A stretch of DNA of 64,000 bases from Sphaerisporangium corydalis (lineage in GTDB: Bacteria; Actinomycetota; Actinomycetes; Streptosporangiales; Streptosporangiaceae). The notes beneath the pieces were generated by a model, which ran no database searches, was not told where the DNA came from, and worked only from the letters and a program-made list of their open reading frames with translations. How positions within the stretch are numbered: the stretch's first letter is position 1; every line of letters begins with the position of its first letter. This document shows, in pieces, positions 1 through 64,000 of this stretch. The position numbers were made by a program, and so were the translations under genes. The DNA is taken from positions 1-64,000 of the forward strand of contig NZ_JANZYP010000042.1 of NCBI RefSeq assembly GCF_025506355.1. The letters run 5' to 3'.

Positions 1-125
1 CCGCACCCCCCGTTCCTTCAGCTCCGGTGGATAGCGACGCTGGGCAGGGTGAGGGGAACTGGATCGACCTGACATGGACTCCATCCTTTCCAACCGATGA
101 AGTCTCCATCAATCCCGGCGCGGTT

Positions 126-442
126 CACCCAGCAGGACACGAGACCAATCGACACCACCAAAGTGCCCCGCAGAAAGGGCGACACACAGACCCACCCCGT
201 GCCGGCGGGAGCAGGCAACGTCCCCGCCGGACGCTGGTGACCCGCCCCAGCAGGTCACGGGTTCGGGTGGGCAACAAGCGCAGGCCCACCCAACCCGGCG
301 CCGGGTGGGAGGCACCGACAAGCCCACCGACCCAACCAAAACAAACCCGCACACCCAGCAGGACACGAGACCAATCGCCGAAGCCCACCGACCCAGCCAA
401 AGCAGGCCCGCACACCCAGCAGGACATAAGGCCAATAGGTAA
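126..442. repeat. Degenerate tandem repeat in a gene-free leader region
   Basis: A unit of about 61 bases occurs twice back to back (about 321-381 and 382-442). Each copy begins AGCCCACCGACCCA and carries a segment reading CCCAGCAGGACA near its end. A third, partial copy of the CCCAGCAGGACACGAGACCA segment lies at about 129-148. Bases 1-702 otherwise show nothing that looks like a gene; the open frames here are low-complexity translations of the repeat. The function is unknown. Confidence 0.6.
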
Positions 443-702
443 GGGGCGTTCCGTTCGTCTCGCCCAGGTCGGTCAGGTGGACCATGGCGGCGCTGTGGGT
501 ATGCCGAATCGGGGCCGTCTGCCGGGGCGTGGGGTATCGGGTGCGGCGCAAAATCGGTTGATCGGGGAGCGACGGCCTTGGAGCGTATGGGCAACGCCCG
601 CGGTTGTCGCTTCTCGCGTGTCACCGTTCCGCGCGACCCGTCAGCGCGATCGCCCCGCCCACCGCGCCGACCCGCGCCGTCTCGTAAGGAGTGCCCTGTT
701 CC

Positions 703-2505
703 ATGCCTTCCGACGGAAAAGATGCCGATCATGCCCCTGGTTCCCTAGAAACGCCCCGTAGCGGGAGAGCCCGGTCACTGCGCCGGCTCACGCCCTACCT
801 CCGTCCCTACATCCTGCGCCTGGTCCTCATCTGGCTCGCCACCATGACGGGCCTCGCCACCAGCGTCGCCATCCCGCTGGTGGGCAAGGAGATCATCGAT
901 GGCCCGGTCGGCCAGGGGCACGGCGACGCCCTCCTCCCCCTCGGACTGCTCGCGCTGGCCCTCGGCGCCGTCGAGGCGTTCCTGACGTTCGTACGCCGGT
1001 GGACGCAGACCAAGGCGGTGCTCGGGCTGGAGACGGCGATCCGCGATGACCTGTACCGGCACCTGCAGCGGCTGCCGATGAGCTTCCACGGCGACTGGCA
1101 GTCGGGCCAGCTGCTGTCCCGCGCGACGACCGACCTGTCCACCATCCGGCGGTTCTCGGGCTTCGGCCTGCTGTTCCTCGTCATGAACCTGGTGCAGCTG
1201 GTCGCGGTGACCGTGCTTCTGCTGCGGATGTACTGGCCGCTCGGTCTGCTCATCGTGGCGGCCGCGGTGCCCATTTTCGCCGTGTCGCTGCGGTTCGAGA
1301 AGAGGTACCGCCGCGTCTCCCGCCAGGTGCAGGACATGCAGGGCGACATCGCCACCTACGTCGAGGAGGCGGCGCTCGGGATCCGCACGGTCAAGGCGTT
1401 CGGGCGCAGGCCGCACGTGTTCGCCGAGTTCGACACCGCCGCGCGTGACATCCACCGGGTCTCGATGGACAAGGTGCGGCTGGCGTCCCGTTTCTTCACC
1501 TTCCTGGAGGTGATCCCGAACGTCACCCTGGCCATGGTGCTGCTGCTCGGCGCGCTGGCGGTCGGCGCGGGGACGCTGACGCTCGGCACCCTGGTGGCGT
1601 TCATCACGCTGATGCTCCAGCTCGTGTGGCCGATCGCGTCGCTCGGGTACATCCTGGCGATGGCGCAGGAGGCGATGACCTCCGCCGACCGGGTCATGGA
1701 GGTGCTCGACACCGAGCCGGACATCGTCGGCGGCACCGAGGTGATCGACCGGCCGCGCGGGCACCTGCGGTTCGAGGGTGTCGGTTTCCGGTTCCCCGGC
1801 GCCGACCGGCCGGTGCTGCGGGACGTCTGGCTGGACGTGCGGCCGGGCGAGACGGTCGCGATCGTCGGGGCCACCGGTTCGGGCAAGACGACGCTGACCG
1901 CGCTGGTGCCGAGGCTGCTCGACGTGACCTCGGGCCGGGTCACGATCGACGGGCGGGACATCCGCGACCTTTCGCTGCCGGCGTTGCGGTCCATGGTCGC
2001 GACCGCCTTCGAGGAGCCGACGCTGTTCTCGATGAGCGTGCGGGAGAACCTCACGCTGGGGCGGGACACGGTGACCGAGGAGGAACTACGCGAGGCGTTA
2101 GAGACCGTGCAGGCCACCTTCGCCTACGACCTTCCGTGGGGGCTCGACACGCGTATCGGCGAGCAGGGCATGTCGCTGTCCGGCGGCCAGCGGCAGCGGC
2201 TCGCCCTGGCCCGCGCGGTGCTCGTCAAGCCCAGGATCCTCGTGCTGGACGACACCCTCTCGGCGCTCGACGTGGAGACCGAGGCCCTGGTCGAGCAGGC
2301 GTTGCGCGGGGTGCTCGCCGACGCGACCGGCCTGGTCGTGGCGCATCGCGCGTCCACGGTGCTGCTCGCCGACAAGGTCGCGCTGCTCCGCGACGGCACC
2401 ATCACCCACCTCGGCCTGCATCAGGAGCTGCTGTCCCAGGTCCCCGAGTACCGGGAGCTCCTGGCCCAGGACGCCGACTTCGACCACGAGGAGGCGCTGC
2501 GATGA
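703..2505 (+). CDS. ABC exporter subunit, fused permease-ATPase (degenerate catalytic site)
   Basis: 600 residues with the layout of a half-size multidrug or peptide exporter. An N-terminal membrane domain of about six helices (roughly residues 30-310) is followed by an ATPase domain with Walker A GATGSGKTT near residue 388, signature LSGGQRQR near 490 and H-loop AHRAST. Walker B reads LVLDDTLSALD, so aspartate replaces the usual catalytic glutamate. The ATG at 703 is preferred because AAGGAG lies at 686-691; an upstream GTG at 691 overlaps that ribosome site. It overlaps the next gene by ATGA, so the two are probably co-translated and form a heterodimer. The substrate is not predictable. Confidence 0.93.
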   Translation: MPSDGKDADHAPGSLETPRSGRARSLRRLTPYLRPYILRLVLIWLATMTGLATSVAIPLVGKEIIDGPVGQGHGDALLPLGLLALALGAVEAFLTFVRRWTQTKAVLGLETAIRDDLYRHLQRLPMSFHGDWQSGQLLSRATTDLSTIRRFSGFGLLFLVMNLVQLVAVTVLLLRMYWPLGLLIVAAAVPIFAVSLRFEKRYRRVSRQVQDMQGDIATYVEEAALGIRTVKAFGRRPHVFAEFDTAARDIHRVSMDKVRLASRFFTFLEVIPNVTLAMVLLLGALAVGAGTLTLGTLVAFITLMLQLVWPIASLGYILAMAQEAMTSADRVMEVLDTEPDIVGGTEVIDRPRGHLRFEGVGFRFPGADRPVLRDVWLDVRPGETVAIVGATGSGKTTLTALVPRLLDVTSGRVTIDGRDIRDLSLPALRSMVATAFEEPTLFSMSVRENLTLGRDTVTEEELREALETVQATFAYDLPWGLDTRIGEQGMSLSGGQRQRLALARAVLVKPRILVLDDTLSALDVETEALVEQALRGVLADATGLVVAHRASTVLLADKVALLRDGTITHLGLHQELLSQVPEYRELLAQDADFDHEEALR

Positions 2506-4370
2506 GCGGCACGGCCACCGAAGCGAAAGACGGCGCGCGGGCGGGCGCGGCCACCGAACCGGGGCGCTGGCGCGGCGTCGCCGCCGAGAAGCAAGACGAG
2601 CTGCCGGACAAGGTGTCACTGCTGCTGCGGGCCCGGTCCCGCAGGCTGCTCGGCGACCTGCTGCGCCCGCACCGCCGGGCCATCACCCTGCTGATCGCGG
2701 TCATCGTGGTCTCGAACGCGGCCGCGCTCGCGATCCCGTACCTGGTGAAGGTCGGCATCGACTCCGGCATCCCGCCGATGCTGCGGCACGAGGGCACCGG
2801 GACGCTGCTCGCGACCGTCGCGGCGATCCTGGTCGCCGCGCTGACCCAGGCGTTCACCCGGCAGGCGTTCCTCCAGATCTCCGGGCGGATCGGGCAGGAC
2901 GTCCTGCTGGAGCTGCGCCGCCGCGTCTTCGACCACTTCCAGCGGCTGTCGCTGGCGTTCCACGAGCGGTACACCTCGGGGCGGGTCATCGCCCGGCTCA
3001 CCTCCGACATCGACGCGATCGCCGAGATGCTGCAGTCGGGCTTCGACAGCATCGTGACCGCCGTCCTGACCATGTTCGGCACCGCGGTCCTGCTCCTGGT
3101 GCTCGACCTTCCGCTCGGCGCGGTCGCGCTGGTACCGCTGCCGATCCTGTTGCTGTTCACCCGGTGGTTCCGGCGCGAGTCGAGCGTGGTGTACCGCCGG
3201 ACTCGTGAGGCGGTGGCGCTGGTCATCGTCCACTTCGTGGAGTCGATGACCGGCATCCGGGCGGTCCAGGCGTTCCGCAGGGAGCCGCGCAACCAGGAGA
3301 TCTTCCAGGAGCTCAACACCGGCTACCGTGACGCCAGCGCGCGCGGCATGCACCTGGTCGCGGTGTTCATGCCGGGCATCAAGCTGATCGGCAACCTCAC
3401 CGTCGCGGTCGTCCTGCTGTACGGCGGCCTGCTCGCACTCCACCACGCGGTCACGGTGGGGGTGCTCGCCGCGTTCCTGCTGTACCTGCGGCAGTTCTAC
3501 GAGCCGATGCAGGAGATCTCCCAGTTCTACAACACGCTCCAGTCGGCCGGGGCGGCGCTCTCGAACCTCTCCGGGGTGCTGGAGGAGCGACCCGAGGTGG
3601 CCGAGCCCGACCATCCGGTGCCGCTGCCCCGCCCGCGCGGCGCGGTGCGGTTCGAGGGGGCCGAGTTCTCCTACATCGACGGTGTGCCGATCCTGCCCCG
3701 GCTGCATCTGGAGATCCCCTCCGGGCAGATCGTGGCGCTGGTCGGCGCGACCGGCGCGGGCAAGACGACGGTGGCGAAGCTGATCGCCCGTTTCTACGAC
3801 CCGACGGCGGGCCGCGTCCTGCTCGACGGCGTCGACCTGCGCGACCTCGACGAGGCCACGCTGCGCCGGGCCGTGGTGACGGTGACGCAGGAGAACTTCC
3901 TGTTCACCGGCACCGTGGCGGACAACATCAGGTTCGGCCGCCCGGACGCCACCCCGGCCGAGATCGAGGAGGCGGCCCGGGCGATCGGCGCCCACGACTT
4001 CGTCGCGGGACTGCCGGACGGGTACCAGACCGAGGTCGGCAAGCGCGGCGGCCGCATGTCGGCCGGTCAGCGGCAGCTCGTGGCGTTCGCGCGGGTCTTC
4101 CTCGCCGACCCGGCGCTGGTGATCCTGGACGAGGCGACGTCCAGCCTCGACGTGCCCAGCGAACGGCTCGTCCAGCGGGCCCTGCGCACCGTGCTCACCG
4201 GCCGGACCGCCCTGATCATCGCCCACCGCCTGTCCACGGTCGAGATCGCCGAACGGGTGCTGGTCATGGACGCCGGCCGCGTCGTCGAGGACGGCCCCCC
4301 GGACCGGCTCATCACCGAGGCCGGCCACTACGCCGGGCTGCACCGCGCGTGGCTGGACAGCCTGTCATAG
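2502..4370 (+). CDS. ABC exporter subunit, fused permease-ATPase (partner)
   Basis: 622 residues: a membrane domain (about residues 55-340) and an ATPase domain with Walker A GATGAGKTT near 413, Walker B LVILDEATSSLD near 542 with an intact glutamate, and H-loop AHRLST. The signature is MSAGQRQL instead of LSGGQ. Together with the Glu-to-Asp change in the partner, this is the asymmetry known from heterodimeric exporters with one canonical and one degenerate site. It starts at the ATG overlapping the upstream stop (ATGA). Its stop overlaps the end of the convergent small gene at 4365-4550. Confidence 0.93.
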   Translation: MSGTATEAKDGARAGAATEPGRWRGVAAEKQDELPDKVSLLLRARSRRLLGDLLRPHRRAITLLIAVIVVSNAAALAIPYLVKVGIDSGIPPMLRHEGTGTLLATVAAILVAALTQAFTRQAFLQISGRIGQDVLLELRRRVFDHFQRLSLAFHERYTSGRVIARLTSDIDAIAEMLQSGFDSIVTAVLTMFGTAVLLLVLDLPLGAVALVPLPILLLFTRWFRRESSVVYRRTREAVALVIVHFVESMTGIRAVQAFRREPRNQEIFQELNTGYRDASARGMHLVAVFMPGIKLIGNLTVAVVLLYGGLLALHHAVTVGVLAAFLLYLRQFYEPMQEISQFYNTLQSAGAALSNLSGVLEERPEVAEPDHPVPLPRPRGAVRFEGAEFSYIDGVPILPRLHLEIPSGQIVALVGATGAGKTTVAKLIARFYDPTAGRVLLDGVDLRDLDEATLRRAVVTVTQENFLFTGTVADNIRFGRPDATPAEIEEAARAIGAHDFVAGLPDGYQTEVGKRGGRMSAGQRQLVAFARVFLADPALVILDEATSSLDVPSERLVQRALRTVLTGRTALIIAHRLSTVEIAERVLVMDAGRVVEDGPPDRLITEAGHYAGLHRAWLDSLS

Positions 4371-4550
4371 CCGGGGCCCGATCTCCTCGTCCTCGGGGTC
4401 GTAGGGCAGGAAGGAGGCCCCGAGCCGCGCCTGCCATCCGACGGTCAGCAGCCGGCCGTCCCCCTCGTCCGGAGCCGGTGGGAGCAGGCCGATGTCGATC
4501 GGGGTGCCGTAGGCGACGGTGAGGAACCGCGCAGGGGTGCCGAGGCTCAT
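4365..4550 (-). CDS. Small hypothetical protein coupled to the amidase gene
   Basis: A 61-residue frame starting MSLGTPARFLTVAYGTP. Its ATG overlaps the amidase stop codon (ATGA), the usual sign of translational coupling, and it keeps strong G/C third-position bias. It has no signal peptide or membrane segment and is acidic near the end (DPEDEE). I do not recognise a family. Its stop overlaps the ABC exporter stop by a few bases on the other strand. Confidence 0.55.
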   Translation of the reverse strand: MSLGTPARFLTVAYGTPIDIGLLPPAPDEGDGRLLTVGWQARLGASFLPYDPEDEEIGPRL

Positions 4551-6490
4551 CGCAGTGCCGCCCTTACCTCGGCCTCGCCGATGAGGGGGTCGTTGCTCGG
4601 GCCGTCGTCGGGGAAGGACGGCAGGGCCCGCGCGGTCGCCGGTGGGGCGGGATCCGGCGGCACCGCGTTGTGGTACTCGGGGAAGGCGGCCTGGTAGTCG
4701 ATCATCGCCTGGGTGATGTCGGCCTCGGCGAAGCGGGGACCCCAGAACTGGGCCGACACCGCGAGCCCCTGCGCGTACCCGATCGGGAAGCTGACCATCG
4801 GCCAGCCGAGCGCGTTCGGCACCTGGTAGTAGGCGCGGAAGACCGGGAAGCCCGCCCCGCCGGACCGCTGGCCGATGACGTCGCCGATCGACATGACGAG
4901 CATGAAGTCCACCCCGTGGTCGCGCAGCGCCGTGGCGTAGTTGCCGATCAGCCGCCGGCGCCGCTGCTCGCCCTCGTACCGCACGGCGCCGGAGATGCCG
5001 CCGTTGAACCGGTCGGCGGCGGCGAAGCTCGCGGCCGCCTCGCCGGGGGCCCGGCGGCCGTACTGGCCGGTCAGCGTGGCCACCGCGGCGGCCGACGGGA
5101 TGCCGCCCGCGCAGAAGTCGGCGACGGCCGAGGCGAAGCGCACCTCGTACCGGTTGGAGTTGACGACCGCGGCGGACGGCGACACCGGCGAGCCGTCCAC
5201 GGTGGCCAGCACGTCGGCGGAGGCGAAGTACGGGTTCTGGGACGGGTCGGTCATGTCCAGGCCGGGGAACTGGACGACCCGGGCACCGAGGCTCTGCAGC
5301 TGTCCGGTCAGCCGGTTGAAAGCGGCGAGGTGGGCCGCGCCGTAGGTGGACTGCGGGCTGACGCCGACCTTGATCGACCCGCCGGCGTTCATCCAGTCGG
5401 TCTGCGGGATGCCGATGGTCATGCCCTGGAGCGGCCTGCGCCCCCGGCGCGGGGTGAGGGGGATCGCGGGGAAGGGGTCCGGCGCCGAGAGCGTCTGCGG
5501 GTCGTTGACCGGGTCGGGGCCGAGGATGGTGGCGAGGATCAGCGCCGAGTCGCGGGCGCTGCGGCTCAGCGGCCCGAGCACGTCGTAGCCGGGGGACAGC
5601 GGCATGACGCCGGCGATCGAGACGGTGCCGAGGGAGGGCTTGATGCCGGTGGCACCGTTGGCGGCCGAGGGCATGATGATGCTGCCGCCGGTCTCCTCGC
5701 CGATGCAGGCCGCCGCCAGCCGGGCCACCGGCGCGACACCGGAACCCTGGCTGGACCCGCCGGGGACGTACGCGGTGTTCCAGGCGTTGCCGGCGAAGGT
5801 GCCGGTGATGGAGCCGGAGAAGGCCGAGCAGATCGTGCTGCCGAGCAGGACCACGCCCGCCGCCCGCAGCCGGGCGACCACGACGGCGTCCTGGAGCGCG
5901 AGGTTCCCGGCGAACGCGGCCGAGCCGTTCTGCGCGGTGAGCCCCTTGATCCCGACGGAGTCCTTGATCCCCATGGGGATGCCGCACAGCAGCGGCACCG
6001 GTCCGCCGCCGCGCCGGCACGCCGAGATGCGCTTGTCGGCGGCCTTGGCGGCGGCGAGCGCGCCGGCCTCGTCCAGGCGGACGAACGCGTTGTAGAGCCC
6101 GTTGTTCCCGTAGGTCTCGAAGGGGCCGTTGAACGCGGCGATGCGGTCCAGATAGGCCCGGGTCAGCTCGACGCTCGACACCCTGCCCGCCCGCAGCAGC
6201 GCCGCCAGCTCCAGGATCTCGTGGTCGACCAGCCGCGACCGGCGCGGGATGTCCCGCACCGAGGGCAGCGACGTGGCGTCCGAGATGTCCCTGCCCTGAC
6301 CGGGCCCCTTGGCCTCCGGCCCCTTCGTCGTGACCCGCGCCGACGCGACCCCGCCGCCCAGGGTCACGCCCAGTGCCGTGCCCGCGGCCGCCGCGCCGGC
6401 GCCGCCGATCAGGAACCGGCGGCTCAGCGTGGGCCGGCCGCCGTCCTCGACGGTCTGCCCGGTCTCGCCCGCGTCCTCGTGTCGTCCCAC
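4547..6490 (-). CDS. Amidase-signature family hydrolase, Tat-exported
   Basis: 647 residues. The N terminus carries a twin-arginine signal (SRRFLIGGAGAAAAGTALG, about residues 22-40), so it is probably exported folded. The amidase Ser-Ser-Lys elements are visible: GIPMGIKDS with the lysine near residue 174, GGSSQGSG near 245 and TGGSIIMPSA near 268 with the nucleophilic serine. The family hydrolyses amides; the substrate cannot be named. The GTG at 6490 is preferred because GAGG precedes it by about 7 bases; an upstream in-frame extension has no signal-like features. A 61-residue gene follows in overlap. Confidence 0.9.
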   Translation of the reverse strand: MGRHEDAGETGQTVEDGGRPTLSRRFLIGGAGAAAAGTALGVTLGGGVASARVTTKGPEAKGPGQGRDISDATSLPSVRDIPRRSRLVDHEILELAALLRAGRVSSVELTRAYLDRIAAFNGPFETYGNNGLYNAFVRLDEAGALAAAKAADKRISACRRGGGPVPLLCGIPMGIKDSVGIKGLTAQNGSAAFAGNLALQDAVVVARLRAAGVVLLGSTICSAFSGSITGTFAGNAWNTAYVPGGSSQGSGVAPVARLAAACIGEETGGSIIMPSAANGATGIKPSLGTVSIAGVMPLSPGYDVLGPLSRSARDSALILATILGPDPVNDPQTLSAPDPFPAIPLTPRRGRRPLQGMTIGIPQTDWMNAGGSIKVGVSPQSTYGAAHLAAFNRLTGQLQSLGARVVQFPGLDMTDPSQNPYFASADVLATVDGSPVSPSAAVVNSNRYEVRFASAVADFCAGGIPSAAAVATLTGQYGRRAPGEAAASFAAADRFNGGISGAVRYEGEQRRRRLIGNYATALRDHGVDFMLVMSIGDVIGQRSGGAGFPVFRAYYQVPNALGWPMVSFPIGYAQGLAVSAQFWGPRFAEADITQAMIDYQAAFPEYHNAVPPDPAPPATARALPSFPDDGPSNDPLIGEAEVRAALR

Positions 6491-6668
6491 GTACGTACCT
6501 CGTCTCTGCCGTGGTTGTCGCACGCGAACCGGGCACCGAGGGCCACGGCCCGGCGGCACCCGGAACGCCAGGCGAGACGATAAGCAGAGATCGTTTCAGC
6601 CGCGTACTCAGATCATCACGCCGACATTTCGGGATTATTCGCCCTTATCCCGTTAAATCTGACCAGCG

Positions 6669-7958
6669 CTATGAGCAGGTGCCGGTCTCCGGGGCGCAGA
6701 ACGTGACCTCGGGGTAACGCGCCGACGGTCCCTCCAGCAGGGGTTGCGGCTTCTCGCGCAGGTGCAGGTCGAAGAAGGCGCGGACATACCTGCGGGTGAT
6801 CTCCACGGAACGGGTGCCCGGGAGCTCGCCACCGAGGTCGACGCCGATCTGCCGGCCGAGCATGTCGTAGTCGGTGAAGGACGCGTGCACCGACCCGGTC
6901 ACCACGAGCCAGCGCTTCCACCCGGTCAGCAGGTTCCAGTCGCGGTCCCACGTGGGGTCGTCGCCTCCGGTACGGTGCGCCGGCTGGCCCATGAACATGA
7001 ACGGCCGCGACAGGCCTCCCGGCGGGATCGTGGCGAACATGGTGCCGTCCAGGTTGACCCCGGCGCGCACCCGGGGGTTCGTCAGCAGGACCTCGACGGT
7101 GCTCGCGCCACCGAGTGAGCTGCCCGCCATCGCGATCTGGGCCGGATCGATGAGCGAGCCGAACCGCCACTTCGGGTGCGGCCCGGTCAGCTCGTCCAGG
7201 ACGAAGGACACGTCGGCCGCGCGGCTCTTCACCACCTGCTCGCCGAAGTCCCCGCCGGACTCGATCTCGCACGCGGCGCAGGTGGTGACCCGCCCGTCGG
7301 GGAAGGTCGTGGCGAAGCTCTCGTACGTGTGGTCGATCCCGGCCACCGCGTACCCTCTGCTGGCCAGTTCCTCGGCCACGGACGTGAGCGACCCGGCAGG
7401 CCAGGTGAAACCGGGAGAGAGCACCACGAGCGGCAGGGTGTGCCGCCGCCCGTCCGGTCTGGCGCCGACGGTGGCGTTGGTCCGCGTCCTGCTCAGGATG
7501 TCGACCGGCACGCCGGTCACCCCCGTGCCCTTCAGGAGGAGCTCCGACTCCTTCGGCGTCATGTACCGCGCCCGCCGACCGCCCGGTGACGTCGCCGGGT
7601 ACCACAGGGTGACCATGAGCTCCCGCGCCTTCACCTCGGGGACCCAGGGGTCGGGCCGTGAGGTGTCCTTGAGGTACAGGGACGTGGTCCCCACCGGATG
7701 GGGCCCGGTCGGCGCGGGCAGCCTCGGCGTGGCGACGCGACCGGCGGGCGTGGTCGCGAGCCCGGCAGGCGTGGCCGCGAGCCCGGCGGGGGTGGCCGGG
7801 GGCGGTGGGCCCGCGGCGGCGGACGAGGGGAGGGCGGCGGCGACGAGGGCGAGCAGCCCGGCGACCGCGGTCAGGCCGCCGCGCAGGACCGGGTTCCGCC
7901 GCCCCCGGCCGAAGGAGGTCCGGCCCTGGTTTTCCGGCATCGGATGTGATCGTGACAT
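6669..7958 (-). CDS. Secreted alpha/beta hydrolase, PAF-acetylhydrolase-like
   Basis: 429 residues. An N-terminal signal region (about residues 22-50) precedes a proline/alanine-rich stretch with repeated PAGxA units. The catalytic domain has the nucleophile elbow GSSLGG near residue 282 and an early YLKDTSRPDPW segment, like the bacterial relatives of platelet-activating-factor acetylhydrolase. It is likely an extracytoplasmic esterase or lipase. The ATG at 7958 has GGAGG 7 bases upstream (7966-7971), which decides the start against a further ATG upstream. It is monocistronic. Confidence 0.85.
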   Translation of the reverse strand: MSRSHPMPENQGRTSFGRGRRNPVLRGGLTAVAGLLALVAAALPSSAAAGPPPPATPAGLAATPAGLATTPAGRVATPRLPAPTGPHPVGTTSLYLKDTSRPDPWVPEVKARELMVTLWYPATSPGGRRARYMTPKESELLLKGTGVTGVPVDILSRTRTNATVGARPDGRRHTLPLVVLSPGFTWPAGSLTSVAEELASRGYAVAGIDHTYESFATTFPDGRVTTCAACEIESGGDFGEQVVKSRAADVSFVLDELTGPHPKWRFGSLIDPAQIAMAGSSLGGASTVEVLLTNPRVRAGVNLDGTMFATIPPGGLSRPFMFMGQPAHRTGGDDPTWDRDWNLLTGWKRWLVVTGSVHASFTDYDMLGRQIGVDLGGELPGTRSVEITRRYVRAFFDLHLREKPQPLLEGPSARYPEVTFCAPETGTCS

Positions 7959-8048
7959 GCGCACATCCTCCGGGCCCGGCCCGGCGCCCCACATCGGACG
8001 AAGGCAGGAGCCGTGATCATACTTTCGGCCGGTACGACCGGCGCGAGG

Positions 8049-9215
8049 TCAGCCGCGCAGCGCCGCGAAGAAGCCGCGGATGTCACCCACCAGCAGGTCG
8101 GGCGCCTGGTGCGCGGCGTAGTGGCCGCCCCGGTCGTAGGTGTTCCAGGACACGATGTTGGCGTGGTCGCGCTCGGCGTCCGCCCGGATCGGCCGCGTGT
8201 CGAACGGGAACTGCGCGAGGCCGAGCGGGACCGTGGTGGGACCTTCGGGGGGTTCCTGCCGCTCCTGCTCGGCGTAGATCCGCGGCGCCGACCCGGCCGT
8301 GCCCGTCAGCCAGTGGATCGAGACATGGGTGAGCAGGACGTCGGGATCGAGGCCGCGCATCACCTGGCTGTTCCAGGCGAGCAGGCCGGCGGGCGAGTCG
8401 CACAGCGCGTGCGCGAGGGTCTGCGGCTGCTGCGCGTGGACGTGGTGGTAGGCGCCCATGTTCCGCTGGAAGTGGCGCAGTCCCTCGATGAGGGCGCGGT
8501 CGCCGGGCGTCAGCTCGGCCCGGTCCAGAGGGCTCGCGGTCGGCGGGAAGTACGCCGACTCCCCGTCCGGGAGCGAGAAGAGCTGCGTCACGTGCACGCC
8601 GACGACCTCGTCCGGTGCGATCCGCCCGAGTTCGGGGGAGATGTAGGAGCCCCAGTCGTTGCCGGCCGCGCCGTAGCGCCGGTAGCCCAGGCGCCGCATC
8701 AGGCTCGCCCACGCACGGGCGATCCGGCGCGGGCCCCAGCCGGTGTCGGGGGTCGGCCCCGACCAGCCGAACCCCGGCAGCGAGGGCACCACCAGGTCGA
8801 AGGCGATCGCGGGGTCCAGTCCGTGCCGGCGCGGGTCGCTCAACGGCCCGATCACGTCGAGGAACTCGGCGACCGAGCCCGGCCAGCCGTGGCTGAGCAC
8901 CAGCGGAAGCGCGCCCGGCTCGGGGGAGCGCACGTGCAGGAAGTGCACGTTGGTGCCGTCGACCGTGGTCGTGAACTGCGGGTGTTCGTTGAGCCTGGCC
9001 TCCCACGCGCGCCAGTCGTACCGGTCCCGCCAGTGCTCGACCAGCGCACGCACCTCGGCGCCGGAGACGCCGTACCCGCCCGCGCCGTCCGCCGGCTCCG
9101 GCGCCCAGCGGACCCGGGCCAGCCGGTCGCGCAGCTCGGCCAGCTCGCCGTCGGCCACCTCGACACGGAACGGCCGCACGTCCCCGCCGACGGCGGTGGC
9201 GGTGGCGGTGCTCAT
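8049..9215 (-). CDS. EHN-type epoxide hydrolase
   Basis: 388 residues. The first roughly 110 residues match the N-terminal region typical of microsomal-type epoxide hydrolases. The alpha/beta-hydrolase core follows, with oxyanion segment HGWPGS near residue 107, nucleophile motif GNDWGS near 184 (aspartate nucleophile) and a C-terminal HYAAHQAPD holding the catalytic histidine. It should open epoxides to diols in the cytoplasm. The ATG overlaps the stop of the upstream YCII gene (ATGA), so the two form an operon read leftward. Confidence 0.92.
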   Translation of the reverse strand: MSTATATAVGGDVRPFRVEVADGELAELRDRLARVRWAPEPADGAGGYGVSGAEVRALVEHWRDRYDWRAWEARLNEHPQFTTTVDGTNVHFLHVRSPEPGALPLVLSHGWPGSVAEFLDVIGPLSDPRRHGLDPAIAFDLVVPSLPGFGWSGPTPDTGWGPRRIARAWASLMRRLGYRRYGAAGNDWGSYISPELGRIAPDEVVGVHVTQLFSLPDGESAYFPPTASPLDRAELTPGDRALIEGLRHFQRNMGAYHHVHAQQPQTLAHALCDSPAGLLAWNSQVMRGLDPDVLLTHVSIHWLTGTAGSAPRIYAEQERQEPPEGPTTVPLGLAQFPFDTRPIRADAERDHANIVSWNTYDRGGHYAAHQAPDLLVGDIRGFFAALRG

Positions 9216-9613
9216 CGGGCGTGGTCCGCGCGGGACGTACCCATGACCGGGCGCACTTCCACGGCCGCGAACCGGGCGTCGGGGAAGCGCGCCGCGATCT
9301 CCATGGCGCGCTCGGGGCTCGCGCAGTCGAGCAGGAAGTACCCGGCGAACTGCTCCTTGGCCTCGACGTAAGGCCCGTCGGTGGCCACCGTCCCGCCGTC
9401 GCGCACCCGGACGGTCGTGGCGCTCGCCGGGTCGGCCAGGGGCGCGCCCCCGATCAGCTCGCCGGACTCGGAGATCTCCTTCATCAGCGCCTCGAACCCC
9501 GCGCTCATGTCGTCGCGCTCGTCCTGCGACATCGCCAGCGCCTGGGGCGTGCGCAGGAAGGTGGGATGCCCCCAGTTCTGAAGATTCGCGTAGATCAACA
9601 CCATGTATTCCAC
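9212..9613 (-). CDS. YCII / DGPF-domain protein
   Basis: 133 residues with the ferredoxin-like YCII fold: MEYMVLIYANL at the start and the family's DGPYVEAKEQFAGYF motif in the middle. Such proteins are often encoded next to sigma factors or enzymes; catalytic function is rarely established. The GTG start at 9613 has GAGGA about 7 bases upstream. It is the first gene of a two-gene operon with the epoxide hydrolase. Confidence 0.88.
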   Translation of the reverse strand: MEYMVLIYANLQNWGHPTFLRTPQALAMSQDERDDMSAGFEALMKEISESGELIGGAPLADPASATTVRVRDGGTVATDGPYVEAKEQFAGYFLLDCASPERAMEIAARFPDARFAAVEVRPVMGTSRADHAR

Positions 9614-9860
9614 GGCAGTTCCTCACATCGGTGGCGGCCCCGATCGGGCCCCTCTGAGCACAGGTCGGAACACCGTCCCCGCTCTCGACACCTCACCCCC
9701 ACCAATTCCGGCAAACCCCTATCTTCGATTCTCCGCGACCGTTCCGCCCCCGGCGAGGACGGCACCGTCACGCGGCTCCCCGTGGTACCGGTCCCGGCTT
9801 GACGGTGACGGCGCGGGCGCGGGTACCGTGGGCGGCATCCGATGATCACCTGGAGGACCG

Positions 9861-10319
9861 TTGGCAACGCCAGAGCCGGACGAGATCGTGGACAGTCCCA
9901 CGGAGTGGGTGGCCAAGCATGTCAGGCGCTATGTCGAGTCCGACGGGCGGGACGGCGCCCGCAACAACGGGTACGACACGCTGCTGATCACCACCCGGGG
10001 GCGGAAGTCGGGAAAGCTGCGCCGCACCGCGTTGATCTACGGGCGGCACGGCGACGACCACGTGGTCGTGGCCTCGAACGGTGGCTCCGACCAGCACCCC
10101 GCCTGGTACCTCAACCTGCTGGCGAACCCCGAGGTCGACGTCCAGGTCGGCGCGGACAAGTTCACCGCCCAGGCCCGCGCGACCGACGGCGAGGAGAGGG
10201 CCGAACTGTGGACGATGATGGTTTCGGTCTTCCCCGTCTACACCGGATACCAGGAGAAGGCCCACCGGACGATCCCCGTGGTCGTCCTCCGGCGAACGGC
10301 CGACGTCCATGACGGATGA
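9861..10319 (+). CDS. Ddn-like F420-dependent nitroreductase-fold protein
   Basis: 152 residues of the deazaflavin-dependent nitroreductase family (split-barrel fold). Family features seen are TTRGRKSGKLRRTALIY, a phosphate-binding segment for F420, and SNGGSDQHPAWYLNL. Members reduce quinones or nitro compounds with F420H2. It starts at TTG behind GGAGG (9852-9856). The next gene overlaps its end by 11 bases. Confidence 0.9.
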   Translation: MATPEPDEIVDSPTEWVAKHVRRYVESDGRDGARNNGYDTLLITTRGRKSGKLRRTALIYGRHGDDHVVVASNGGSDQHPAWYLNLLANPEVDVQVGADKFTAQARATDGEERAELWTMMVSVFPVYTGYQEKAHRTIPVVVLRRTADVHDG

Positions 10320-11346
10320 CCCTGGAAGACCCGTCGTCATCCTGAAGCCCGCCCCCCACGGGTCCCGCCGGATCTTCACCGAGGCGGCGTTCAGGGCCCT
10401 GCACGAGCGGTTCACCGTGGTGGACCTCGAAGCGGACGACTCCCCGGAGGCGTTCGACCGGGCGCTGCCCGACGCCTTCGCGATCGTCGGGCAGCCCGAC
10501 CTGCCCCGCGAACGGCTCGCCCGCGCCCCCCGGCTGCGCGCGCTGCTCAACGTGGAGGGGAACTTCTACCCCAACGTCGACTACGAGACCTGTTACGAGC
10601 AGGGCGTCCACGTCCTCGGCTGCGGCCCGGCGTACGCCCAGGCGGTCGCCGAGTACTCCCTCGGCCTGGCCCTGGACCTGGCACGCGGGATCAGCAGGGA
10701 GGACCGGGCCTTCCGCGCCGGGCGGGAACGGTACGTCGCCGACGGCAACGGCGACGCCATCCTGCTGCGGAACGCCGACGTCGGCCTCGTCGGCTTCGGC
10801 AACCTCGGCCGCGCGCTGCGCACCGTGCTGACCGGGTTCGCGCCGGTCATCCGGGTCTACGACCCGTGGCTGCCGGACGGCGCGCTGCGCGAGCACGGCG
10901 TAGTGCCCGCGGGCCTCGGGGAGGTCCTCGCCAGGAGCACCTTCCTGTTCGTCCTGGCGACGGTGACCGACGAGAGCCGCCACCTGCTCGACGCCGAGCA
11001 CCTGGCGATGGTGCCGCCGGGCGCCAGGATCATCCTGGTCAGCCGGGCGCCGGTCGTCGACCACGACGCGCTGGTGGCCGGGGTCGCCGAGGGGCGGTTC
11101 CTGGCCGCCGTCGACGTGTGGCCGGACGAGCCGGTGCCGGCGGGCCACCCGGCGCGCGGGCTGGAGGGCATGGTGCTGTCCGCGCACCGGGCCGGGGGCA
11201 TCCCGGCGGCGTTCCTCGAGATCGGCGAGATGGTCCTGGACGACCTCACCCTGATGGCCCGCGGCCTGCCGCCGGCCAGGATGCAGGTCGCGGCCCGTGA
11301 ACTGGTCGGCCGCTACCGCAACCGCCCGGTCGACGGGCCCGGATGA
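10309..11346 (+). CDS. D-2-hydroxyacid dehydrogenase family, NAD(P)-binding
   Basis: 345 residues. The Rossmann motif GFGNLGRALR is near residue 161. The catalytic set of the family is recognisable: arginine in VSRAPVV (about 244), glutamate in VWPDEPVP (about 273) and histidine in SAHRAGG (about 291). It should reduce a 2-ketoacid or oxidise a 2-hydroxyacid; the substrate is unknown. It overlaps the upstream Ddn-like gene by 11 bases, so they are probably co-transcribed. A strong hairpin follows at 11420-11447. Confidence 0.88.
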   Translation: MTDDPGRPVVILKPAPHGSRRIFTEAAFRALHERFTVVDLEADDSPEAFDRALPDAFAIVGQPDLPRERLARAPRLRALLNVEGNFYPNVDYETCYEQGVHVLGCGPAYAQAVAEYSLGLALDLARGISREDRAFRAGRERYVADGNGDAILLRNADVGLVGFGNLGRALRTVLTGFAPVIRVYDPWLPDGALREHGVVPAGLGEVLARSTFLFVLATVTDESRHLLDAEHLAMVPPGARIILVSRAPVVDHDALVAGVAEGRFLAAVDVWPDEPVPAGHPARGLEGMVLSAHRAGGIPAAFLEIGEMVLDDLTLMARGLPPARMQVAARELVGRYRNRPVDGPG

Positions 11347-11419
11347 CGGCTCCCGGCGGCGTGCCACCGATCCCGCACGGCCGCCCGGCGCCGGTTGCGG
11401 TTTCCGCCCGGAACGCGAC

Positions 11420-11447
11420 GCGGCCCCCCACCGCCGGTGGGGGGCCG
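11420..11447. terminator. Bidirectional hairpin terminator
   Basis: A near-perfect inverted repeat with arms of 13 bases (GCGGCCCCCCACC) and a 2-3 base loop. It lies between two convergent genes, the dehydrogenase and the FAD-linked oxidase. There is no U-tract, as is usual in actinomycetes. Confidence 0.65.
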
Positions 11448-11496
11448 CTACGGCCGTCGGCCGCGTGGTCGCGCGGGGTCAGCCGGTCGCCGGGGG

Positions 11497-12870
11497 TCAG
11501 TCGGTCGCCGGGGGGATGTTCTGGTTGAGGCGGAACAGGTTGGCCGGGTCGTACTGGGCCTTGATCTTCCGCAGCCGGTTCCACGTCGCGTCCGGGTAGG
11601 CGCTGCGGACCCGGGAGCTGTCCTCGTCGGCCAGGAAGCCGACGTAGGCGCCCTTGTCGGTCTGCTCGAGGGCGTCGGTGAAGCCGTCGACCCAGGCCTC
11701 GCGGATCGGCCGCTCCTCGGCGCTCTCGTAGAACGCCGCGACGTTCGCCAGGATGTGGCTGTCGCGGTGGGCGAACGCGGTCGCGTCGTTCGACACGCGG
11801 GCCATCTGGCCGCCCAGCACCCGGAGCTGCACCGCGCGCATCACGGCGTCGGAGGCTTCGAGGTACTCGGCGATCATCTGGGCCACGCTCAGGTCGACGG
11901 TGTCGAGGAACATGGTGCGCGCCACCGCCGTCGACTGGTCGGGGCCCTCCTCAGGGGGGAACATGCCCGAGTACGGCATGGTCTGGACCATGTCGAACAG
12001 GGGGGTGGCCAGCGCGCGGAACGGCGCGATGACGGCGTCCCCGTTCTCGGCGTCACCCGAGTAGGCCATGAAGGCCAGCAGGATCAGCTTGCCGTGCATC
12101 TCCTCGGGCAGGAACGGCATCGGCGGGGCGGGCATGACGTTGACGATGGTGGACAGTTCCTCGGGCGCGGCCCCGGCCTCGGCGACGAACCCGGCGATGA
12201 TCTCCGGCGTGGCCGGGAGGATCAGCATGCCGCCGACGATGGGGCCCTGCTGGTGCAGGTCGTAGCGCAGGCGGGTGACGACGCCGAAGTTGCCGCCGCC
12301 GCCCCGGATCGCCCAGAACAGGTCGGGGTGGTTGTCGGCGTCGACCTGGAGGATCTGGCCGTCGGCGGTCACGATCTCGGCGGCCAGCAGGTGGTCGATG
12401 GCCATGCCGCGCTTGCGGACGAGGAACCCGATCCCCCCTCCGAGGGTGATGCCGCCGATGGCGACGGACCCGGTGTCGCCGAAACCGGTGGCCAGGCCGT
12501 GGGCCTCGGCCGCGAGGGTGTACGCGCCCGCGGTCACCCCGGACTGGGCCCAGGCGGTGCGTCCTTCGACGTCGATGTCGATCGCGTTCAGGTCGCGCAG
12601 GTCGAGCACGATGCCGCCCTCGGTCACGCTGTGGCCGGCGTTGCTGTGGCCGCCGTTGCGGACGGCCAGCTCCACGCCGGTCTCGCGGGCGTAGGCGATG
12701 ACGGCGGCGACGTCCTCGGCGTCGGCGACCCGGGCTATGGCCGCCGGCCGGCGGTCGAAGCCGCCGTAGTGGACGGCGCGCAACTGGTCGTAATCGGTGT
12801 CATCCGGCTCGATCACCCGGCCCTTGAGGGCAGCCTGGAGGCGCGAGATCGTGACGGGCGAGACATGCAT
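11497..12870 (-). CDS. FAD-linked oxidoreductase (PCMH / BBE type)
   Basis: 457 residues. The PCMH FAD-binding domain includes AVRNGGHSNAGHS near residue 73, where a histidine usually carries covalent FAD. It ends with a berberine-bridge-enzyme tail (YDPANLFRLNQNIPP). The second flavin-linking cysteine of bicovalent members is not seen: the GMAIDHL segment has no Cys. It is therefore probably a monocovalent flavoprotein that oxidises an alcohol or sugar and reduces O2. The ATG at 12870 has AAGGAG 7 bases upstream. Confidence 0.88.
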   Translation of the reverse strand: MHVSPVTISRLQAALKGRVIEPDDTDYDQLRAVHYGGFDRRPAAIARVADAEDVAAVIAYARETGVELAVRNGGHSNAGHSVTEGGIVLDLRDLNAIDIDVEGRTAWAQSGVTAGAYTLAAEAHGLATGFGDTGSVAIGGITLGGGIGFLVRKRGMAIDHLLAAEIVTADGQILQVDADNHPDLFWAIRGGGGNFGVVTRLRYDLHQQGPIVGGMLILPATPEIIAGFVAEAGAAPEELSTIVNVMPAPPMPFLPEEMHGKLILLAFMAYSGDAENGDAVIAPFRALATPLFDMVQTMPYSGMFPPEEGPDQSTAVARTMFLDTVDLSVAQMIAEYLEASDAVMRAVQLRVLGGQMARVSNDATAFAHRDSHILANVAAFYESAEERPIREAWVDGFTDALEQTDKGAYVGFLADEDSSRVRSAYPDATWNRLRKIKAQYDPANLFRLNQNIPPATD

Positions 12871-13013
12871 AAGGGAACTCCTTCGCGGCGCCTTCTTGCC
12901 TGCCGCACGTCGCTGACAGAAAATGCCGTGCTCATGTTCCCACGATGACGGAGCCATCGATGAGGGATTCTCCTTTATAAATCATCTCTGCCGGAGAATC
13001 GACTTTCAACCCG

Positions 13014-13135
13014 AATAGGGGTGGGGTACCCGTGGCCATCGAATGGCCTTTCACCTGCGGAAACTCTCGTGACGGCCGCTCGTACCCCTAGAGAAATAGG
13101 GGTACCCCCAGATCGCCGGGCGGCGGCGTACCCCC
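13014..13135. promoter_or_regulatory. Cluster of GGGGTACCC palindromes in a 470-base intergenic gap
   Basis: The gap 12871-13342 separates divergent genes (FAD oxidase leftward, metallo-hydrolase rightward). It holds GGGGTACCC at 13023-13031 and the perfect palindrome GGGGTACCCC at 13099-13108. The latter is embedded in a 9-base-pair hairpin (arms GTACCCCTA/TAGGGGTAC, loop GAGAAA, 13082-13105). A half-site lies near 13128. AATAGGGGT precedes two of the copies. This is a plausible operator cluster; the regulator is unknown. Confidence 0.4.
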
Positions 13136-13342
13136 GGGGGGCCTGATGGGCCGCGGGAGCCCCCGTCCGCCACTGAATTCGATTCCGGCCGGGCCTTGTA
13201 CGGCGCATACCCGCGGACCATTCACCGCCCGGCGGGCCGGCGCCGGGTGGCGGCCCCGGACGCCCGCCGCCCCGAATACGGAATAATGCGGCCATAACGC
13301 ACATATCCGGTGTCATCGGGCGGCACGGCAAGGGACAGGCAG

Positions 13343-14170
13343 ATGAAACTCACGGTTCTCGGCGGCAGCGGGGCATGGCCCACGGCGGAGGAGGCGTGCA
13401 GCGGGTTCCTCGTCGAGCATGACGGGTTCCGGCTGCTGATGGACGTGGGGTACGCGACCCTGCCCCGGCTGCTGGGGTTGCCGGCGGCGGATCGTACGCC
13501 GGCCGGACTCGGGACGACGGGCTCGCGCGACACCACGCATGGGCAGGGGAGCACCGGAGGCGGGATGACGGCCGGGCAGGTCGACGCGGTCCTGATCAGC
13601 CATGGGCACCCCGACCACTGCGCCGACCTCAACCCCCTGCTGCGGGCGAGGACGTACTGCGCGGAGCCCGCGCCGCCCCTGCCGGTGTACACGCTGCCCG
13701 GGGCCCTCGACGCGGTCCTCGCCCTGGACCGGCCGGGCATGCTCGACGACGCCTACGTGCTGCACGACTTCCAGGCCGGCGACCGGTTCGAGGTGGGGCC
13801 GTTCACGGTCGGCACGCGGCTGCTGCCCCACTCGGTGCCCAACGCGGGCCTGCGCCTCACCGCCGGGGGCAGGACGCTGACCTACACCGGGGACAGCGGC
13901 CCGAGCCCGGAGGTGGTCACGCTGGCCCGGGACGCCGATCTCCTGGTGGCCGAGGCGACCTTCCTTGACCCGCCCCCCGGCGACGCCGCCCGGTACCTCG
14001 GCAACGCCCGCCAGGCAGGATCGCAGGCCGCCCAGGCCGGGGCCGCGCGGCTCCTGCTGACCCACCTGCAGCCAGGGACGGATCCGGACCGCGCCCGCGA
14101 GACGGCCGCGGGCACGTTCCCCGGCCGGGTGGGCGTGGCCTCGGGCGGGCTGACCGTGGACCTCGGCTGA
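13343..14170 (+). CDS. Metallo-beta-lactamase-fold hydrolase
   Basis: 275 residues. It has a ribonuclease Z-like start (MKLTVLGGSGAWPT), the metal motif HGHPDHCADL near residue 86, a later PHSVPN and TYTGDSG (metal-binding aspartate), and LLTHLQPGTD near the end. It is likely a zinc- or iron-dependent phosphodiesterase or hydrolase of the RNase Z-like branch; the substrate is unknown. It starts at the ATG after an AGGGACAGG stretch. Confidence 0.88.
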   Translation: MKLTVLGGSGAWPTAEEACSGFLVEHDGFRLLMDVGYATLPRLLGLPAADRTPAGLGTTGSRDTTHGQGSTGGGMTAGQVDAVLISHGHPDHCADLNPLLRARTYCAEPAPPLPVYTLPGALDAVLALDRPGMLDDAYVLHDFQAGDRFEVGPFTVGTRLLPHSVPNAGLRLTAGGRTLTYTGDSGPSPEVVTLARDADLLVAEATFLDPPPGDAARYLGNARQAGSQAAQAGAARLLLTHLQPGTDPDRARETAAGTFPGRVGVASGGLTVDLG

Positions 14171-14312
14171 CGCTCGGGACGGCCGGTACGGTGGCCTAAT
14201 TTCTGGCTATGTGGCGGTAATCGTCGGCTGATGTGCAGAGTGTCCAAGGTAGGGCGGCACGTCGGGATTGATACGTTGCAGACCGTAGTCGATCGAGGGC
14301 CATAGGTGCGCG

Positions 14313-15014
14313 ATGGCAGATCCGAGGTTCCCTTCCCCGGCGCGGGAGCCCGCCTCGTCCGCGACGGTCACGGCCGGGGGCCGCCGTACCGCCGCGATCG
14401 TGGCCCTGCCCGCCCTGATCGCCGCCGGTGTGATCCTGGTCGTCGTCGGCGGCACCCGCAGGGCCGAGCCGCCCCCCGCCCCCCTTCCCGACCCGGCACC
14501 GGGCGCGGCGGCGAAGGCGGCGGCGCCACGGTCGCACGGGGAGCGCCCGGCGGTCCGCCACCAGCCGGGCCTGCGGGCGTCGAGCATCCGCGTCCCGGCC
14601 CTCGGGGTGACCGCGAGGATCGGCAGGGCCGAGGTCGAGGACGGCGTCCTGGTCCCGCCCCGGGTGCCCGGCGAGGTCGGCATGTGGGCCGGGTCCGCTC
14701 CCCTGGAGGCGGCCACGGGCGAGGTGACCATAGCGGGGCACGTGAGCTGGGGCGGGATGGCCCCCTTCGCGTTCAGGCGCCTCGCGCGCCTGCGCCCCGG
14801 CCAGCTGATCTACACCGCGGACGCCCACGGGCGGCAGAGCGCGTGGCGGGTCACCGAGGTCACCGCGCTGTCGAAACGGGCGGGAACCGATCCCACCGCG
14901 TTCGCGGGTCCCGCCGGCCCGCGGCGGCTGGTGCTGATCACCTGCGGCGGCGCCTTCGACGCGTCCGCCCGCTCCTATGACGACAACGTCTATGTGTTCG
15001 CCGTTCCAGCCTGA
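14313..15014 (+). CDS. Class F sortase
   Basis: 233 residues: an N-terminal membrane anchor (about residues 27-47), a proline/alanine-rich linker, then the sortase domain. Catalytic residues are visible: His near 143 in TIAGHVSW, Cys near 211 in LITCGG and an Arg near 219 in SARSYDDNV. Actinobacterial class F sortases are extracytoplasmic transpeptidases that attach LPxTG-like proteins to the wall. No substrate gene with a sorting signal is adjacent. Confidence 0.9.
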   Translation: MADPRFPSPAREPASSATVTAGGRRTAAIVALPALIAAGVILVVVGGTRRAEPPPAPLPDPAPGAAAKAAAPRSHGERPAVRHQPGLRASSIRVPALGVTARIGRAEVEDGVLVPPRVPGEVGMWAGSAPLEAATGEVTIAGHVSWGGMAPFAFRRLARLRPGQLIYTADAHGRQSAWRVTEVTALSKRAGTDPTAFAGPAGPRRLVLITCGGAFDASARSYDDNVYVFAVPA

Positions 15015-15129
15015 CCGGACATCGGAACCAGGGCGATACCGTCGAACGACCTCGGGATCACGACGGCGATCGGGAACCCGGGGCGGGGCAGGTGCGGCCG
15101 GTCTCCGGAGGGGCCGTCCGGGCGCTCGT

Positions 15130-15143
15130 ATCGCAAGTGCGAT
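15130..15143. promoter_or_regulatory. Palindrome upstream of the TOBE regulator
   Basis: ATCGCA-AG-TGCGAT is a perfect 6-2-6 inverted repeat about 80 bases before the regulator start. Nearby are the half-like GATGCGATT (15163-15170) and a second palindrome TGCCATGGCA (15170-15179). This is a candidate operator for the HTH/TOBE regulator or another molybdate-responsive factor. Confidence 0.35.
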
Positions 15144-15223
15144 GAGAAATCCCTTGGTAACGATGCGATTGCCATGGCAGGGAGATATCAAGGTCCGAAT
15201 ATGCGAAGGTAGGGTGATTGTTC

Positions 15224-15634
15224 GTGACGACGTTTCGGATCAGCGAGGCGGCGGTGCTGCTCGGGGTCAGCCCCGACACCGTCCGGCGGTGGGTCGACGC
15301 CGGACGGCTGACGGCCCGCCGCGACGAGCACGGCCACCGGCTGGTCGACGGCACCGATCTGGCCGCGTTCGCGCGCGCCCAGATCGAGGCCGAGGACGGC
15401 TCGGGATACTCCTCGGCGCGTAACCGCTTCCGCGGCATCGTGACCGAGGTGATCAAGGACGCGGTGATGGCCCAGGTGGAGATCGCCGCCGGCCCGTACC
15501 GGGTCGTCTCGCTGATGAGCCGCCAGGCCGTGGACGAACTCGGCCTCGCGGTGGGGGTGGTGGCGGTCGCTGTGATCAAGTCCACCAACGTCGTCGTGGA
15601 GATCCCCGACCACGCTCGCTTAGCGAGTCAGTAA
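15224..15634 (+). CDS. HTH (excisionase/MerR-like) plus TOBE/Mop molybdate-binding regulator
   Basis: 136 residues. Residues 1-50 form a helix-turn-helix of the MerR/excisionase type (SEAAVLLGVSPDTVRRWVD). Residues 65-130 form a single TOBE/Mop domain (SARNRFRGIV...VVSLMSRQAVDELGL), a molybdate/tungstate-binding fold. It likely senses oxyanion and regulates the adjacent modA gene. The GTG at 15224 follows AGGTAGGG; a TTG at 15218 is possible but too close to that site. Confidence 0.85.
   Translation: MTTFRISEAAVLLGVSPDTVRRWVDAGRLTARRDEHGHRLVDGTDLAAFARAQIEAEDGSGYSSARNRFRGIVTEVIKDAVMAQVEIAAGPYRVVSLMSRQAVDELGLAVGVVAVAVIKSTNVVVEIPDHARLASQ
15615..15627 (+). promoter_or_regulatory. Small hairpin between the regulator and modA
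   Basis: CTCGCT-T-AGCGAG is a perfect inverted repeat at the 3' end of the regulator gene, a few bases before the modA ribosome site (AAGGAG 15633-15638). It could modulate modA translation or be an operator half; this is inferred from position only. Confidence 0.3.
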
Positions 15635-15644
15635 GGAGCCCTTG

Positions 15645-16454
15645 TTGTTCAGGCGTGTTTCCCGGTGGGCCGCCGCCCTGCCCCTCGCCCTGGTGCTGAC
15701 CGCCGGCCTCGCCGGTTGCGGCTCCAGCGACCCGGCCACCCCCTCGGCCTCCTCTTCCGCTTCCTCCTCCGCCGCCGGTGGGGCCACGACGCTGACGGTG
15801 TTCGCCGCCGCCTCGCTGACCGAGACCTTCACCGAGCTGGGCAAGACCTTCGAGGCCGCCCACCCCGGGACCTCGGTGAAGTTCAACTTCGGCTCCAGCG
15901 CCACCCTGGCCCAGCAGATCACCCAGGGCGCGCCGGCCGACGTCTTCGCCGCCGCCAGCCCGGCCACGATGAAGACCGTCACCGACGCCTCCCTCGCGTC
16001 CGCGCCCACCACCTTCGTCCGCAACAAGCTGCAGATCGCCGTCCCGGCCGACAACCCGGCCAAGGTGGACGACCTGAAGGACCTGGCCGACTCCAAGGTC
16101 AAGGTCGCCCTGTGCGCCGAGCAGGTCCCGTGCGGCGCCGCCGCGATCAAGGCACTGGACGCGGCCGGGCTGAAGGTCACGCCCGTCTCCTACGAGCAGG
16201 ACGTCAAGGCCACCCTCACCAAGGTCGAGCTCGGTGAGGTCGACGCCGCCCTCGTCTACACCACGGACGTGCTGGCCGCTGGGGACAAGGTCAAGGGGAT
16301 CGCGTTCCCCGAGGCCGACAAGGCGATCAACGACTACCCCGTCGCCGCCCTGACCAAGGCCCCCGCGGCCGACCTGGCCAAGCAGTTCGTCGACCTCGTC
16401 CTGTCCCCCCAGGGCAAGGACGTCTTCACCAAGGCGGGCTTCGAGGGCGCCTGA
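15645..16454 (+). CDS. modA: Molybdate ABC transporter substrate-binding lipoprotein ModA
   Basis: 269 residues. A lipoprotein signal ends in LAGC (lipidated Cys near residue 25), followed by a serine-rich linker and a periplasmic-binding domain. ModA signatures include FAAASLTETFTELGKTFE, FNFGSSATLAQQI and GAPADVFAAASP. It binds molybdate or tungstate outside the membrane. Two adjacent TTG codons are possible starts; 15645 is 6 bases from AAGGAG. The permease (modB) and ATPase (modC) genes that normally follow are absent: the next gene is an unrelated convergent dehydrogenase. Confidence 0.93.
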   Translation: MFRRVSRWAAALPLALVLTAGLAGCGSSDPATPSASSSASSSAAGGATTLTVFAAASLTETFTELGKTFEAAHPGTSVKFNFGSSATLAQQITQGAPADVFAAASPATMKTVTDASLASAPTTFVRNKLQIAVPADNPAKVDDLKDLADSKVKVALCAEQVPCGAAAIKALDAAGLKVTPVSYEQDVKATLTKVELGEVDAALVYTTDVLAAGDKVKGIAFPEADKAINDYPVAALTKAPAADLAKQFVDLVLSPQGKDVFTKAGFEGA

Positions 16455-16511
16455 CCCTCATCCCGCCCTTCATTCCCAGGGGCGGCGATGGGAGGGGGTA
16501 CGGCGGCGCGG

Positions 16512-18035
16512 CTAGTTGAGCCGGCCGCCGCCCCTCCCGTCGAACCACCCGGCGTCGTCCGCGGCGGTGCGTACCGTGACGACACGGATCTGGGTGAATT
16601 CGTGGAACGACTCCCAGCCGCCCTCGCGGCCGGCGCCGCTCTCGCCCACCCCGCCCCACGGCGAGGCCGGGTCGAGCCGGTGGTGGTCGTTGACCCACGT
16701 CATGCCCACTTCGAGCCGCTCGGCCACCCGGTGGGCCCGGGCCACGTCACGCGTCCAGACCGCCGACCCCAGCCCGTACGGCGAGTCGTTCGCCACCGAC
16801 ACGGCCTCCTCCTCGTCGTCGAAGGGGATGACCACTACCACAGGCCCGAAGATCTCCTCGCGGGCCACCCGCATGTCGTTGCGCACGTCGGCGAGGACGG
16901 TGGGCTCGACGAAGTACCCGCCCGGCAGCCCCGGGACGCGGGCCTCCCGCCCGCCGGTCACCAGCCTCGCGCCCTCGTCCAGCCCGAGCCGCACGTACCC
17001 GAGGACGCGCTCCCGGGCGGCGGCCGAGATCACCGGGCCGAGCTGGGTGCCCGCCAGGGACGGGTCGCCGATGCGGATCGAGCGGGCGATCTTCACCAGC
17101 GCCTCGATGACGTCGTCGTACACGGCACGCTGGACGAGCAGCCGGCTGCCGGCGACGCACGTCTGCCCCGCCCCGGCGAAGGCGGCGAAGGCCGCGCCCT
17201 GGGCGGCGGCCTCCACCGGGACGTCGTCGAACACGATGACGGGCGCCTTCCCGCCGAGCTCCAGGGTCGCCTTGGCGAAGCGCTCCGCGGCGGCCATGGC
17301 GATCGCCCGGCCCGGCTCGGTGCCGCCGGTGAACACGACCTTCTTCACCAAAGGGTGCCCGGCCAGCGCTGAGCCCGCCTCGGGCCCGAGGCCCGGGATC
17401 ACGTTCAGCACCCCGTCCGGGACGCCGGCGCGCGCGGCGATGTCGGCGAGCAGCAGCGTGGTGAGCGGCGTGCGTTCCGACGGCTTGAGCACCACGGTGT
17501 TCCCGGTGGCCAGCGCCGGGGCCAGGCTCTTGGACGCGATCATCAGCGGGTGGTTGAAGGACGACAGGATCCCGACCACGCCGAGCGGGAACCTGCTGGT
17601 GTAGGCGTGGTAGCCATCGCCCATCGGCACCACCGCGCCACGGTCGGCCAGCAGGAGGGAGGCGTTGTAGCGGTACCACTCGGGAAGCCGGGCGATCTGC
17701 GCCTTGGTCTCGGCGATGGGGCGGCCGTTGTTCGTCGTCTCCAGGTGGAACAGATCGTCCATCCTGGCCTCGATGCCGTCCGCGAAACGGTTGACCAGGC
17801 GGGCCCGGTCGTGCGGGGTCAGGTCACGCCACCCGGGGAGGCGGAACGCCTCGTCGGCGACCCGGACCGCCCGGTCGACGTCCTGCTCGCCCGCACCGGC
17901 CACCTGGGTGAAGATCTCCCCCGTGGCCGGGTTCACCAGGTCGATGGGCGCGGCGTGGCCGTCCACCACGCGGCCGCCGACGCGCAGGCCGGTCGCCGTC
18001 CCCTGGAACACGTTCTGCTCACCCCTGACGATCAT
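16512..18035 (-). CDS. NAD(P)-dependent aldehyde dehydrogenase
   Basis: 507 residues of the aldehyde dehydrogenase superfamily. Visible elements are SSFNHPLMIASKSLAPALATG, VFTGGTEPG, general base ELGGKAP (about residue 258), catalytic GQTCVAGS with Cys near 290, and EEIFGPVVVV. It oxidises an aldehyde to an acid; the substrate is unknown. The ATG at 18035 is chosen because a longer frame to 18083 runs through the two GTATAC operator-like sites. It is divergent from a GntR gene that probably controls it. Confidence 0.9.
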   Translation of the reverse strand: MIVRGEQNVFQGTATGLRVGGRVVDGHAAPIDLVNPATGEIFTQVAGAGEQDVDRAVRVADEAFRLPGWRDLTPHDRARLVNRFADGIEARMDDLFHLETTNNGRPIAETKAQIARLPEWYRYNASLLLADRGAVVPMGDGYHAYTSRFPLGVVGILSSFNHPLMIASKSLAPALATGNTVVLKPSERTPLTTLLLADIAARAGVPDGVLNVIPGLGPEAGSALAGHPLVKKVVFTGGTEPGRAIAMAAAERFAKATLELGGKAPVIVFDDVPVEAAAQGAAFAAFAGAGQTCVAGSRLLVQRAVYDDVIEALVKIARSIRIGDPSLAGTQLGPVISAAARERVLGYVRLGLDEGARLVTGGREARVPGLPGGYFVEPTVLADVRNDMRVAREEIFGPVVVVIPFDDEEEAVSVANDSPYGLGSAVWTRDVARAHRVAERLEVGMTWVNDHHRLDPASPWGGVGESGAGREGGWESFHEFTQIRVVTVRTAADDAGWFDGRGGGRLN

Positions 18036-18050
18036 CGCTGCAGCGCCCCC

Positions 18051-18076
18051 GTATACCGTCTTCGCATCCTGTATAC
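18051..18076. promoter_or_regulatory. Paired GTATAC operator-like sites
   Basis: GTATAC at 18051-18056 and again at 18071-18076, exactly 20 bases (about two helical turns) apart, in the divergent region between the aldehyde dehydrogenase and a FadR-subfamily GntR gene. GntR/FadR regulators commonly bind palindromes centred on GT-N-AC, such as TGTATACA. A likely autoregulatory and target operator. Confidence 0.6.
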
Positions 18077-18183
18077 GACCCACCTTATGTCATGATATGT
18101 CTGGTTTCATACGATTCAATGGGGGCCATGCCCACCGAGGACGCCCGCGGCGCGCGGGCCGGGCGAGGAGAGAGGGGCCGGCG

Positions 18184-18810
18184 GTGGAGTCAGCGGCGGC
18201 GAGGATCACCGGCTCGCTGCGCCGGCGCATGCTGACCGGCGAGCTCAAGCCCGGCCACCCCCTGTCGCAGTCGCGGGTGGCCGCCGAGTACGGGGTCAGC
18301 CGCATCCCGGTGCGCGACGCGCTTCAGACCCTGGCCGCTGAAGGCCTGATCGACCTGGGCGCCTTCACCGCCGTCGTCCGGGGCCTGTCGATCGACGAGC
18401 TGCAGGAGCTGTACGAACTCCGCGAGATCATCGAGCCGGTCCTGACCCGCCTCGCCGTGCCGAACGTCGGCCGGGCCGAGATCGCCATGATGACGGCGCT
18501 GCACCAGGAGATGCTGGCCGACATCCCGGCGACCGAGTGGCTCGCCGCGAACGCCAGGTTCCACGCGCTGGTCTACAGGTGCGCCGACCGGACCCGCATG
18601 ATCGAACTCACCGAGCAGCTCAGACGGCTGACCGACCGCTACCTGTTCCTCCAGGTCGGCGTGGTGGGCGACACCGAGAACCTGCGGGCAGAGCACGCCG
18701 CGATCCTCGCCGCCGTCCGGGACCACGACGCCGCCGGGGCCGCCGAACTGACCCGCCTGCACATCGTGCGGTCCCACGAGCACCTGCTGGGGTACATGCT
18801 CGGCCGGTGA
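18184..18810 (+). CDS. GntR family regulator, FadR (FCD) subfamily
   Basis: 208 residues. The N-terminal winged helix (about residues 5-65, SQSRVAAEYGVSRIPVRDAL) is followed by an all-helical FCD effector domain (about 75-205) with the family's R-N-H metal/acid-binding pattern (ELREIIEPV, NARFHALVY, EHAAILAAV). It responds to a carboxylic acid in most relatives. It starts at the GTG behind a GAGAGAGGGG stretch. It is divergent to the aldehyde dehydrogenase, its probable target. Confidence 0.88.
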   Translation: MESAAARITGSLRRRMLTGELKPGHPLSQSRVAAEYGVSRIPVRDALQTLAAEGLIDLGAFTAVVRGLSIDELQELYELREIIEPVLTRLAVPNVGRAEIAMMTALHQEMLADIPATEWLAANARFHALVYRCADRTRMIELTEQLRRLTDRYLFLQVGVVGDTENLRAEHAAILAAVRDHDAAGAAELTRLHIVRSHEHLLGYMLGR

Positions 18811-18825
18811 CCGGCGGCGGCCCGA

Positions 18826-19458
18826 TCAGACGAACCCCTCGGCCACCTGCGCGGCCGGGGGGTCGCGAAGGTAGACCTCGGCGATGAAGTCCGGTTCGCG
18901 GTGGTCGACGAGGCGGGACAGCCCCGCACGGCCGGCGAGGGCGTCGTGCACCTCCTCGCCGCCCCTCGGGCAGCCGGCGGCGGGACGCCTCCAGTGGACG
19001 GCCAGCAGGGTGCCGCCGGGGGTCAGGGCGCCGATCGCGAGGTCGAGCATCCGGTCCAGGTCCGCGCCGCCGAAGTGGTACAGCACCTCGGACAGCACGA
19101 TGAGGTCGAACCCCCGGTCGCGCACCGGCCAGCCGCCGGGCATCGAGCGCTGTTCCACCCGCGTGTGCGGGTGGTAGCGGGCGGTGCGCTCGGTGGCCGC
19201 AGCGACCGCGACCGGGGACGCGTCACAGGCCAGCAGGCGGTCGCAGCGGGAGGCGAGCACGACGGTGAACACCCCGATGGAGCAGCCGACCTCGAAGGCG
19301 TCGTGGTAACGCCGGCGCGGCAGCATCGCGGCGCCGACGGCGTGCTTCCGCTCCTCGTACCACCGGGAGGTGAACCCCCACGGGCCGGGCGAGGCCGCGT
19401 ACATCCGCTCGACGTACTCCGCCCCGAGCGTTCCCTCCTCTGGCCGCCCTTCACTCAC
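18826..19458 (-). CDS. SAM-dependent methyltransferase, NodS-like
   Basis: 210 residues. The class I methyltransferase motif I is altered to FEVGCSIGVFT, followed by LLACDASPVAVAAA (motif II acidic residue) and FDLIVLSEVLYHF. The YAASPGPWGFTSRWYEERKH start and the CSIG motif resemble the NodS group of N-methyltransferases. The substrate is unknown. The GTG at 19458 is the best-placed start, with GGGCGG upstream. It lies tail to tail with the GntR gene. Confidence 0.85.
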   Translation of the reverse strand: MSEGRPEEGTLGAEYVERMYAASPGPWGFTSRWYEERKHAVGAAMLPRRRYHDAFEVGCSIGVFTVVLASRCDRLLACDASPVAVAAATERTARYHPHTRVEQRSMPGGWPVRDRGFDLIVLSEVLYHFGGADLDRMLDLAIGALTPGGTLLAVHWRRPAAGCPRGGEEVHDALAGRAGLSRLVDHREPDFIAEVYLRDPPAAQVAEGFV

Positions 19459-19579
19459 AATCCGCCCATACCCGGACAAATGCCCTGTATCACCACACAC
19501 GTCCTCGCTTATGGACCTCCGTTCGCCGCCCAGGCGTCCCGTACGGGCCGTCATATGGGATTTCTTCGGATAATCCACC

Positions 19580-19593
19580 ACAAAACCAGTTGT
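19580..19593. promoter_or_regulatory. Candidate MarR operator, copy 1
   Basis: ACAAAACCAGTTGT (ACAA-N6-TTGT inverted repeat) about 13 bases before the MarR start. The same ACAAAACCA core recurs in front of the MFS transporter gene (20116-20124). Shared sites suggest one regulator acting on both promoters. Confidence 0.5.
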
Positions 19594-19605
19594 TAGGCTA
19601 GAGGG

Positions 19606-20094
19606 ATGACCGCCATGGCGCCCGCTCGCACCGAGCCCGACCTGTCGTTCCTCCTGGACCACGCCGGCCACGTCCTGAGAACCCGGATGGCGGCGGAGCT
19701 GGCCGAGATCGGCCTGACCGCGCGCATGCACTGCGTGCTGGTCCACGCCCTGGAGGAGGAGCGCACCCAGATCCAGCTCGCCGAGCTCGGCGACATGGAC
19801 AAGACCACGATGGTGGTCACGGTCGACGCCCTGGAGAAGGCGGGGCTCGCGGAGCGCCGCCCGTCCAGCACGGACCGCCGGGCCCGGATCATCGCGGTCA
19901 CCGACAAGGGCGCGGAGATCGCGCGCCGGAGCCAGCAGATCGTCGACGGCGGGCACCGGGCGGTCCTGGACGCGCTGGCGGGAGACGAGCGCGAGGTGCT
20001 GGTGCGGGCCCTGAACCGCCTGGTCACCGGCTATCTGGCCACCCCCGCGGAGGCGCCGCAGGCCGTGCGGCGCGCCCGGCAGCGCAGCAAATAG
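19606..20094 (+). CDS. MarR family transcriptional regulator
   Basis: 162 residues. The winged-helix MarR fold is recognisable: helices from about residue 15, QIQLAELGDMDKTTMVVTVDALEKAGL as the recognition region (about 60-85) and the wing RRPSSTDRRARII. It most likely represses the MFS exporter gene immediately downstream and is released by a small-molecule ligand. The ATG at 19606 follows AGAGGG. Confidence 0.9.
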   Translation: MTAMAPARTEPDLSFLLDHAGHVLRTRMAAELAEIGLTARMHCVLVHALEEERTQIQLAELGDMDKTTMVVTVDALEKAGLAERRPSSTDRRARIIAVTDKGAEIARRSQQIVDGGHRAVLDALAGDEREVLVRALNRLVTGYLATPAEAPQAVRRARQRSK

Positions 20095-20115
20095 ATCCAC
20101 AGGGGATCGTCTACA

Positions 20116-20124
20116 ACAAAACCA
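20116..20124. promoter_or_regulatory. Candidate MarR operator, copy 2
   Basis: ACAAAACCA about 45 bases before the MFS start repeats the core of the site in front of the MarR gene at 19580. Confidence 0.45.
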
Positions 20125-20167
20125 TCTGCTACGGTCGCTACTGTTCCCTATGAACAGGAGACGACCC

Positions 20168-21652
20168 ATGTCACCCACCACGACCCCTCTTGGACCGGAC
20201 GCCGGCACGGCATCCCGATCGCGCTGGCTGGCGCTCGGCGTCCTGTCCGCCGCGATGCTGATGACGATCCTGGACGGCAGCATCGTGACCGTCGCGATGC
20301 CGGCGATCCAGACCGACCTGGGCTTCTCGCCCACCGGGCTGAGCTGGATGGTCAACGCCTACCTGATCGCCTTCGGCGGGCTGCTCCTGCTGGCCGGCCG
20401 GCTCGGCGACCTCATCGGACGCAAGACCATGTTCCTGGCGGGGAACGCGGTCTTCACCGCCGCGTCGCTGCTGGCCGGGGCCTCCACCGGGCCCGGCATG
20501 GTGATCGCCGCCCGCTTCGCGCAGGGCGTCGGCAGCGCCATGGCCTCCTCGGTCGTGCTGGGCATCCTGGTCACCCTGTTCACCGAGCCAGGGGAACGCG
20601 CGAAGGCGATCGGGATCTTCAGCTTCACCGGCGCCGCCGGAGCCTCGATCGGCCAGGTGCTCGGCGGGGTGCTCACCGACGCGCTGAGCTGGCACTGGAT
20701 CTTCTTCATCAACGTGCCGATCGGGCTGGCCACGATCGCGCTGGCGATCCGGGCACTCCCCGGCGGGCGCGGGGACGGGCTCGCCCGGGGGGCGGACGTC
20801 ATCGGCGCCGTCCTGGTCACCGGCGGGCTGATGCTGGGCATCTACACCGTGGTGAAGATCGAGGAGTACGGCTGGCTCGCCGCGCACACCCTCGGCCTCG
20901 GCGCCATCTCGCTCGCGCTGCTGGCCGCGTTCTTCGTCCGCCAGGCCACCGCAAGGACTCCGCTGATGCCGCTGCGGATCCTGCGCTCGCGCAACGTCTC
21001 CGGCGCCAACGTGGTCCAGATGCTCGCGCTCTCGGCCATGTTCGCCTTCCAGATCCTCGTCGCGCTCTACATGCAGAAGGTCCTCGGCTACGGCGCGCTG
21101 GACACCGGCCTCGCCATGCTCCCCGCCGCGGTGACCATCGGCGGCGTCTCCCTGTTCGTCTCCGCCCGGCTCAGCACCCGGTTCGGCGCGCGCGCCGTCC
21201 TGCTCGCGGGACTCGCGCTCCTGCTCGGCGCGATGGGCTGGCTCACCCGCGTCCCGGTGGACGCGCACTACGTCACCGACCTGCTCCCGGTGATGCTGCT
21301 CATCGCGGGCGGCGGGCTGGTGCTCCCCGCGCTGACCGCGCTCGGCATGTCCGGCGCCAGGGCCGACGACGCGGGCCTCGCGTCCGGGCTGTTCAGCACC
21401 ACCCAGCAGATCGGCATGGCCGTCGGCGTCGCGGTGCTGTCCACGCTCGCCGCCTCGCGCACCGGCACGCTGCTCGCCTCGGGCGTGGACCAGGCGTCCG
21501 CGCTGACCGGCGGCTACCGCCTGGCCTTCGGAACGGCCGCCGGTCTGCTCGTGGCCGCGTTCGCCGTCGCGGCGATCGTGCTGCGCCGGCCCACCCCCGA
21601 TGTCGCCTCCGAGGACGCCCCGCCCGCCGAGGTGTCCGTCCAGAACGCCTGA
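20168..21652 (+). CDS. MFS multidrug exporter, DHA2 (14-helix) type
   Basis: 494 residues, about 14 hydrophobic segments. Motif A is GRLGDLIGRKTMF (about residues 80-92). An N-terminal LDGSIVTVAMPAIQTDL, characteristic of DHA2 drug:H+ antiporters, precedes it. It exports drugs or toxic metabolites across the cell membrane. The ATG at 20168 has CAGGAG 7 bases upstream. It is paired with the MarR gene, the usual arrangement for inducible efflux. Confidence 0.92.
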   Translation: MSPTTTPLGPDAGTASRSRWLALGVLSAAMLMTILDGSIVTVAMPAIQTDLGFSPTGLSWMVNAYLIAFGGLLLLAGRLGDLIGRKTMFLAGNAVFTAASLLAGASTGPGMVIAARFAQGVGSAMASSVVLGILVTLFTEPGERAKAIGIFSFTGAAGASIGQVLGGVLTDALSWHWIFFINVPIGLATIALAIRALPGGRGDGLARGADVIGAVLVTGGLMLGIYTVVKIEEYGWLAAHTLGLGAISLALLAAFFVRQATARTPLMPLRILRSRNVSGANVVQMLALSAMFAFQILVALYMQKVLGYGALDTGLAMLPAAVTIGGVSLFVSARLSTRFGARAVLLAGLALLLGAMGWLTRVPVDAHYVTDLLPVMLLIAGGGLVLPALTALGMSGARADDAGLASGLFSTTQQIGMAVGVAVLSTLAASRTGTLLASGVDQASALTGGYRLAFGTAAGLLVAAFAVAAIVLRRPTPDVASEDAPPAEVSVQNA

Positions 21653-21712
21653 TCGCCCCCCGGCGGCCGGATACCCTGACGGCATGGCTGGGGAGGGTAC
21701 GCGGAGGTCCCG

Positions 21713-23002
21713 GTGGCGGTGATGCTCCCTCCCGCCCTGGAGACCGCTTTCGGCATGCTGGGCGTGCCCTGGCCCACCGAGGACGAGGACGGGCTGCGCG
21801 AGTGCGCGGCCGCGTACCGCGCCTGCGCCACGACGCTCACCGGCCACACCATCCCCCTGGCGCACGGCGCCGTCCAATACGCGGTGGCCGGCAACAGCGG
21901 CGACGGCGTCGACGCGCTCGGCACCCTCTGGGCCGGCTACTACCAGGACGGCGACGAGACCGCCCACCTCCCCAGCCTCGCGACCACCCTGCACGGCCTC
22001 GCCGATGCCCACGACCTCGCCGCCGACCTCGTCCAGGCGCTCAAGGCCTTCCTCATCGGCGCGGCCGTCTACGTCACCGCCGTCCTGCTCTGGGCCGCGG
22101 CCTCGGCCGCCTTCACCGCCGGGATGGGCGCCGTCCAGGCGCGGACGCTGATCGCCGGCCTGCGCGGCGCCGCCCAGCGTTCGGTGGCCGTCTTCCGCCG
22201 CGAACTCGAACGGTTCTTCGGCAGGAGCCTGGTCCGCGGCGTCGAGACGCGGCTGCGGCGCATCCTCGGCGCCCGAGGGCCCGTGCACAACGCCATGGTC
22301 GGCGACGGCGTCCCCGGCGCCCGGCGGTTCACCCCCGACGAGCTCCGGCTGCTCACCGAGGCCGAGGCGAACGGGCAGCGGGCGCTGATCGACCGGCTCG
22401 GGCCGTTCGCCCCGAGGCTCGACCTCACCTCCAGCCCTCTGCACCCCGGCATCGCCCGCGAGTTCACCACCGCGCTCGACCGGCTCGCCGAACGGTTCCC
22501 CCGGGTGACGGCCACGCTGAAGGAGGTCGGCGTGCGCGACCCGAGGAACAGGTTCGACTCCGTCGAAGGGCTCGGCGCGTACTCGGTGCTGGCCGGCGAC
22601 GGCCGGGGCATCTACATCGACGCCCGCCGGCTGGGCGACCCCGACCTCGTCAGGGCCAGGTTCACGGCGAACGTGGACTCGGGCTGGCTGGCGAACGGCT
22701 GGCAGTCGCCGCAGGCGCTCGTCTACCACGAGTTCGGCCACCACCTCCTGGCCAACCTGCCGGCCAGCGCGGAACGCGAGCTGAACCAGGCGTTCCGTGA
22801 CGTGGTCGGCCGCAGGGTCGACGTGCAGAGCGGCATGTTCCACCCCGCGACCGCCGCCAGGGTCAGCGACGAACTGGGCGCCTACGCGGCCACCGAACCC
22901 CACGAGATGATCGCCGAGGCGTTCGCCGAGTACATGTCGTCGAGCTCGCCCCGGCCGCTCGCCGCCGCGATCGGGGAAAGCCTGGAGCGGATCTTCCGAT
23001 GA
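21713..23002 (+). CDS. WXG100-like protein with C-terminal zinc metallopeptidase-type domain
   Basis: 429 residues. The first 100 or so look like the helical N-terminal domains of WXG100/ESX-secreted effectors. A hydrophobic segment follows (about 105-145). The C-terminal half carries HEFGHH near residue 339 and a downstream EMIAEAFAEYM near 399, the arrangement of a gluzincin-type zinc peptidase (His, His, Glu). I infer a secreted effector or toxin; no immunity gene is obvious unless it is the small convergent gene at 23058. It starts at the GTG 5 bases after GGAGG. Confidence 0.7.
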   Translation: MAVMLPPALETAFGMLGVPWPTEDEDGLRECAAAYRACATTLTGHTIPLAHGAVQYAVAGNSGDGVDALGTLWAGYYQDGDETAHLPSLATTLHGLADAHDLAADLVQALKAFLIGAAVYVTAVLLWAAASAAFTAGMGAVQARTLIAGLRGAAQRSVAVFRRELERFFGRSLVRGVETRLRRILGARGPVHNAMVGDGVPGARRFTPDELRLLTEAEANGQRALIDRLGPFAPRLDLTSSPLHPGIAREFTTALDRLAERFPRVTATLKEVGVRDPRNRFDSVEGLGAYSVLAGDGRGIYIDARRLGDPDLVRARFTANVDSGWLANGWQSPQALVYHEFGHHLLANLPASAERELNQAFRDVVGRRVDVQSGMFHPATAARVSDELGAYAATEPHEMIAEAFAEYMSSSSPRPLAAAIGESLERIFR

Positions 23003-23057
23003 GACCGGGCACGAGGTCCGCGCCCGGCGACGCGCTCCGCCGGGCCCGGAAGCCGGC

Positions 23058-23309
23058 TCAGGAGGCGCCGATCCGCTTCTCGTAGAGCCGTAGCGCCGTC
23101 TCGCCGTGCTCCTTGAGCAGGAACCGGACGCCCTGGTCACCGGGGTAGGGGGTCCGGTGGTCGAAACCACCGAAGTAGATCTCGTCGGGTACGCGGCCGG
23201 GGAAGGCGTCGCAGTGCGGCGTCCACATGTCGGCCGAGGTCTCCGCTTCGGGGTCGCGCCGCCGCCGCAGGCGAGCGCACGCGTCACAGATGCTCGGATC
23301 CCGTACCAT
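23058..23309 (-). CDS. Small conserved-looking protein with a CxxC pair
   Basis: 83 residues starting MVRDPSICDACARLRRRR. It contains a CDAC pair and a DEIYFGGFDHRTPYPGDQG segment. I do not recognise the family. The ATG at 23309 follows GGAGGGGG. It lies between a putative metallopeptidase effector and a WXG100-like gene, but on the opposite strand; a role with either is a guess. Confidence 0.65.
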   Translation of the reverse strand: MVRDPSICDACARLRRRRDPEAETSADMWTPHCDAFPGRVPDEIYFGGFDHRTPYPGDQGVRFLLKEHGETALRLYEKRIGAS

Positions 23310-23473
23310 GAGCCCCCTCCCGGACGCCACGAGCCTACCGCCATCACGTCCGCCGCCCCCGGAACACACCTGATCCCGAACGCGCTCCGACCGTCGTACC
23401 CACGCGTTCCCGGCACGGCGGGCGATACCCTGTGGCACCGGGTCAGGGTGACCGGCCGAGGGGCGGAGGACCG

Positions 23474-23788
23474 TTGGGGCAGGAGCTGAACGCCGATCAC
23501 GTGTCGATGGCCGGCGCCGCGGGGAGCATGCGCGACTCCGCCGACCTGTTCGGGCAGCATACCGAGGCGCTGCTCACCGCCATCTCCGGCGACGGGCGGT
23601 CGCCGTGGGGGGTCGGCGTCATCGGCATGGCGATGGACCACGTCAACGAGATGCTCGGGCAGGCGTGCCGCCACCTCCAGACCAACCTCGGCGCGACCGG
23701 CGCGGGGATCCAGACCATGGCCGATCGCCTGACCACCACCGAGCACGCCGTCGCCACCGCCGCCGAGGACCTGGAAACGTCGATCTGA
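23474..23788 (+). CDS. WXG100-like small secreted protein
   Basis: 104 residues, helical and without a signal peptide. It has the size and layout of ESX/WXG100 proteins (helix, SPWGVGVIG turn near residue 42, helix). Such proteins are exported by type VII secretion as dimers. It starts at TTG behind GGAGG (23465-23469). No ESX machinery genes are in the window. Confidence 0.65.
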   Translation: MGQELNADHVSMAGAAGSMRDSADLFGQHTEALLTAISGDGRSPWGVGVIGMAMDHVNEMLGQACRHLQTNLGATGAGIQTMADRLTTTEHAVATAAEDLETSI

Positions 23789-23927
23789 CGGACGCCGCGC
23801 GGTCGACCTCGGCCCAGGGCGCGCGCTGGCCCGGCGTACCCATCGGCCCAGGGCGGGCGCCGGCCCGGCGTGCCCCATCAACCGTTCGGTGGATTCGGTG
23901 GCGGTGCCCAGCGGCGATTCTCAGAAC

Positions 23928-24644
23928 ATGAAAGTCATCGAGATCGACGGCCTGAGCAAGAGCTACAAGAACCGCAAGGCGGTGGACGGCATCTCCCTGA
24001 CCGTGGCGAAAGGCGAGATCTTCGGAATCGCCGGGCCCAACGGGGCGGGGAAGACCACGATCGTGGAGTGCGCCTCGGGGTTGCGGCGGCGGGACGGCGG
24101 CACCCTGCGGGTGCTGGGCCTGGACCCGTGGAACGACCGCCGCGCGCTGCTGCAGCGCATAGGTGTCCAGCTGCAGGAGGCGGCCCTGCCCGACGCGATC
24201 AAGGTCGGCGAGGCGTTACGGATGTACGCCTCCTTCTACGACAGGCCCGCCGACTGGCGGAAACTCATGGACGAGTGGGGGCTGGCGGACAAGGAACGCG
24301 CCGGCTTCGCCGGGCTGTCCGGCGGCTGGAAGCAGCGGCTGTTCATCGCGCTGGCCCTGGTCGGCGACCCCGAAGTCGTCTTCCTCGACGAGCTCACCAC
24401 GGGCCTCGACCCCTCCGCCCGCCGGATGACGTGGGGCCTGATCCGCGACATGCGCGATCGCGGGATCTCCGTGGTCCTGGTCACCCACTTCATGGACGAG
24501 GCCGAGGCGCTGTGCGACCGCATCGCGATCGTCGGCGAGGGCCGTGTCATCGCCGAGGGCAGCCCCCGCGAACTGACAGCGGCGGGAAAGTCCGCCTCGC
24601 TGGAGGACGCCTACTTCGCGCTGACCGGAGGTGGAACGGAATGA
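23928..24644 (+). CDS. ABC transporter ATPase (drug-export type)
   Basis: 238 residues. Walker A GPNGAGKTT near residue 37, signature LSGGWKQRLFIALAL, Walker B VVFLDELTTGLD and H-loop VTHFMDEAEAL. It belongs to the group that powers two-gene ABC-2 exporters. No clear ribosome site precedes the ATG, so the message may be leaderless; a GTG at 23889 is the alternative. It overlaps the permease gene by ATGA. Confidence 0.9.
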   Translation: MKVIEIDGLSKSYKNRKAVDGISLTVAKGEIFGIAGPNGAGKTTIVECASGLRRRDGGTLRVLGLDPWNDRRALLQRIGVQLQEAALPDAIKVGEALRMYASFYDRPADWRKLMDEWGLADKERAGFAGLSGGWKQRLFIALALVGDPEVVFLDELTTGLDPSARRMTWGLIRDMRDRGISVVLVTHFMDEAEALCDRIAIVGEGRVIAEGSPRELTAAGKSASLEDAYFALTGGGTE

Positions 24645-25363
24645 AAGGCATCACGAACGTCATCGCGGTCGAACTGAAGCTCATCATGCGTGACCCGATG
24701 TCGGCGTTCTTCGCCCTCGCCTTCCCGGCGATCATGCTGTGGGTGAAGATGCGCAGCGGCAAACCCCTGCCGGGCGGGCTGCCGGCCATCGACGCCACGG
24801 TGCCGATGCTGAGCGTATTCGTCATCGGCCTGGCCGCCCTGGTCGTCCTCCCGGCGACGCTGGCCCAGTACAGGGAACGGCGGGTGCTGAAGCGGCTGCG
24901 CGCCACTCCCGCCTCGGCCGCCACGCTCTTCGGCGCGCAGTGGGCCGCCCACATGCTGCTGGCCGCGCTCGGGACGGCGCTGCTGATCGTCATCGGCCTG
25001 GCCGCCTACGGGCTGACCGCACCGGCGAACACGGCGGGCGTCATCCTGGCGTGGACGCTCAGCGCACTGAGCCTCAGCGCCATCGGCCTCCTCGTCGGCG
25101 CGCTCGTCCCCAGCGGCCGCGGCGCGACCGTGATCGGGCTGGGCCTCTTCTTCCCGATGGTCTTCATCTCCGGCGTCGTGATCCCCCGCGAGACCCTGTC
25201 CGGGTCGATGCGCGCCATCGGCGACCTCACCCCCATGGCCCCCGCGGTCGAGGCGGTCCGCGACGGCTGGGCCGGGACCGCGATGTCCCCGGTCGCCCTG
25301 GTTGTCATGTTCGCGATATTCATCGCCGCCGGTGGCGTCGCCGTCAGGGCGTTCCGATGGTGA
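24641..25363 (+). CDS. ABC-2 type permease
   Basis: 240 residues with about six hydrophobic segments, beginning MKGITNVIAVELKLIMRDP and carrying the ABC-2 pattern (FPMVFISGVVIPRETL, then LTPMAPAVEAVRDGW). It forms the channel for the ATPase encoded just upstream, with which its ATG overlaps. GGAGGTGGA provides the ribosome site. The downstream two-component genes overlap it, so one operon of four genes is likely. Confidence 0.9.
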   Translation: MKGITNVIAVELKLIMRDPMSAFFALAFPAIMLWVKMRSGKPLPGGLPAIDATVPMLSVFVIGLAALVVLPATLAQYRERRVLKRLRATPASAATLFGAQWAAHMLLAALGTALLIVIGLAAYGLTAPANTAGVILAWTLSALSLSAIGLLVGALVPSGRGATVIGLGLFFPMVFISGVVIPRETLSGSMRAIGDLTPMAPAVEAVRDGWAGTAMSPVALVVMFAIFIAAGGVAVRAFRW

Positions 25364-26691
25364 CCCCCGACGTCTCCCGGTGGGATCGCGCGTGGCCGGT
25401 CCTGCCGTACCTGTTCATCCTGCTTCCTGCGGTCTTCGCCCTGGCGCGGGACTGGAGGCTGGACGTGCTGGCCCTGGCGTCGCTCGCCGGGGCGTGGCAC
25501 TGGTTCATGGTCACGTCCCACCCCCGCTGGATCGAGCGGCCGATGGCGGTGGTCGTCTACTTCCTGGTGATGCTCACCGTCATCGGGGCCCTGATCAGGA
25601 TCGACACGCTGTTCACGGTGACGGCCCTGGCGATGTTCGTCCAGTCCTTCACGCTGATCCCCGGTTGGTGGGCGTACGGCGGGGTGGCCGCGACCGCCGG
25701 CCTGCTGATCGCCGCCCGCCCTTCGTCCGGGCGGACACCGGGCGAGATGGTCTACTCCTTCCTCGTCGCGGTGCTGGTCGCCTCCGCGGTCGGCCTGGCC
25801 ACCCAGACCGTCCGCGACCAGAACCACAACCGCAAGGTGATGATCGCGCAGTTACGGGAGACAGGGGCCAAGCTGGCCGCGCTCGCGGAGGAGAACGCCG
25901 ACCTCCAGGCCCGGCTGCTGACCAGCGCCCGCGAGGCCGGCGTGCTCGGGGAGCGGCAGCGGATGGCCAGGGAGATCCACGACACCGTCGCGCAGGGACT
26001 GATCGCCATCCTCACCCAGCTCGAAGCCGCCGACGACGTGATCGGTGACGTGCCCGCCGCCCGCTCGCGCCTGAGCACGGTACGCGTCCTGGCCAAGGAA
26101 AGCCTGAACGAGGCCAGGCGATCGGTCCAGGCGTTGCGTCCGGCGCCGCTGGACGACGCCCAGCTCGCCACCGCGCTCCACGACATCGCCGCGAAATGGT
26201 CGCGGGCCACCGGCGTGCCCGCCTCGGTGTCCGTCACCGGCGACCCCCGGCCGTTGCACACCGAGGTGGAGATCACGTTGCTGCGGGTGGCGCAGGAGGC
26301 GCTGGCCAACGTCGGCAAGCACGCCGAGGCCACCAGGGCCGGGCTCACCCTGTCGTACATGGAGGACGTCGTGGCGCTGGACGTACGCGACGACGGCTCC
26401 GGCTTCGCGCAGGAGGCGGCGGGCTCCCCGGACGGGGGCGGCTTCGGGCTCATCGCGATGCGCCAGCGAGTCATCCGGCTGGCCGGTGACTTCACGATCG
26501 AGTCGGCCCCCGGCCAGGGAACGGGCATCTCCGCCACCATTCCGGCCATCCCGGCCGCGTTGTCTCCGGAACCGGTCTCGTCTCCGGAACCGGTCTCCTC
26601 TCCGGACGCGGCCTCGTCTCCGGACGCGGCCTCGTCTTCGGAACCGGTCTTGGACTCGGAAGCGGCCGGCCGCTCCAGAAACGCGTTGTGA
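25357..26691 (+). CDS. NarL-type sensor histidine kinase
   Basis: 444 residues. About five membrane segments (residues 10-150), a coiled stretch, then the HisKA_3 site REIHDTVAQG with His near 208, and an ATPase domain with EALANVGKHA near 314 and DDGSGF. The tail (about 400-435) is an imperfect SSPEPV/SSPDAA repeat (bases 26564-26650). It overlaps the permease gene and is followed by its response regulator, so it probably controls this exporter. Confidence 0.92.
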   Translation: MVTPDVSRWDRAWPVLPYLFILLPAVFALARDWRLDVLALASLAGAWHWFMVTSHPRWIERPMAVVVYFLVMLTVIGALIRIDTLFTVTALAMFVQSFTLIPGWWAYGGVAATAGLLIAARPSSGRTPGEMVYSFLVAVLVASAVGLATQTVRDQNHNRKVMIAQLRETGAKLAALAEENADLQARLLTSAREAGVLGERQRMAREIHDTVAQGLIAILTQLEAADDVIGDVPAARSRLSTVRVLAKESLNEARRSVQALRPAPLDDAQLATALHDIAAKWSRATGVPASVSVTGDPRPLHTEVEITLLRVAQEALANVGKHAEATRAGLTLSYMEDVVALDVRDDGSGFAQEAAGSPDGGGFGLIAMRQRVIRLAGDFTIESAPGQGTGISATIPAIPAALSPEPVSSPEPVSSPDAASSPDAASSSEPVLDSEAAGRSRNAL

Positions 26692-26694
26692 GAC

Positions 26695-27327
26695 ATGCCG
26701 ATTCGTATGATCATCGTGGACGACCATCCGGTCGTGCGTGATGGGTTACGCGGGATCTTCGCCGACGACGACGCCTTCGAGGTCGTCGGCGAGGCGGCCG
26801 ACGGACCGGAAGCGCTCGTCGTCGCCCTGCGGACCAAGCCCGATATCGTGCTCATGGACCTGCGGATGCCGAAGATGAGCGGGGCGGAGGTCATCCGCCG
26901 GCTGCGCGAGCAGACGCCCGGCGTCCACGTGCTGGTCCTGACCACCTTCGACAACGACGCCGACGTCCTGCCCGCGATCCAGCAGGGCGCCACCGGCTAC
27001 CTGCTCAAGGACACCCCGCGCGCCGACCTGCGTCGCGCCGTACAGGCAGCGGCCCGTGGTGAGACGGTGCTGTCCCCCTCCGTGGCCGGCGTGCTGACGC
27101 ACAAAACGCGGACGCCGGAACACCAGAAGCCGAGCCGCCGCGAGCTGGAGGTGCTCGCACTGATCGCCCGTGGCGCGACCAACCGTGAGGTCGCCGCGAA
27201 ACTGTTCATCACCGAGGCGACGGTGAAGACGCACCTGCTGCACATCTTCGCCAAACTCGAGGTGAACGACCGCGCGGCGGCGGTCGCGGCGGCCTACGAG
27301 ACCGGCCTGCTCAAGCCGGCCACCTGA
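26695..27327 (+). CDS. NarL/LuxR-type response regulator
   Basis: 210 residues. Receiver domain with acidic pocket IVDDHP, phosphorylation aspartate near residue 55 in VLMDLRMP and lysine in YLLKD. The C-terminal LuxR helix-turn-helix is at about 145-205 (SRRELEVLALIARGATNREVAAKLFITEATVKTHL, of which the last part is the recognition helix). It is the partner of the kinase 3 bases upstream. Confidence 0.94.
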   Translation: MPIRMIIVDDHPVVRDGLRGIFADDDAFEVVGEAADGPEALVVALRTKPDIVLMDLRMPKMSGAEVIRRLREQTPGVHVLVLTTFDNDADVLPAIQQGATGYLLKDTPRADLRRAVQAAARGETVLSPSVAGVLTHKTRTPEHQKPSRRELEVLALIARGATNREVAAKLFITEATVKTHLLHIFAKLEVNDRAAAVAAAYETGLLKPAT

Positions 27328-27367
27328 CAAGAGCGCGACGCCCGCATGCTCCCCGAGAGGCCGCCGG

Positions 27368-27403
27368 TTGACACCTCCCTTGCTGTAATAGAGGCTGTTA
27401 CAG
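27368..27403 (+). promoter_or_regulatory. Promoter and operator of the Rrf2 gene
   Basis: A -35-like TTGACA at 27368-27373 is followed by the inverted repeat CTGTAA-N9-TTACAG (27383-27403), which would overlap the -10 region. The core TGTAA-N7-TGTTACA (27384-27402) recurs in front of the next gene as TGTAA-N7-TGTTCCA. This is a likely autoregulatory Rrf2 site. Confidence 0.6.
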
Positions 27404-27417
27404 CAGAAAGGGTGATG

Positions 27418-27849
27418 ATGGCAGCGAACAGCCGGCTCACGATCGCCGTGCACATTCTGACGTGGCTGGCCCTCGCGCACCGGCGCGGAACCGAGCTGCT
27501 GACCTCTGACCAGGTCGCCGCCAGCGTCAACACCAATCCGGTGATAATCCGGCGCAGTCTCGGGGACCTGCGCCGGGCGGGCCTGGTGACCGTACGCCAC
27601 GGCGCGGGGGCGGGGTGGAGCCTGGCCCGCGCGCCGGAGGAGATCGTGCTGCTCGACGTGTACGACGCCGTCGAGAGGGAGCCGCTGTTCGGCATGCACC
27701 ACACCGAGCCCAACCTCGAATGCCCGGTCGGCAAGGGGATCAGGCCCGCGCTGGGCGATGTGTACGGCAGGGCCGAGCTGGCCCTGCGCACGGAGCTGGG
27801 GCGCACGTCGGTGGCCGACGTGCTCAGCGAGACCCTGCTGGTGAACTAG
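27418..27849 (+). CDS. Rrf2 family regulator, single-cysteine type
   Basis: 143 residues. The winged helix (about residues 5-65: LTSDQVAASVNTNPVIIRR) is of the Rrf2 type. The cysteine region reads LECPVG with one Cys only, so it cannot hold the three-Cys Fe-S cluster of IscR or NsrR. It is closer to the redox- or ligand-sensing YwnA-like branch. The second of two adjacent ATGs is best placed after AAAGGG. A matching operator sits in front of the NIPSNAP gene downstream. Confidence 0.87.
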   Translation: MAANSRLTIAVHILTWLALAHRRGTELLTSDQVAASVNTNPVIIRRSLGDLRRAGLVTVRHGAGAGWSLARAPEEIVLLDVYDAVEREPLFGMHHTEPNLECPVGKGIRPALGDVYGRAELALRTELGRTSVADVLSETLLVN

Positions 27850-27888
27850 GCATCCCTTTGGCCCGGCGGCTTTCCGTGCGCCCGTTGT

Positions 27889-27907
27889 TGTAACAAGAGT
27901 TGTTCCA
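27889..27907 (+). promoter_or_regulatory. Second Rrf2-type operator, before the NIPSNAP gene
   Basis: TGTAA-N7-TGTTCCA matches the core of the palindrome in front of the Rrf2 gene (27384-27402), with one difference in the conserved arms. It is 20 bases before the GTG start of the next gene. Confidence 0.55.
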
Positions 27908-27926
27908 ACTATTGAAGGAGTTCCTC

Positions 27927-28742
27927 GTGTCCGACGTACGATGCCCGGTCGTCGAGCTGCGGCAGTACACGCTGCACCCCGGTCGGCGCGACGTGCTGAT
28001 CGACCTTTTCGACCGGGAGTTCGCCGACCCGCTGGAGGCGGCGGGCATGACGGTCCTGGGCCAGTTCCGTGACCTGGACGACCCGGACCGGTTCGTCTGG
28101 CTGCGGGGATTCGACGACATGCCGCGGCGCGCCGAAGCGCTCGGCCGCTTCTACGGCGGGCCGGTCTGGAAGGCACACCGCGACCAGGCCAACGCCACGA
28201 TGATCGACTCGGACGACGTCCTGCTGCTGCGTCCCGTCACGCCACGGACCGGTTTCCCGGCCCCCACCACCCCCCGCCCGCCCGCCACCGCCGCCGCCGG
28301 CGCCGGCGAGACGGTCGCACGGCCGCATGAGACCGCCGCGCGACCGCGTGAGACCGCCGCACGGCCGCATGGGACCGCCGCGCCCGAGCCGGTCGTTCTC
28401 GCGACGATCTACTACGGCGACGGCCCCTTCGACGCGACGTTCGCGCAGTTCTTCGAGCGGCGGATCCGCCCCGCCGTAACGGAGGCGGGCGCCGTTCCGC
28501 TGGCCTGCCTGTGGTCGGAACACGCGCCCAACACCTTCCCGGCCCTGCCGGTACGGACGGGTGAGGAGGTCTTCGTGTGGTTCGCCCGGTTCCCTGATGA
28601 ACGGCACCTCGCCGAGCACCTGGACCGCCTGGAGCACTCGCCGGATTGGCGCGCCACGGTCCAGCCCGCCTTGTCGGGAATGCTGGCCAGAACCCCCCAA
28701 CGGCTGCGCCTGTCCCCCACCGCGAGATCCCTGCTGCGCTGA
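27927..28742 (+). CDS. NIPSNAP-domain protein
   Basis: 271 residues with two NIPSNAP-like ferredoxin-fold halves. The first (residues 1-105) has VVELRQYTLHPGRRDVLI and the second (about 150-265) has TIYYGDGPFDATFAQFFE. They are joined by a low-complexity linker of ARPHETA-type repeats (bases 28310-28385). The function is unknown; relatives are thought to bind small molecules or act as monooxygenase-like folds. The GTG at 27927 has AAGGAG 6 bases upstream. It is probably under the adjacent Rrf2 regulator. Confidence 0.85.
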   Translation: MSDVRCPVVELRQYTLHPGRRDVLIDLFDREFADPLEAAGMTVLGQFRDLDDPDRFVWLRGFDDMPRRAEALGRFYGGPVWKAHRDQANATMIDSDDVLLLRPVTPRTGFPAPTTPRPPATAAAGAGETVARPHETAARPRETAARPHGTAAPEPVVLATIYYGDGPFDATFAQFFERRIRPAVTEAGAVPLACLWSEHAPNTFPALPVRTGEEVFVWFARFPDERHLAEHLDRLEHSPDWRATVQPALSGMLARTPQRLRLSPTARSLLR

Positions 28743-28782
28743 CCGCCGACGGGCCCGGCCGGCCGGGTCCTGGGCCTTCCGT

Positions 28783-30312
28783 TCAGACGAGGAGTCCCCA
28801 GTAGACCGCCCAGGGCAGGAAGACCAGGCCGGCGCCGATGAGCAGGCCGACCCGGGCCTTGTCCCCCCGTGTCATGTCGCGGCGGTGACGCCGCCACGAC
28901 AGCGCGCACGCGGCGGTGGTCACGACGGTGGCGACGGCGAGCAGCCGCAGGACGAGCCAGGGGATGGGGTGGCCGGCCACCACGGGTCCGATCACGTTCG
29001 CCGCGGTGGCCAGCATGAAGAGGACGTACGCGAGCCCGCCCAGCGTGGTCGCCAGGCCGAGGGCGGCCAGCCAGCGTGCGGGACGCCGGGCCGGCGGTGC
29101 GCTCCGGCGGCCACGGACGCGGCGTACGACAGCCGTCACCGGATAACCGGCGAAACCCACGAGGAACACCAGAAACGCGACGAGCTCCCACCAGGGCGAC
29201 TCGTACCAGGCAGGCGGCGTGAACGTGGGCACGGGCAGGTCATCGGCCGGAGCCGGGCCCGCGCTCGTCCCGGGCCGTGCGGATGCCGAGCGCTCGATCC
29301 AGGACGCCTCGTAGGCACCGTAGTCCGGCGGCAGGCTGACGATCCGGTCGAAGCCACCATCGGCGGTGAGCTGCAGATTGTGCCGGAGTCCTGGCACGAT
29401 CCGGATCGTGTGCCGGGTGTTGCCGCCGCGTTCCAGCGCCTGCCGGATGATCCTGCCGCTTTCCTGGGGAATGGCCTGGCGGTCGAGCGCCCCCCACTGG
29501 GCGAGCACCGGCTGGCGTACGCGTTCCCAGGCGGGCGCCGGGTCGAAGTTCGCCTCCGGGAAGATGCCCGCGCTCATCGTCATCCGGATCGCGGTCGACT
29601 GCAACGTGTGCGGCAGCGACCCGGACACTCCGGCGTGCCTCAGGTACTCGCCGTACTGCCATGCCGTCTGGGCCGCCGGGGCGATGCCGACCGCGCCCAC
29701 GGTGATCAGGAACTTCACGTCGGCCGAGCGGCTCGCGGCCAGCGGTGCGGCGAACGCGCCCTCGGACAGCGCCCACAGCCCGAGCCGCCCCGGGTCGACG
29801 TCGGCGCGGGAGCGCAGCAGCCGCAGGCCGGCGAGCGCGTCGTCGGCCAGTACCGAATAGTCGCGGTGTACCAGGGAGTAGCCCACGGTCCGCTTGTCGT
29901 AGATGAGCGTCACGATGCCGCGCCGGGCGAACGCCTCGGCCTCGGGGAGCAGGTTTCCCCGGCCACGGTTCCCCGCGCCCTCCATCATCACCAGCGCCGC
30001 CCGACGCCGCGTCCCGGACCCCGGCGCGGGCGCGGGTGCGATGACGGTGCCGTGCAGCACCACGCCGTCCTTGGCGGTGAAGGACACCTCGGCGGCGGCC
30101 AGCCCGGCGGGCGCGCTCAGGGCGGCCGGCCCGGCGTACGCGGGAGTGGCCGGCCCGGCGTACGCGGGGGTGGCCGCCAGGGCGAACGCCGATGAGGCGA
30201 GTACCATCAGGGCTGCCAAGACGCGCGGTGACCGTCTACCCCGGAATGGGGCGCTTGCGGTGGATCCGCTGATTCGCCCCGTCGCCCGCGCATGAACCCC
30301 TGTGTGCCGCAT
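28783..30312 (-). CDS. Exported alpha/beta hydrolase with C-terminal membrane domain
   Basis: 509 residues. A signal-like segment (about residues 30-55) is followed by a duplicated TPAYAGPA motif. The hydrolase domain (about 75-355) has the elbow GLWALSEGAFAAP (serine nucleophile in a GxSxG variant) and PGLRHNLQ, probably with the catalytic histidine. The C-terminal third holds about four membrane helices. It is likely an extracytoplasmic esterase or peptidase-like enzyme anchored in the membrane. It is divergent from the kinase gene at 30542. Confidence 0.82.
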   Translation of the reverse strand: MRHTGVHARATGRISGSTASAPFRGRRSPRVLAALMVLASSAFALAATPAYAGPATPAYAGPAALSAPAGLAAAEVSFTAKDGVVLHGTVIAPAPAPGSGTRRRAALVMMEGAGNRGRGNLLPEAEAFARRGIVTLIYDKRTVGYSLVHRDYSVLADDALAGLRLLRSRADVDPGRLGLWALSEGAFAAPLAASRSADVKFLITVGAVGIAPAAQTAWQYGEYLRHAGVSGSLPHTLQSTAIRMTMSAGIFPEANFDPAPAWERVRQPVLAQWGALDRQAIPQESGRIIRQALERGGNTRHTIRIVPGLRHNLQLTADGGFDRIVSLPPDYGAYEASWIERSASARPGTSAGPAPADDLPVPTFTPPAWYESPWWELVAFLVFLVGFAGYPVTAVVRRVRGRRSAPPARRPARWLAALGLATTLGGLAYVLFMLATAANVIGPVVAGHPIPWLVLRLLAVATVVTTAACALSWRRHRRDMTRGDKARVGLLIGAGLVFLPWAVYWGLLV

Positions 30313-30541
30313 GACGATCCGTCCCTCTACAGCTCGGTGGACGCGTCCGGTGACGTGCCGTCCGCGACACACAGCCTCGCTGGATCATGGAAAACGGACC
30401 ATGGCCACCGCACCTGAGGTCATGGGGGTGCAGGCACCTGGATCGGTCGGGGTCTCCGCGCCGTCGATCACCGGCAGGCCCGCGCCTAGCGTTGGTCGCG
30501 TCGGCCGGAGAGGTCCGTCGGAGACTGGGAGGATCGTCATC

Positions 30542-31780
30542 ATGCGATCGACGATCGTGCGCATGGCGCGCGAGCAAGGATGGCTGCTGGCCGGCGCGGC
30601 CATCGGTTTCGGCGCACCGCCCTTGCTGGTGCTGACGCTGATCTCGGTGCCGGCGAGCCTGGCCGCGGGTCTCGGCGTCCTGATCTTCGCGGCGACCGTC
30701 TGGGTGACCCGCAAGCTGGCCGACCTGCAGCGCCGCCGGGCCGCCACGGTGCTGGGCGGACCGGTGACCTCCCCGTACGCGCCGTTGCCCGCGGGCGTTC
30801 TGCCGAGGATCCGGGTCCTGCTCGGCGACCCGGCCACCTGGCGGGACCTCGCGTGGTTGCCGTGCCAGTTCGTCCTGGGCACGCTCAGCGTGACGGTGGG
30901 CCTCGGGCTGTGGCTCGCGGTCGTGCAATGCGTGTCGGCGCCGTTGCTGCGGGCGCTGCTGCCGGCCGCCACGAGCTTCGATCCCGTGGTGCTGGAGATC
31001 ACCGGCCGGTCCGGCCCGCTGACCTGGCTGCTGGTCCCGGTCGGCGCGGGTCTGATCCTGCCGGCTTACCGCCTGCCCCGGCATCTCATCGCCGCCCAGG
31101 CCCTGCTGTCGCGTGCGCTGCTGCGCCCCACGAGCACCGCCCGGCTGGCCGCGCGAGTCGATCGGCTGACCGCCAGCAGGGCCGCCGCCGTCGACGCCTC
31201 CGCGGTGGAGTTGCGCCGCGTGGAACGTGATCTGCACGATGGCGCCCAGGTACGCCTTGTCGCGGCGACCATGAACCTCGGCATCGCCGAGGACGTCATC
31301 GACACCGATCCGGCCGGCGCCAAGGCGCTGCTGGCCGAGGCGAAGGCCGGTGTCGGCGTGGCACTGACGGAGCTGCGCGACCTCGTGCGCGGCATCCATC
31401 CGCCGGTGCTGGCCGACCGGGGCCTGGCCGGTGCGGTGCGGGCCCTCGCCCTGTCCTGCGGCCCCGTCGAACTGGATCTCCGCCTCGACCGGCGCCTCGC
31501 CGCCCCGGTGGAGTCGGCGGCGTACTTCGTCATCGCCGAGTCGCTGGCCAACGCGGTCCGGTACAGCGGCGCCCGGCACATCCAGGTGGCGGTCACCGAC
31601 GCGGGCGACGTACTGCGCATCACCGTCAGCGACGACGGCCGAGGCGGCGCCGACCCGTCACTCGGCACCGGCTTGCGCGGCATCCAGCGTCGCCTGTCCG
31701 CCTTCGACGGAACCCTCCAGATCACCAGCCCCCCGGACGGCCCCACCGTACTGCGCATGGACCTGCCATGCGCGCCCTGA
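30542..31780 (+). CDS. NarL-type sensor histidine kinase
   Basis: 412 residues. Four hydrophobic segments (about 15-180), then the HisKA_3 site VERDLHDGAQVRLV with His near 232, and an ATPase domain (ESLANAVRYSGA, DDGRGG, GTGLRGIQRR). The ATG at 30542 has GGGAGG about 9 bases upstream. Its response regulator follows. The stimulus is unknown; the divergent hydrolase gene is a possible target. Confidence 0.9.
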   Translation: MRSTIVRMAREQGWLLAGAAIGFGAPPLLVLTLISVPASLAAGLGVLIFAATVWVTRKLADLQRRRAATVLGGPVTSPYAPLPAGVLPRIRVLLGDPATWRDLAWLPCQFVLGTLSVTVGLGLWLAVVQCVSAPLLRALLPAATSFDPVVLEITGRSGPLTWLLVPVGAGLILPAYRLPRHLIAAQALLSRALLRPTSTARLAARVDRLTASRAAAVDASAVELRRVERDLHDGAQVRLVAATMNLGIAEDVIDTDPAGAKALLAEAKAGVGVALTELRDLVRGIHPPVLADRGLAGAVRALALSCGPVELDLRLDRRLAAPVESAAYFVIAESLANAVRYSGARHIQVAVTDAGDVLRITVSDDGRGGADPSLGTGLRGIQRRLSAFDGTLQITSPPDGPTVLRMDLPCAP

Positions 31781-31841
31781 CCGCCCTGGACACGCTCCGC
31801 ACGATCGGGCATGCCCGTTGAACCCCGGACACGGAACCCCG

Positions 31842-32477
31842 ATGCGCGTTCTGATCGCCGAAGACCAGCTCCTGCTGCGCGACGGGCTGAGCCGGATGCT
31901 GACCGCGTACGGCTTCGACGTGGTGGCCGCCGTCGACGAGGGGTCTTGGCTGACCGAGACGCTCGTCTCACTCCGGCCGGACGTCGCCGTGATCGACGTG
32001 CGCCTGCCTCCCACCTTCACCGACGAGGGACTGCGCGCCGCAATCGCCGCCCGCGCCGAGGTCCCCGGCCTGCCGGTCCTGATCCTTTCCCAGTACGTCG
32101 AGCGGCTCTACGCCCGCGAACTGCTCTCCGACCGTACGGGCGCGGTCGGATACCTGCTCAAGGACCGCGTCGGCGACGTACGCCGGTTCGTCGACACGAT
32201 CCGCCAGATCGCCGCCGGCGCCACGGTCATGGACCCGGAGGTCGTCGCGCAGCTTCTCCACCAGCGCGACACCCTGGCCGTCCTGACCCCGCGCGAGCGG
32301 GACGTGCTCCGCCTGATGGCCGAGGGCCGCTCCAACGCCGCGATCGCCGCTCAGATGGTCATCACCGAGAAGTCCGTCAGCAACCACATCAACACCCTCT
32401 TCGCCAAACTCGGCCTCCCCCCGTCCGGCAACGACCACCGCCGCGTCCTCGCCGTCCTGGCCTACCTCGACCAGTAG
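31842..32477 (+). CDS. NarL/LuxR-type response regulator
   Basis: 211 residues. The receiver domain has IAEDQ, phosphorylation aspartate near residue 52 in VIDVRLPP and lysine in YLLKDR. The LuxR-type helix-turn-helix lies near 145-200 (TPRERDVLRLMAEGRSNAAI). It is separated from its kinase by 61 bases. Start at the ATG reading MRVLIAEDQ. Confidence 0.92.
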   Translation: MRVLIAEDQLLLRDGLSRMLTAYGFDVVAAVDEGSWLTETLVSLRPDVAVIDVRLPPTFTDEGLRAAIAARAEVPGLPVLILSQYVERLYARELLSDRTGAVGYLLKDRVGDVRRFVDTIRQIAAGATVMDPEVVAQLLHQRDTLAVLTPRERDVLRLMAEGRSNAAIAAQMVITEKSVSNHINTLFAKLGLPPSGNDHRRVLAVLAYLDQ

Positions 32478-32537
32478 ACCTCGCGACACGTGCCCTTCAC
32501 GCCTCCACGGCGTGGACCAGAAGGCTGTGACCACCAT

Positions 32538-32550
32538 GTGACCGGGTCAC
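32538..32550. promoter_or_regulatory. Perfect palindrome upstream of the OmpR-type regulator
   Basis: GTGACC-G-GGTCAC is a perfect inverted repeat 50 bases before the response regulator start. Its core TGTGACCGG recurs at 34494-34502, just before the lipoprotein gene that begins the export operon (there continuing as GACCGGTC). A candidate box for this regulator. Confidence 0.45.
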
Positions 32551-32599
32551 CCGTACGCTGGCGTCCGGTTCGAAGGTGAAGGGTGGTCGGGGGAGGCGG

Positions 32600-33253
32600 A
32601 TGAGGGTCCTGGTGGTCGAGGATCAGGCGCGGCTCGCCGATTCGGTGGCGCGGGTCCTGCGGCGCGAGGGCATGGCGGTCGACGTGGCGTATGACGGGAC
32701 GGCGGCCCTCGAACGCGCCGCCGAGGTCGACTACGACGTGGTGGTCCTCGACCGTGATCTGCCGGGGGTCTCCGGCGACGAGGTGTGCCACCGGCTGACG
32801 CGGGAGCCGATGCGCACCCGGGTGCTCATGCTGACCGCTGCCGCCACCATCGCCGACCGGGTGCGCGGCCTCACCATCGGCGCCGACGACTACCTGCCGA
32901 AGCCGTTCGCCTATCCCGAACTGGTGGCCCGCGTACGGGCGCTCGGCCGGCGTTCCCAGCCCGCCGTGCCGCCCGTGCTGGTGCGCGGTGACCTCGCGCT
33001 CGACCCGGCGCGGCGGGTCGCCACCCGGGCCGGGACACGGCTGGCGCTCAATCCCAAGGAAATGGCCGTCCTCGAATACCTGCTCACCGCGGGGGGCCGG
33101 GTCGTCTCCGCAGAGGAACTCCTCGAACGGGTGTGGGACGAGGCCACCGACCCGTTCACGACGACGGTGAAGGCGACCATGAACCGCCTCAGGTCGAAGC
33201 TCGGTGAGCCGCCCGTCATCGAGACCGTTCCCCGGGCCGGCTATCGAATCTGA
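32600..33253 (+). CDS. OmpR/PhoB-type response regulator
   Basis: 217 residues. The receiver domain has VVEDQ, phosphorylation site VVVLDRDLPG near residue 50 and LPKPF lysine near 100. The C-terminal winged helix ends in VPRAGYRI. It is followed 16 bases later by its HAMP-type kinase and then by a lipoprotein and an ABC export system, which are the likely regulon. The ATG at 32600 follows GGAGG closely. Confidence 0.93.
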   Translation: MRVLVVEDQARLADSVARVLRREGMAVDVAYDGTAALERAAEVDYDVVVLDRDLPGVSGDEVCHRLTREPMRTRVLMLTAAATIADRVRGLTIGADDYLPKPFAYPELVARVRALGRRSQPAVPPVLVRGDLALDPARRVATRAGTRLALNPKEMAVLEYLLTAGGRVVSAEELLERVWDEATDPFTTTVKATMNRLRSKLGEPPVIETVPRAGYRI

Positions 33254-33269
33254 ACGGGACGGGATCCTC

Positions 33270-34472
33270 ATGGGCCTGAAGTCCACGATCTCCGGTATGC
33301 GGGTCCGGCTGCGGCTCACCCTCCTGTACGGCGCGCTCTTCCTGATCTCCGGCGCCGTACTGCTGGCCATCACCTATCTCCTGGTCGCGCACAGCGGGTC
33401 GAACATCGCGATGTCCACGACCAGCACGACGCCCTCCGGCGGGCGGAGCGTCAGCGTCTACCTGGGGGAGGTCCTGCCGAGGGGAGCCCCGCTGTCCGAG
33501 GCGGATCGGCGCGTCGCCGAGGCGGTCCAGGGGCAGGCCCGCCGGCAGCAGGCGGAGATCATGCATCAGCTGCTCGTGCAGTCGGGCGTGGCGCTCGCCA
33601 TCATGTCGGTGCTCGCGGCCGTGCTCGGCTGGCTGGTGGCCGGGCGGGTGCTGCGGCCGCTGCGGACGATGACGGACAGCATCCAGCGCATCTCGGCGCG
33701 GAACGTGGACGAGCGGCTGGCCGTCACCGGGCCGCGCGACGAGCTCAAGAATCTCGCGGACACCGTCGACGGGCTGCTCGGCCGGTTGGAGGCGGCGCTC
33801 GACTCGCACAAGCGGTTCGTCGCCAACGCCGCGCACGAGTTGCGTACACCGCTGACGCTGGAGCACGCGCTGCTGGAGGAGGCCGTCATCGACCCGGACG
33901 CGACGGCGGACTCCTTCCGGGGGCAGTTCGAGCAGTTGATGGCCGTCAGCGAGCAACAGGCCAGGCTCCTCGAATCGCTGCTCGTCCTGGCGACCAGCGA
34001 ACGCGGCCTGGACCGCCTGGAGAGCGTTGATCTGTCGGGGTTGACCGGCGACGTGCTGCGGGCCGCCGGCCCGCAGGCGCGACGGCAGGGCCTGGCCGTC
34101 GCGGCGGAGGTCCGGCCCGCCCGGGTCACCGGCGACCCGGCCCTCGTCGAGCGGCTGGTGGCCAACCTGGTCGACAACGCGATGAGCCACAACGTCCCGG
34201 ACGGGCGGGTGGAGGTGGCGACGGGCACGGAGGGCGGGCGACCCTTCCTGTCGGTGACCAACACGGGGCCGCGCGTCCCGCCGGAGATGGTTCTTCGGCT
34301 TCTCGACCCGTTCCAGCGGCTCGACCGGACGGCCGACGACGGTCACCACGGCCTCGGGCTGTCCATCGTCCAGTCGATCGCCGTCGCCCACGCGGCGGAC
34401 CTGACCGTGCGGGCCCGGCCGGCGGGCGGCCTCGCGATCAGGGTGCTCTTCCCGGCTCGGGAAAGCGCCTGA
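33270..34472 (+). CDS. HAMP-domain sensor histidine kinase
   Basis: 400 residues. Two membrane helices (about 15-37 and 110-130) enclose an extracytoplasmic region of about 75 residues. A HAMP domain follows (VAGRVLRPLRTM), then HisKA with NAAHELRTP (His near 189) and an ATPase domain (NLVDNAMSHN, GHHGLGLSIV). It pairs with the OmpR-type regulator upstream. Confidence 0.93.
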   Translation: MGLKSTISGMRVRLRLTLLYGALFLISGAVLLAITYLLVAHSGSNIAMSTTSTTPSGGRSVSVYLGEVLPRGAPLSEADRRVAEAVQGQARRQQAEIMHQLLVQSGVALAIMSVLAAVLGWLVAGRVLRPLRTMTDSIQRISARNVDERLAVTGPRDELKNLADTVDGLLGRLEAALDSHKRFVANAAHELRTPLTLEHALLEEAVIDPDATADSFRGQFEQLMAVSEQQARLLESLLVLATSERGLDRLESVDLSGLTGDVLRAAGPQARRQGLAVAAEVRPARVTGDPALVERLVANLVDNAMSHNVPDGRVEVATGTEGGRPFLSVTNTGPRVPPEMVLRLLDPFQRLDRTADDGHHGLGLSIVQSIAVAHAADLTVRARPAGGLAIRVLFPARESA

Positions 34473-34523
34473 GGGCGATTTCTGTGCCCGTCGTGTGACC
34501 GGTCGAAGCGTAGAACATGACGC

Positions 34524-35090
34524 ATGTCCACGAATACGAAAAAGCCTCGGGCGAAGAAGACGACAATGCGACGAACTCTCGCCTCGGTCACTTTGCTGCT
34601 TGTCGCGGGAACGGCGGGTTGCGCCCGTCAAAATGACCCGACGGTGGCGACCGCCACGTCCGGCGCGCCCAAAGCCGCCGCGACGGCGGGAAACGACCAG
34701 GTCTCGACGCTGAAATTCTCGCAGTGCATGCGCGATCAGGGCCTCACGTGGTTCCCCGACCCGAACGCCCAGGGCAATCTGGGAGTGCACGCCCCCGAAG
34801 GCGCCGACCAGGGCAAAATCGATAAGGCGGAGGAGGCGTGCAAGGCGTACTCCCCCTGGGAAAGCCGGCAGGGCCGGCCGATCAGCGCGGAGGATCTCGA
34901 CAAGCTGCGGAAGGTGTCGCAGTGCGTACGGGACCACGGATTCGCGAAATACCCCGACCCCGACGCGAACGGCTCCATCAAGATCGACTCCGGTGCCGCC
35001 GGTTTCGAGCCCGACGACCCGGCCTTTCAGAAGGCGCGCCAGGAATGCGACAAGTACCTGCCGGCGCCGCGTAACAAGGAAAACTCTTGA
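34524..35090 (+). CDS. Putative lipoprotein with duplicated Cys motif
   Basis: 188 residues. The lipobox is LVAGTAGC. The mature part holds two homologous repeats, QCMRDQGLTWFPDPNAQG and QCVRDHGFAKYPDPDANG, each with a Cys; further Cys in EEACKAY and QECDKY suggest two disulfides. Such proteins precede MacAB-like export genes in actinomycetes, but the role is unknown. Its stop overlaps the next start (TGATG). Confidence 0.82.
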   Translation: MSTNTKKPRAKKTTMRRTLASVTLLLVAGTAGCARQNDPTVATATSGAPKAAATAGNDQVSTLKFSQCMRDQGLTWFPDPNAQGNLGVHAPEGADQGKIDKAEEACKAYSPWESRQGRPISAEDLDKLRKVSQCVRDHGFAKYPDPDANGSIKIDSGAAGFEPDDPAFQKARQECDKYLPAPRNKENS

Positions 35091-36142
35091 TGGATGCGCG
35101 ACGCGCCGCGGGTGTGATCGCCGGCGTGCTCGCGGCCGGTGCCGTGGCCGCCGCGATCACGGTCTTCAACCTGCCGATGTCGGAGGCCATCCCCAGCTCC
35201 GCCAGTAGCGCGCCGGCGGCCACCGCCGAGATCACCAAGCTGACGCTGGTCGACCGGGAGGACCACGACGGCACGCTCGGCCACGGCGACACCACGTCGA
35301 TCTCGTCGCGCGGTACCGGCACCGTGACCGGGCTGCCCGCGGAGGGCGCGACGGTCACCCGCGGCAAGGCGATCTTCCACCTCGACAACAGGCCGGTCAC
35401 CCTGCTCTACGGCGCGCTCCCCGCCTTTCGCACGCTCTCGGCGGGCGTGAAGGGCGCCGACGTCAAGCAGTTCGAGCGGAACCTCCGGGCGCTCGGCTAC
35501 CGAGGCTTCACCGTCGACAGGACCTACAACTGGGCGACCGCCTCCGCGGTCGAGGACTGGCAGGACGACCTCGGTCTCACCAAGGCCGGCACGGTGGGTC
35601 CCGGCCAGATCGTCTACGCCGCCGGCGCGGTGCGGGTGGACTCGCTGAGCACGCAGGTGGGGACCGTGATCGGGCCCGGCACCACCGTGGAGAAGATCAC
35701 CGGCACCACACCGCTGGCCACGGTCACGCTGGACACGAGCTCGGGGCGGCTCGCCAGGAAGGGCGCCAGGGTGCGGGTCACCCTTCCCGGCAAGAAGGTC
35801 GTCCGAGGCAAGATCATCAAAGTGGCCACGGTCGTGAGCCAGGGCGAGAACGGCGAAGCGGACAGCACCCGGATCCAGGTGACGATCCGCTTCACCTCGG
35901 CGGTAAGGAGCATGGGCGCGGCCGCCGTCTCCGTCGCCTTCACCGCCGGCAGTCGGCCGGACGTGCTGGCCGTCCCGGTGGCCGCGCTGCTCGCGCTCGC
36001 CGAGGGCGGGTACGGGGTGCGGGTCGTAGAAGGGAGCACGACGCGGATCGTGGCGGTGAAGAGCGGGCTGTTCGCCGACGGCAAGGTGGAGATCACCGGG
36101 ACCGGGCTGCGGGCCGGCCTGAAGGTGGCGATGCCGTCATGA
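35090..36142 (+). CDS. Periplasmic-adaptor-like protein with peptidoglycan-binding domain
   Basis: 350 residues. An N-terminal anchor (about 8-30) is followed by a lipoyl/barrel-sandwich start (GTVTGLPAEGATVTRGKAIF), an inserted peptidoglycan-binding domain (about 122-170, VKQFERNLRALGYRGF) and a beta-barrel end. This is the actinobacterial form of a MacA-like adaptor. It overlaps the preceding lipoprotein and the following ATPase gene, so it belongs to one operon. Confidence 0.87.
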   Translation: MDARRAAGVIAGVLAAGAVAAAITVFNLPMSEAIPSSASSAPAATAEITKLTLVDREDHDGTLGHGDTTSISSRGTGTVTGLPAEGATVTRGKAIFHLDNRPVTLLYGALPAFRTLSAGVKGADVKQFERNLRALGYRGFTVDRTYNWATASAVEDWQDDLGLTKAGTVGPGQIVYAAGAVRVDSLSTQVGTVIGPGTTVEKITGTTPLATVTLDTSSGRLARKGARVRVTLPGKKVVRGKIIKVATVVSQGENGEADSTRIQVTIRFTSAVRSMGAAAVSVAFTAGSRPDVLAVPVAALLALAEGGYGVRVVEGSTTRIVAVKSGLFADGKVEITGTGLRAGLKVAMPS

Positions 36143-36837
36143 ACCCCCTCAAAACCATCATGACGGCTCCTCTCGCTGGCCACCCGGTGATCGAGCTCGC
36201 GGGCGTCACCAAGACCTACCCCGGCGGCGTCACCGCGCTGCGCTCGGTCGACCTGGTCGTCGGCTACGGCGAACTGCTGGCGATCGTCGGGCCGTCGGGC
36301 TCGGGCAAGTCCACGATGCTGAACCTGGTCGGCACGCTCGACCGGCCGTCGCAGGGCACCGTCCGGATCGACGGGCACGACGTGGCGTCGCTGTCCGACC
36401 GGCGGCTCTCCGCGCTGCGCGCCCGGCGCATCGGCTTCGTCTTCCAGCAGTTCCACCTCGCGCCGGGGCGGGACGCGCTGGGCAACGTCGCCGACGGCCT
36501 GCTCTACACCGGCCTCGTCAGGCGGGAACGCGAGCGGCGCGCCGAGGCCGCGCTGGTGCGGGTCGGTCTGGGCGAGCGGCTCACCCACCGCCCCTACCAG
36601 CTCTCCGGCGGCGAACGCCAGCGGGTGGCCATCGCCCGCGCGGTCGCGGGCGACCCGCCGCTGCTGCTCGCGGACGAGCCGACCGGGAACCTCGACTCGG
36701 TCTCCGGAGCCGGGGTGATGGGACTGCTGCGCGAGCTGAACGAGGCGGGCACGACGATCCTGGTCATCACGCACGACCGCGAGATCGCCTCCGCCCTGCC
36801 CCGGCAGGTGCCGATGCGCGACGGGCAGGTGGTCTGA
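36139..36837 (+). CDS. MacB-type ABC transporter ATPase
   Basis: 232 residues. Walker A GPSGSGKST near residue 52, signature LSGGERQRVAIARA, Walker B LLLADEPTGNLD and H-loop ITHDREIA. It belongs to the LolD/MacB group that energises mechanotransmission permeases rather than classic import. It overlaps the adaptor gene by ATGA and is followed immediately by its permease. Confidence 0.94.
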   Translation: MNPLKTIMTAPLAGHPVIELAGVTKTYPGGVTALRSVDLVVGYGELLAIVGPSGSGKSTMLNLVGTLDRPSQGTVRIDGHDVASLSDRRLSALRARRIGFVFQQFHLAPGRDALGNVADGLLYTGLVRRERERRAEAALVRVGLGERLTHRPYQLSGGERQRVAIARAVAGDPPLLLADEPTGNLDSVSGAGVMGLLRELNEAGTTILVITHDREIASALPRQVPMRDGQVV

Positions 36838-36838
36838 G

Positions 36839-38020
36839 ATGTCGCTGCGTCCCGCCCGCCTGCGCCTGTCGGATCTGGCCCGGCTCGGCGGATACGGCCT
36901 GCGCTCGCGCCCGCTGCGCGCCGTGCTGTCGGCGCTGGGCATCGCGATCGGCATCGCGGCGATGACCGCCGTGGTCGGCATCTCCGCCTCCAGCCGCGCC
37001 GACCTCGACCAGGAACTCGCCAAACTCGGCACCAACATGCTGACCGTGTCACCCGGCACGACGATGTTCGGCAAGCAGGCCACGCTGCCCGACGAGTCGA
37101 TCGCCATGATCAAGTGGATCGGCCCGGTACGGTCGGTCACCGCGACCGGCACGCTCAGCGCCACCTACGCCTATCGCAACGACCGGATCCCGGCGGCGCA
37201 GTCCGGCGGCCTGTCCGTGCTCGCCGCCAAGCTCGACCTGCTCGAAACGGTCGGCGGCACGCTCGAACACGGCGCCTGGCTCAACGCGGCCACCGACAGG
37301 TACCCGGCGGTGGTGCTCGGCACGACGGCGGCCGAGCGGCTCGGGAACGTGCCCGCCGTCTACATCGGCGGCCGATGGTGGGTCGTGGTCGGCGTGCTGC
37401 GGAAGGTGCTGCTCGCGCCGGAGCTCGACTCGGCGGTGCTCATGGGGTGGCCGGCGGCCACGACGTACCTGGGCTTCGACGGGCATCCGACGACCGTCTA
37501 CACGCGGTCGGTGGAGTCGCAGGTGGAGGCGGTGCGCGCGGTGCTCGCGCCCACGGCCAACCCGTCGGCGCCGGGCTCGGTGCAGGTCTCGAAGCCGTCC
37601 GACGCGCTGGCCGCGCGCCGGGCCACCAACGCGACCTTCGACGCGCTGCTCCTCGGGTTGGGCGCGGTCGCGTTGCTCGTGGGCGGCATCGGCGTCGCCA
37701 ACACGATGGTGATCTCGGTGCTGGAAAGGCGCTCGGAGATCGGCCTGCGCAGATCGCAGGGCGCCACGAAAGGCCAGGTCCGTACGCAGTTCGTCATGGA
37801 ATCGCTGCTGCTTTCACTGCTCGGCGGCGCGTTCGGCGCGCTGCTCGGCTACCTGGTGACCGGAATGTATGCCACGACACAGAAATGGCCCACGGTCGTC
37901 CCGCTGTGGGTCCTCGCGAGCGCCGTCGGCGCGACGGTGCTGATCGGCGCCCTCGCGGGCCTGTACCCGGCGATCCGCGCCGCCCGCCTGTCCCCCACGG
38001 AGGCCCTGGCGACAACCTGA
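36839..38020 (+). CDS. MacB/FtsX-type permease
   Basis: 393 residues. One N-terminal helix (about 25-47) and a large extracytoplasmic domain (about 50-270, MacB-PCD fold) precede three C-terminal helices in an FtsX domain (GVANTMVISVLERRSEIGLR, then the PAIRAARLSPTEAL end). With the ATPase and adaptor it forms a tripartite export or envelope-stress system under the OmpR-type two-component pair upstream. Confidence 0.93.
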   Translation: MSLRPARLRLSDLARLGGYGLRSRPLRAVLSALGIAIGIAAMTAVVGISASSRADLDQELAKLGTNMLTVSPGTTMFGKQATLPDESIAMIKWIGPVRSVTATGTLSATYAYRNDRIPAAQSGGLSVLAAKLDLLETVGGTLEHGAWLNAATDRYPAVVLGTTAAERLGNVPAVYIGGRWWVVVGVLRKVLLAPELDSAVLMGWPAATTYLGFDGHPTTVYTRSVESQVEAVRAVLAPTANPSAPGSVQVSKPSDALAARRATNATFDALLLGLGAVALLVGGIGVANTMVISVLERRSEIGLRRSQGATKGQVRTQFVMESLLLSLLGGAFGALLGYLVTGMYATTQKWPTVVPLWVLASAVGATVLIGALAGLYPAIRAARLSPTEALATT

Positions 38021-38199
38021 CGAACACCGCTCCGGGGAGGCGCCTTCCGGCTCGTGAACAGTGGGTCTCGCGTGGGGACCTGGGCGGACCGGGATCTCCA
38101 AGATCCGCGTACCGTAGCCTGGGCACCACGATATGGGATGATCGTCGGCCTCGTCCGGCACCGATCGTCCGCCCGGCGCCCGCTTCCCCTGGAGGAACG

Positions 38200-39108
38200 A
38201 TGTGGGAGGAATCCTTCTACCAGCTCGCGACAGCGGCCGCGCGCCAGCAAGGGATGATCACCGCTGCCCAGGCGGCCAGGCTGGGCGTCGACGGCGCGGC
38301 GCTCACCGGCCTCTCCCAGGCGCGCCTGATCATGCAGCTCGACTGGGGGGTCTACGAGCTCGCGGGCGCCTCGCTCGGCCCGATGTACGGCTACCCGTAC
38401 GCGGCCTGGCTGGCCCTGTCGCCCGAGCTGTTCCGCTGGGAGCGCCCCGAACGGCCGGAACGTGACGCGGTGCTGTCGCACGAGTCGGCCTGCCGCCTGC
38501 ATGGCCTCGGCTCGGTGCCGGCCCCGCTGATGGTCTTCACCGCCCCGGACGAGCTGCGGTCGCCCCGCGCCGTCAAGGTCCACGTGGCGAGCCTGGCGGC
38601 CGGCGAGATCGAGGTCGTCAAGGGCACGCCCGTCACCACGCCGCACCGGACGATCCTCGACCTGGTCCGCGACTGGACCAACCCCAACGACGTCCGGAGT
38701 GCCGTGACCGAGGCGGTCCGGGGAGACCTGGTCGACCTGCGGGCCCTGCACGCGGACCTGGCCCCGCTGGCGGACCGGCACGAGTTCCCTGCGGACGGGC
38801 TGGGGTTCGTCCGGTACTTCCTGCCCGACCTGCCACCGGGCCACCTGTCGACCCGCAACCTGCGCGCGCTCGCCGACCTGGTCTCGGGCGACACCGTCGC
38901 GGAGGCACGGCGCCTGCTCGAACCCGTGGTGGCGGCGATGCGGGCCGCCATCCCCACCACGAACGGAGGGGGGGACGGGGAGGACGAGCTGGCCCGCGAC
39001 CTCGCCGAGGAGCTCGTCGCGCGGATCGAGCTGACCGGCCGGCGTCCGCGCACGACGACCACAGGTCAATCGCCGCGCCCGGGAAGCGACCGTCCGGGAG
39101 GCGGCTGA
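38200..39108 (+). CDS. AbiEi-type antitoxin-domain protein
   Basis: 302 residues. The N-terminal winged helix (MITAAQAARLGVDGAALTGL ... WGVYELAG, about residues 15-60) is followed by an AbiEi C-terminal domain (LSHESACRLHGL, PVTTPHRTILDLVRDW, AVTEAVRGDLVDL). In type IV AbiE systems this protein represses its own operon and counteracts an AbiEii nucleotidyltransferase toxin. No free AbiEii gene follows; the only AbiEii-like domain is inside the 2191-residue protein encoded convergently. GGAGG lies 4 bases before the ATG. Its last 43 bases overlap the convergent gene at 39066. Confidence 0.85.
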   Translation: MWEESFYQLATAAARQQGMITAAQAARLGVDGAALTGLSQARLIMQLDWGVYELAGASLGPMYGYPYAAWLALSPELFRWERPERPERDAVLSHESACRLHGLGSVPAPLMVFTAPDELRSPRAVKVHVASLAAGEIEVVKGTPVTTPHRTILDLVRDWTNPNDVRSAVTEAVRGDLVDLRALHADLAPLADRHEFPADGLGFVRYFLPDLPPGHLSTRNLRALADLVSGDTVAEARRLLEPVVAAMRAAIPTTNGGGDGEDELARDLAEELVARIELTGRRPRTTTTGQSPRPGSDRPGGG

Positions 39109-39449
39109 CCGGGAAGCGACTGACCGGGAAGCGATCGCCCGGGAGGCGGCTGACCGGGGGGTGCCTCGCCGGGGTAGAGGTCGTGCCAGAGGCGCCGCAG
39201 AAAACGCGGCGCGTTCCTGTCGAAGTACCTCACCCGGCGGCGCAGCTCCTCCTCGGGCACCCGCTCGGGGTGCGCCAAGGCGAGACGCAGGTCCTGCTTG
39301 AACAGGGCCATCTCGTGGTCGTGCTCGCGCCGCGCGCGCCGCACGAGCCCGCCGTACGCCTCCTCGTCGGCCTCCGGATGGCAGTAGGTGCCCGCCACCC
39401 GCAGCAGCGTGGCGAAAGAAGCGCCGGGCGGGCGGAACGGCTCATCCAT
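39066..39449 (-). CDS. Candidate immunity protein for the giant toxin-like protein
   Basis: 127 residues starting MDEPFRPPGASFATLLRVAG. It is rich in charged helices (RRARREHDHEMALFKQDLRL) and ends in a PPGRSLPGQ-type repeat. It begins inside the last codons of the 2191-residue gene (ATGGATGA overlap), the position where immunity genes of polymorphic toxins usually sit. I do not recognise the family, so the role rests on position. Confidence 0.65.
   Translation of the reverse strand: MDEPFRPPGASFATLLRVAGTYCHPEADEEAYGGLVRRARREHDHEMALFKQDLRLALAHPERVPEEELRRRVRYFDRNAPRFLRRLWHDLYPGEAPPGQPPPGRSLPGQSLPGQPPPGRSLPGRGD
39083..39160. repeat. Short direct repeats shared by two convergent gene ends
   Basis: CGGGAGGCGGCTGACCGGG occurs at 39095-39113 and 39140-39158 (45 bases apart), interleaved with three copies of GGGAAGCGA. 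On the minus strand this encodes the PPGRSLPGQ-type repeat tail of the candidate immunity protein; on the plus strand the first part lies within the end of the AbiEi-type gene. Confidence 0.7.
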
Positions 39450-42400
39450 CGGTTCTCCCCTCCTTGGCGAACGGCGGCTCCATGAACATCGTGATGACCT
39501 CGTAGCCGTCGCCGACGGAGTTCGGCGTGAACAGGAAGTCGATGGTGCCGCCCTCGAAGGTGTCGATCCTGGTCGCGGTGGGCTCGGGCACGTCCGGCTC
39601 GCGTCCCGCCCGCCTGGCCTCCACCCACGTCTCGCGCGCCTCCTGCGCCACCCCCACGCTGCCGGCCAGGGGATCGAGCAGGTAGCCGACGCAGTACCGA
39701 TGCCCGTCCGGCCCGAGCAGGTCGGCGATCGGCAGCGACACCCGGTCGGGACGAATGTCGGGGTCGACGTACATGTGGAGGGACTTCTGCACCTCCGGGT
39801 GCTCAAGCCCCCGGGCGAGCGCCGTGGCGAACGCGGTGAGGTCCGGGATGGACGTGGCCACGTCGGGGCAGCGGTGCCAGCGGTCGCCCCCGCGATACGC
39901 GTCGACCCCCCAGGCGCGCAGGACCGGGTCGGTCTGCGCGGGATCCTCCAGCCGGGTGGCGCGGCGATGAAGCGCGGCCTCGTCGACGTGCCCGGCGTGC
40001 CGCTCCAAGACGTGCGACCTGCCGAGGTCGAGGGCCGCGACGACGCGCTGGACGTCCGGGTGGAGGTTGCGCGCCGGGGCGAGCCACGGCCGCCTCTCGG
40101 CGTTGGCGGCGATGTACGCGACCGCGTCCCGCCTGGTCATCTCGGGGAGCCCGGCCTGGGTGGCGTCGAACCTCTCCAGCACCTCCCGGGGCGTGGGCCG
40201 CCCCTCACCGAGAGGAACGTCGAGCCGTTCGGCGAACCGCGGGGGCGGCGCGTCGCCGCCGAGGTCGAACGGCGCGATGCGGCGGGCCGCGTTGACCTGG
40301 ACCGCCTCGTCGATCGCCTCCCGCAGGTGGTGGATCTCTCCCTCGTCGAGGCGGAAGATCCGGAGGTCGTCGACCGCCTGGCGGCGGAAGTCCGGGCTAT
40401 CCAGAAGGTCCTTGATTATCCCGGCGACGGCCTGGCCGCGCCGCTCGGGCGGGGCGTCGAAGGCGTCGCCGATCCGCGCCGTCTCGGCGGGGGGAAGCTC
40501 GTGCTCGGAGACGAGCATCCTGTACGGGTGCACGATCGAGGCGCCCTCGTAGCTGGAGTCGGTGTCGAAGCGCGGTTCGATCACGCCCTTGAGCGTGAGC
40601 CGGATGGCGTCCCACTTGCGGCCGGCCTCCTGCGGGATGGCGACCTCGGTGCGCAGCCATCGGTGGAGCTCCTCGGTGTAGAACCGGCTCCGCCTCCAGT
40701 CCGCGTCGTCCCAGGAGTACCACTCCTCGGCCTTGAGCAGCACCCCGCGGCCGAGCCGCCGCGGCCACTCGGCGAGCTCCCCGCTCTCGACCAGCCGGTT
40801 GATCCGGTCGGCGGTCACCGCCACCTTCGCGGGGAGGTAGACGGCCACCGGCGCGCCCCTGCGGTTGGCCGGGTCGGGCAGGTCGGGGCCGTACAGCACG
40901 CGCCGCATCGCGTCCAGCGGCGGGGGAAGCCGGTCACGGGTCCCGCGGAACGCGGTCACCGGACGGGCCGAGGTGTCGAAGTACGGATTGCCCTGCTCGT
41001 CGTGCACCGCTTCTGTGCGGCCGTACTGCCAGTCCGCCCAGTAGAGCTGCCAGCGGTTTCCCTTGTTGCCGTCGTGCTCACGGGCCTCGAAGTACACCGT
41101 CGGCACCCCGAGGACGGCAGGCATCTCCAGCACGCCGCTCTCCACGCCGATCTGCACGATGTCCCGCTCGGTGTTGAGCCGGTGGAAGAACAGCGCCTGC
41201 TCGGCGTGGTTCAGGCGCACGCCGTCGTTGCGCGCCGCGTCCCAGAACTTCACCAGGGTCGAGGAGTCGACGCCGTCCAGAACGCCTTCGCGATCCCACG
41301 CCTCGCGCAGCTCGGGGCGCCTGGCGAACAGGTCGTCCCCCACCAGGAGGATGTGCCGGTCGGGCTGTGACTCGCGCAGCGTCTCGATGGTCTGGCGGAG
41401 GATCTCCGGCCGGGTGTCCAGGTGCGGGCCGTGCCGGCCCCCCACCGGCTGTGCGCGGGTCTCCCTGACCCACAGCAGCGCGTACTTCTCCCGGCCCGTG
41501 CCCGTGCTCCGGGGCCGCTGCCTCTCGTTCGCCGCGTACACGCGCTCGGCCACCGCCTGGGCCCGCGCGTCGCGCGACCTCGCGGTCTCCCGGGTGCCGC
41601 GCATGCCGTCGACCATGGCCTGGCGCGCCTCGACCGGCGTCTCACGGACCCTGTCCAGCGCGAACATGTGCGACCTGACCCAACGGGTCTCGCTGTAGTG
41701 CGACTCCTGCGCCGAGTCGGCGTGCGCCAGCCGGACGCGGTGCGGCTCGATGCCGTACTCGTCGATGAAGCGCCGCCGCATCGCGAGCGCGTCGCCGAGC
41801 GGCTGGGCGTGCAGGTCGACGAGGTCTCCGCTCAGCACGGTGGGGTCGACGCCGTGGATGGGCAGGCCCCGCAGCGCCCGCCGCACCGCCACGGCGTTGG
41901 CCTCGTCGGCGGTCATGCCCTCGGGGACGGCGTCCAGATGGGAGAAGTGCGTCTCGTTGGCCTCCCACTGGAAGGTGCCGAAGGTCCGATCCGGCATGTA
42001 CGCGATCTCGACCGTGGTCTTCGGGTCGGCCATCAGCGCCGCGGCGTGGATGTAGACCTCGCCGCTCTGGTGGGTGTACAGGCGGAGGCTCTTGTTGTCC
42101 AGGTCGGAGATCCGGGTCGGTTCGTACCCGGAGGGGGCCATCAGCTCCTTGCGGACATAAGTGATCTTCTCCCCGGTCGTCAGGTCGGTCCGTGCCTTGA
42201 GCGCGTCGAGCCGCGCTTCGAGGCCGCGCGGGTCATCCGGTCCCGACGAAAGCTCGTTCCACCGTGCGATCATGTCCCGCTCGGCGACCGCCTTGGACGG
42301 CGGCGCGTGCCCGGTGGCCTCGATCGGCCGCACCGGCCCCTCGGGCGCGACGTCGGCGGCGCGCGCCTGGTACGGGTGCGCCGTACCGGACACGCCGTCG

Positions 42401-45400
42401 GTGGACGCGGCAGGTGTGATTCCGGCCTCCGTGACCGTGAACTCCGGGCCGGGGAGCCGTTCCGGCGTCCGTTCGACCCATTGCCGGGTGGCGGGGTTCC
42501 AGTCCGCGTTCGGCGGGTCGTGCGCCAGGAGCGGGTCGAGGAAGGCCGAGGCCAGCGGTGTGGCCTCCAGCAGCGACAGGTACGGCATCCCGGGGGTGGT
42601 CGCGAGGTACTTCGCGATGGCCTTGCCCCAGTTAGGGTTGGGCAGCTCGAACCGGTCGGGCACCTGCAGGTTCTCGCCCCATTCGATCCTCATCGCGAAC
42701 TCGCCGCGCAGCATGGCGTGCGTGGCGGGCCCGTCCCAGGGGTGGTTCAGGGCGAGGAACAGCGTGTCGACCAGGTCCTGTGAGCGGTAGGGCAGATCAC
42801 CGGACTTGCAACTGAACAGTCCCCCGCCCCTGGACACGCAGTCGAGGCACTTGGTGTCCAACGTCCTGATGCCGTGGGTGAACATACCCGAGATCTTGTG
42901 GGCGAGAGTGTCCTCCCTGGAGATGACGCGCAGGTCAGGTCGCTCGTGCGGGGAGCCGGTGCTCATGATGTGCTCGGGGAACGGGATGATCTCCGGCGTC
43001 TTCCAGAGCGGCCGGGCCGGCGGGACCAGGTCGACGCTCAGCTCCATGAGCGGCATGTCGCCGAGGAGTACGGTGTGCGCGATCCGCACCGCCTCGCCGT
43101 GCATCAGCGGGACCTCGGACTTCGGCTCGAACCTCAGATGGTCCCCAAGGTCGAGCCGCAGCGCCTCGGAGTACTCGGCGGCCATGCGTACGGGGTCGGT
43201 GTCGCCCTGCCGTACGAGGTCGATGTCGGTACTCGCCCGGCTGTCCGGGTGCCGGGCGAGCAGAGACTGCCCGCCCTTGAGCATCCAGCCGTCCGGGCTG
43301 GCGGAGAAGATCCGCGCGAGCGCGCGCTGGAGGGCGAACTGCTGCATGGCGTCCAGAGGCGTGGTGCCCTGGCGTTCAGCCTCGGCCCGCACCCGCCCAC
43401 CAAGATCGCGCCAGAACTCGGAGAACGGAACACCCGCGGGACCGCCCCCGACCTGATGCCCGCCCGCGGGACCGAATCCGACCCCCGGCGAGCCGGCCCC
43501 GTCGTCCCCATCAGACCGCCCCTGACCGTCCCCATCGGATCCCGCCCGACCGTCGCCATCCCTGTCGGACCCCGGCTGACCATCACCATCCCTGTCGGAC
43601 CTCGGCTGACGGTCGCCGTCCTCAGGGGCGCGCCGCCCGGGATCACGATCTCCGGAGAGCCCTTCGGGACGCCCACCGCCCACCGCCCGATCCTCGGGAA
43701 CGCGCCGCCCGGGAACATCGTCACCGGAGTGACCTCCGGAAAGGGCGTCCGGACGCGCCCCGCCCGCCGCCCGGTCCGTCCAGTGCGCCGCCGCCCGATC
43801 CCCACCGTCCGCGGACGGGTGGGCGCGCGCGGGCAAGGACCCCTCGGAATGCGCCGTCTTGACCGCTTCCGGGTGCGTGGCCAACGCCGTCGCCACCCCG
43901 TCCGGCGAGGTGGTCGCCGGGTGACCCGCCTGCTCGGCCCTCGGCCCGGGATGCGCGTCCTGGACGTCCGGATCGCCCAACGCCTGCGCCACCTTGTTGT
44001 ACGAGGGCTCTCCGGTCGCGGGCTCCCGCGACGAAGGCACGCGATCCGCGGACATGTTCCGGGCCACCGCACCGGGCCCGGCGAGTTCGGTCCTCACCTC
44101 GTCACGCGCGACCGCGGGCGCGCCGTCAGCGGCCAGGTCGACGCGCGCGCCGGCCGGACGCCCCCCGCCGGGCGGCAGGTCGTCCCTCGGCTCCGCCGGG
44201 CGTGCCTCCGCCTCCGGCGGCCCCGGCTTCCGTGTCCGGTCGGCGGCGGCCGGGTCGAGCGAGCCGGCCGGGTCGAGCGAGCCGGCCTGGCGGATCCGGT
44301 CGGCCGGCGCGAGGTCGCCGGTGAGGGGCTGCCGCGCGCCGCCCGAGCCCTGCTCGGGACGACCCGCCACCTGGCCGTCCCCCGCGTCGGTGCGAACGGG
44401 TCCCCGCGGGTCGTGACCGGTGACCATCGTCCCGGCGCCGGGATCGTGGTCGCCGGCCGGCCGTACATGAGTGCCGGGCGGGACGGGCTCCCCGAGGGCG
44501 GGGCCGTGCGCACCGGCCGGGGAAGCCTGGGCGTCCAGGCCGGACAGCTCGGTATGGACGGGGATCGACGCCCCCGGAGAGGCCTGGGCGTGACCGGCGG
44601 CAGGGTGGACGTGGCCTGCCATGGTCTGCCCCGAGGACACCTCCCCCCGCGTCCCGGGGACGGCGAACCCTTCGGCGGTGCTGGAGCCGTGGAGGGCGTT
44701 CGTGGCCTCGGCGTGGACGCCCATGCCGACGGCCATCAGCAGGTTCTCACCCCACCTGATCTCGTGCCAGTTGACGTTCCCGTGGTTCTGCAGCGCGTTC
44801 CCGCCGACGTCGGTGCTGATGTTGACGGTGGCGTTCACACCCGTGTGCAGGGCCAGACGACCCGGGGTGGAGTCGGTGAACACCGCCGCGAGGGAGCTGC
44901 CGTTCGTGGCGGCGTCACCCATCACGCGGTACATCGCGCCGGTCATCCCGCCGCCGGCCGCACCGAGCGCCACCGATTCGTTGAACGCGCGGGCGTCGAA
45001 ACCCTCCTGCAGGCCGTACCAGTGGCGGCTGCCCTGGACGACGAGGTTCAGACCGCCGACGTAGACGGCGCCGGCCGCGGCGGCGCGGGCCTCGGCCGTG
45101 CGCAGCATCGCCGACAGGTTCAGCCCGGCGACGCGGGTCTCGGTCAACGCGGTGAGCTGCGCGGCGGGTCCGGCGGGGGTCGGGGCGAAGATGCGCGCGA
45201 CCGCCCACAGGCCGAACAGATAAACCGTCGACAGGTAGAACTGCGCCTTGGCCGACTTGATCTCGTTCGCCAGGGAGCGGCAGAAGGCGGCGAGGCCCTT
45301 GCACGCGGCCAGGGCGTCGGCGAGATACCCGCCACCGGCGTTGGCCAGCGCGGCGAACGAGTTGCCGAACGCCTCGATGTCGGCCCCGGCGTTCTCGGTG

Positions 45401-46017
45401 GAGATCCGCGAGGCGTGCCCCGCGGCGCTGTCGGTCACCTCTTCGATGACCTGGGCCATCCGGTCGAAGGCCGCCGCCACGCGCTCCATGCCCATCGAGT
45501 CACCGTCGGGCATCCTGCAGTTGACGGTTATCAGCTGCAGGAACGGCTCGACCTCGTGGTACCAGGCCGGCGGCGGGTCGTCGCGCACCAGGTGATCGGC
45601 CTCGGGCCCGGCCACCCGCCGGATCGTGGACGCCTCGCCGGAGGCCACCCTGTCCCCGTCGAGATCGAAGCGGGGGTTGTCGCCGGACTCGACCTGCGCC
45701 CAGCGCTGTGCCATGCGGACCGCTCCGACCGCGTGCCCCCGCAGGGCCAGCGCGAGCTGTGCGATGCCGTCGAGCAGCTCGTCGCGCGCCTCCCGGAACC
45801 CGATGCCCTCGGCCGATCCGTCGAAGAAGGCCCGCCCGAGCTCGTCGTTACCCCAGGGCGACCCCTCCGCGTTCAGCGCACTGACCAGCCCGACCAGGCC
45901 GGCCGTCAGCACCAGTCCCGCGTCGGCGATCACCTCGGCGGCCGCCGTGATCTTGTTCGGATAGACCTCTACGTACCCCACGCGCCGGCCGTAGCCGTCA
46001 ACCCCCCGAATAGCCAA
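39442..46017 (-). CDS. Giant polymorphic-toxin-like protein with internal AbiEii-type nucleotidyltransferase
   Basis: 2191 residues. N terminus: a WXG100-like helical domain (about 1-110, with SPWGNDELG), a second helical WXG100-like module (about 150-270) and a hydrophobic Ala/Gly-rich region (to about 440). A long Pro/Gly/Asp linker with DRDGDGQPGS repeats reaches about 850. An AbiEii-like domain follows (about 860-1180, MLKGGQSLLARHPDSR then TDIDLVRQG). A GT-B-like region (about 1500-1720) contains ILLVGDDLF and IGVESGVLEMPAVLGVPTV. The last 200 residues carry HVLERH near 2004 and may be a further toxin domain. It starts at TTG behind GGGGGA. It was probably exported by type VII secretion, acting on rival or host cells. 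Confidence 0.8.
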   Translation of the reverse strand: MAIRGVDGYGRRVGYVEVYPNKITAAAEVIADAGLVLTAGLVGLVSALNAEGSPWGNDELGRAFFDGSAEGIGFREARDELLDGIAQLALALRGHAVGAVRMAQRWAQVESGDNPRFDLDGDRVASGEASTIRRVAGPEADHLVRDDPPPAWYHEVEPFLQLITVNCRMPDGDSMGMERVAAAFDRMAQVIEEVTDSAAGHASRISTENAGADIEAFGNSFAALANAGGGYLADALAACKGLAAFCRSLANEIKSAKAQFYLSTVYLFGLWAVARIFAPTPAGPAAQLTALTETRVAGLNLSAMLRTAEARAAAAGAVYVGGLNLVVQGSRHWYGLQEGFDARAFNESVALGAAGGGMTGAMYRVMGDAATNGSSLAAVFTDSTPGRLALHTGVNATVNISTDVGGNALQNHGNVNWHEIRWGENLLMAVGMGVHAEATNALHGSSTAEGFAVPGTRGEVSSGQTMAGHVHPAAGHAQASPGASIPVHTELSGLDAQASPAGAHGPALGEPVPPGTHVRPAGDHDPGAGTMVTGHDPRGPVRTDAGDGQVAGRPEQGSGGARQPLTGDLAPADRIRQAGSLDPAGSLDPAAADRTRKPGPPEAEARPAEPRDDLPPGGGRPAGARVDLAADGAPAVARDEVRTELAGPGAVARNMSADRVPSSREPATGEPSYNKVAQALGDPDVQDAHPGPRAEQAGHPATTSPDGVATALATHPEAVKTAHSEGSLPARAHPSADGGDRAAAHWTDRAAGGARPDALSGGHSGDDVPGRRVPEDRAVGGGRPEGLSGDRDPGRRAPEDGDRQPRSDRDGDGQPGSDRDGDGRAGSDGDGQGRSDGDDGAGSPGVGFGPAGGHQVGGGPAGVPFSEFWRDLGGRVRAEAERQGTTPLDAMQQFALQRALARIFSASPDGWMLKGGQSLLARHPDSRASTDIDLVRQGDTDPVRMAAEYSEALRLDLGDHLRFEPKSEVPLMHGEAVRIAHTVLLGDMPLMELSVDLVPPARPLWKTPEIIPFPEHIMSTGSPHERPDLRVISREDTLAHKISGMFTHGIRTLDTKCLDCVSRGGGLFSCKSGDLPYRSQDLVDTLFLALNHPWDGPATHAMLRGEFAMRIEWGENLQVPDRFELPNPNWGKAIAKYLATTPGMPYLSLLEATPLASAFLDPLLAHDPPNADWNPATRQWVERTPERLPGPEFTVTEAGITPAASTDGVSGTAHPYQARAADVAPEGPVRPIEATGHAPPSKAVAERDMIARWNELSSGPDDPRGLEARLDALKARTDLTTGEKITYVRKELMAPSGYEPTRISDLDNKSLRLYTHQSGEVYIHAAALMADPKTTVEIAYMPDRTFGTFQWEANETHFSHLDAVPEGMTADEANAVAVRRALRGLPIHGVDPTVLSGDLVDLHAQPLGDALAMRRRFIDEYGIEPHRVRLAHADSAQESHYSETRWVRSHMFALDRVRETPVEARQAMVDGMRGTRETARSRDARAQAVAERVYAANERQRPRSTGTGREKYALLWVRETRAQPVGGRHGPHLDTRPEILRQTIETLRESQPDRHILLVGDDLFARRPELREAWDREGVLDGVDSSTLVKFWDAARNDGVRLNHAEQALFFHRLNTERDIVQIGVESGVLEMPAVLGVPTVYFEAREHDGNKGNRWQLYWADWQYGRTEAVHDEQGNPYFDTSARPVTAFRGTRDRLPPPLDAMRRVLYGPDLPDPANRRGAPVAVYLPAKVAVTADRINRLVESGELAEWPRRLGRGVLLKAEEWYSWDDADWRRSRFYTEELHRWLRTEVAIPQEAGRKWDAIRLTLKGVIEPRFDTDSSYEGASIVHPYRMLVSEHELPPAETARIGDAFDAPPERRGQAVAGIIKDLLDSPDFRRQAVDDLRIFRLDEGEIHHLREAIDEAVQVNAARRIAPFDLGGDAPPPRFAERLDVPLGEGRPTPREVLERFDATQAGLPEMTRRDAVAYIAANAERRPWLAPARNLHPDVQRVVAALDLGRSHVLERHAGHVDEAALHRRATRLEDPAQTDPVLRAWGVDAYRGGDRWHRCPDVATSIPDLTAFATALARGLEHPEVQKSLHMYVDPDIRPDRVSLPIADLLGPDGHRYCVGYLLDPLAGSVGVAQEARETWVEARRAGREPDVPEPTATRIDTFEGGTIDFLFTPNSVGDGYEVITMFMEPPFAKEGRTDG

Positions 46018-46093
46018 CTTTCCCCCTGTTGATCGTCAATATTACGATCAACGAACCGTGCCCCCGCACAGCCCCTCGCCCCCACACGCCTCG

Positions 46094-47032
46094 CTAATCG
46101 CTCAGTAGCCCCTCTCGCCTTGCCAGCAGCCGCGCACGCTCGGCGGACAGCGCGGTGTGGCGGTCCCGCACACACGCGTTCATGTTCCGGACCCATCCGG
46201 CCGTCTTCACGACCTCAGCCCGGCTGCGCTCAATCCGGTCATGCCTGATCACATCGGTGATGATGTTGTCGAAGAAGACGTCGGCGAACCACCGCGTGTC
46301 GATCTGGGGCAGGCGAGCACGTGCCGAGATGCCGACGTCCGCCAGTTCACGGGAGAAGACGTCCAGGGCCCGCTGGGCCCCCCAGGCCGCCTGGTCGGCG
46401 CTGCCCAGCCGGTCGTGCTCGATCGAATCGGCGATCAGGCCGCCGCCGAAGACATCCCAGGTGGACGCGCCCAGGGCCGAGTCCAAATAGTGCAGCACGC
46501 CACCGATGGCGTTATGAGCGACCTGCCCGGCGTGGTGGGCCTGCCTGTGCTCAAGCTCTCCCGCCGTCACGCGGTCAAGGGCGGCGCCGATGTCGGCCAG
46601 CTCTCTGGAACGGGGATCACCGTCGCCGATGAGTCGCCGTTCCTTCTCGGCCAGCAGCCCGGCGTATTCAGCCGGAGCCGTCGCGAGCCCGGCCAGCTCC
46701 GCCTCGGCCGCCCGCGCGTCCGCCTCGAGCCGGGCCAGCCTGGCCCGATGGCCGTCGACACGCTGCCGGGCGACGGCCACCTCGACGCGCTCACGAGCCA
46801 GATGCTCCTCGCGAACGCCCAGCAGGCGAGCCAGCATGGCGGACACCCCGCTCTCCAAACGGGCGACGTCCTTTTTCTCCTTGGTCAACTCCAGCTCCAG
46901 GCCCGCCAGAGCGTGCTGGGCTCCCCTGATCTGCTCATCGGTGACTTTCCGCAGCCGCCGCAGATGGTCGGCCCGGTGTGTCCTGGCGGCCGCGTCACGC
47001 AACCGCCCGTCAAGTTCTGATGAACTGGTCAC
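46094..47032 (-). CDS. Coiled-coil protein upstream of the giant toxin-like gene
   Basis: 312 residues, strongly helical. Residues 20-130 form a coiled coil rich in Arg, Glu, Leu and Ala. The rest is mixed and contains WDVFGGGLIADSIEHDRLG and FFDNIITDVIRHDR. I do not recognise the family. It is read in the same direction as the giant gene 76 bases away and may be a partner or chaperone for it. The GTG start has no ribosome site, suggesting a leaderless message. Confidence 0.75.
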   Translation of the reverse strand: MTSSSELDGRLRDAAARTHRADHLRRLRKVTDEQIRGAQHALAGLELELTKEKKDVARLESGVSAMLARLLGVREEHLARERVEVAVARQRVDGHRARLARLEADARAAEAELAGLATAPAEYAGLLAEKERRLIGDGDPRSRELADIGAALDRVTAGELEHRQAHHAGQVAHNAIGGVLHYLDSALGASTWDVFGGGLIADSIEHDRLGSADQAAWGAQRALDVFSRELADVGISARARLPQIDTRWFADVFFDNIITDVIRHDRIERSRAEVVKTAGWVRNMNACVRDRHTALSAERARLLARREGLLSD

Positions 47033-47282
47033 ATTTCAAATGACGAACAAGACACTCCCGACGTTCCACCCGACCCCCATGGACAAAAGCGCCCCGGCCA
47101 TGATCGGCCCTGGCCGTGGAAACGAGCCACGTGCGCCGTACGACCATATTTCGGCATTAGGTCGACAACGATCTACGAAGGATCTCCCCAGGGCACACGG
47201 CAGTCTCTCGCGAGGTACATACCCTTAGAGGATTGTTCCCCGTTTGGGCGGGCTGGACAGGTGGGGGGTAAGGGGGGCCGCC

Positions 47283-48932
47283 GTGACAGACAGCGATGGC
47301 CTGGATTACTGGGCGAGGTACGGGTTCAGCGAGGAACTCGTCAGAGCTCTGTTCCATGGTCTGCGCGTGGGTCTGTACGTGGTCGGCCCTACGGGGAAGG
47401 TCCTCCTGGTCAATCCGTATGCCGAGAGGCTGCTTGATCGTCCCGCACGGCAGTTGATCGGGGCCGACCCCCACGACCTGCTGCACCGCAACCCCGACGG
47501 CAGCCCGATCCCCCGGGGGGATTGCCAGATTCTGGCCGCGTTCGCCGAGGGGGTGTACGTCCGCAGCGATGAGGCGTGGTTCACCCGCGGATCCGGAGGC
47601 CTGCTCCCAGTGGGCGTGATGGCGGCCCCGCTCCCGTTGGGCGGGGAGGAAACGGGCTCGGTGGTCCTGTTCTACGACCTGTCGCGGCACAAGGCCGTGG
47701 AACACGAGCAGGCGGCCGCCCTCGCGGCACTGGAGAAGCTGACCGACCGGTTGTCGCTGATGGCCGAGACCAGTACCGTGCTGGCCTCCACCCTGAAGGT
47801 GGACGAGGCGCTGCGGCGGCTGTCTCGCCTGGTGGTGCCCCGACTGGCCGACTGGGCGATGATCGACCTGCTCGGCCCCAGCGGCGACGGGGTGGACCGG
47901 GTGGCGGTCGTGGTAAGACAGGACCGGGACGGTGTCGAGTGCGAGCAGTGGGAGGGGCCGCTTCCGGCCTTTCCTGAGACCTCCCAGGAGCCGATGGCGC
48001 GGGTGCTGCGCGGCGGCCCCGCGGTGCTGTTCGGCCCTGAGGAACTGGCCGAGCGAATGGAACAGGAGGAGTGCGGCATCCAGCGGCGGCGGCCTTATCA
48101 GGAGTTGGGTGCCCATTCGGTCATCGTCGCGCCGCTGCGTACGCCGCGCCGGGTGCTGGGTGCGCTCACCCTGGCCCGTTATGAGACCTCCCTGTCGTAC
48201 GACTCCGCCGACCTGTCCCTTGTCGGCGACATCGCCAGCCGGGCCGGGCTCGCGGTGGACAACGCCAACATGTTCGAGGAGCAACGCCGGTTCGCCTCCT
48301 CCGCCTCTCACGAACTCAGAACGCCGCTCGCCGGCCTCCGCGCCCGGCTCGAGGAGGCGGTGCTCTACCCCACCGACATCGATCCGCAGGAGACCATCAG
48401 GGAGGCGCTGGCGGTCACCGATCGCCTGGAGACGATCGTCGACGACCTGCTGGTGCTGGCTCGGCTCCACGCCGGGGAGCCGACCGCGTACGAGCCGATC
48501 GACGTCGGCGCGCTGGTGGTACGAGAGGTGGCGGCCACGGCGGGTCGCGTGCCGCTCCACGTCGACGCGGGCCGGGACGTGAACGTCCTCGGCAACCGGA
48601 TCCAGCTCATCCGTGTCATCGACAACCTCCTGGTCAACGCCCGGCGGCACGCGGACACAAAGGTCGAGGTGACCGTGGCACGAGCGAAGGGCTCGGCCGC
48701 CATCACCGTGTGCGACGACGGCGCCGGAATCGCGCCGCAGGACCGGGAGTACGTCTTCGAGCGCTTCGTCCGCCTGGACGAGGGCCGACGCAGGGAACCG
48801 GGCGGCAGCGGCCTCGGCCTGGCCATCTCCCGCGACATAGCCCACGCCCACAACGGCACCCTCACCATCGAAGACTCCCTCCACGGCGCCCGCTTCGTCC
48901 TCCGCCTCCCCCTAACAAACAAACGCCCATAG
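47283..48932 (+). CDS. PAS-GAF sensor histidine kinase (orphan)
   Basis: 549 residues, soluble. A PAS-like domain (about 20-135, VGPTGKVLLVNPYAERLL) and a GAF domain (about 160-330) precede HisKA with SSASHELRTP (His near 343) and an ATPase domain (NLLVNARRHAD, GGSGLGLAIS). No response regulator gene is adjacent. The GTG at 47283 follows a G-rich stretch. It is divergent from the coiled-coil gene. Confidence 0.9.
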   Translation: MTDSDGLDYWARYGFSEELVRALFHGLRVGLYVVGPTGKVLLVNPYAERLLDRPARQLIGADPHDLLHRNPDGSPIPRGDCQILAAFAEGVYVRSDEAWFTRGSGGLLPVGVMAAPLPLGGEETGSVVLFYDLSRHKAVEHEQAAALAALEKLTDRLSLMAETSTVLASTLKVDEALRRLSRLVVPRLADWAMIDLLGPSGDGVDRVAVVVRQDRDGVECEQWEGPLPAFPETSQEPMARVLRGGPAVLFGPEELAERMEQEECGIQRRRPYQELGAHSVIVAPLRTPRRVLGALTLARYETSLSYDSADLSLVGDIASRAGLAVDNANMFEEQRRFASSASHELRTPLAGLRARLEEAVLYPTDIDPQETIREALAVTDRLETIVDDLLVLARLHAGEPTAYEPIDVGALVVREVAATAGRVPLHVDAGRDVNVLGNRIQLIRVIDNLLVNARRHADTKVEVTVARAKGSAAITVCDDGAGIAPQDREYVFERFVRLDEGRRREPGGSGLGLAISRDIAHAHNGTLTIEDSLHGARFVLRLPLTNKRP

Positions 48933-49386
48933 CCCTCCCACCTCGTAGCCGGCCCACTGATTGATCCGGTTGGGCCTGGCCATACGCCAGCGCCCCCAGA
49001 CATGCCGTCAACGCGAGGAAAGGACGTGATCCCCACGGCGGGCGACCAGGTCCACCCGTTCACGTCTTCGTGCGGGCCATGTGATGTGGTCAGGGCAAAG
49101 CCCACGTTCCGGATCATCACGAGATAGTTGAGATGGTCCGACAAAACGAGGAGCACTTCCTATCACGATCATCCGGTTCGTGGTCCACAGCCTGCATACC
49201 AGACAGAGGTAGTTGCTAGCTTTGTCGAGTCGTTTCCAAAGTGACCTGGCAGGGATGGGCCAGGGGTGCCGGACCCCCCGTTCCGACACCGCCCTTGCCC
49301 CCAAGCCCATCCCCACCAGTACAAGACCGGCAACCGGCCGCTGGAACTCGTGTCGAGGCGGGGACCTAACCTCCCGCCCGGGCGAC
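48933..49386. other. Intergenic stretch, nothing recognised
   Basis: No gene is seen. TGATGTGGTCAGGG at 49082-49095 repeats the 14 bases that overlap the 3' end of the tRNA-Phe fragment at 51392-51405. This may be chance or an old attachment core. Confidence 0.4.
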
Positions 49387-49788
49387 TCAGCAGTCGAGCC
49401 TGATGGTCGAGTGGAAGGTGTCGGGCATCTTGTACCAGGCCCCTCCGGAGAGGTCCGGGGCCCAGCTGCGGACTCCCTTACATCCGGTGGGGATGTAGAA
49501 GCCGTCGGTGTCCTTGAAGTACTTGGTCGAGGTCTCCCCCGGGCTCAAGAAGGCTCCGGACGCGGTGTCCGGCGGCCAGTTGTTGATGATCCACAGATCG
49601 TCGTCGGATCCGCCGGCGTTCTGGACGGTCCCGCAGATGACCCCGGCAGTGCAGGTTCCGAGCGGCACCGGGTCGCCGCCCGGCCCCGAGGCGGTCGATC
49701 CGGCGGCCGCCGCCGGCAGGGTGACGGCGCACGCCATCACGACGCCGACGGCCAGCGAGGCTAGGCCCAGCATTCTCCTGTCAGACAA
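49387..49788 (-). CDS. Small secreted cysteine-containing protein
   Basis: 133 residues. A signal peptide (about 1-30, ending LPAAAAGS) is followed by a compact domain with GTCTAGVICGTVQNAGG, YIPTGCKGV and a C-terminal IRLDC. Four Cys suggest two disulfides. It resembles small secreted proteins of Streptomyces-type genomes, but I cannot name a family. The TTG at 49788 is preferred because GGAG lies 6 bases upstream; the ATG at 49773 is an alternative without a well-spaced site. Confidence 0.65.
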   Translation of the reverse strand: MSDRRMLGLASLAVGVVMACAVTLPAAAAGSTASGPGGDPVPLGTCTAGVICGTVQNAGGSDDDLWIINNWPPDTASGAFLSPGETSTKYFKDTDGFYIPTGCKGVRSWAPDLSGGAWYKMPDTFHSTIRLDC

Positions 49789-50210
49789 CTCAAGCTCCAA
49801 TTCCCCGTGGTGAAACTGATCGATCGGATGGGCACCAGACTGGCTCACACGGAAACGGCCGGGCAACGCGTTTACTCCCCAAGTCAATGGTCCTGGTCAG
49901 AGCGTTCGACCACTGTGAACGGGAGTAACCCCTCACGCCGGACAACACCCGGCGGATGAACTCCGCCCACGCATCAGAGCCCGCCCTGAGAAATATCAAC
50001 GGTCACCCATCTGAAGATCGACCAGGCCGTGAACTGGGATAACGCACCATGAACATTGATCAAAGCGGAGCGGACCAGCGGCGGGTGCACGCTTTTCGGA
50101 TCCACCACTATTCAGCCTTTACCGCCCTGACCGGCGACTAATCGAATGGTGTTGTAGCCTCGAAGCCGATGCACAGGGGGCGTCACGGCAGCGGTTTCCC
50201 GGGGGGCAGA
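49789..50210. other. Divergent intergenic region
   Basis: It separates the secreted-protein gene from the winged-helix regulator. It must hold both promoters, but I cannot point to a convincing promoter or operator. Confidence 0.4.
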
Positions 50211-51206
50211 ATGGGGATCTTGCGAATTCATTTCACCGCCGATGATCTCACCCGCGTGAGCCTCGCGGGTGAACCCGATCCATTGTGGGAGGTGCTGCTC
50301 AGCCGTTTCCGGCTACGTGACCGGGTGCGCCCGGCGGCCTTCACGCCCTGGCTCGCCGAACTCCGCGCCCACCCGGAACGGAACGCGCGGATCAAGGCCG
50401 GGGCCCGCTTTCTCGACGTACTCGCCCCGCCGGCGCCGTACTTCCCCGACTTCCTCACCCCGCGTGAGGCGGGTGGCGGCCTCGCGGACGGCCTGGAGGC
50501 GATCCTCCGGACCCCGAAGGGCCGACTCGCCGACGAGCTGTGCCTGCTGGCCGCGCGGCACCCCCTGCCGGGGTGGGTTCGCCCTCTGGCCGAGGGGGAC
50601 GTCACCACGCTCACCGCGCTCTGCGACGGGCTGCGCACCTACTACGAGGCCGCCATCGCCCCGTGTGAGTCGCTCGTCCGCTCCTCGCTCGCCGCCGAGC
50701 GCGCGTGCCGGTCCGCGAGCCTGCTCGACGCGGGGGTCGAAGGACTGCTCACCGGGATGTCCCCGCTCATGAGCTGGAAGCCACCAGTGCTGGAGGTCGC
50801 CTACGTCGTCGACAAGGAACTGCGACTCGACGGACGCGGCCTGCGGCTCGTGCCGTCCTACTTCTGCCAGCGCGTGCCGGTGTCCTTGGCGGATCCCCGG
50901 CTGGAGCCGGTGCTGATCTACCCGATCGAGCATCGGCACCGCTGGAGCTCCGCGACGGCCGGCTGCCGCGACCTGGCAGCCCTTATGGGCAGGAACCGTT
51001 CGGCTGTGCTGTCGGCCCTCGACCACTGCACGACCACCACCCAGCTCGCCCGCAGGCTTCAGATCTCGCCCGCCGCGGCGAGCCGCCACACCATGGTGCT
51101 CCGCGAGGCCGGGCTGATCGACACCCGCCGCGCCGGTCCCGCCGTCCTGCACTCACTCACGCCGCTCGGAACCGCCCTGCTGGAGGGACGGACGGCCGGG
51201 ACATAA
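50211..51206 (+). CDS. ArsR-like winged-helix regulator with long N-terminal domain
   Basis: 331 residues. The first 240 form a domain starting MGILRIHFTADDLTRVSLA, seen in actinobacterial regulators. The last 85 are an ArsR/SmtB-type winged helix (TTTQLARRLQISPAAASRHT). No metal-binding Cys pair is seen in the helix, so a metal role is not supported. The ATG follows GGGGGGC. No obvious target is adjacent; it is the last gene before the island junction. Confidence 0.83.
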   Translation: MGILRIHFTADDLTRVSLAGEPDPLWEVLLSRFRLRDRVRPAAFTPWLAELRAHPERNARIKAGARFLDVLAPPAPYFPDFLTPREAGGGLADGLEAILRTPKGRLADELCLLAARHPLPGWVRPLAEGDVTTLTALCDGLRTYYEAAIAPCESLVRSSLAAERACRSASLLDAGVEGLLTGMSPLMSWKPPVLEVAYVVDKELRLDGRGLRLVPSYFCQRVPVSLADPRLEPVLIYPIEHRHRWSSATAGCRDLAALMGRNRSAVLSALDHCTTTTQLARRLQISPAAASRHTMVLREAGLIDTRRAGPAVLHSLTPLGTALLEGRTAGT

Positions 51207-51346
51207 CGGCAACGCCGACGGCCACGTCCGAGGCCTTCTAGATCGCTCCTGGCCGTTTGTATCCCCGCAATCAGCAGAGGCAGGGCCATAATCGTCGACA
51301 GCACGCTGACCGATGTTGCTGTCAGAGTTGCTGTCATTCGAATCAA

Positions 51347-51379
51347 AAACGCCCCGCAGCCGGATGGCTCGGGGCGTTT
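51347..51379. terminator. Rho-independent terminator below the tRNA-Phe remnant
   Basis: Arms AAACGCCCCG and CGGGGCGTTT (10 base pairs) enclose an inner AGCC-GGAT-GGCT hairpin. On the minus strand it follows the tRNA-Phe fragment by about 17 bases, as expected for a tRNA gene terminator. Confidence 0.75.
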
Positions 51380-51396
51380 ATGCTGGTCATATGATG

Positions 51397-51448
51397 TGGT
51401 CAGGGGCGGGGTCGAACCGCCGACCTTCCGCTTTTCAGGCGGAGCGAT
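51397..51448 (-). other. 3' fragment of tRNA-Phe(GAA), probable attachment site
   Basis: Read on the minus strand, it has an anticodon stem TCCGC/GCGGA with loop CTGAAAA (anticodon GAA), variable loop AGGTC, T-arm GGCGG-TTCGACC-CCGCC and acceptor 3' strand CCTGACC plus A. The D-arm and 5' acceptor strand (GGTCAGG) are missing upstream, so it is not a functional gene. Such 3' tRNA pieces beside a terminator are the distal junction left when an element integrates into a tRNA gene. The element should therefore lie on the higher-coordinate side. Confidence 0.75.
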
Positions 51449-51547
51449 CACCCTGCTCCTCTCGACAGACCCGAGGTCAGAAGGCTGTGGAAGGCTGCTG
51501 ACGTGTGCTCGCGGTGGCCGATGTTGTCGTCACTGTTGTCGTCAGGT

Positions 51548-51798
51548 CTACGCATGACACTCGATGATCTCGATGGCTTGGAGTACGTCGGTGGCGACAT
51601 GATCGGCGCTGTGATCGTGGCCGACCCAAACGCCTCGGTCGATCCAAATCGTACGTAGCCCGGCCTCCTGTCCCCCGCCGATGTCGGCGAGAAGGTTGTC
51701 ACCGACCATCCATCCCCCGCCTTCGAGGGGCAAACCGCAGCGCTGGGCCGCGACCTTGAACAGCCTGATGTCGGGCTTACGGACTCCTTCGACCCCTG
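51548..51798 (-). pseudogene. HAD-family phosphatase, C-terminal part (gene split by IS)
   Basis: The segment encodes VEGVRKPDIRLFKVAAQRCG (motif III lysine region) and GGWMVGDNLLADIGGGQEAG (motif IV) and ends IEIIECHA. It is the downstream half of the gene whose start is at 54087. Removing the inserted element and one copy of its CCCTG flank restores one frame of 220 residues. Confidence 0.85.
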
Positions 51799-51997
51799 TG
51801 TCGACGACGCGCGAATGTTGGTTCTGGATCACTTTTGGTGCCAGGGCCACGGAGGGTCACCGACTCCACGATCATGAGCGGTCGTGACTGACGATCTCCT
51901 CCAAGACCTCTGGCTCGGCCATATCCCTGACGTCGCGGTCAACACCCTCACCATCAGCGCCAACCGCGTGACCGTCCACGCCACGACAACCACGGAC
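51799..51997 (+). repeat. Left 199-base terminal inverted repeat
   Basis: It includes the IS tip GGTTCTGGATCACTTTTGGT and the first 38 codons of the transposase. Its inverted partner is 53472-53670. Confidence 0.85.
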
Positions 51998-53470
51998 GGG
52001 GCGGCGTGTCCGTCGTGCGGGACGGCCTCGGCCCGGGTGCACAGCAGCTATGTGCGCCGCCTCGATGACAGCGCCGCAGCTCAGCGTCGAGTGGTGATCG
52101 AGTTACGGGTCCGCCGGTTCCGCTGTCGGGAACGAGCCTGTGCGCGAACCACCTTCGTTGAGCAGGTGGCCGGTCTGACCTTCCGGCACGGGCGGCGCAG
52201 TCAGGGACTGCAGAGCGCGCTGCAGCGACTGGCTCTGATGCTGGCCGGCCGGGCCGGCTCCCGCCTTGCCGATGCCTTCGCCGTCCCGGTGAGCCGCTCC
52301 ACCCTCCTGAGGCTGATACGCGCGCTGCCCGAGGCTGCCCCCCAAGTCCCACGCGTCCTGGGGATCGACGAGTTCGCCCTGCGCAAAGGCCATGTCTATG
52401 CCACGGTCCTAGTCGACATCGAGACCCGCCGTCCGGTCGACCTGCTGCCCGACCGCACCGTCGAGACCGTCCGGTCCTGGCTGGCCCAGCACCCCGGCGT
52501 GAAGGTCATCTGCCGCGACCGCTCAGCTTCCTACGCCGAGGCCGCACGACTGGGCGCCCCGGACGCCATCCACGTCGCCGACCGGTTCCACCTGTGGAAA
52601 AACCTGGCCGAAGCCGTCGAGAAGACCGTGTTGCACTACCGCGCGCTCCTGCCCGAGCCTGCACCGCCAACCGGTCGGGCCCAGCCTGTGACCCTGCCGC
52701 CCGTCACCGTCGAACCACGACGCTCCGGCCGTCTGTCGGACCGCGTCCGTGAACAGCACGCCATCGTCCATGGAATGCTGAAAGACGGCGTCGGCCTACG
52801 CACCATCGCCCGCCGGCTCGGGCTGGCCCGTAACACCGTCCGCCGGCTGGCAGGCGCCAAGGACCCCGACGAGCTGCTGGTCGGCCGCTGGACCGGCCGC
52901 ACCAGCATCCTCGACCCCTTCAAGCCCTACCTCGACCAACGGTTCGCCGAGGGATGCACTGTCGCCCGCCGTCTGTTCGCGGAGATCCAACAGCGTGGAT
53001 ACCCCGGGCAGGAACAGATCGTCCGGCAGTACGTCCACCGGCTCCGCGAAGCGTTTCCGCACCAGGCTCCGCGTCGCCGAACGCCTTCCGTCAGGGATGT
53101 CACCAGTTGGATCACTCGCCATCCCGACCGGCTCAAAGCCGACGATGCCCAGCAACTCAAGCAGATCCTCGCCCGCGTCCCGGAACTCGCCCGCACCGCC
53201 GAGCATGTCAGAGCCTTCGCCGAGCTGATGAACAACCGCCGCGGCCACAAGCTCAAGGACTGGATCGCACGCGTCCAGCAGGACCAGGTCCCGGCCCTGC
53301 GAACCTTCGCCGACGGCCTCGTCCAGGACCTCGACGCGGTCGTCGCCGGGCTCAGCCTGCGCTACAGCTCCGGCGCCGTCGAGGGCCAGAACAACAAGAT
53401 GCTCAAGCGGCAGATGTTCGGTCGCGCCGGCTTCGAACTCCTGCGCAAGCGCGTCCTGCACTCGGCATGA
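51884..53470 (+). CDS. ISL3-family transposase
   Basis: 528 residues. A zinc-finger region (about 43-90: CPSCGTAS ... RCRERAC) precedes a DDE domain with VLGIDEFALRKG (Asp near 163), VICRDRSASYAEAA (Asp near 212) and a C-terminal AVEGQNNKMLKRQMFGRAG with the catalytic Glu. It mediates movement of the surrounding element. It starts at GTG inside the left inverted repeat and appears intact. Confidence 0.93.
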   Translation: MTDDLLQDLWLGHIPDVAVNTLTISANRVTVHATTTTDGAACPSCGTASARVHSSYVRRLDDSAAAQRRVVIELRVRRFRCRERACARTTFVEQVAGLTFRHGRRSQGLQSALQRLALMLAGRAGSRLADAFAVPVSRSTLLRLIRALPEAAPQVPRVLGIDEFALRKGHVYATVLVDIETRRPVDLLPDRTVETVRSWLAQHPGVKVICRDRSASYAEAARLGAPDAIHVADRFHLWKNLAEAVEKTVLHYRALLPEPAPPTGRAQPVTLPPVTVEPRRSGRLSDRVREQHAIVHGMLKDGVGLRTIARRLGLARNTVRRLAGAKDPDELLVGRWTGRTSILDPFKPYLDQRFAEGCTVARRLFAEIQQRGYPGQEQIVRQYVHRLREAFPHQAPRRRTPSVRDVTSWITRHPDRLKADDAQQLKQILARVPELARTAEHVRAFAELMNNRRGHKLKDWIARVQQDQVPALRTFADGLVQDLDAVVAGLSLRYSSGAVEGQNNKMLKRQMFGRAGFELLRKRVLHSA

Positions 53471-53471
53471 G

Positions 53472-53670
53472 GTCCGTGGTTGTCGTGGCGTGGACGGTCA
53501 CGCGGTTGGCGCTGATGGTGAGGGTGTTGACCGCGACGTCAGGGATATGGCCGAGCCAGAGGTCTTGGAGGAGATCGTCAGTCACGACCGCTCATGATCG
53601 TGGAGTCGGTGACCCTCCGTGGCCCTGGCACCAAAAGTGATCCAGAACCAGGATTCAGCCGTCGTCGAGA
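53472..53670 (-). repeat. Right 199-base terminal inverted repeat
   Basis: An inverted copy of 51799-51997. On the minus strand it again encodes the first 38 residues of the transposase (MTDDLLQDLWLGHIPDV...), followed by unrelated sequence. Confidence 0.85.
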
Positions 53671-54087
53671 CCCTGAGAGCGCGTAAGCATCAATGACCTC
53701 AGCCAGTCCTGTCTGCTGGATCTTGCCGAGCTGGTTGTCCGCAGTGCCATTGGTGATGATCGCCATTTTCCAGCCCGACGCGCGGAGTCGAGACAGCCCG
53801 TTCATCACCTCGGGCCCACAGCGGACGAGGTACGGCATGCGCTGGCGGTAGCAGCTCCACAGCTCATCAACCTGCTCCGACAAGGCGAAACGGTCCCGGA
53901 CTTTGCTGAAGAAAACTTCACGGTGCGGATAGCTGGCCCGATTGAGGGAGATCAACCAGTCAGCCGCTTCGCGCTTCAACCCATGTTCCTTTACGAACTC
54001 TCCGACCCACACCTGGAACGCCTCATCCAGGTTGACGAGTGTGTTGTCCAGGTCGAAGAGCGCGAGCCTCTGCACGGCGGCCACCAT
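53671..54087 (-). pseudogene. HAD-family phosphatase, N-terminal part (gene split by IS)
   Basis: It encodes MVAAVQRLALFDLDNTLVNL (motif I DLDNT nucleophile region) and WKMAIITNGTADNQLGKIQQ (motif II) up to VIDAYALSG, where the ISL3 element interrupts it. Together with 51548-51798 it would be a normal-length (220-residue) HAD hydrolase. The gene is inactivated, probably recently, since both halves are otherwise free of frame errors. Confidence 0.85.
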
Positions 54088-54370
54088 ACCCGCGGGCGTT
54101 CCTCTGTTCGCATGTACGTAAATGGCGAAATCACAAGGTCATCCGGTGACAAGGAGACCCGTACAGCAGGGCCGTCAGGCCCGAGGACACACCGGAAGCC
54201 CCCGCGGAAGCACAAAGAGCACCGCTTAGGAGAGCGGTGACGGGTCTGGCGGGCTTATCTGGCCCGAGGTGCGTGAACGCGGGGCGCATTCCGCAGTGCT
54301 CGCAAGATCATCCCGCACATGTCCCGTGGGAAGGCCAGCGCCGCGGCGTCTACGGAAAAGACGTCACTGG
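54088..54370. other. Intergenic stretch, nothing recognised
   Basis: No gene, hairpin or promoter is convincing here. It lies downstream of the solenoid-repeat gene and upstream of the split HAD gene on the minus strand. Confidence 0.4.
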
Positions 54371-56317
54371 CTATTCAAGATCGTCCCATGTCCAGGCAGC
54401 GGCGGCGGTCATGTCCGGCTCCAGCCCGAACCGGAACCGCTCCCTATGATCACCAATGTTCATGAAATGATCGAATTGGCCTGCACCGGCGGCCCGCTCG
54501 GCCAATGCAACGGCTTGGTCGTGAGCTCCAATCCCCCGCAACCTGCTCAGTAGTTCGCCTACCTCGTCTACATCATCGAGCGCGACATGGGCAGCGACCC
54601 GCTCGGCTAACACGGTGACCTGCTCGTCTGCCCCCACTTTCCGCAGTCCATCAAGCAGTCCGCCTACCTCGTCTACATAATCGAGCGCGACATGGGCAGC
54701 GACCCGCTCGGCCAACACTGCAACCTGCTCATACACCCCGACCTCCCACAGTTCGTTCAGCAGGCCGCTCAACCCGTACGGGTTATCGAGGTCAACATGG
54801 GCCGCGGCCCGTTCGGCTAGCACGATGACCTGCTCGTCTGTCCCCACCCTCCACAGACTGTCCAGCAGGCCGCCCAGGCCGTACGGGTCATCTAGGTCAA
54901 CATGGGACGCAGCCCGCTCGGCTAACACGGTGACCTGCTCGTACGCCCCAATTTCCCACAGCCTGTACAGCAGCCACCCCACCTCGTCAGGGCCATCAAG
55001 GGTGACATGGGTAGCGGGGTTACGGGCCAGCAGTGCAGTGACCTGATCATGTGCCTCAACCTGGCGCAGCCCATCCAGCAACACGCCCAAGCCATCTGGG
55101 TCATCAAGGGCGACGTGGGTAGCGGGGTTACGGGCCAGCAGTGCAGTGATTTGATCATGTGCCTCAACCTGGCGCAGCCCAGCCAGTACCCGGTTTACGT
55201 CATCCGGATCATCGAGGTCAACATGGGCGACGGCTCGCTCGGCCAACATGCTGACCTGCTCGTATGCTCCAACCTGGCGCAACTCATCCAGCAACACGCC
55301 CACGCCATCTGTGTCATCGAAGGTGGCATGGGCGACGGCCCGCTCCGCCAATACGCTGACCTGCTCATGCGCCCCGACCTTCTGCAGGCTGCTCAGCAAC
55401 ACGCCCACGCCATCTGTGTCATCGAAGGTGGCATGGGCGACGGCCCGCTCGGCCAACACGGTGACCTGCTCATGTGCCCCCACCTTCTGCAGGCTGTCCA
55501 ACAATTCGCCCACGCTGTACGGGCTGTCCAGAGCGACATGGATGGCGGGATCACAAGCCAGCAGTGTGGTGATCTGCTCATGTGCCCCGACTTTCTGCAG
55601 GCTGTCCAGCAACACGCCCACGCCATCTGTGTCATCGAAGGTGGCATGGGCGACGGCCCGCTCGGCCAACACGGTGACCTGCTCATGTGCCCCCACCTTC
55701 TGCAGGCTGTCCAACAATTCGCCCACGCTGTACGGGCTGTCCAGAGCGACATGGATGGCGGGATCACAAGCCAGCAGTGTGGTGATCTGCTCATGTGCCC
55801 CGACTTTCTGCAGGCTGTCCAGCAACACGCCCACGCCATCTGTGTCATCGAAGGTGGCATGGGCGACGGCCCGCTCGGCCAACACGGTGACCTGCTCATG
55901 TGCCCCGACCTTCTGCAGGCTGTCCAGCACGCGCACCACGCCATGGGGGTTGTCGAGGGCGACATGCGCAGCGGCCCGCTCGGCCAACACGGTGACCTGC
56001 TCATGTGCCCCTATCTGGTGCAGCCCATCCAGCAGTTCGCCCACGCCAGCTGGGTCGTCGAGGCCAACATGGGCGGCGGGGCCACGGGCCAGCAGTGCGG
56101 TGACCTGCTCATGTGCCCCAACCTGGCGCAGCCCATCCAGCAGCTCGCCCACGCCAGCTGGGTCGTCGAGGATGACGTGAGCAGTGGCCCAGTTTGCGGC
56201 CCGGGGGTCGGCTGGGTGCAGCGCGTGCAGATGGTCGACCAGAGCAGCGGCGGCATAGGGCTCACCGTGGGCGGTGGCGTATTTATGGAGCTGAGCGGAG
56301 TCCACGGTACAGACCAC
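54371..56317 (-). CDS. Solenoid-repeat protein, probably the frameshifted C-terminal half of the upstream ATPase
   Basis: 648 residues, almost entirely about 16 tandem repeats of 35-36 residues with the pattern VTVLAERAxAHVxLDDPxxV then GxLLDxLRxVGAHEQ; each is probably a helical hairpin, giving a ligand-sensing solenoid. The start GTG lies 35 bases inside the upstream ATPase gene in another frame. The text joins smoothly across the shift (NRGLYR then DSAQLHKYATAHGEP), so an ancestral single protein of about 1080 residues is likely. It ends AAWTWDDLE. Confidence 0.8.
   Translation of the reverse strand: MVCTVDSAQLHKYATAHGEPYAAAALVDHLHALHPADPRAANWATAHVILDDPAGVGELLDGLRQVGAHEQVTALLARGPAAHVGLDDPAGVGELLDGLHQIGAHEQVTVLAERAAAHVALDNPHGVVRVLDSLQKVGAHEQVTVLAERAVAHATFDDTDGVGVLLDSLQKVGAHEQITTLLACDPAIHVALDSPYSVGELLDSLQKVGAHEQVTVLAERAVAHATFDDTDGVGVLLDSLQKVGAHEQITTLLACDPAIHVALDSPYSVGELLDSLQKVGAHEQVTVLAERAVAHATFDDTDGVGVLLSSLQKVGAHEQVSVLAERAVAHATFDDTDGVGVLLDELRQVGAYEQVSMLAERAVAHVDLDDPDDVNRVLAGLRQVEAHDQITALLARNPATHVALDDPDGLGVLLDGLRQVEAHDQVTALLARNPATHVTLDGPDEVGWLLYRLWEIGAYEQVTVLAERAASHVDLDDPYGLGGLLDSLWRVGTDEQVIVLAERAAAHVDLDNPYGLSGLLNELWEVGVYEQVAVLAERVAAHVALDYVDEVGGLLDGLRKVGADEQVTVLAERVAAHVALDDVDEVGELLSRLRGIGAHDQAVALAERAAGAGQFDHFMNIGDHRERFRFGLEPDMTAAAAWTWDDLE
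55425..55850. repeat. Two identical 213-base tandem copies inside the solenoid gene
   Basis: 55425-55637 and 55638-55850 are the same base for base (71 codons, two protein repeats), and the identity spills over both flanks. This indicates recent in-frame expansion of the solenoid. Confidence 0.9.
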
Positions 56318-57614
56318 GATTCCAGGCGGCGTCTCCCAGGGCTCTCAGGTCGCTAGGATGTGCATGAGCTGCGGCAGCAGTCCAGAAATCGATCGGCGGA
56401 ATCTGTTCGGCGCGGTGGGTGTGGCCGTACTGGTCTATGTAGTCGGCTAGCCGATATACCGGTCCGCGCTTGGTTGCGGGCTGAAGTCCAGGGGCCCCTC
56501 GGCGGCGATTACGGAGGGCCGCGGCCTTGGCCGGGGTAAGGATTCCGGGGATGCCGTTGCAGGGGGTCGCGGTGTAGTTCAACGCCTGTTCGAACCAATC
56601 CTCGCTGGTCTGCTCCCACTCACGGTTGGTCAGATACCCCGGGGCGGCGCCGACCAGCAGCGCCAGCGGAAGGCGCGGCCCGCACCCCAACCGGCGGGCA
56701 TCCATCGCCGCGTGAATCAGCGCCCGGGTGGCTGGCGGAGCGCCTCGATAGCGATCCACCAGCACCGGGACCCCGGCCAGGTACTGGGTGATCTGACCGT
56801 TGCCCGCGTACTTGGCGGCTTGTCGCAGTCGCGGATCATATGCGGAGTGAATGGCCAAGGCATCGAGGTCAGTGCCGGCGAAAGTCTCCGGCACCCAGAT
56901 GTTGTGCCCGGTTAGGAGCGCCCGTGCCTGGGAGTGCACATCGGGATGGCTGATTGTGGTCAAGGTTCCCCAGTGGTCGGGCCACACGGTGGCCAGCACC
57001 AGCACCGGCCTCCGGCTGGCATCGCGCAGGAGTTCCCGAAGACCGGCGGCCACACGTTCACCCAGGGCGGGGTCGGCCAGGTAGAACTGGGCCTCGTTCA
57101 ACCACACGACCGTGTAAGGCTCGATCCGCCCTAGATCGGCCAGTGCCGCATCTGGACGAGTTGGGTCGATCGGGTGCCATAGCCACCACCCGCCGGTCTT
57201 GCGCAGCGGCTGCAAAGCCTCCCAACAGGCGCGGGTCTTACCGGTTGAGGACCTACCGACCAGCACCGCGATCGCGCTGTGCCCGTCCAGGGCGGCCTGC
57301 ACGGCCCGCGCCAGCTCGTGGTCGTGTTCGCGCGGCACGTACGCTGGAAGCTGCGGCAGACTGGCCGTAGCCGACTCGATGGCGTGGTGCACCTCCAATG
57401 CGAACGGATCGGTTACCTGGGTCAGGGGCCTGCCCGGACGCACACGTCCCGGTGTCGTCCCCCTCATCGTCTCGGTTCCCGCCGCCACCGCACTGCCCAT
57501 CGGCGGGTAGTGATGATGAATGTGCTGGTCTCCGCCGACCTGGTTGACATAGCTCCGACCGAAGGCTTTGGCGTCCTGTGACACCATGCCCGGGTTCTGT
57601 GCATGGCCGGTCAT
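56283..57614 (-). CDS. P-loop ATPase of an NLR-like module, with N-terminal Q-V-G-G-D-Q motif
   Basis: 443 residues. Residues 20-38 hold a short motif SYVNQVGGDQHIHHH. A P-loop follows (VGRSSTGKTRACWEAL, near 120) and a Walker B-like TVVWLNEAQFYL (near 170), then a helical region. This is the layout of STAND/NLR-type signalling ATPases, whose C-terminal repeats would be supplied by the out-of-frame gene downstream. It overlaps the upstream membrane-protein gene by ATGA. It ends shortly after the apparent frameshift (NRGLYRGLRSAP). Confidence 0.78.
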   Translation of the reverse strand: MTGHAQNPGMVSQDAKAFGRSYVNQVGGDQHIHHHYPPMGSAVAAGTETMRGTTPGRVRPGRPLTQVTDPFALEVHHAIESATASLPQLPAYVPREHDHELARAVQAALDGHSAIAVLVGRSSTGKTRACWEALQPLRKTGGWWLWHPIDPTRPDAALADLGRIEPYTVVWLNEAQFYLADPALGERVAAGLRELLRDASRRPVLVLATVWPDHWGTLTTISHPDVHSQARALLTGHNIWVPETFAGTDLDALAIHSAYDPRLRQAAKYAGNGQITQYLAGVPVLVDRYRGAPPATRALIHAAMDARRLGCGPRLPLALLVGAAPGYLTNREWEQTSEDWFEQALNYTATPCNGIPGILTPAKAAALRNRRRGAPGLQPATKRGPVYRLADYIDQYGHTHRAEQIPPIDFWTAAAAHAHPSDLRALGDAAWNRGLYRGLRSAP

Positions 57615-58006
57615 GGCTGGGTTGAAGGGTCCGGGTTCTGGTCGCCGCCGATCTGGGTGACCGACCCACCCTCAGACGCCGTGCCGTGCTGCGCCATGCG
57701 GTCCGGGGCAGCGCCAACTGTTGGACCGTTGGCAGGTACTTGGTGCCCACCGATCTGGGTCACCCGGCCGTAGCCTGACGCCGTGGCTCGCTGCGACACC
57801 TGTCTACTCACAGCGGATGGTGCGGCCAGTCCGTACACCGCCACTGCCAGTCCGGCCACGGCTACCAGCGCCCCGACCACGCTGGCGAGCTTGTCGGCGT
57901 TTTCCAGCCCCACGGTCGCGAAGTAGACGCTTAAACCGGTAACTGCCAGGACCGTCACCCCGGCCCCTGCCCAGACCTGCACACGTCCCGCCATAACCGC
58001 CATCAT
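57611..58006 (-). CDS. Two-helix membrane protein with two C-terminal Q-I-G-G motifs
   Basis: 131 residues. Two hydrophobic segments (about 10-32 and 39-61) are followed by a polar tail carrying RVTQIGGHQ (about 80-88) and SVTQIGGDQ (about 114-122), each preceded by a similar Q-x-[AG]-x-A stretch. The same motif is at the N terminus of the ATPase encoded next, whose ATG overlaps this stop. I infer a membrane effector recruited by motif-motif assembly. The family is not recognised. Confidence 0.72.
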   Translation of the reverse strand: MMAVMAGRVQVWAGAGVTVLAVTGLSVYFATVGLENADKLASVVGALVAVAGLAVAVYGLAAPSAVSRQVSQRATASGYGRVTQIGGHQVPANGPTVGAAPDRMAQHGTASEGGSVTQIGGDQNPDPSTQP

Positions 58007-58590
58007 CGGCCATTACCGTGACTACGCACAGCCAATCCCATAAAGGGAGCGAAGCACGTAGCCGCGATCGGGATCCCTGACTTCCTGCTGCAAACGGGAG
58101 CCAGTCACGACGTAGATGGCTCCTGGCGCTGCTCAATCGGCAGATGACGAGCGGTGCAGTGTGCTCGCGTAAGGCAGTGTTGCTGTACGGATTGCTGTAC
58201 AGCAGTTTGCCCGGACCGACGAGTGCCGGCGCTCCGTATTTATCACGGGGTCGGATGCGCGACGGGGTATGCGTCCGAAAACGGCCCCACCTGGGCGAGG
58301 AGACTCCGCGAGTACCACCTGTTGGCGGCGCGACGATCACTGCAGTGGCGCGCAAGACCAACGGTTGGTAGGAGGCCCGTCCAGCGACACCCCCGTTCGC
58401 CGCCTCCTCTTCCGTCTGACCCTCCCACCGACGCGCTATAGGGCCTGGCCAGACTTTTTCGGCAGTCACTTAATCCAGTATTCGGACGGGTTTTGAGACA
58501 TGTCTCGGTCACCTCAACGGCATCGGTGTGTTGCGCGCTGGCATGTTGCGTAGAGTTAAGCGGACTATCCCGGCGTCAGCGGAGAGCACC
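58007..58590. other. Divergent regulatory gap of the island cargo
   Basis: No gene is convincing. It holds the perfect palindrome GAGACATGTCTC at 58495-58506, 85 bases before the TIR gene, and a TGCTGTAC direct repeat (58181-58188 and 58193-58200), the second copy lying in the palindrome GCTGTACAGC (58194-58203). These are candidate operators for the two divergent immune-like modules. Confidence 0.45.
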
Positions 58591-59064
58591 ATGGCGGAGA
58601 ACGGTCCAGTCGTGAGCAAGTCGAAAGACTTCTTCATAACCTTCAACGGGAAGGATGAGGGCTGGGCGACGTGGATCGCCGCAGCGCTAGAGACCGCTGG
58701 ATACACAACCACCATTCAAATATGGGATTTCCGTCCTGGGGACAATTTTATGGCGGAGATGGACCACGCGTTGGCGACCTGCCAGCGTACTCTAGGCGTG
58801 CTCTCGCCTAACTATCTCGCTTCTCTCTTCACCCGAGCGGAGTGGACAGCGGCCTATCGCCAGACGTTACTCGGGGGAAAGCGACGGTTCATTCCGGTGA
58901 GGGTTGCTGCATGTGACGTGGCCCCGCTGCTCGGGCCGTTGGTCTACGTCGACCTGGTAGGCGTAGAGGAGAACGAGGCTCGCGATCGACTGCTGGCCGG
59001 CGTCGCCGACTCGGTGAGTCGATCCCCACGTGACCCCCGATTCCCAGGCGCTTCGGACCGTTGA
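58591..59064 (+). CDS. Stand-alone TIR-domain protein
   Basis: 157 residues, essentially one TIR domain: KDFFITFNGKDEGWATWIA, then IQIWDFRPGDNFMAEMDHAL, then LGVLSPNYLASLFTRAEW. The glutamate near residue 84 sits where NAD+-cleaving TIRs have the catalytic Glu. It is likely an NADase effector in a cell-death defence. The ATG at 58591 has GGAGAG upstream. It is followed by a TIR/NB-ARC/TPR gene with a related TIR. Confidence 0.85.
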   Translation: MAENGPVVSKSKDFFITFNGKDEGWATWIAAALETAGYTTTIQIWDFRPGDNFMAEMDHALATCQRTLGVLSPNYLASLFTRAEWTAAYRQTLLGGKRRFIPVRVAACDVAPLLGPLVYVDLVGVEENEARDRLLAGVADSVSRSPRDPRFPGASDR

Positions 59065-59108
59065 CTCCTGAAGAGAAGCAGGCCACGCGGCGGAGCCCAG
59101 GAGATTCT

Positions 59109-62100
59109 GTGTCGGATACCGAATACACCGCAGAATTTTTCGTCAGTCATGCGGACACTGACGTGCAGTGGGCGGAGTGGATCGCGTTCGAACTGGAAAG
59201 CGCCGGATATGGAGTGATCCTCAAGGCGTGGGATATCCGGCCTGGGGACAATCGTCTCGACAAGATTGATGAGGCGCTGTCCACCTGCCGCCACACCCTC
59301 TACGTTCTGTCTGCCGAGCATGATGCAGAAGTGGCGGCTCGTACCGCCGCTCAGTACCTAGGACTTCAGGGCAGGGAACGAGCCCTGATTCCCGTCCGCG
59401 TGGACGACGGCGGTGGCGACGTTTCGCCGTCGATAGGGGCACTCGTGCCGATCGACCTCCGGGATGTGGACGACGAGGATGAGGCCCGGCGCCGACTGCT
59501 GGCCGGGGTGGCCGAGCGCGCGGAGCGGGTCGCACGAGCCGGCTTCCCCAACAGGTCTGGGAAGCGGGTCCGGTTTCCCGGTGCCGAGCAGGAGGTGTGC
59601 GAACTTCGCGGGCACCGCCCAGACCCGCGTTTTACCGGACGCGATGACATGATGGCGGATTTGTATCGCGCCCTGCGGGCGAACCGCTCGACCTCCACCG
59701 TCCAGGCGATCACTGGCCTGGGTGGGCTGGGTAAGACCCAGGTTGCCGTCGAATACGCTTTTCGACACGGTATTGCCTACGACTTGGTGTGGTGGGTGCG
59801 GGCCGAGGATCCGTCCACGTTGCGGGGAGACTACGCCGAGCTCGCCACGGAGTTGGGTCTGCCGTTCGAGCAGGATGACCAGGCGATAGCGGCGCTTCGC
59901 CAGGCACTGCGCCGCCGTAATAACTGGCTGCTGATCTTCGACAACGCCGAGGACCCCGACGAGCTCTTACCGCTGCTTCCTGAGCGGCACACGGGGCATG
60001 TGCTCATCACCTCCCGGCGGCCGGAATGGCCCCATGCGGAACTCCGGCACCTCGACGTTCTCCCCGTCCCCGCCGCGGTGGAATATCTGCGGCATTGGGG
60101 AAGGGTATCCAGCGCTGACACGGCAAAGGACCTCGCGGACGCCCTGGGATGTCTGCCTCTGGCGCTGGAACAGGCGGCGAGCGTCATCGCGGACGGAATG
60201 GCCGCCACCGACTACCTCGACCAACTCCACAAGCAGTCGCCGGAACTCTTCATGCAGGGACGAACCGGAAACCACCAGGCGACGATCGCGTCCACGTGGC
60301 GGGTGTCCTTCGACCGCCTGGCCGACCGGTCCCCGGCCGCCGTGGCCCTGTTCCGCCTCGCTGCTTTCCTCGGGGCCGAGGCGATCCCTCTGGACCGGCT
60401 CGTTCCGGTACCAGGCATGCCTGCCGAGTTGGCCGAGGCGCTGACGGACCCATTCCGCCGTACCGAGGCCACGAAGGCCCTCCGGGAGTACTCCCTGGCC
60501 AAGACCGGTGACGGCCTCATGTCGATCCATCGAATGGTGCAAGCCGTCACTCGCACCGAACTCGCTGCGGACGAGTCCCGCTGGGCAGCGTTTGCGCTCG
60601 CGACAATGAGCACCGCGTTTCCCAATGAGGTAGGCGATCCCGCATCTTGGCCGACCTGCGAAACGATGCTCGCCCACGCTCTCTCAAGCGCACAGCACGC
60701 CCGGCGGCTCGGCGTCGACATCGCCGGAACGATCGACCTGCTGGACCGGGTCGGGCGATATCTCCTGGCCCGGGGAAGGTCGGACCGGGCGGCTGCGGTC
60801 GTCGAGGACGCGCTGAAGTCGGCCAAGCAGCTTCCCACCGACGCCCTGGAGTATCTCCGCTGCCGCAACACCCAGGGGCTGATTCTGCTGAGTCAAGGCG
60901 ACCATCACAGGGCGCGGCAAGCGCAGGAGGAGGTCTATCAGGCCAGAATCCGGAAGCTCGGGGAGGACAATGTAGAAACCCTGCGCGCTGGCCGAGATTT
61001 AGTTGAAGCGCTCTATAGACAAGGTCAATGGGCACAGGCCACTCAATTGCAGAATCGGCTCGTCGAGACATTCACCGCAGCCCTTGGCGCGGACAACCTC
61101 GAAACCGTCACCGCCTCGGCTTACCAGGCAACTCTCCTCCGTAGCGCCGGACAGTACCAACGGACTCGCAACCTGGAGGAGCGGGTACTGGAGGCACGTC
61201 GCAGACTCCTCGGCGAGGAACACCCCGACACCCTCAACGCGATCGCCAACCTCGCCACCACCCTGCACTCACAAGGCGAGTACGACCGCGCCCACACCCT
61301 CGAAGAACAGGTCCTTGACGCCCGCCGCCGTCTCCTCGGCGAGGAACACCCCCACACCCTCAACGCGATCGCCAACCTCGCCATCACCCTGCACTCACAA
61401 GGCGAGTACGACCGCGCCCACACCATGGCAGAACAGGTCCTTGACGCCCACCGCCGTCTCCTCGGCGAGGAACACCCCCACACCCTCGACGCGATCGCCG
61501 GCCTCGCCACCATCCTTTACTCACAAGGCGAGTACGACCGCGCCCGCACCCTCGAAGAACAGGTCCTTGACGCCCGCCGCCGTCTCCTCGGCGAGGAACA
61601 CCCCGACACCCTCAACGCGATCGCCAACCTCGCCACCATCCTTTACTCACAAGGCGAGTACGACCGCGCCCACACCATGGCAGAACAGGTCCTTGACGCC
61701 CACCGCCGTCTCCTCGGCGAGGAACACCCCCACACCCTCAACGCGATCGCCGGCCTCGCCACCACCCTGCACTCACAAGGCGAGTACGACCGCGCCCGCA
61801 CCATGGCAGAACAGGTCCTTGACGCCCGCCGCCGTCTCCTCGGCGAGGAACACCCCCAAACCCTCAACGCGATCGCCAACCTCGCCACCACCCTCCACTC
61901 ACAAGGCGAAACGGCGAAAGCGCACTCCTTACTCTTCGACGCGCTCACTGCCAGTCAGCGGGCCTACGGCAAGAAGAACACGATCACGTCCCATATTGCT
62001 TGGAAACTGGTGGGCCTCCTTGGCGCGCCTCATGAAGCGAACAGAAAGAGATCGATCGTCATTGAGAACCTCTCGTGGCTATCGAAGGAACCGCTTAACC

Positions 62101-62201
62101 GGCTGAGCGGAGAGCAGAAAAGCATCAGGGAGCGCATAAAGCGATTCTTGTTTGGCGGACGCAAGCTGGCCAATCGCCGCCCGTCAAAACGCAAGAAATA
62201 G
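59109..62201 (+). CDS. TIR-like / NB-ARC / TPR protein (NLR-like)
   Basis: 1030 residues. A TIR-like domain (about 5-140) is related to the preceding gene's (AWDIRPGDN, IPVRV), but the catalytic-Glu stretch is shortened and altered (LSAEHDAEVAARTAAQYL). An NB-ARC ATPase follows: P-loop GLGGLGKTQVAVEYA near 205, LLIFDNAED near 277 and VLITSRR. The rest is TPR, including six near-identical 42-residue repeats (about 705-940) and a basic tail. The GTG at 59109 has AGGAG 5 bases upstream; a TTG at 59061 overlapping the previous stop is the alternative. A probable phage or stress sensor. Confidence 0.88.
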   Translation: MSDTEYTAEFFVSHADTDVQWAEWIAFELESAGYGVILKAWDIRPGDNRLDKIDEALSTCRHTLYVLSAEHDAEVAARTAAQYLGLQGRERALIPVRVDDGGGDVSPSIGALVPIDLRDVDDEDEARRRLLAGVAERAERVARAGFPNRSGKRVRFPGAEQEVCELRGHRPDPRFTGRDDMMADLYRALRANRSTSTVQAITGLGGLGKTQVAVEYAFRHGIAYDLVWWVRAEDPSTLRGDYAELATELGLPFEQDDQAIAALRQALRRRNNWLLIFDNAEDPDELLPLLPERHTGHVLITSRRPEWPHAELRHLDVLPVPAAVEYLRHWGRVSSADTAKDLADALGCLPLALEQAASVIADGMAATDYLDQLHKQSPELFMQGRTGNHQATIASTWRVSFDRLADRSPAAVALFRLAAFLGAEAIPLDRLVPVPGMPAELAEALTDPFRRTEATKALREYSLAKTGDGLMSIHRMVQAVTRTELAADESRWAAFALATMSTAFPNEVGDPASWPTCETMLAHALSSAQHARRLGVDIAGTIDLLDRVGRYLLARGRSDRAAAVVEDALKSAKQLPTDALEYLRCRNTQGLILLSQGDHHRARQAQEEVYQARIRKLGEDNVETLRAGRDLVEALYRQGQWAQATQLQNRLVETFTAALGADNLETVTASAYQATLLRSAGQYQRTRNLEERVLEARRRLLGEEHPDTLNAIANLATTLHSQGEYDRAHTLEEQVLDARRRLLGEEHPHTLNAIANLAITLHSQGEYDRAHTMAEQVLDAHRRLLGEEHPHTLDAIAGLATILYSQGEYDRARTLEEQVLDARRRLLGEEHPDTLNAIANLATILYSQGEYDRAHTMAEQVLDAHRRLLGEEHPHTLNAIAGLATTLHSQGEYDRARTMAEQVLDARRRLLGEEHPQTLNAIANLATTLHSQGETAKAHSLLFDALTASQRAYGKKNTITSHIAWKLVGLLGAPHEANRKRSIVIENLSWLSKEPLNRLSGEQKSIRERIKRFLFGGRKLANRRPSKRKK
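61230..61910 (+). repeat. Six near-identical 126-base TPR-coding units
   Basis: Units begin near ACCCTCAACGCGATCGCC and recur every 126 bases (42 residues: NAIANLATTLHSQGEYDRAH then EEQVLDARRRLLGEEHP). Few bases differ between copies, pointing to recent expansion or gene conversion. Confidence 0.85.
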
Positions 62202-62210
62202 TCTGCCCGT

Positions 62211-62800
62211 ATGGGTCCATCACGCCGTCTCGTCCAAAAGCGTCCGCCTGCTCATGAGCTGAGTCCGCCGGAGTGGCGGGCTGGCAAGCGTGTGGTCGGC
62301 ATCCCGGCGGCCATCATTCCTGCGCTGACCGATCACCTGCGGGACTTCGTCGCGGACGGTTAGGACGCCTACGTGTTCCTCGGCGTCCGTGGCGGGTGAC
62401 TACGGGGCGGCAAGTCCGGCGTGAGGCCAAGTGGGCGGACGCGTTGAAAGAGATGGGGCCCAAGTGTCTGCACTTCCACGATCCTCGGCACACGGGCAAC
62501 ACCTCGCCGCGCAGTCGGGGGGCAAATCCGCACAGTGGCACAGCGTATGGGGCTGGTCGCTGGCGACAGCAGTATGCAGACGCGCACCTTGGTGGCTCGG
62601 CGGGCCAGGGCGAAGCCCCGGCCCTTCGATCGCCCTTAACTCTGTGAGGTGACCAGCCACAGCGCGATCGCAATCTGTATCAGTGTGACGGCCCACCACT
62701 AGCTGAGCCACGACGACCGGAACTCATTGGAACCATCCGAGCGCGAGGAAGTTCTCAACGGCCGTAGTCAGGCGATCTCCGTGACGGGGCTGGCGGGACA
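62211..62800 (+). pseudogene. Decayed tyrosine integrase, C-terminal part
   Basis: Frame 1 reads GKRVVGIPAAIIPALTDHLR, then meets TAG at 62361 and TGA at 62397. A shifted frame continues RREAKWADALKEMG and LHFHDPRHTGNT, where the catalytic motif of tyrosine recombinases is HxLRHT; here Pro replaces the Leu. Further text is out of frame again. At least two stops and two shifts mean it is dead. It is probably the integrase that once mobilised this island. Confidence 0.72.
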
Positions 62801-62886
62801 GGTAGCAAGTAGCCAACGCCCAGCCGACATGACGAGGAGCGAAGAGAGTGACTCTGACCCTCTTACTGGTGGCCTCTGCCGACCCT

Positions 62887-62961
62887 CGGGCGCGCGGGGC
62901 GGTGCGTGCCCGGACCGGCCGAAGAGCCGCAGCCGGGCACGCTTGCCGACCGGCGCGCCCG
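62887..62961. other. Nested GC-rich hairpin element
   Basis: Outer arms CGGGCGCGC/GCGCGCCCG (62887-62895 and 62953-62961), inner arms GCGTGCCCGG/CCGGGCACGC (62904-62913 and 62933-62942) and an apical CGGC-CGAAGA-GCCG. A direct repeat GCGGGCCGC x2 follows at 62962-62982. It lies in a 320-base gene-free stretch between the dead integrase and an IS481 element. It could be a structured RNA, a terminator or a recombination site. Confidence 0.45.
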
Positions 62962-63038
62962 GCGGGCCGCGCAGCGGGCCGCCTTTAAAGACATAGAGAA
63001 AGTTCTCATCCGCAAGAACGCGGACTCCTGTCCTACCT

Positions 63039-63075
63039 CGGTTGATGCTTGACGCGGCCGATTCGGTTGATGCTT
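63039..63075. repeat. Direct repeat at the probable left end of the IS481 element
   Basis: CGGTTGATGCTT occurs at 63039-63050 and 63064-63075, 25 bases apart, just upstream of the transposase gene. It may mark transposase binding sites near the left end; the right end is outside the window. Confidence 0.4.
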
Positions 63076-63121
63076 TACACCTGTCTGGCTGACCTGCCTT
63101 GCTGTGTGATCGGTGACGATC

Positions 63122-64000
63122 ATGTGGGAGGTCGGGTTGGCGCTGGTGGAGTTGAGCGTCATGGAGCAGCGGTATCGCGCTGTGCTGGAGGTTCAGGCCG
63201 GTTGTCCGGTGACCGAGGTCGCCGAACGGCATGGGGTGTCGCGGCAGTCGGTGCACGCGTGGGTGCGCCGGTATCGCGATGGGGGTCTTGCCGCGTTGGC
63301 GGATCGTTCGCATCGTCCCCAGCAGTGCCCGCATCAGACGGCGGGGGCGGTGGAGGCGCTGGTGTGTGAGCTGCGGCGGGCGCATCCGCGGTGGGGGCCG
63401 CAGCGGCTGGCGCATGAGCTGGCGGTGCGCGGTGTGGAACCGGTGCCGTCGCTGGCGACGTTGTATCGGATTTTGGTGCGCAACACGTTGATCGTCCCGG
63501 GGCGGCGTCGCCGGCCGCGGTCGTCGTATAAGCGCTGGGAGCGCCAGACGGCGATGGAGCTGTGGCAGATGGATGTGATGGGCGGGGTGATGCTGGCCGA
63601 CGGGCGGGAGCTGAAGCTGGTCACCGGGATCGACGACCATTCCCGGTTCATCGTGATCGCCGAGTTGGTGGTCCGCGCGTCCGGGCGTGCGGTGTGCCGG
63701 GCGTTCGCCGCGGCGATGCGAACCTACGGGGTGCCGGAGGAGGTGCTCACCGACAACGGCAAGCAGTTCACCGGCCGGTTCACCAAGCCCCGTGCGACCG
63801 AGGTGCTGTTCGAGCGGATCTGCCGGGAGAACGGTGTGACGGTGCGCAACACCAAGCCGCGCTCACCCACCACGACGGGGAAGATCGAGCGCTGGCACAA
63901 GACGGTGCGCCAGGAGTTCCTGGCCGCCCACGCGCCGTTTGAGGATCTTGAGCATGCTCAGGCGGCGTTGGATGTCTGGGTGGCCGACTACAACACGGCG
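63122..64000 (+). CDS. IS481-family transposase (cut by window end)
   Basis: 293 residues visible. The N-terminal helix-turn-helix is VTEVAERHGVSRQSVHAWV. The rve-type DDE core has WQMDVMGG (first Asp), VLTDNGKQFTG (second Asp) and GKIERWHKT (Glu). Typical for IS481/IS3-like transposases. The open frame runs off the end of the window, so the 3' part is not seen. Start at the ATG reading MWEVGLALVELSVMEQRY. Confidence 0.9.
   Translation, partial: MWEVGLALVELSVMEQRYRAVLEVQAGCPVTEVAERHGVSRQSVHAWVRRYRDGGLAALADRSHRPQQCPHQTAGAVEALVCELRRAHPRWGPQRLAHELAVRGVEPVPSLATLYRILVRNTLIVPGRRRRPRSSYKRWERQTAMELWQMDVMGGVMLADGRELKLVTGIDDHSRFIVIAELVVRASGRAVCRAFAAAMRTYGVPEEVLTDNGKQFTGRFTKPRATEVLFERICRENGVTVRNTKPRSPTTTGKIERWHKTVRQEFLAAHAPFEDLEHAQAALDVWVADYNTA

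Follow-up and report, generated by a model that had tools for sequence, protein, structure and literature searches.

Within the window, the whole 64,000-nucleotide stretch of DNA analysed here, we find a locus that probably encodes an NLR-type sensor and a separate two-helix membrane effector, which would be switched on via a matching motif and would then disturb the membrane. The support offered at the level of sequence comprises the gene pair itself, the matching motifs in its two partners, co-variation of these motifs among relatives, exchangeable motif classes and all-in-one fusions.

The gene pair and its shared motif

The features of the locus are collected in Table 1. Some 60 residues of the effector make up its two-helix module, whose hydrophobic stretches lie at approximately residues 11–34 and 43–61 (Kyte-Doolittle peaks of 1.76 and 2.36, respectively), and the effector stop codon overlaps the ATG of the ATPase by 4 bases. 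The charge pattern across 86 members of the effector family fits a cytoplasmic location of both ends and is compatible with a putative cytoplasmic effector tail. The family profile (E up to 1e-3) matched in at least 167 of the 345 genomes of the order, a count that may be low since 11 first-look candidates were scored per genome (4 in the ATPase search). Searching plasmids with the effector gave one match, a partial one in Nonomuraea gerenzanensis (region L134), and a single relative turned up when named genomes were scanned.

Table 1. Coordinates of the effector, the split receptor and the motif copies within the window
Feature	Position	Strand	Basis
Effector gene, membrane protein of 131 aa with two hydrophobic helices and a polar tail	57611..58006	-	ORF list, hydropathy
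Motif copy 1, effector tail, VSQRATASGYGRVTQIGGHQ	57740..57799	-	sequence, motif model, window scan
Motif copy 2, effector tail, MAQHGTASEGGSVTQIGGDQ	57638..57697	-	sequence, motif model, window scan
NLR first part, AAA_16-like P-loop ATPase of 443 aa, GRSSTGKT, WLNEAQ	56283..57614	-	ORF list, Pfam
Single motif copy, NLR/ATPase N-terminus, VSQDAKAFGRSYVNQVGGDQ	57525..57584	-	sequence, motif model, window scan
Overlap of the two NLR ORFs, 35 bases, one-base frame change at about here	56283..56317	-	three-frame reading against seven relatives
NLR second part, 648-aa repeat array	54371..56317	-	ORF list, repeat analysis, relatives

On the receptor side, the ATPase matches Pfam AAA_16 with an E-value of 8.4e-7 and 30.1 bits, just under the cut-off of 32.6, and the same model is matched in all 22 aligned members of the ATPase family (E up to 0.1). 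The repeat array consists of 16 units, most of them 35–36 residues long, and contains a nearly identical 213-bp duplication. Matches of the repeat protein to Pfam (OTOS, DUF1967 and RRM_PARP14_3 exceeding their cut-offs, the rest falling short) and to NCBIfam (Obg_CgtA_exten exceeding its cut-off, the rest falling short) were disbelieved because the sequence is repetitive, and for all but one of the 12 Pfam families matched and for all 7 NCBIfam families none of the individual stretches passes on its own. Profile searches of solved structures returned nothing, the ATPase profile finding no match by sequence, and AlphaFold2 run on the single ATPase sequence gave a mean pLDDT of 35.8 and no usable fold.

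The two effector copies and the one copy near the ATPase start conform to a 20-residue consensus, VxQRAxAxGxGxVxQxGGDQ. The original prediction had placed two copies at the end of the membrane protein and one at the ATPase N-terminus, and all these parts are present; the similar Q-x-[AG]-x-A stretch that it had noticed ahead of each copy proves, on alignment of the three copies, to belong to the same 20-residue motif. The solenoid repeats that it had seen to follow the ATPase exist as well, in a frame split from that of the ATPase, a split that it had missed. For a chance control, copy 1 was compared without gaps with 86,631 20-mers from six-frame ORFs of at least 60 aa across the whole window. 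Apart from itself, copy 1 is best matched by copy 2, at a score of 54, and then by the ATPase copy, at 46; the next score is 35, and the scan gave no further strong match in the window. The score of the effector tail against the ATPase N-terminus was reached by none of 500 and none of 1000 tail shuffles. Chance or low complexity as the source of the shared motif is rejected on these shuffles, the window scan and the pair statistics given below.

Pairing and motif classes in relatives

We retrieved 80 regions from the top-ranked matches of the effector-family profile, among which tail classes like those of the seed are over-represented because the profile rows include the tails. Left out of the counts was L009, which is the same place as L079, and left out of the unfused counts were 12 ORFs of more than 360 aa, as fusions or other long proteins; regions L131, L134, L135 and L245 lie outside the analysis. 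Taking the longest neighbouring ORF led to wrong neighbours in GC-rich DNA, so a P-loop pattern was required, by which antisense and spurious ORFs were excluded as neighbours; a first pattern proved too strict (31 pairs) and was loosened to give 34.

With the window included, 34 of the 75 unfused effectors have a P-loop ORF directly downstream. Own-pair scores of tail against N-terminus average 58.4 in these 34 pairs, versus 35.1 when permuted (maximum of 20,000 permutations 43.9), and the motif model finds the motif on both sides in 17 pairs, on neither side in 17 and on one side in 0; as related genomes are not independent, the Fisher value of these counts and the permutation results are not true probabilities. 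The model was seeded with 24 instances taken from both sides of loci later counted, and 8 of the 17 concordant pairs (L047, L049, L056, L064, L065, L067, L075 and L082) gave no seed. A 1% tail-shuffle test is passed by 25 of the 34 pairs and failed by nine, L059, L087, L091 and L075 among them. At least two tail copies face one NLR copy in 13 of the 17 motif-bearing pairs (matches of at least 5 bits), the window having 2 versus 1 and L075 being scored 3 with one overlapping partial match included. The own partner ranks first among all N-termini in just 11 of 31 pairs, so that the scores indicate tag class and not one-to-one specificity.

The co-variation that the original prediction had proposed to look for in homologous pairs is found, with no discordant pair under the motif model. 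The membrane protein conserved without the ATPase, which it had named as evidence against itself, is partly found too, in that 41 of the 75 effectors have no directly downstream P-loop ORF. The motif class of the window is present in 17 of these 41, and for five (L102, L058, L088, L066 and L107) a looser search, run without shuffle control, located a matching P-loop ORF in the retrieved region.

Other motifs occur as well within the ATPase family of the window, and the neighbouring effectors that match them are of three kinds. In five neighbour pairs from this family, spanning four motif classes and picked partly because the ATPase match began near the N-terminus, each pair scores highest within its own class, and the tag match therefore does not simply follow ATPase ancestry. 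A Bell-like domain or a two-helix protein of another sort can stand at the effector position in the family, and some members have helix-turn-helix-like or trypsin-like N-termini instead; these labels, like that of motif-like linker, were assigned by eye. Three loci with N-termini judged motif-like by eye (L169, L172 and L173) have no matching effector within 900 bases upstream. Of the 12 long ORFs that include the two-helix module, nine contain the P-loop pattern and three do not, and in the fusions L095, L100, L106 and L109 no motif was seen by eye. That the tags differ together in many relatives suggests that the sensor may activate the membrane protein through the tag. Of the mechanism first predicted, the core stands: co-variation, class changes on one scaffold and fusions support a short motif as the link between the receptor and a membrane effector encoded separately. 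The further steps we keep conditional.

Proposed mechanism and known systems

We propose that detection of a trigger probably falls to the C-terminal repeats, whereupon the P-loop ATPase, judging from its family type, would oligomerise and cluster the single N-terminal motif of the NLR. The clustered motif would bind, and probably template, the two-copy motif in the effector tail on the cytoplasmic side, in what may be a beta-arch amyloid. Templating would gather the two-helix protein, and the ensuing membrane disturbance, likely as damage, would stop or kill the cell, with defence as the presumed purpose of the system.

By analogy, the pair is best read as BASS-like and HET-S/NWD2-like, with the two-helix effector replacing Bell. 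BASS/Bell amyloid signalosomes of bacteria were reportedly described by Dyrka et al. in J Mol Biol in 2020. BASS signalosomes consist of adjacent or overlapping genes, the motif lying N-terminally in the NLR and C-terminally in the effector, which is hypothesised to target the membrane (PMC7889193). The window shares this arrangement, in that its NLR gene adjoins and overlaps the candidate effector gene and a common short motif is found at the same two termini. Its receptor, with an AAA_16 match just under the cut-off and 16 repeats, is a candidate STAND/NLR ATPase with C-terminal repeats. The effector domains differ: profile comparison of 16 two-helix domains gave a probability of 0.2% against 12 Bell-like domains (collected here, by eye) and 0.1% against two BASS3-bearing Bell domains, on a scale where the Bell-like set itself matched the BASS3 set only weakly (20%, 24 columns). 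BASS1 and BASS4 were considered as identities of the motif; the sole hint is the effector-side repetition, which is relatively frequent for BASS4 (PMC8086366).

In HET-S/NWD2 of Podospora anserina, the effector carries R1 and R2 and the NLR carries R0, and all-in-one NLR versions exist (PMC5485727). Here, too, the effector has two repeats of the motif against a single one in the NLR, and all-in-one fusions occur; the likeness is one of layout, and the window effector has no HeLo model among the two families that Pfam returned for it at E up to 1. SLATT proteins are small two-helix pore-forming membrane effectors beside NTPase systems of conflict (PMC7159879). The window likewise pairs a small two-helix membrane protein with an adjoining NTPase, but neither of the two Pfam families is SLATT, nor is any of the 25 families listed, of 32 matched, for 16 aligned effector members, and the link here runs through the shared motif. 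Another comparison is with defence proteins of the antiviral STAND and bacterial NLR type, both of which a further source mentions (PMC12881547). The window receptor has a probable NLR layout of P-loop and C-terminal repeats; it differs in having its effector as a separate protein and in that PADLOC-DB 2.0.0 returned 0 families for effector, ATPase and repeats (E up to 0.1). PHROGs gave no match for effector or ATPase.

A wider reading, which we hold tentatively and with slightly more doubt than belief, is that of an order-wide plug-and-socket code, in which one two-helix effector module and one NLR scaffold would each be combined with several motif classes that do not match one another. Each receptor would fire the effectors of its own tag alone, effector types (two-helix, other two-helix or Bell-like) and receptor types would be freely exchangeable provided the tags match, and effectors lacking a neighbour would be fired in trans by distant receptors of the same tag, the two-helix module being a new class of amyloid-triggered membrane effector. 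If right, this would amount to a bacterial counterpart of fungal and mammalian amyloid cell-death signalling that is not tied to the Bell domain, with the tag as the one fixed element and receptors and effectors alike exchangeable. The natural swaps on one ATPase scaffold would then provide ready-made matched and mismatched pairs for testing short-motif specificity and a possible anti-phage role.

Alternative readings of the locus

In seven plasmid relatives (L126–L130, L132 and L133) ATPase and repeats form one polypeptide, and reading the three frames of the window beside these uninterrupted sequences puts its repeats in a different frame from the ATPase, through a one-base change. The locus in this strain might accordingly be a decaying remnant in which the effector is kept and the receptor is broken, and some family members do appear fragmented within the ATPase (the G007, G149 and G227 matches). 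We regard such decay as possible though unlikely: apart from the frame change, each of the two ORFs stays open over a long stretch and the ATPase motifs are conserved, and the split could also stem from faulty assembly, the draft being in 162 contigs, or from a receptor naturally made as two chains. The mechanism in the relatives would not be called into question by such decay.

Rather improbable, in our view, is a role of the motif in homotypic docking without amyloid, the two-helix protein anchoring the NLR at the membrane and the output coming from elsewhere, such as the NLR itself or nearby TIR proteins. The nine long ORFs that fuse the module to P-loop proteins are what a plain anchor would give, and the helix-turn-helix-like and trypsin-like N-termini of other family members make membrane location optional. 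However, the module occupies an effector position that is elsewhere filled by a Bell-like domain or by another type of two-helix protein, the motif is retained in many free modules that lack an immediately downstream P-loop ORF, and the TIR genes are encoded on the opposite strand of a window whose scan with copy 1 matched strongly at the known copies alone.

Toxins can have small membrane partners that inhibit them, and the two-helix protein could on this general ground be a negative regulator or immunity partner instead of the effector. We think this very unlikely, as the module is fused N-terminally to P-loop proteins, the position of an effector domain, and Bell-like proteins take the same place, which fits an effector better. 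That the shared motif is a coincidence or a recent functionless DNA duplication is hardly credible: the copies do have 36–41 of 60 nucleotides in common, but the shuffles and pair statistics contradict it, matching pairs of different motif classes recur in many genomes, and in the three copy-versus-copy comparisons 6 of 12, 7 of 11 and 2 of 8 identical residues are written with different codons.

Anatomy of the window locus

The original prediction described a membrane protein ending in two copies of a short motif next to an ATPase carrying one, and this is what the window holds: the 131-aa protein has two hydrophobic helices followed by a polar tail in which a 20-residue motif occurs twice, and the P-loop ATPase has one copy close to its N-terminus. 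When copy 1 was ranked against 86,631 20-mers from the window's ORFs in six frames, the best two non-self matches were the other two copies (scores of 54 and 46, with the next 20-mer at 35), and no tail shuffle reached the observed tail/ATPase match in either of two runs (0/500 and 0/1000). The copies have 36–41 of 60 nucleotides in common and use different codons at 6/12, 7/11 and 2/8 identical residues in the three copy comparisons, and are therefore not a fresh DNA duplication.

The repeat protein comprises 16 units, mostly of 35–36 aa, and its coding region contains a 213-bp unit in 2.7 copies that are 98% identical. In seven Streptomyces plasmid relatives, 55–66% identical to the window ATPase, ATPase and repeats form a single polypeptide of about 1,010–1,430 aa, and the three genes originally proposed are therefore an effector and one split NLR. 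In the window the two parts are separated by a one-base frame change near 56300, with a 35-base ORF overlap. The change may reflect decay or a mistake in the assembly, a draft of 162 contigs, or the split may be a natural two-chain form; three further ATPase-family members (in genomes G007, G149 and G227) also seem to be in pieces, with the break within the ATPase.

The neighbouring TIR–P-loop–TPR gene contains a 126-bp TPR unit (5.6 copies, 93%), so that nearly identical repeats occur in two neighbouring sensor-like genes. The ISL3 transposase gene is flanked by two minus-strand pieces matching N-terminal and C-terminal HAD-hydrolase models.

Features of the window locus and its neighbourhood
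Feature	Position	Strand
ORFs for 131-aa protein, 443-aa P-loop ATPase and 648-aa repeat protein	58006-54371	-
Overlap of ATPase and repeat ORFs	56283-56317	-
Divergent TIR gene and TIR–P-loop–TPR gene	58528-62201	
ISL3-family transposase gene (within 51548-54087)	51884-53470	+
tRNA-Phe gene	51396-51467	

The two-helix family and its neighbouring receptors

Searches of Pfam, NCBIfam, PADLOC and PHROGs returned no convincing family for the window's two-helix protein. Within the order, presumably Streptosporangiales, a profile built from nine members with their tails found the family in at least 167 of 345 genomes and at least 36 of 70 genera (E up to 1e-3); a domain-only profile, run with a stricter cut-off (E up to 1e-6), found it in 4/396 phylum-wide genomes, the window's own included. 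Mean K+R/D+E counts over 86 sequences are 2.1/0.1 ahead of helix 1, 1.5/2.4 for the loop and 2.5/1.6 past helix 2, a charge pattern consistent with a hairpin whose two ends are cytoplasmic.

The domain profile gave 88 ORFs from 80 top-ranked family regions, the window and seven same-genus loci collected earlier; leaving out L009 as a duplicate, and the 12 long ORFs, gives 75 unfused effectors. With a partner defined as an ORF of at least 300 aa with a P-loop pattern, its frame opening at most 400 bases from the effector end, 34 of the 75 are paired. The expected motif co-variation in homologous pairs is borne out: own pairs reach a mean local alignment score of 58.4, against 35.1 for 20,000 random pairings, which never exceeded 43.9, and the window-motif profile matches both sides of 17 pairs, neither side of 17 and one side only of none, 8 of the 17 concordant pairs having contributed no seed. 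At the 1% level of a tail-shuffle test 25/34 pairs pass and nine fail. The own partner ranks top among all N-termini in 11/31 pairs of a first, stricter set; since tag classes are common to many loci, the scores reflect class matching rather than one-to-one matching. Two or more tail copies face one NLR copy in 13 of the 17 motif-bearing pairs. Matched pairs show five further tag classes, namely GDNxGIxSTGD (L069, L072; variant in L105), NxIxGGTFxxPVxxxRDI (L081, L093; similar in L074), GGDHVEIHGTFH (L113), NIQIGR (L110) and NRTKGD (L124), and L242, a locus outside the order, appears by eye to hold yet another.

That the membrane protein would not be conserved without the ATPase holds in part: 34/75 unfused effectors have an adjacent P-loop ORF, but 41/75 have none directly downstream, which counts against receptor–effector pairing. 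Seventeen of these 41 keep the window motif class, and five match a P-loop ORF elsewhere in the fetched stretch in a looser search; at L046 (a 71-aa ORF) and L057 (a 312-aa frame) the downstream ORF bears the motif and lacks the P-loop pattern. In the window's genome further hits of the motif profile are a Bell-like protein of 139 aa on contig C86 (L238) and NLR-like proteins of the same tag class on C83 (L236) and C57 (L237); a pattern search of 9.5–11.5 kb around each gave no convincing partner. Such effectors could possibly be acted on in trans by distant receptors. Eight two-helix proteins, all from a single genus of the sample, g40 (L061, L062, L080, L083, L086, L090, L092, L097), have tandem GDNSGxxSTGD-type and AEASGxGRxxQAGGDQ-type tails. 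The search downstream of them gave no P-loop ORF, and their receptors may lie elsewhere.

Twelve ORFs above 360 aa contain the two-helix module, nine with a P-loop pattern and three without (L108, L111, L116). By eye, the long fusions L077, L085 and L114 retain motif-like linkers, and L095, L100, L106 and L109 have none. As in this family, two-gene and all-in-one versions both exist in fungi (PMC5485727).

Relation to BASS signalosomes

Dyrka 2020 is reportedly the founding BASS paper. In filamentous bacteria, a BASS motif at the N-terminus of an NLR links it to a neighbouring Bell protein, which carries the motif at its C-terminus (PMC7889193, PMC8086366). The window locus has this layout and tag logic in common with BASS signalosomes, but the available tests do not place its effector among Bell proteins: profile comparison of the two-helix module gave probabilities of 0.2% with the L166 family (Bell-like by eye) and 0.1% with L216/L217 (BASS3-like tail, found with a published peptide), a Bell side of two rows, and the two Bell sets themselves match weakly (20%). 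The locus would therefore work like a BASS signalosome with a non-Bell effector. Among the matches listed in mostly open-access literature on related systems, no two-helix effector of this type is named; an earlier description is possible.

The anatomy, the matching tags, their co-variation and the fusions are seen in the sequences; beyond them we infer that the repeats most likely detect a trigger and that the ATPase then oligomerises. Its N-terminal tags, once clustered, would nucleate a putatively amyloid assembly together with those on the effector tails; the two-helix proteins so gathered would damage the membrane, a toxicity that may serve defence.

One ATPase family with exchanged tags and effectors

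The window ATPase matches Pfam AAA_16 slightly below the cut-off, and all 22 aligned family members match it at E up to 0.1; GxSSTGKTR is mostly conserved among them, together with a WLNE- or WLDD-like element. A sequence search of the ATPase profile against solved structures matched none, and prediction from the single sequence gave no usable fold. ATPase matches occur in at least 139/345 genomes of the order. At E up to 1e-10 the family is also present on 84 plasmid records, of which 74 are from Streptomyces; among the plasmid loci L126–L135, the seven read appear to have a helix-turn-helix-like or otherwise helical N-terminus, and L128 adjoins type I-E cas genes.

The N-terminus of this family is a swap slot. 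Read by eye at 29 loci, it is mostly helix-turn-helix-like, with a membrane-helix pair fused to the NLR in L146, a trypsin-like domain in L153 and short motif regions in L140, L143, L145 and L149. Five neighbour pairs use the family, and their effectors are the window-type two-helix protein (window, L124), a Bell-like helical domain (L166, L167) and a different two-helix protein with the tag GGDHxxFxxGTFHGQV (L168). Each own pair scores above 1000 shuffles, and in a 5 x 5 comparison of tails with N-termini each tail's best N-terminus belongs to its own tag class, the L166 tail scoring slightly better with the L167 N-terminus of the same class than with its own; the receptor tag therefore follows the neighbour's tag, not the ATPase lineage. 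No matching effector lies directly upstream of L169, L172 and L173, which have motif-like N-termini. A membrane-helix pair unlike the window's serves the same ATPase family as a neighbour gene in L168 and fused to the NLR in L146/L170.

The window's tag is also found, within the pair set, on NLRs that fall into two other clusters and, by eye, on the Bell-like proteins L188 and L189/L214. The L188 tail apparently has three tag types in tandem, and contig G051:C37 encodes both a two-helix effector (L067) and the Bell-like effector L189/L214 with similar double tags (both by eye).
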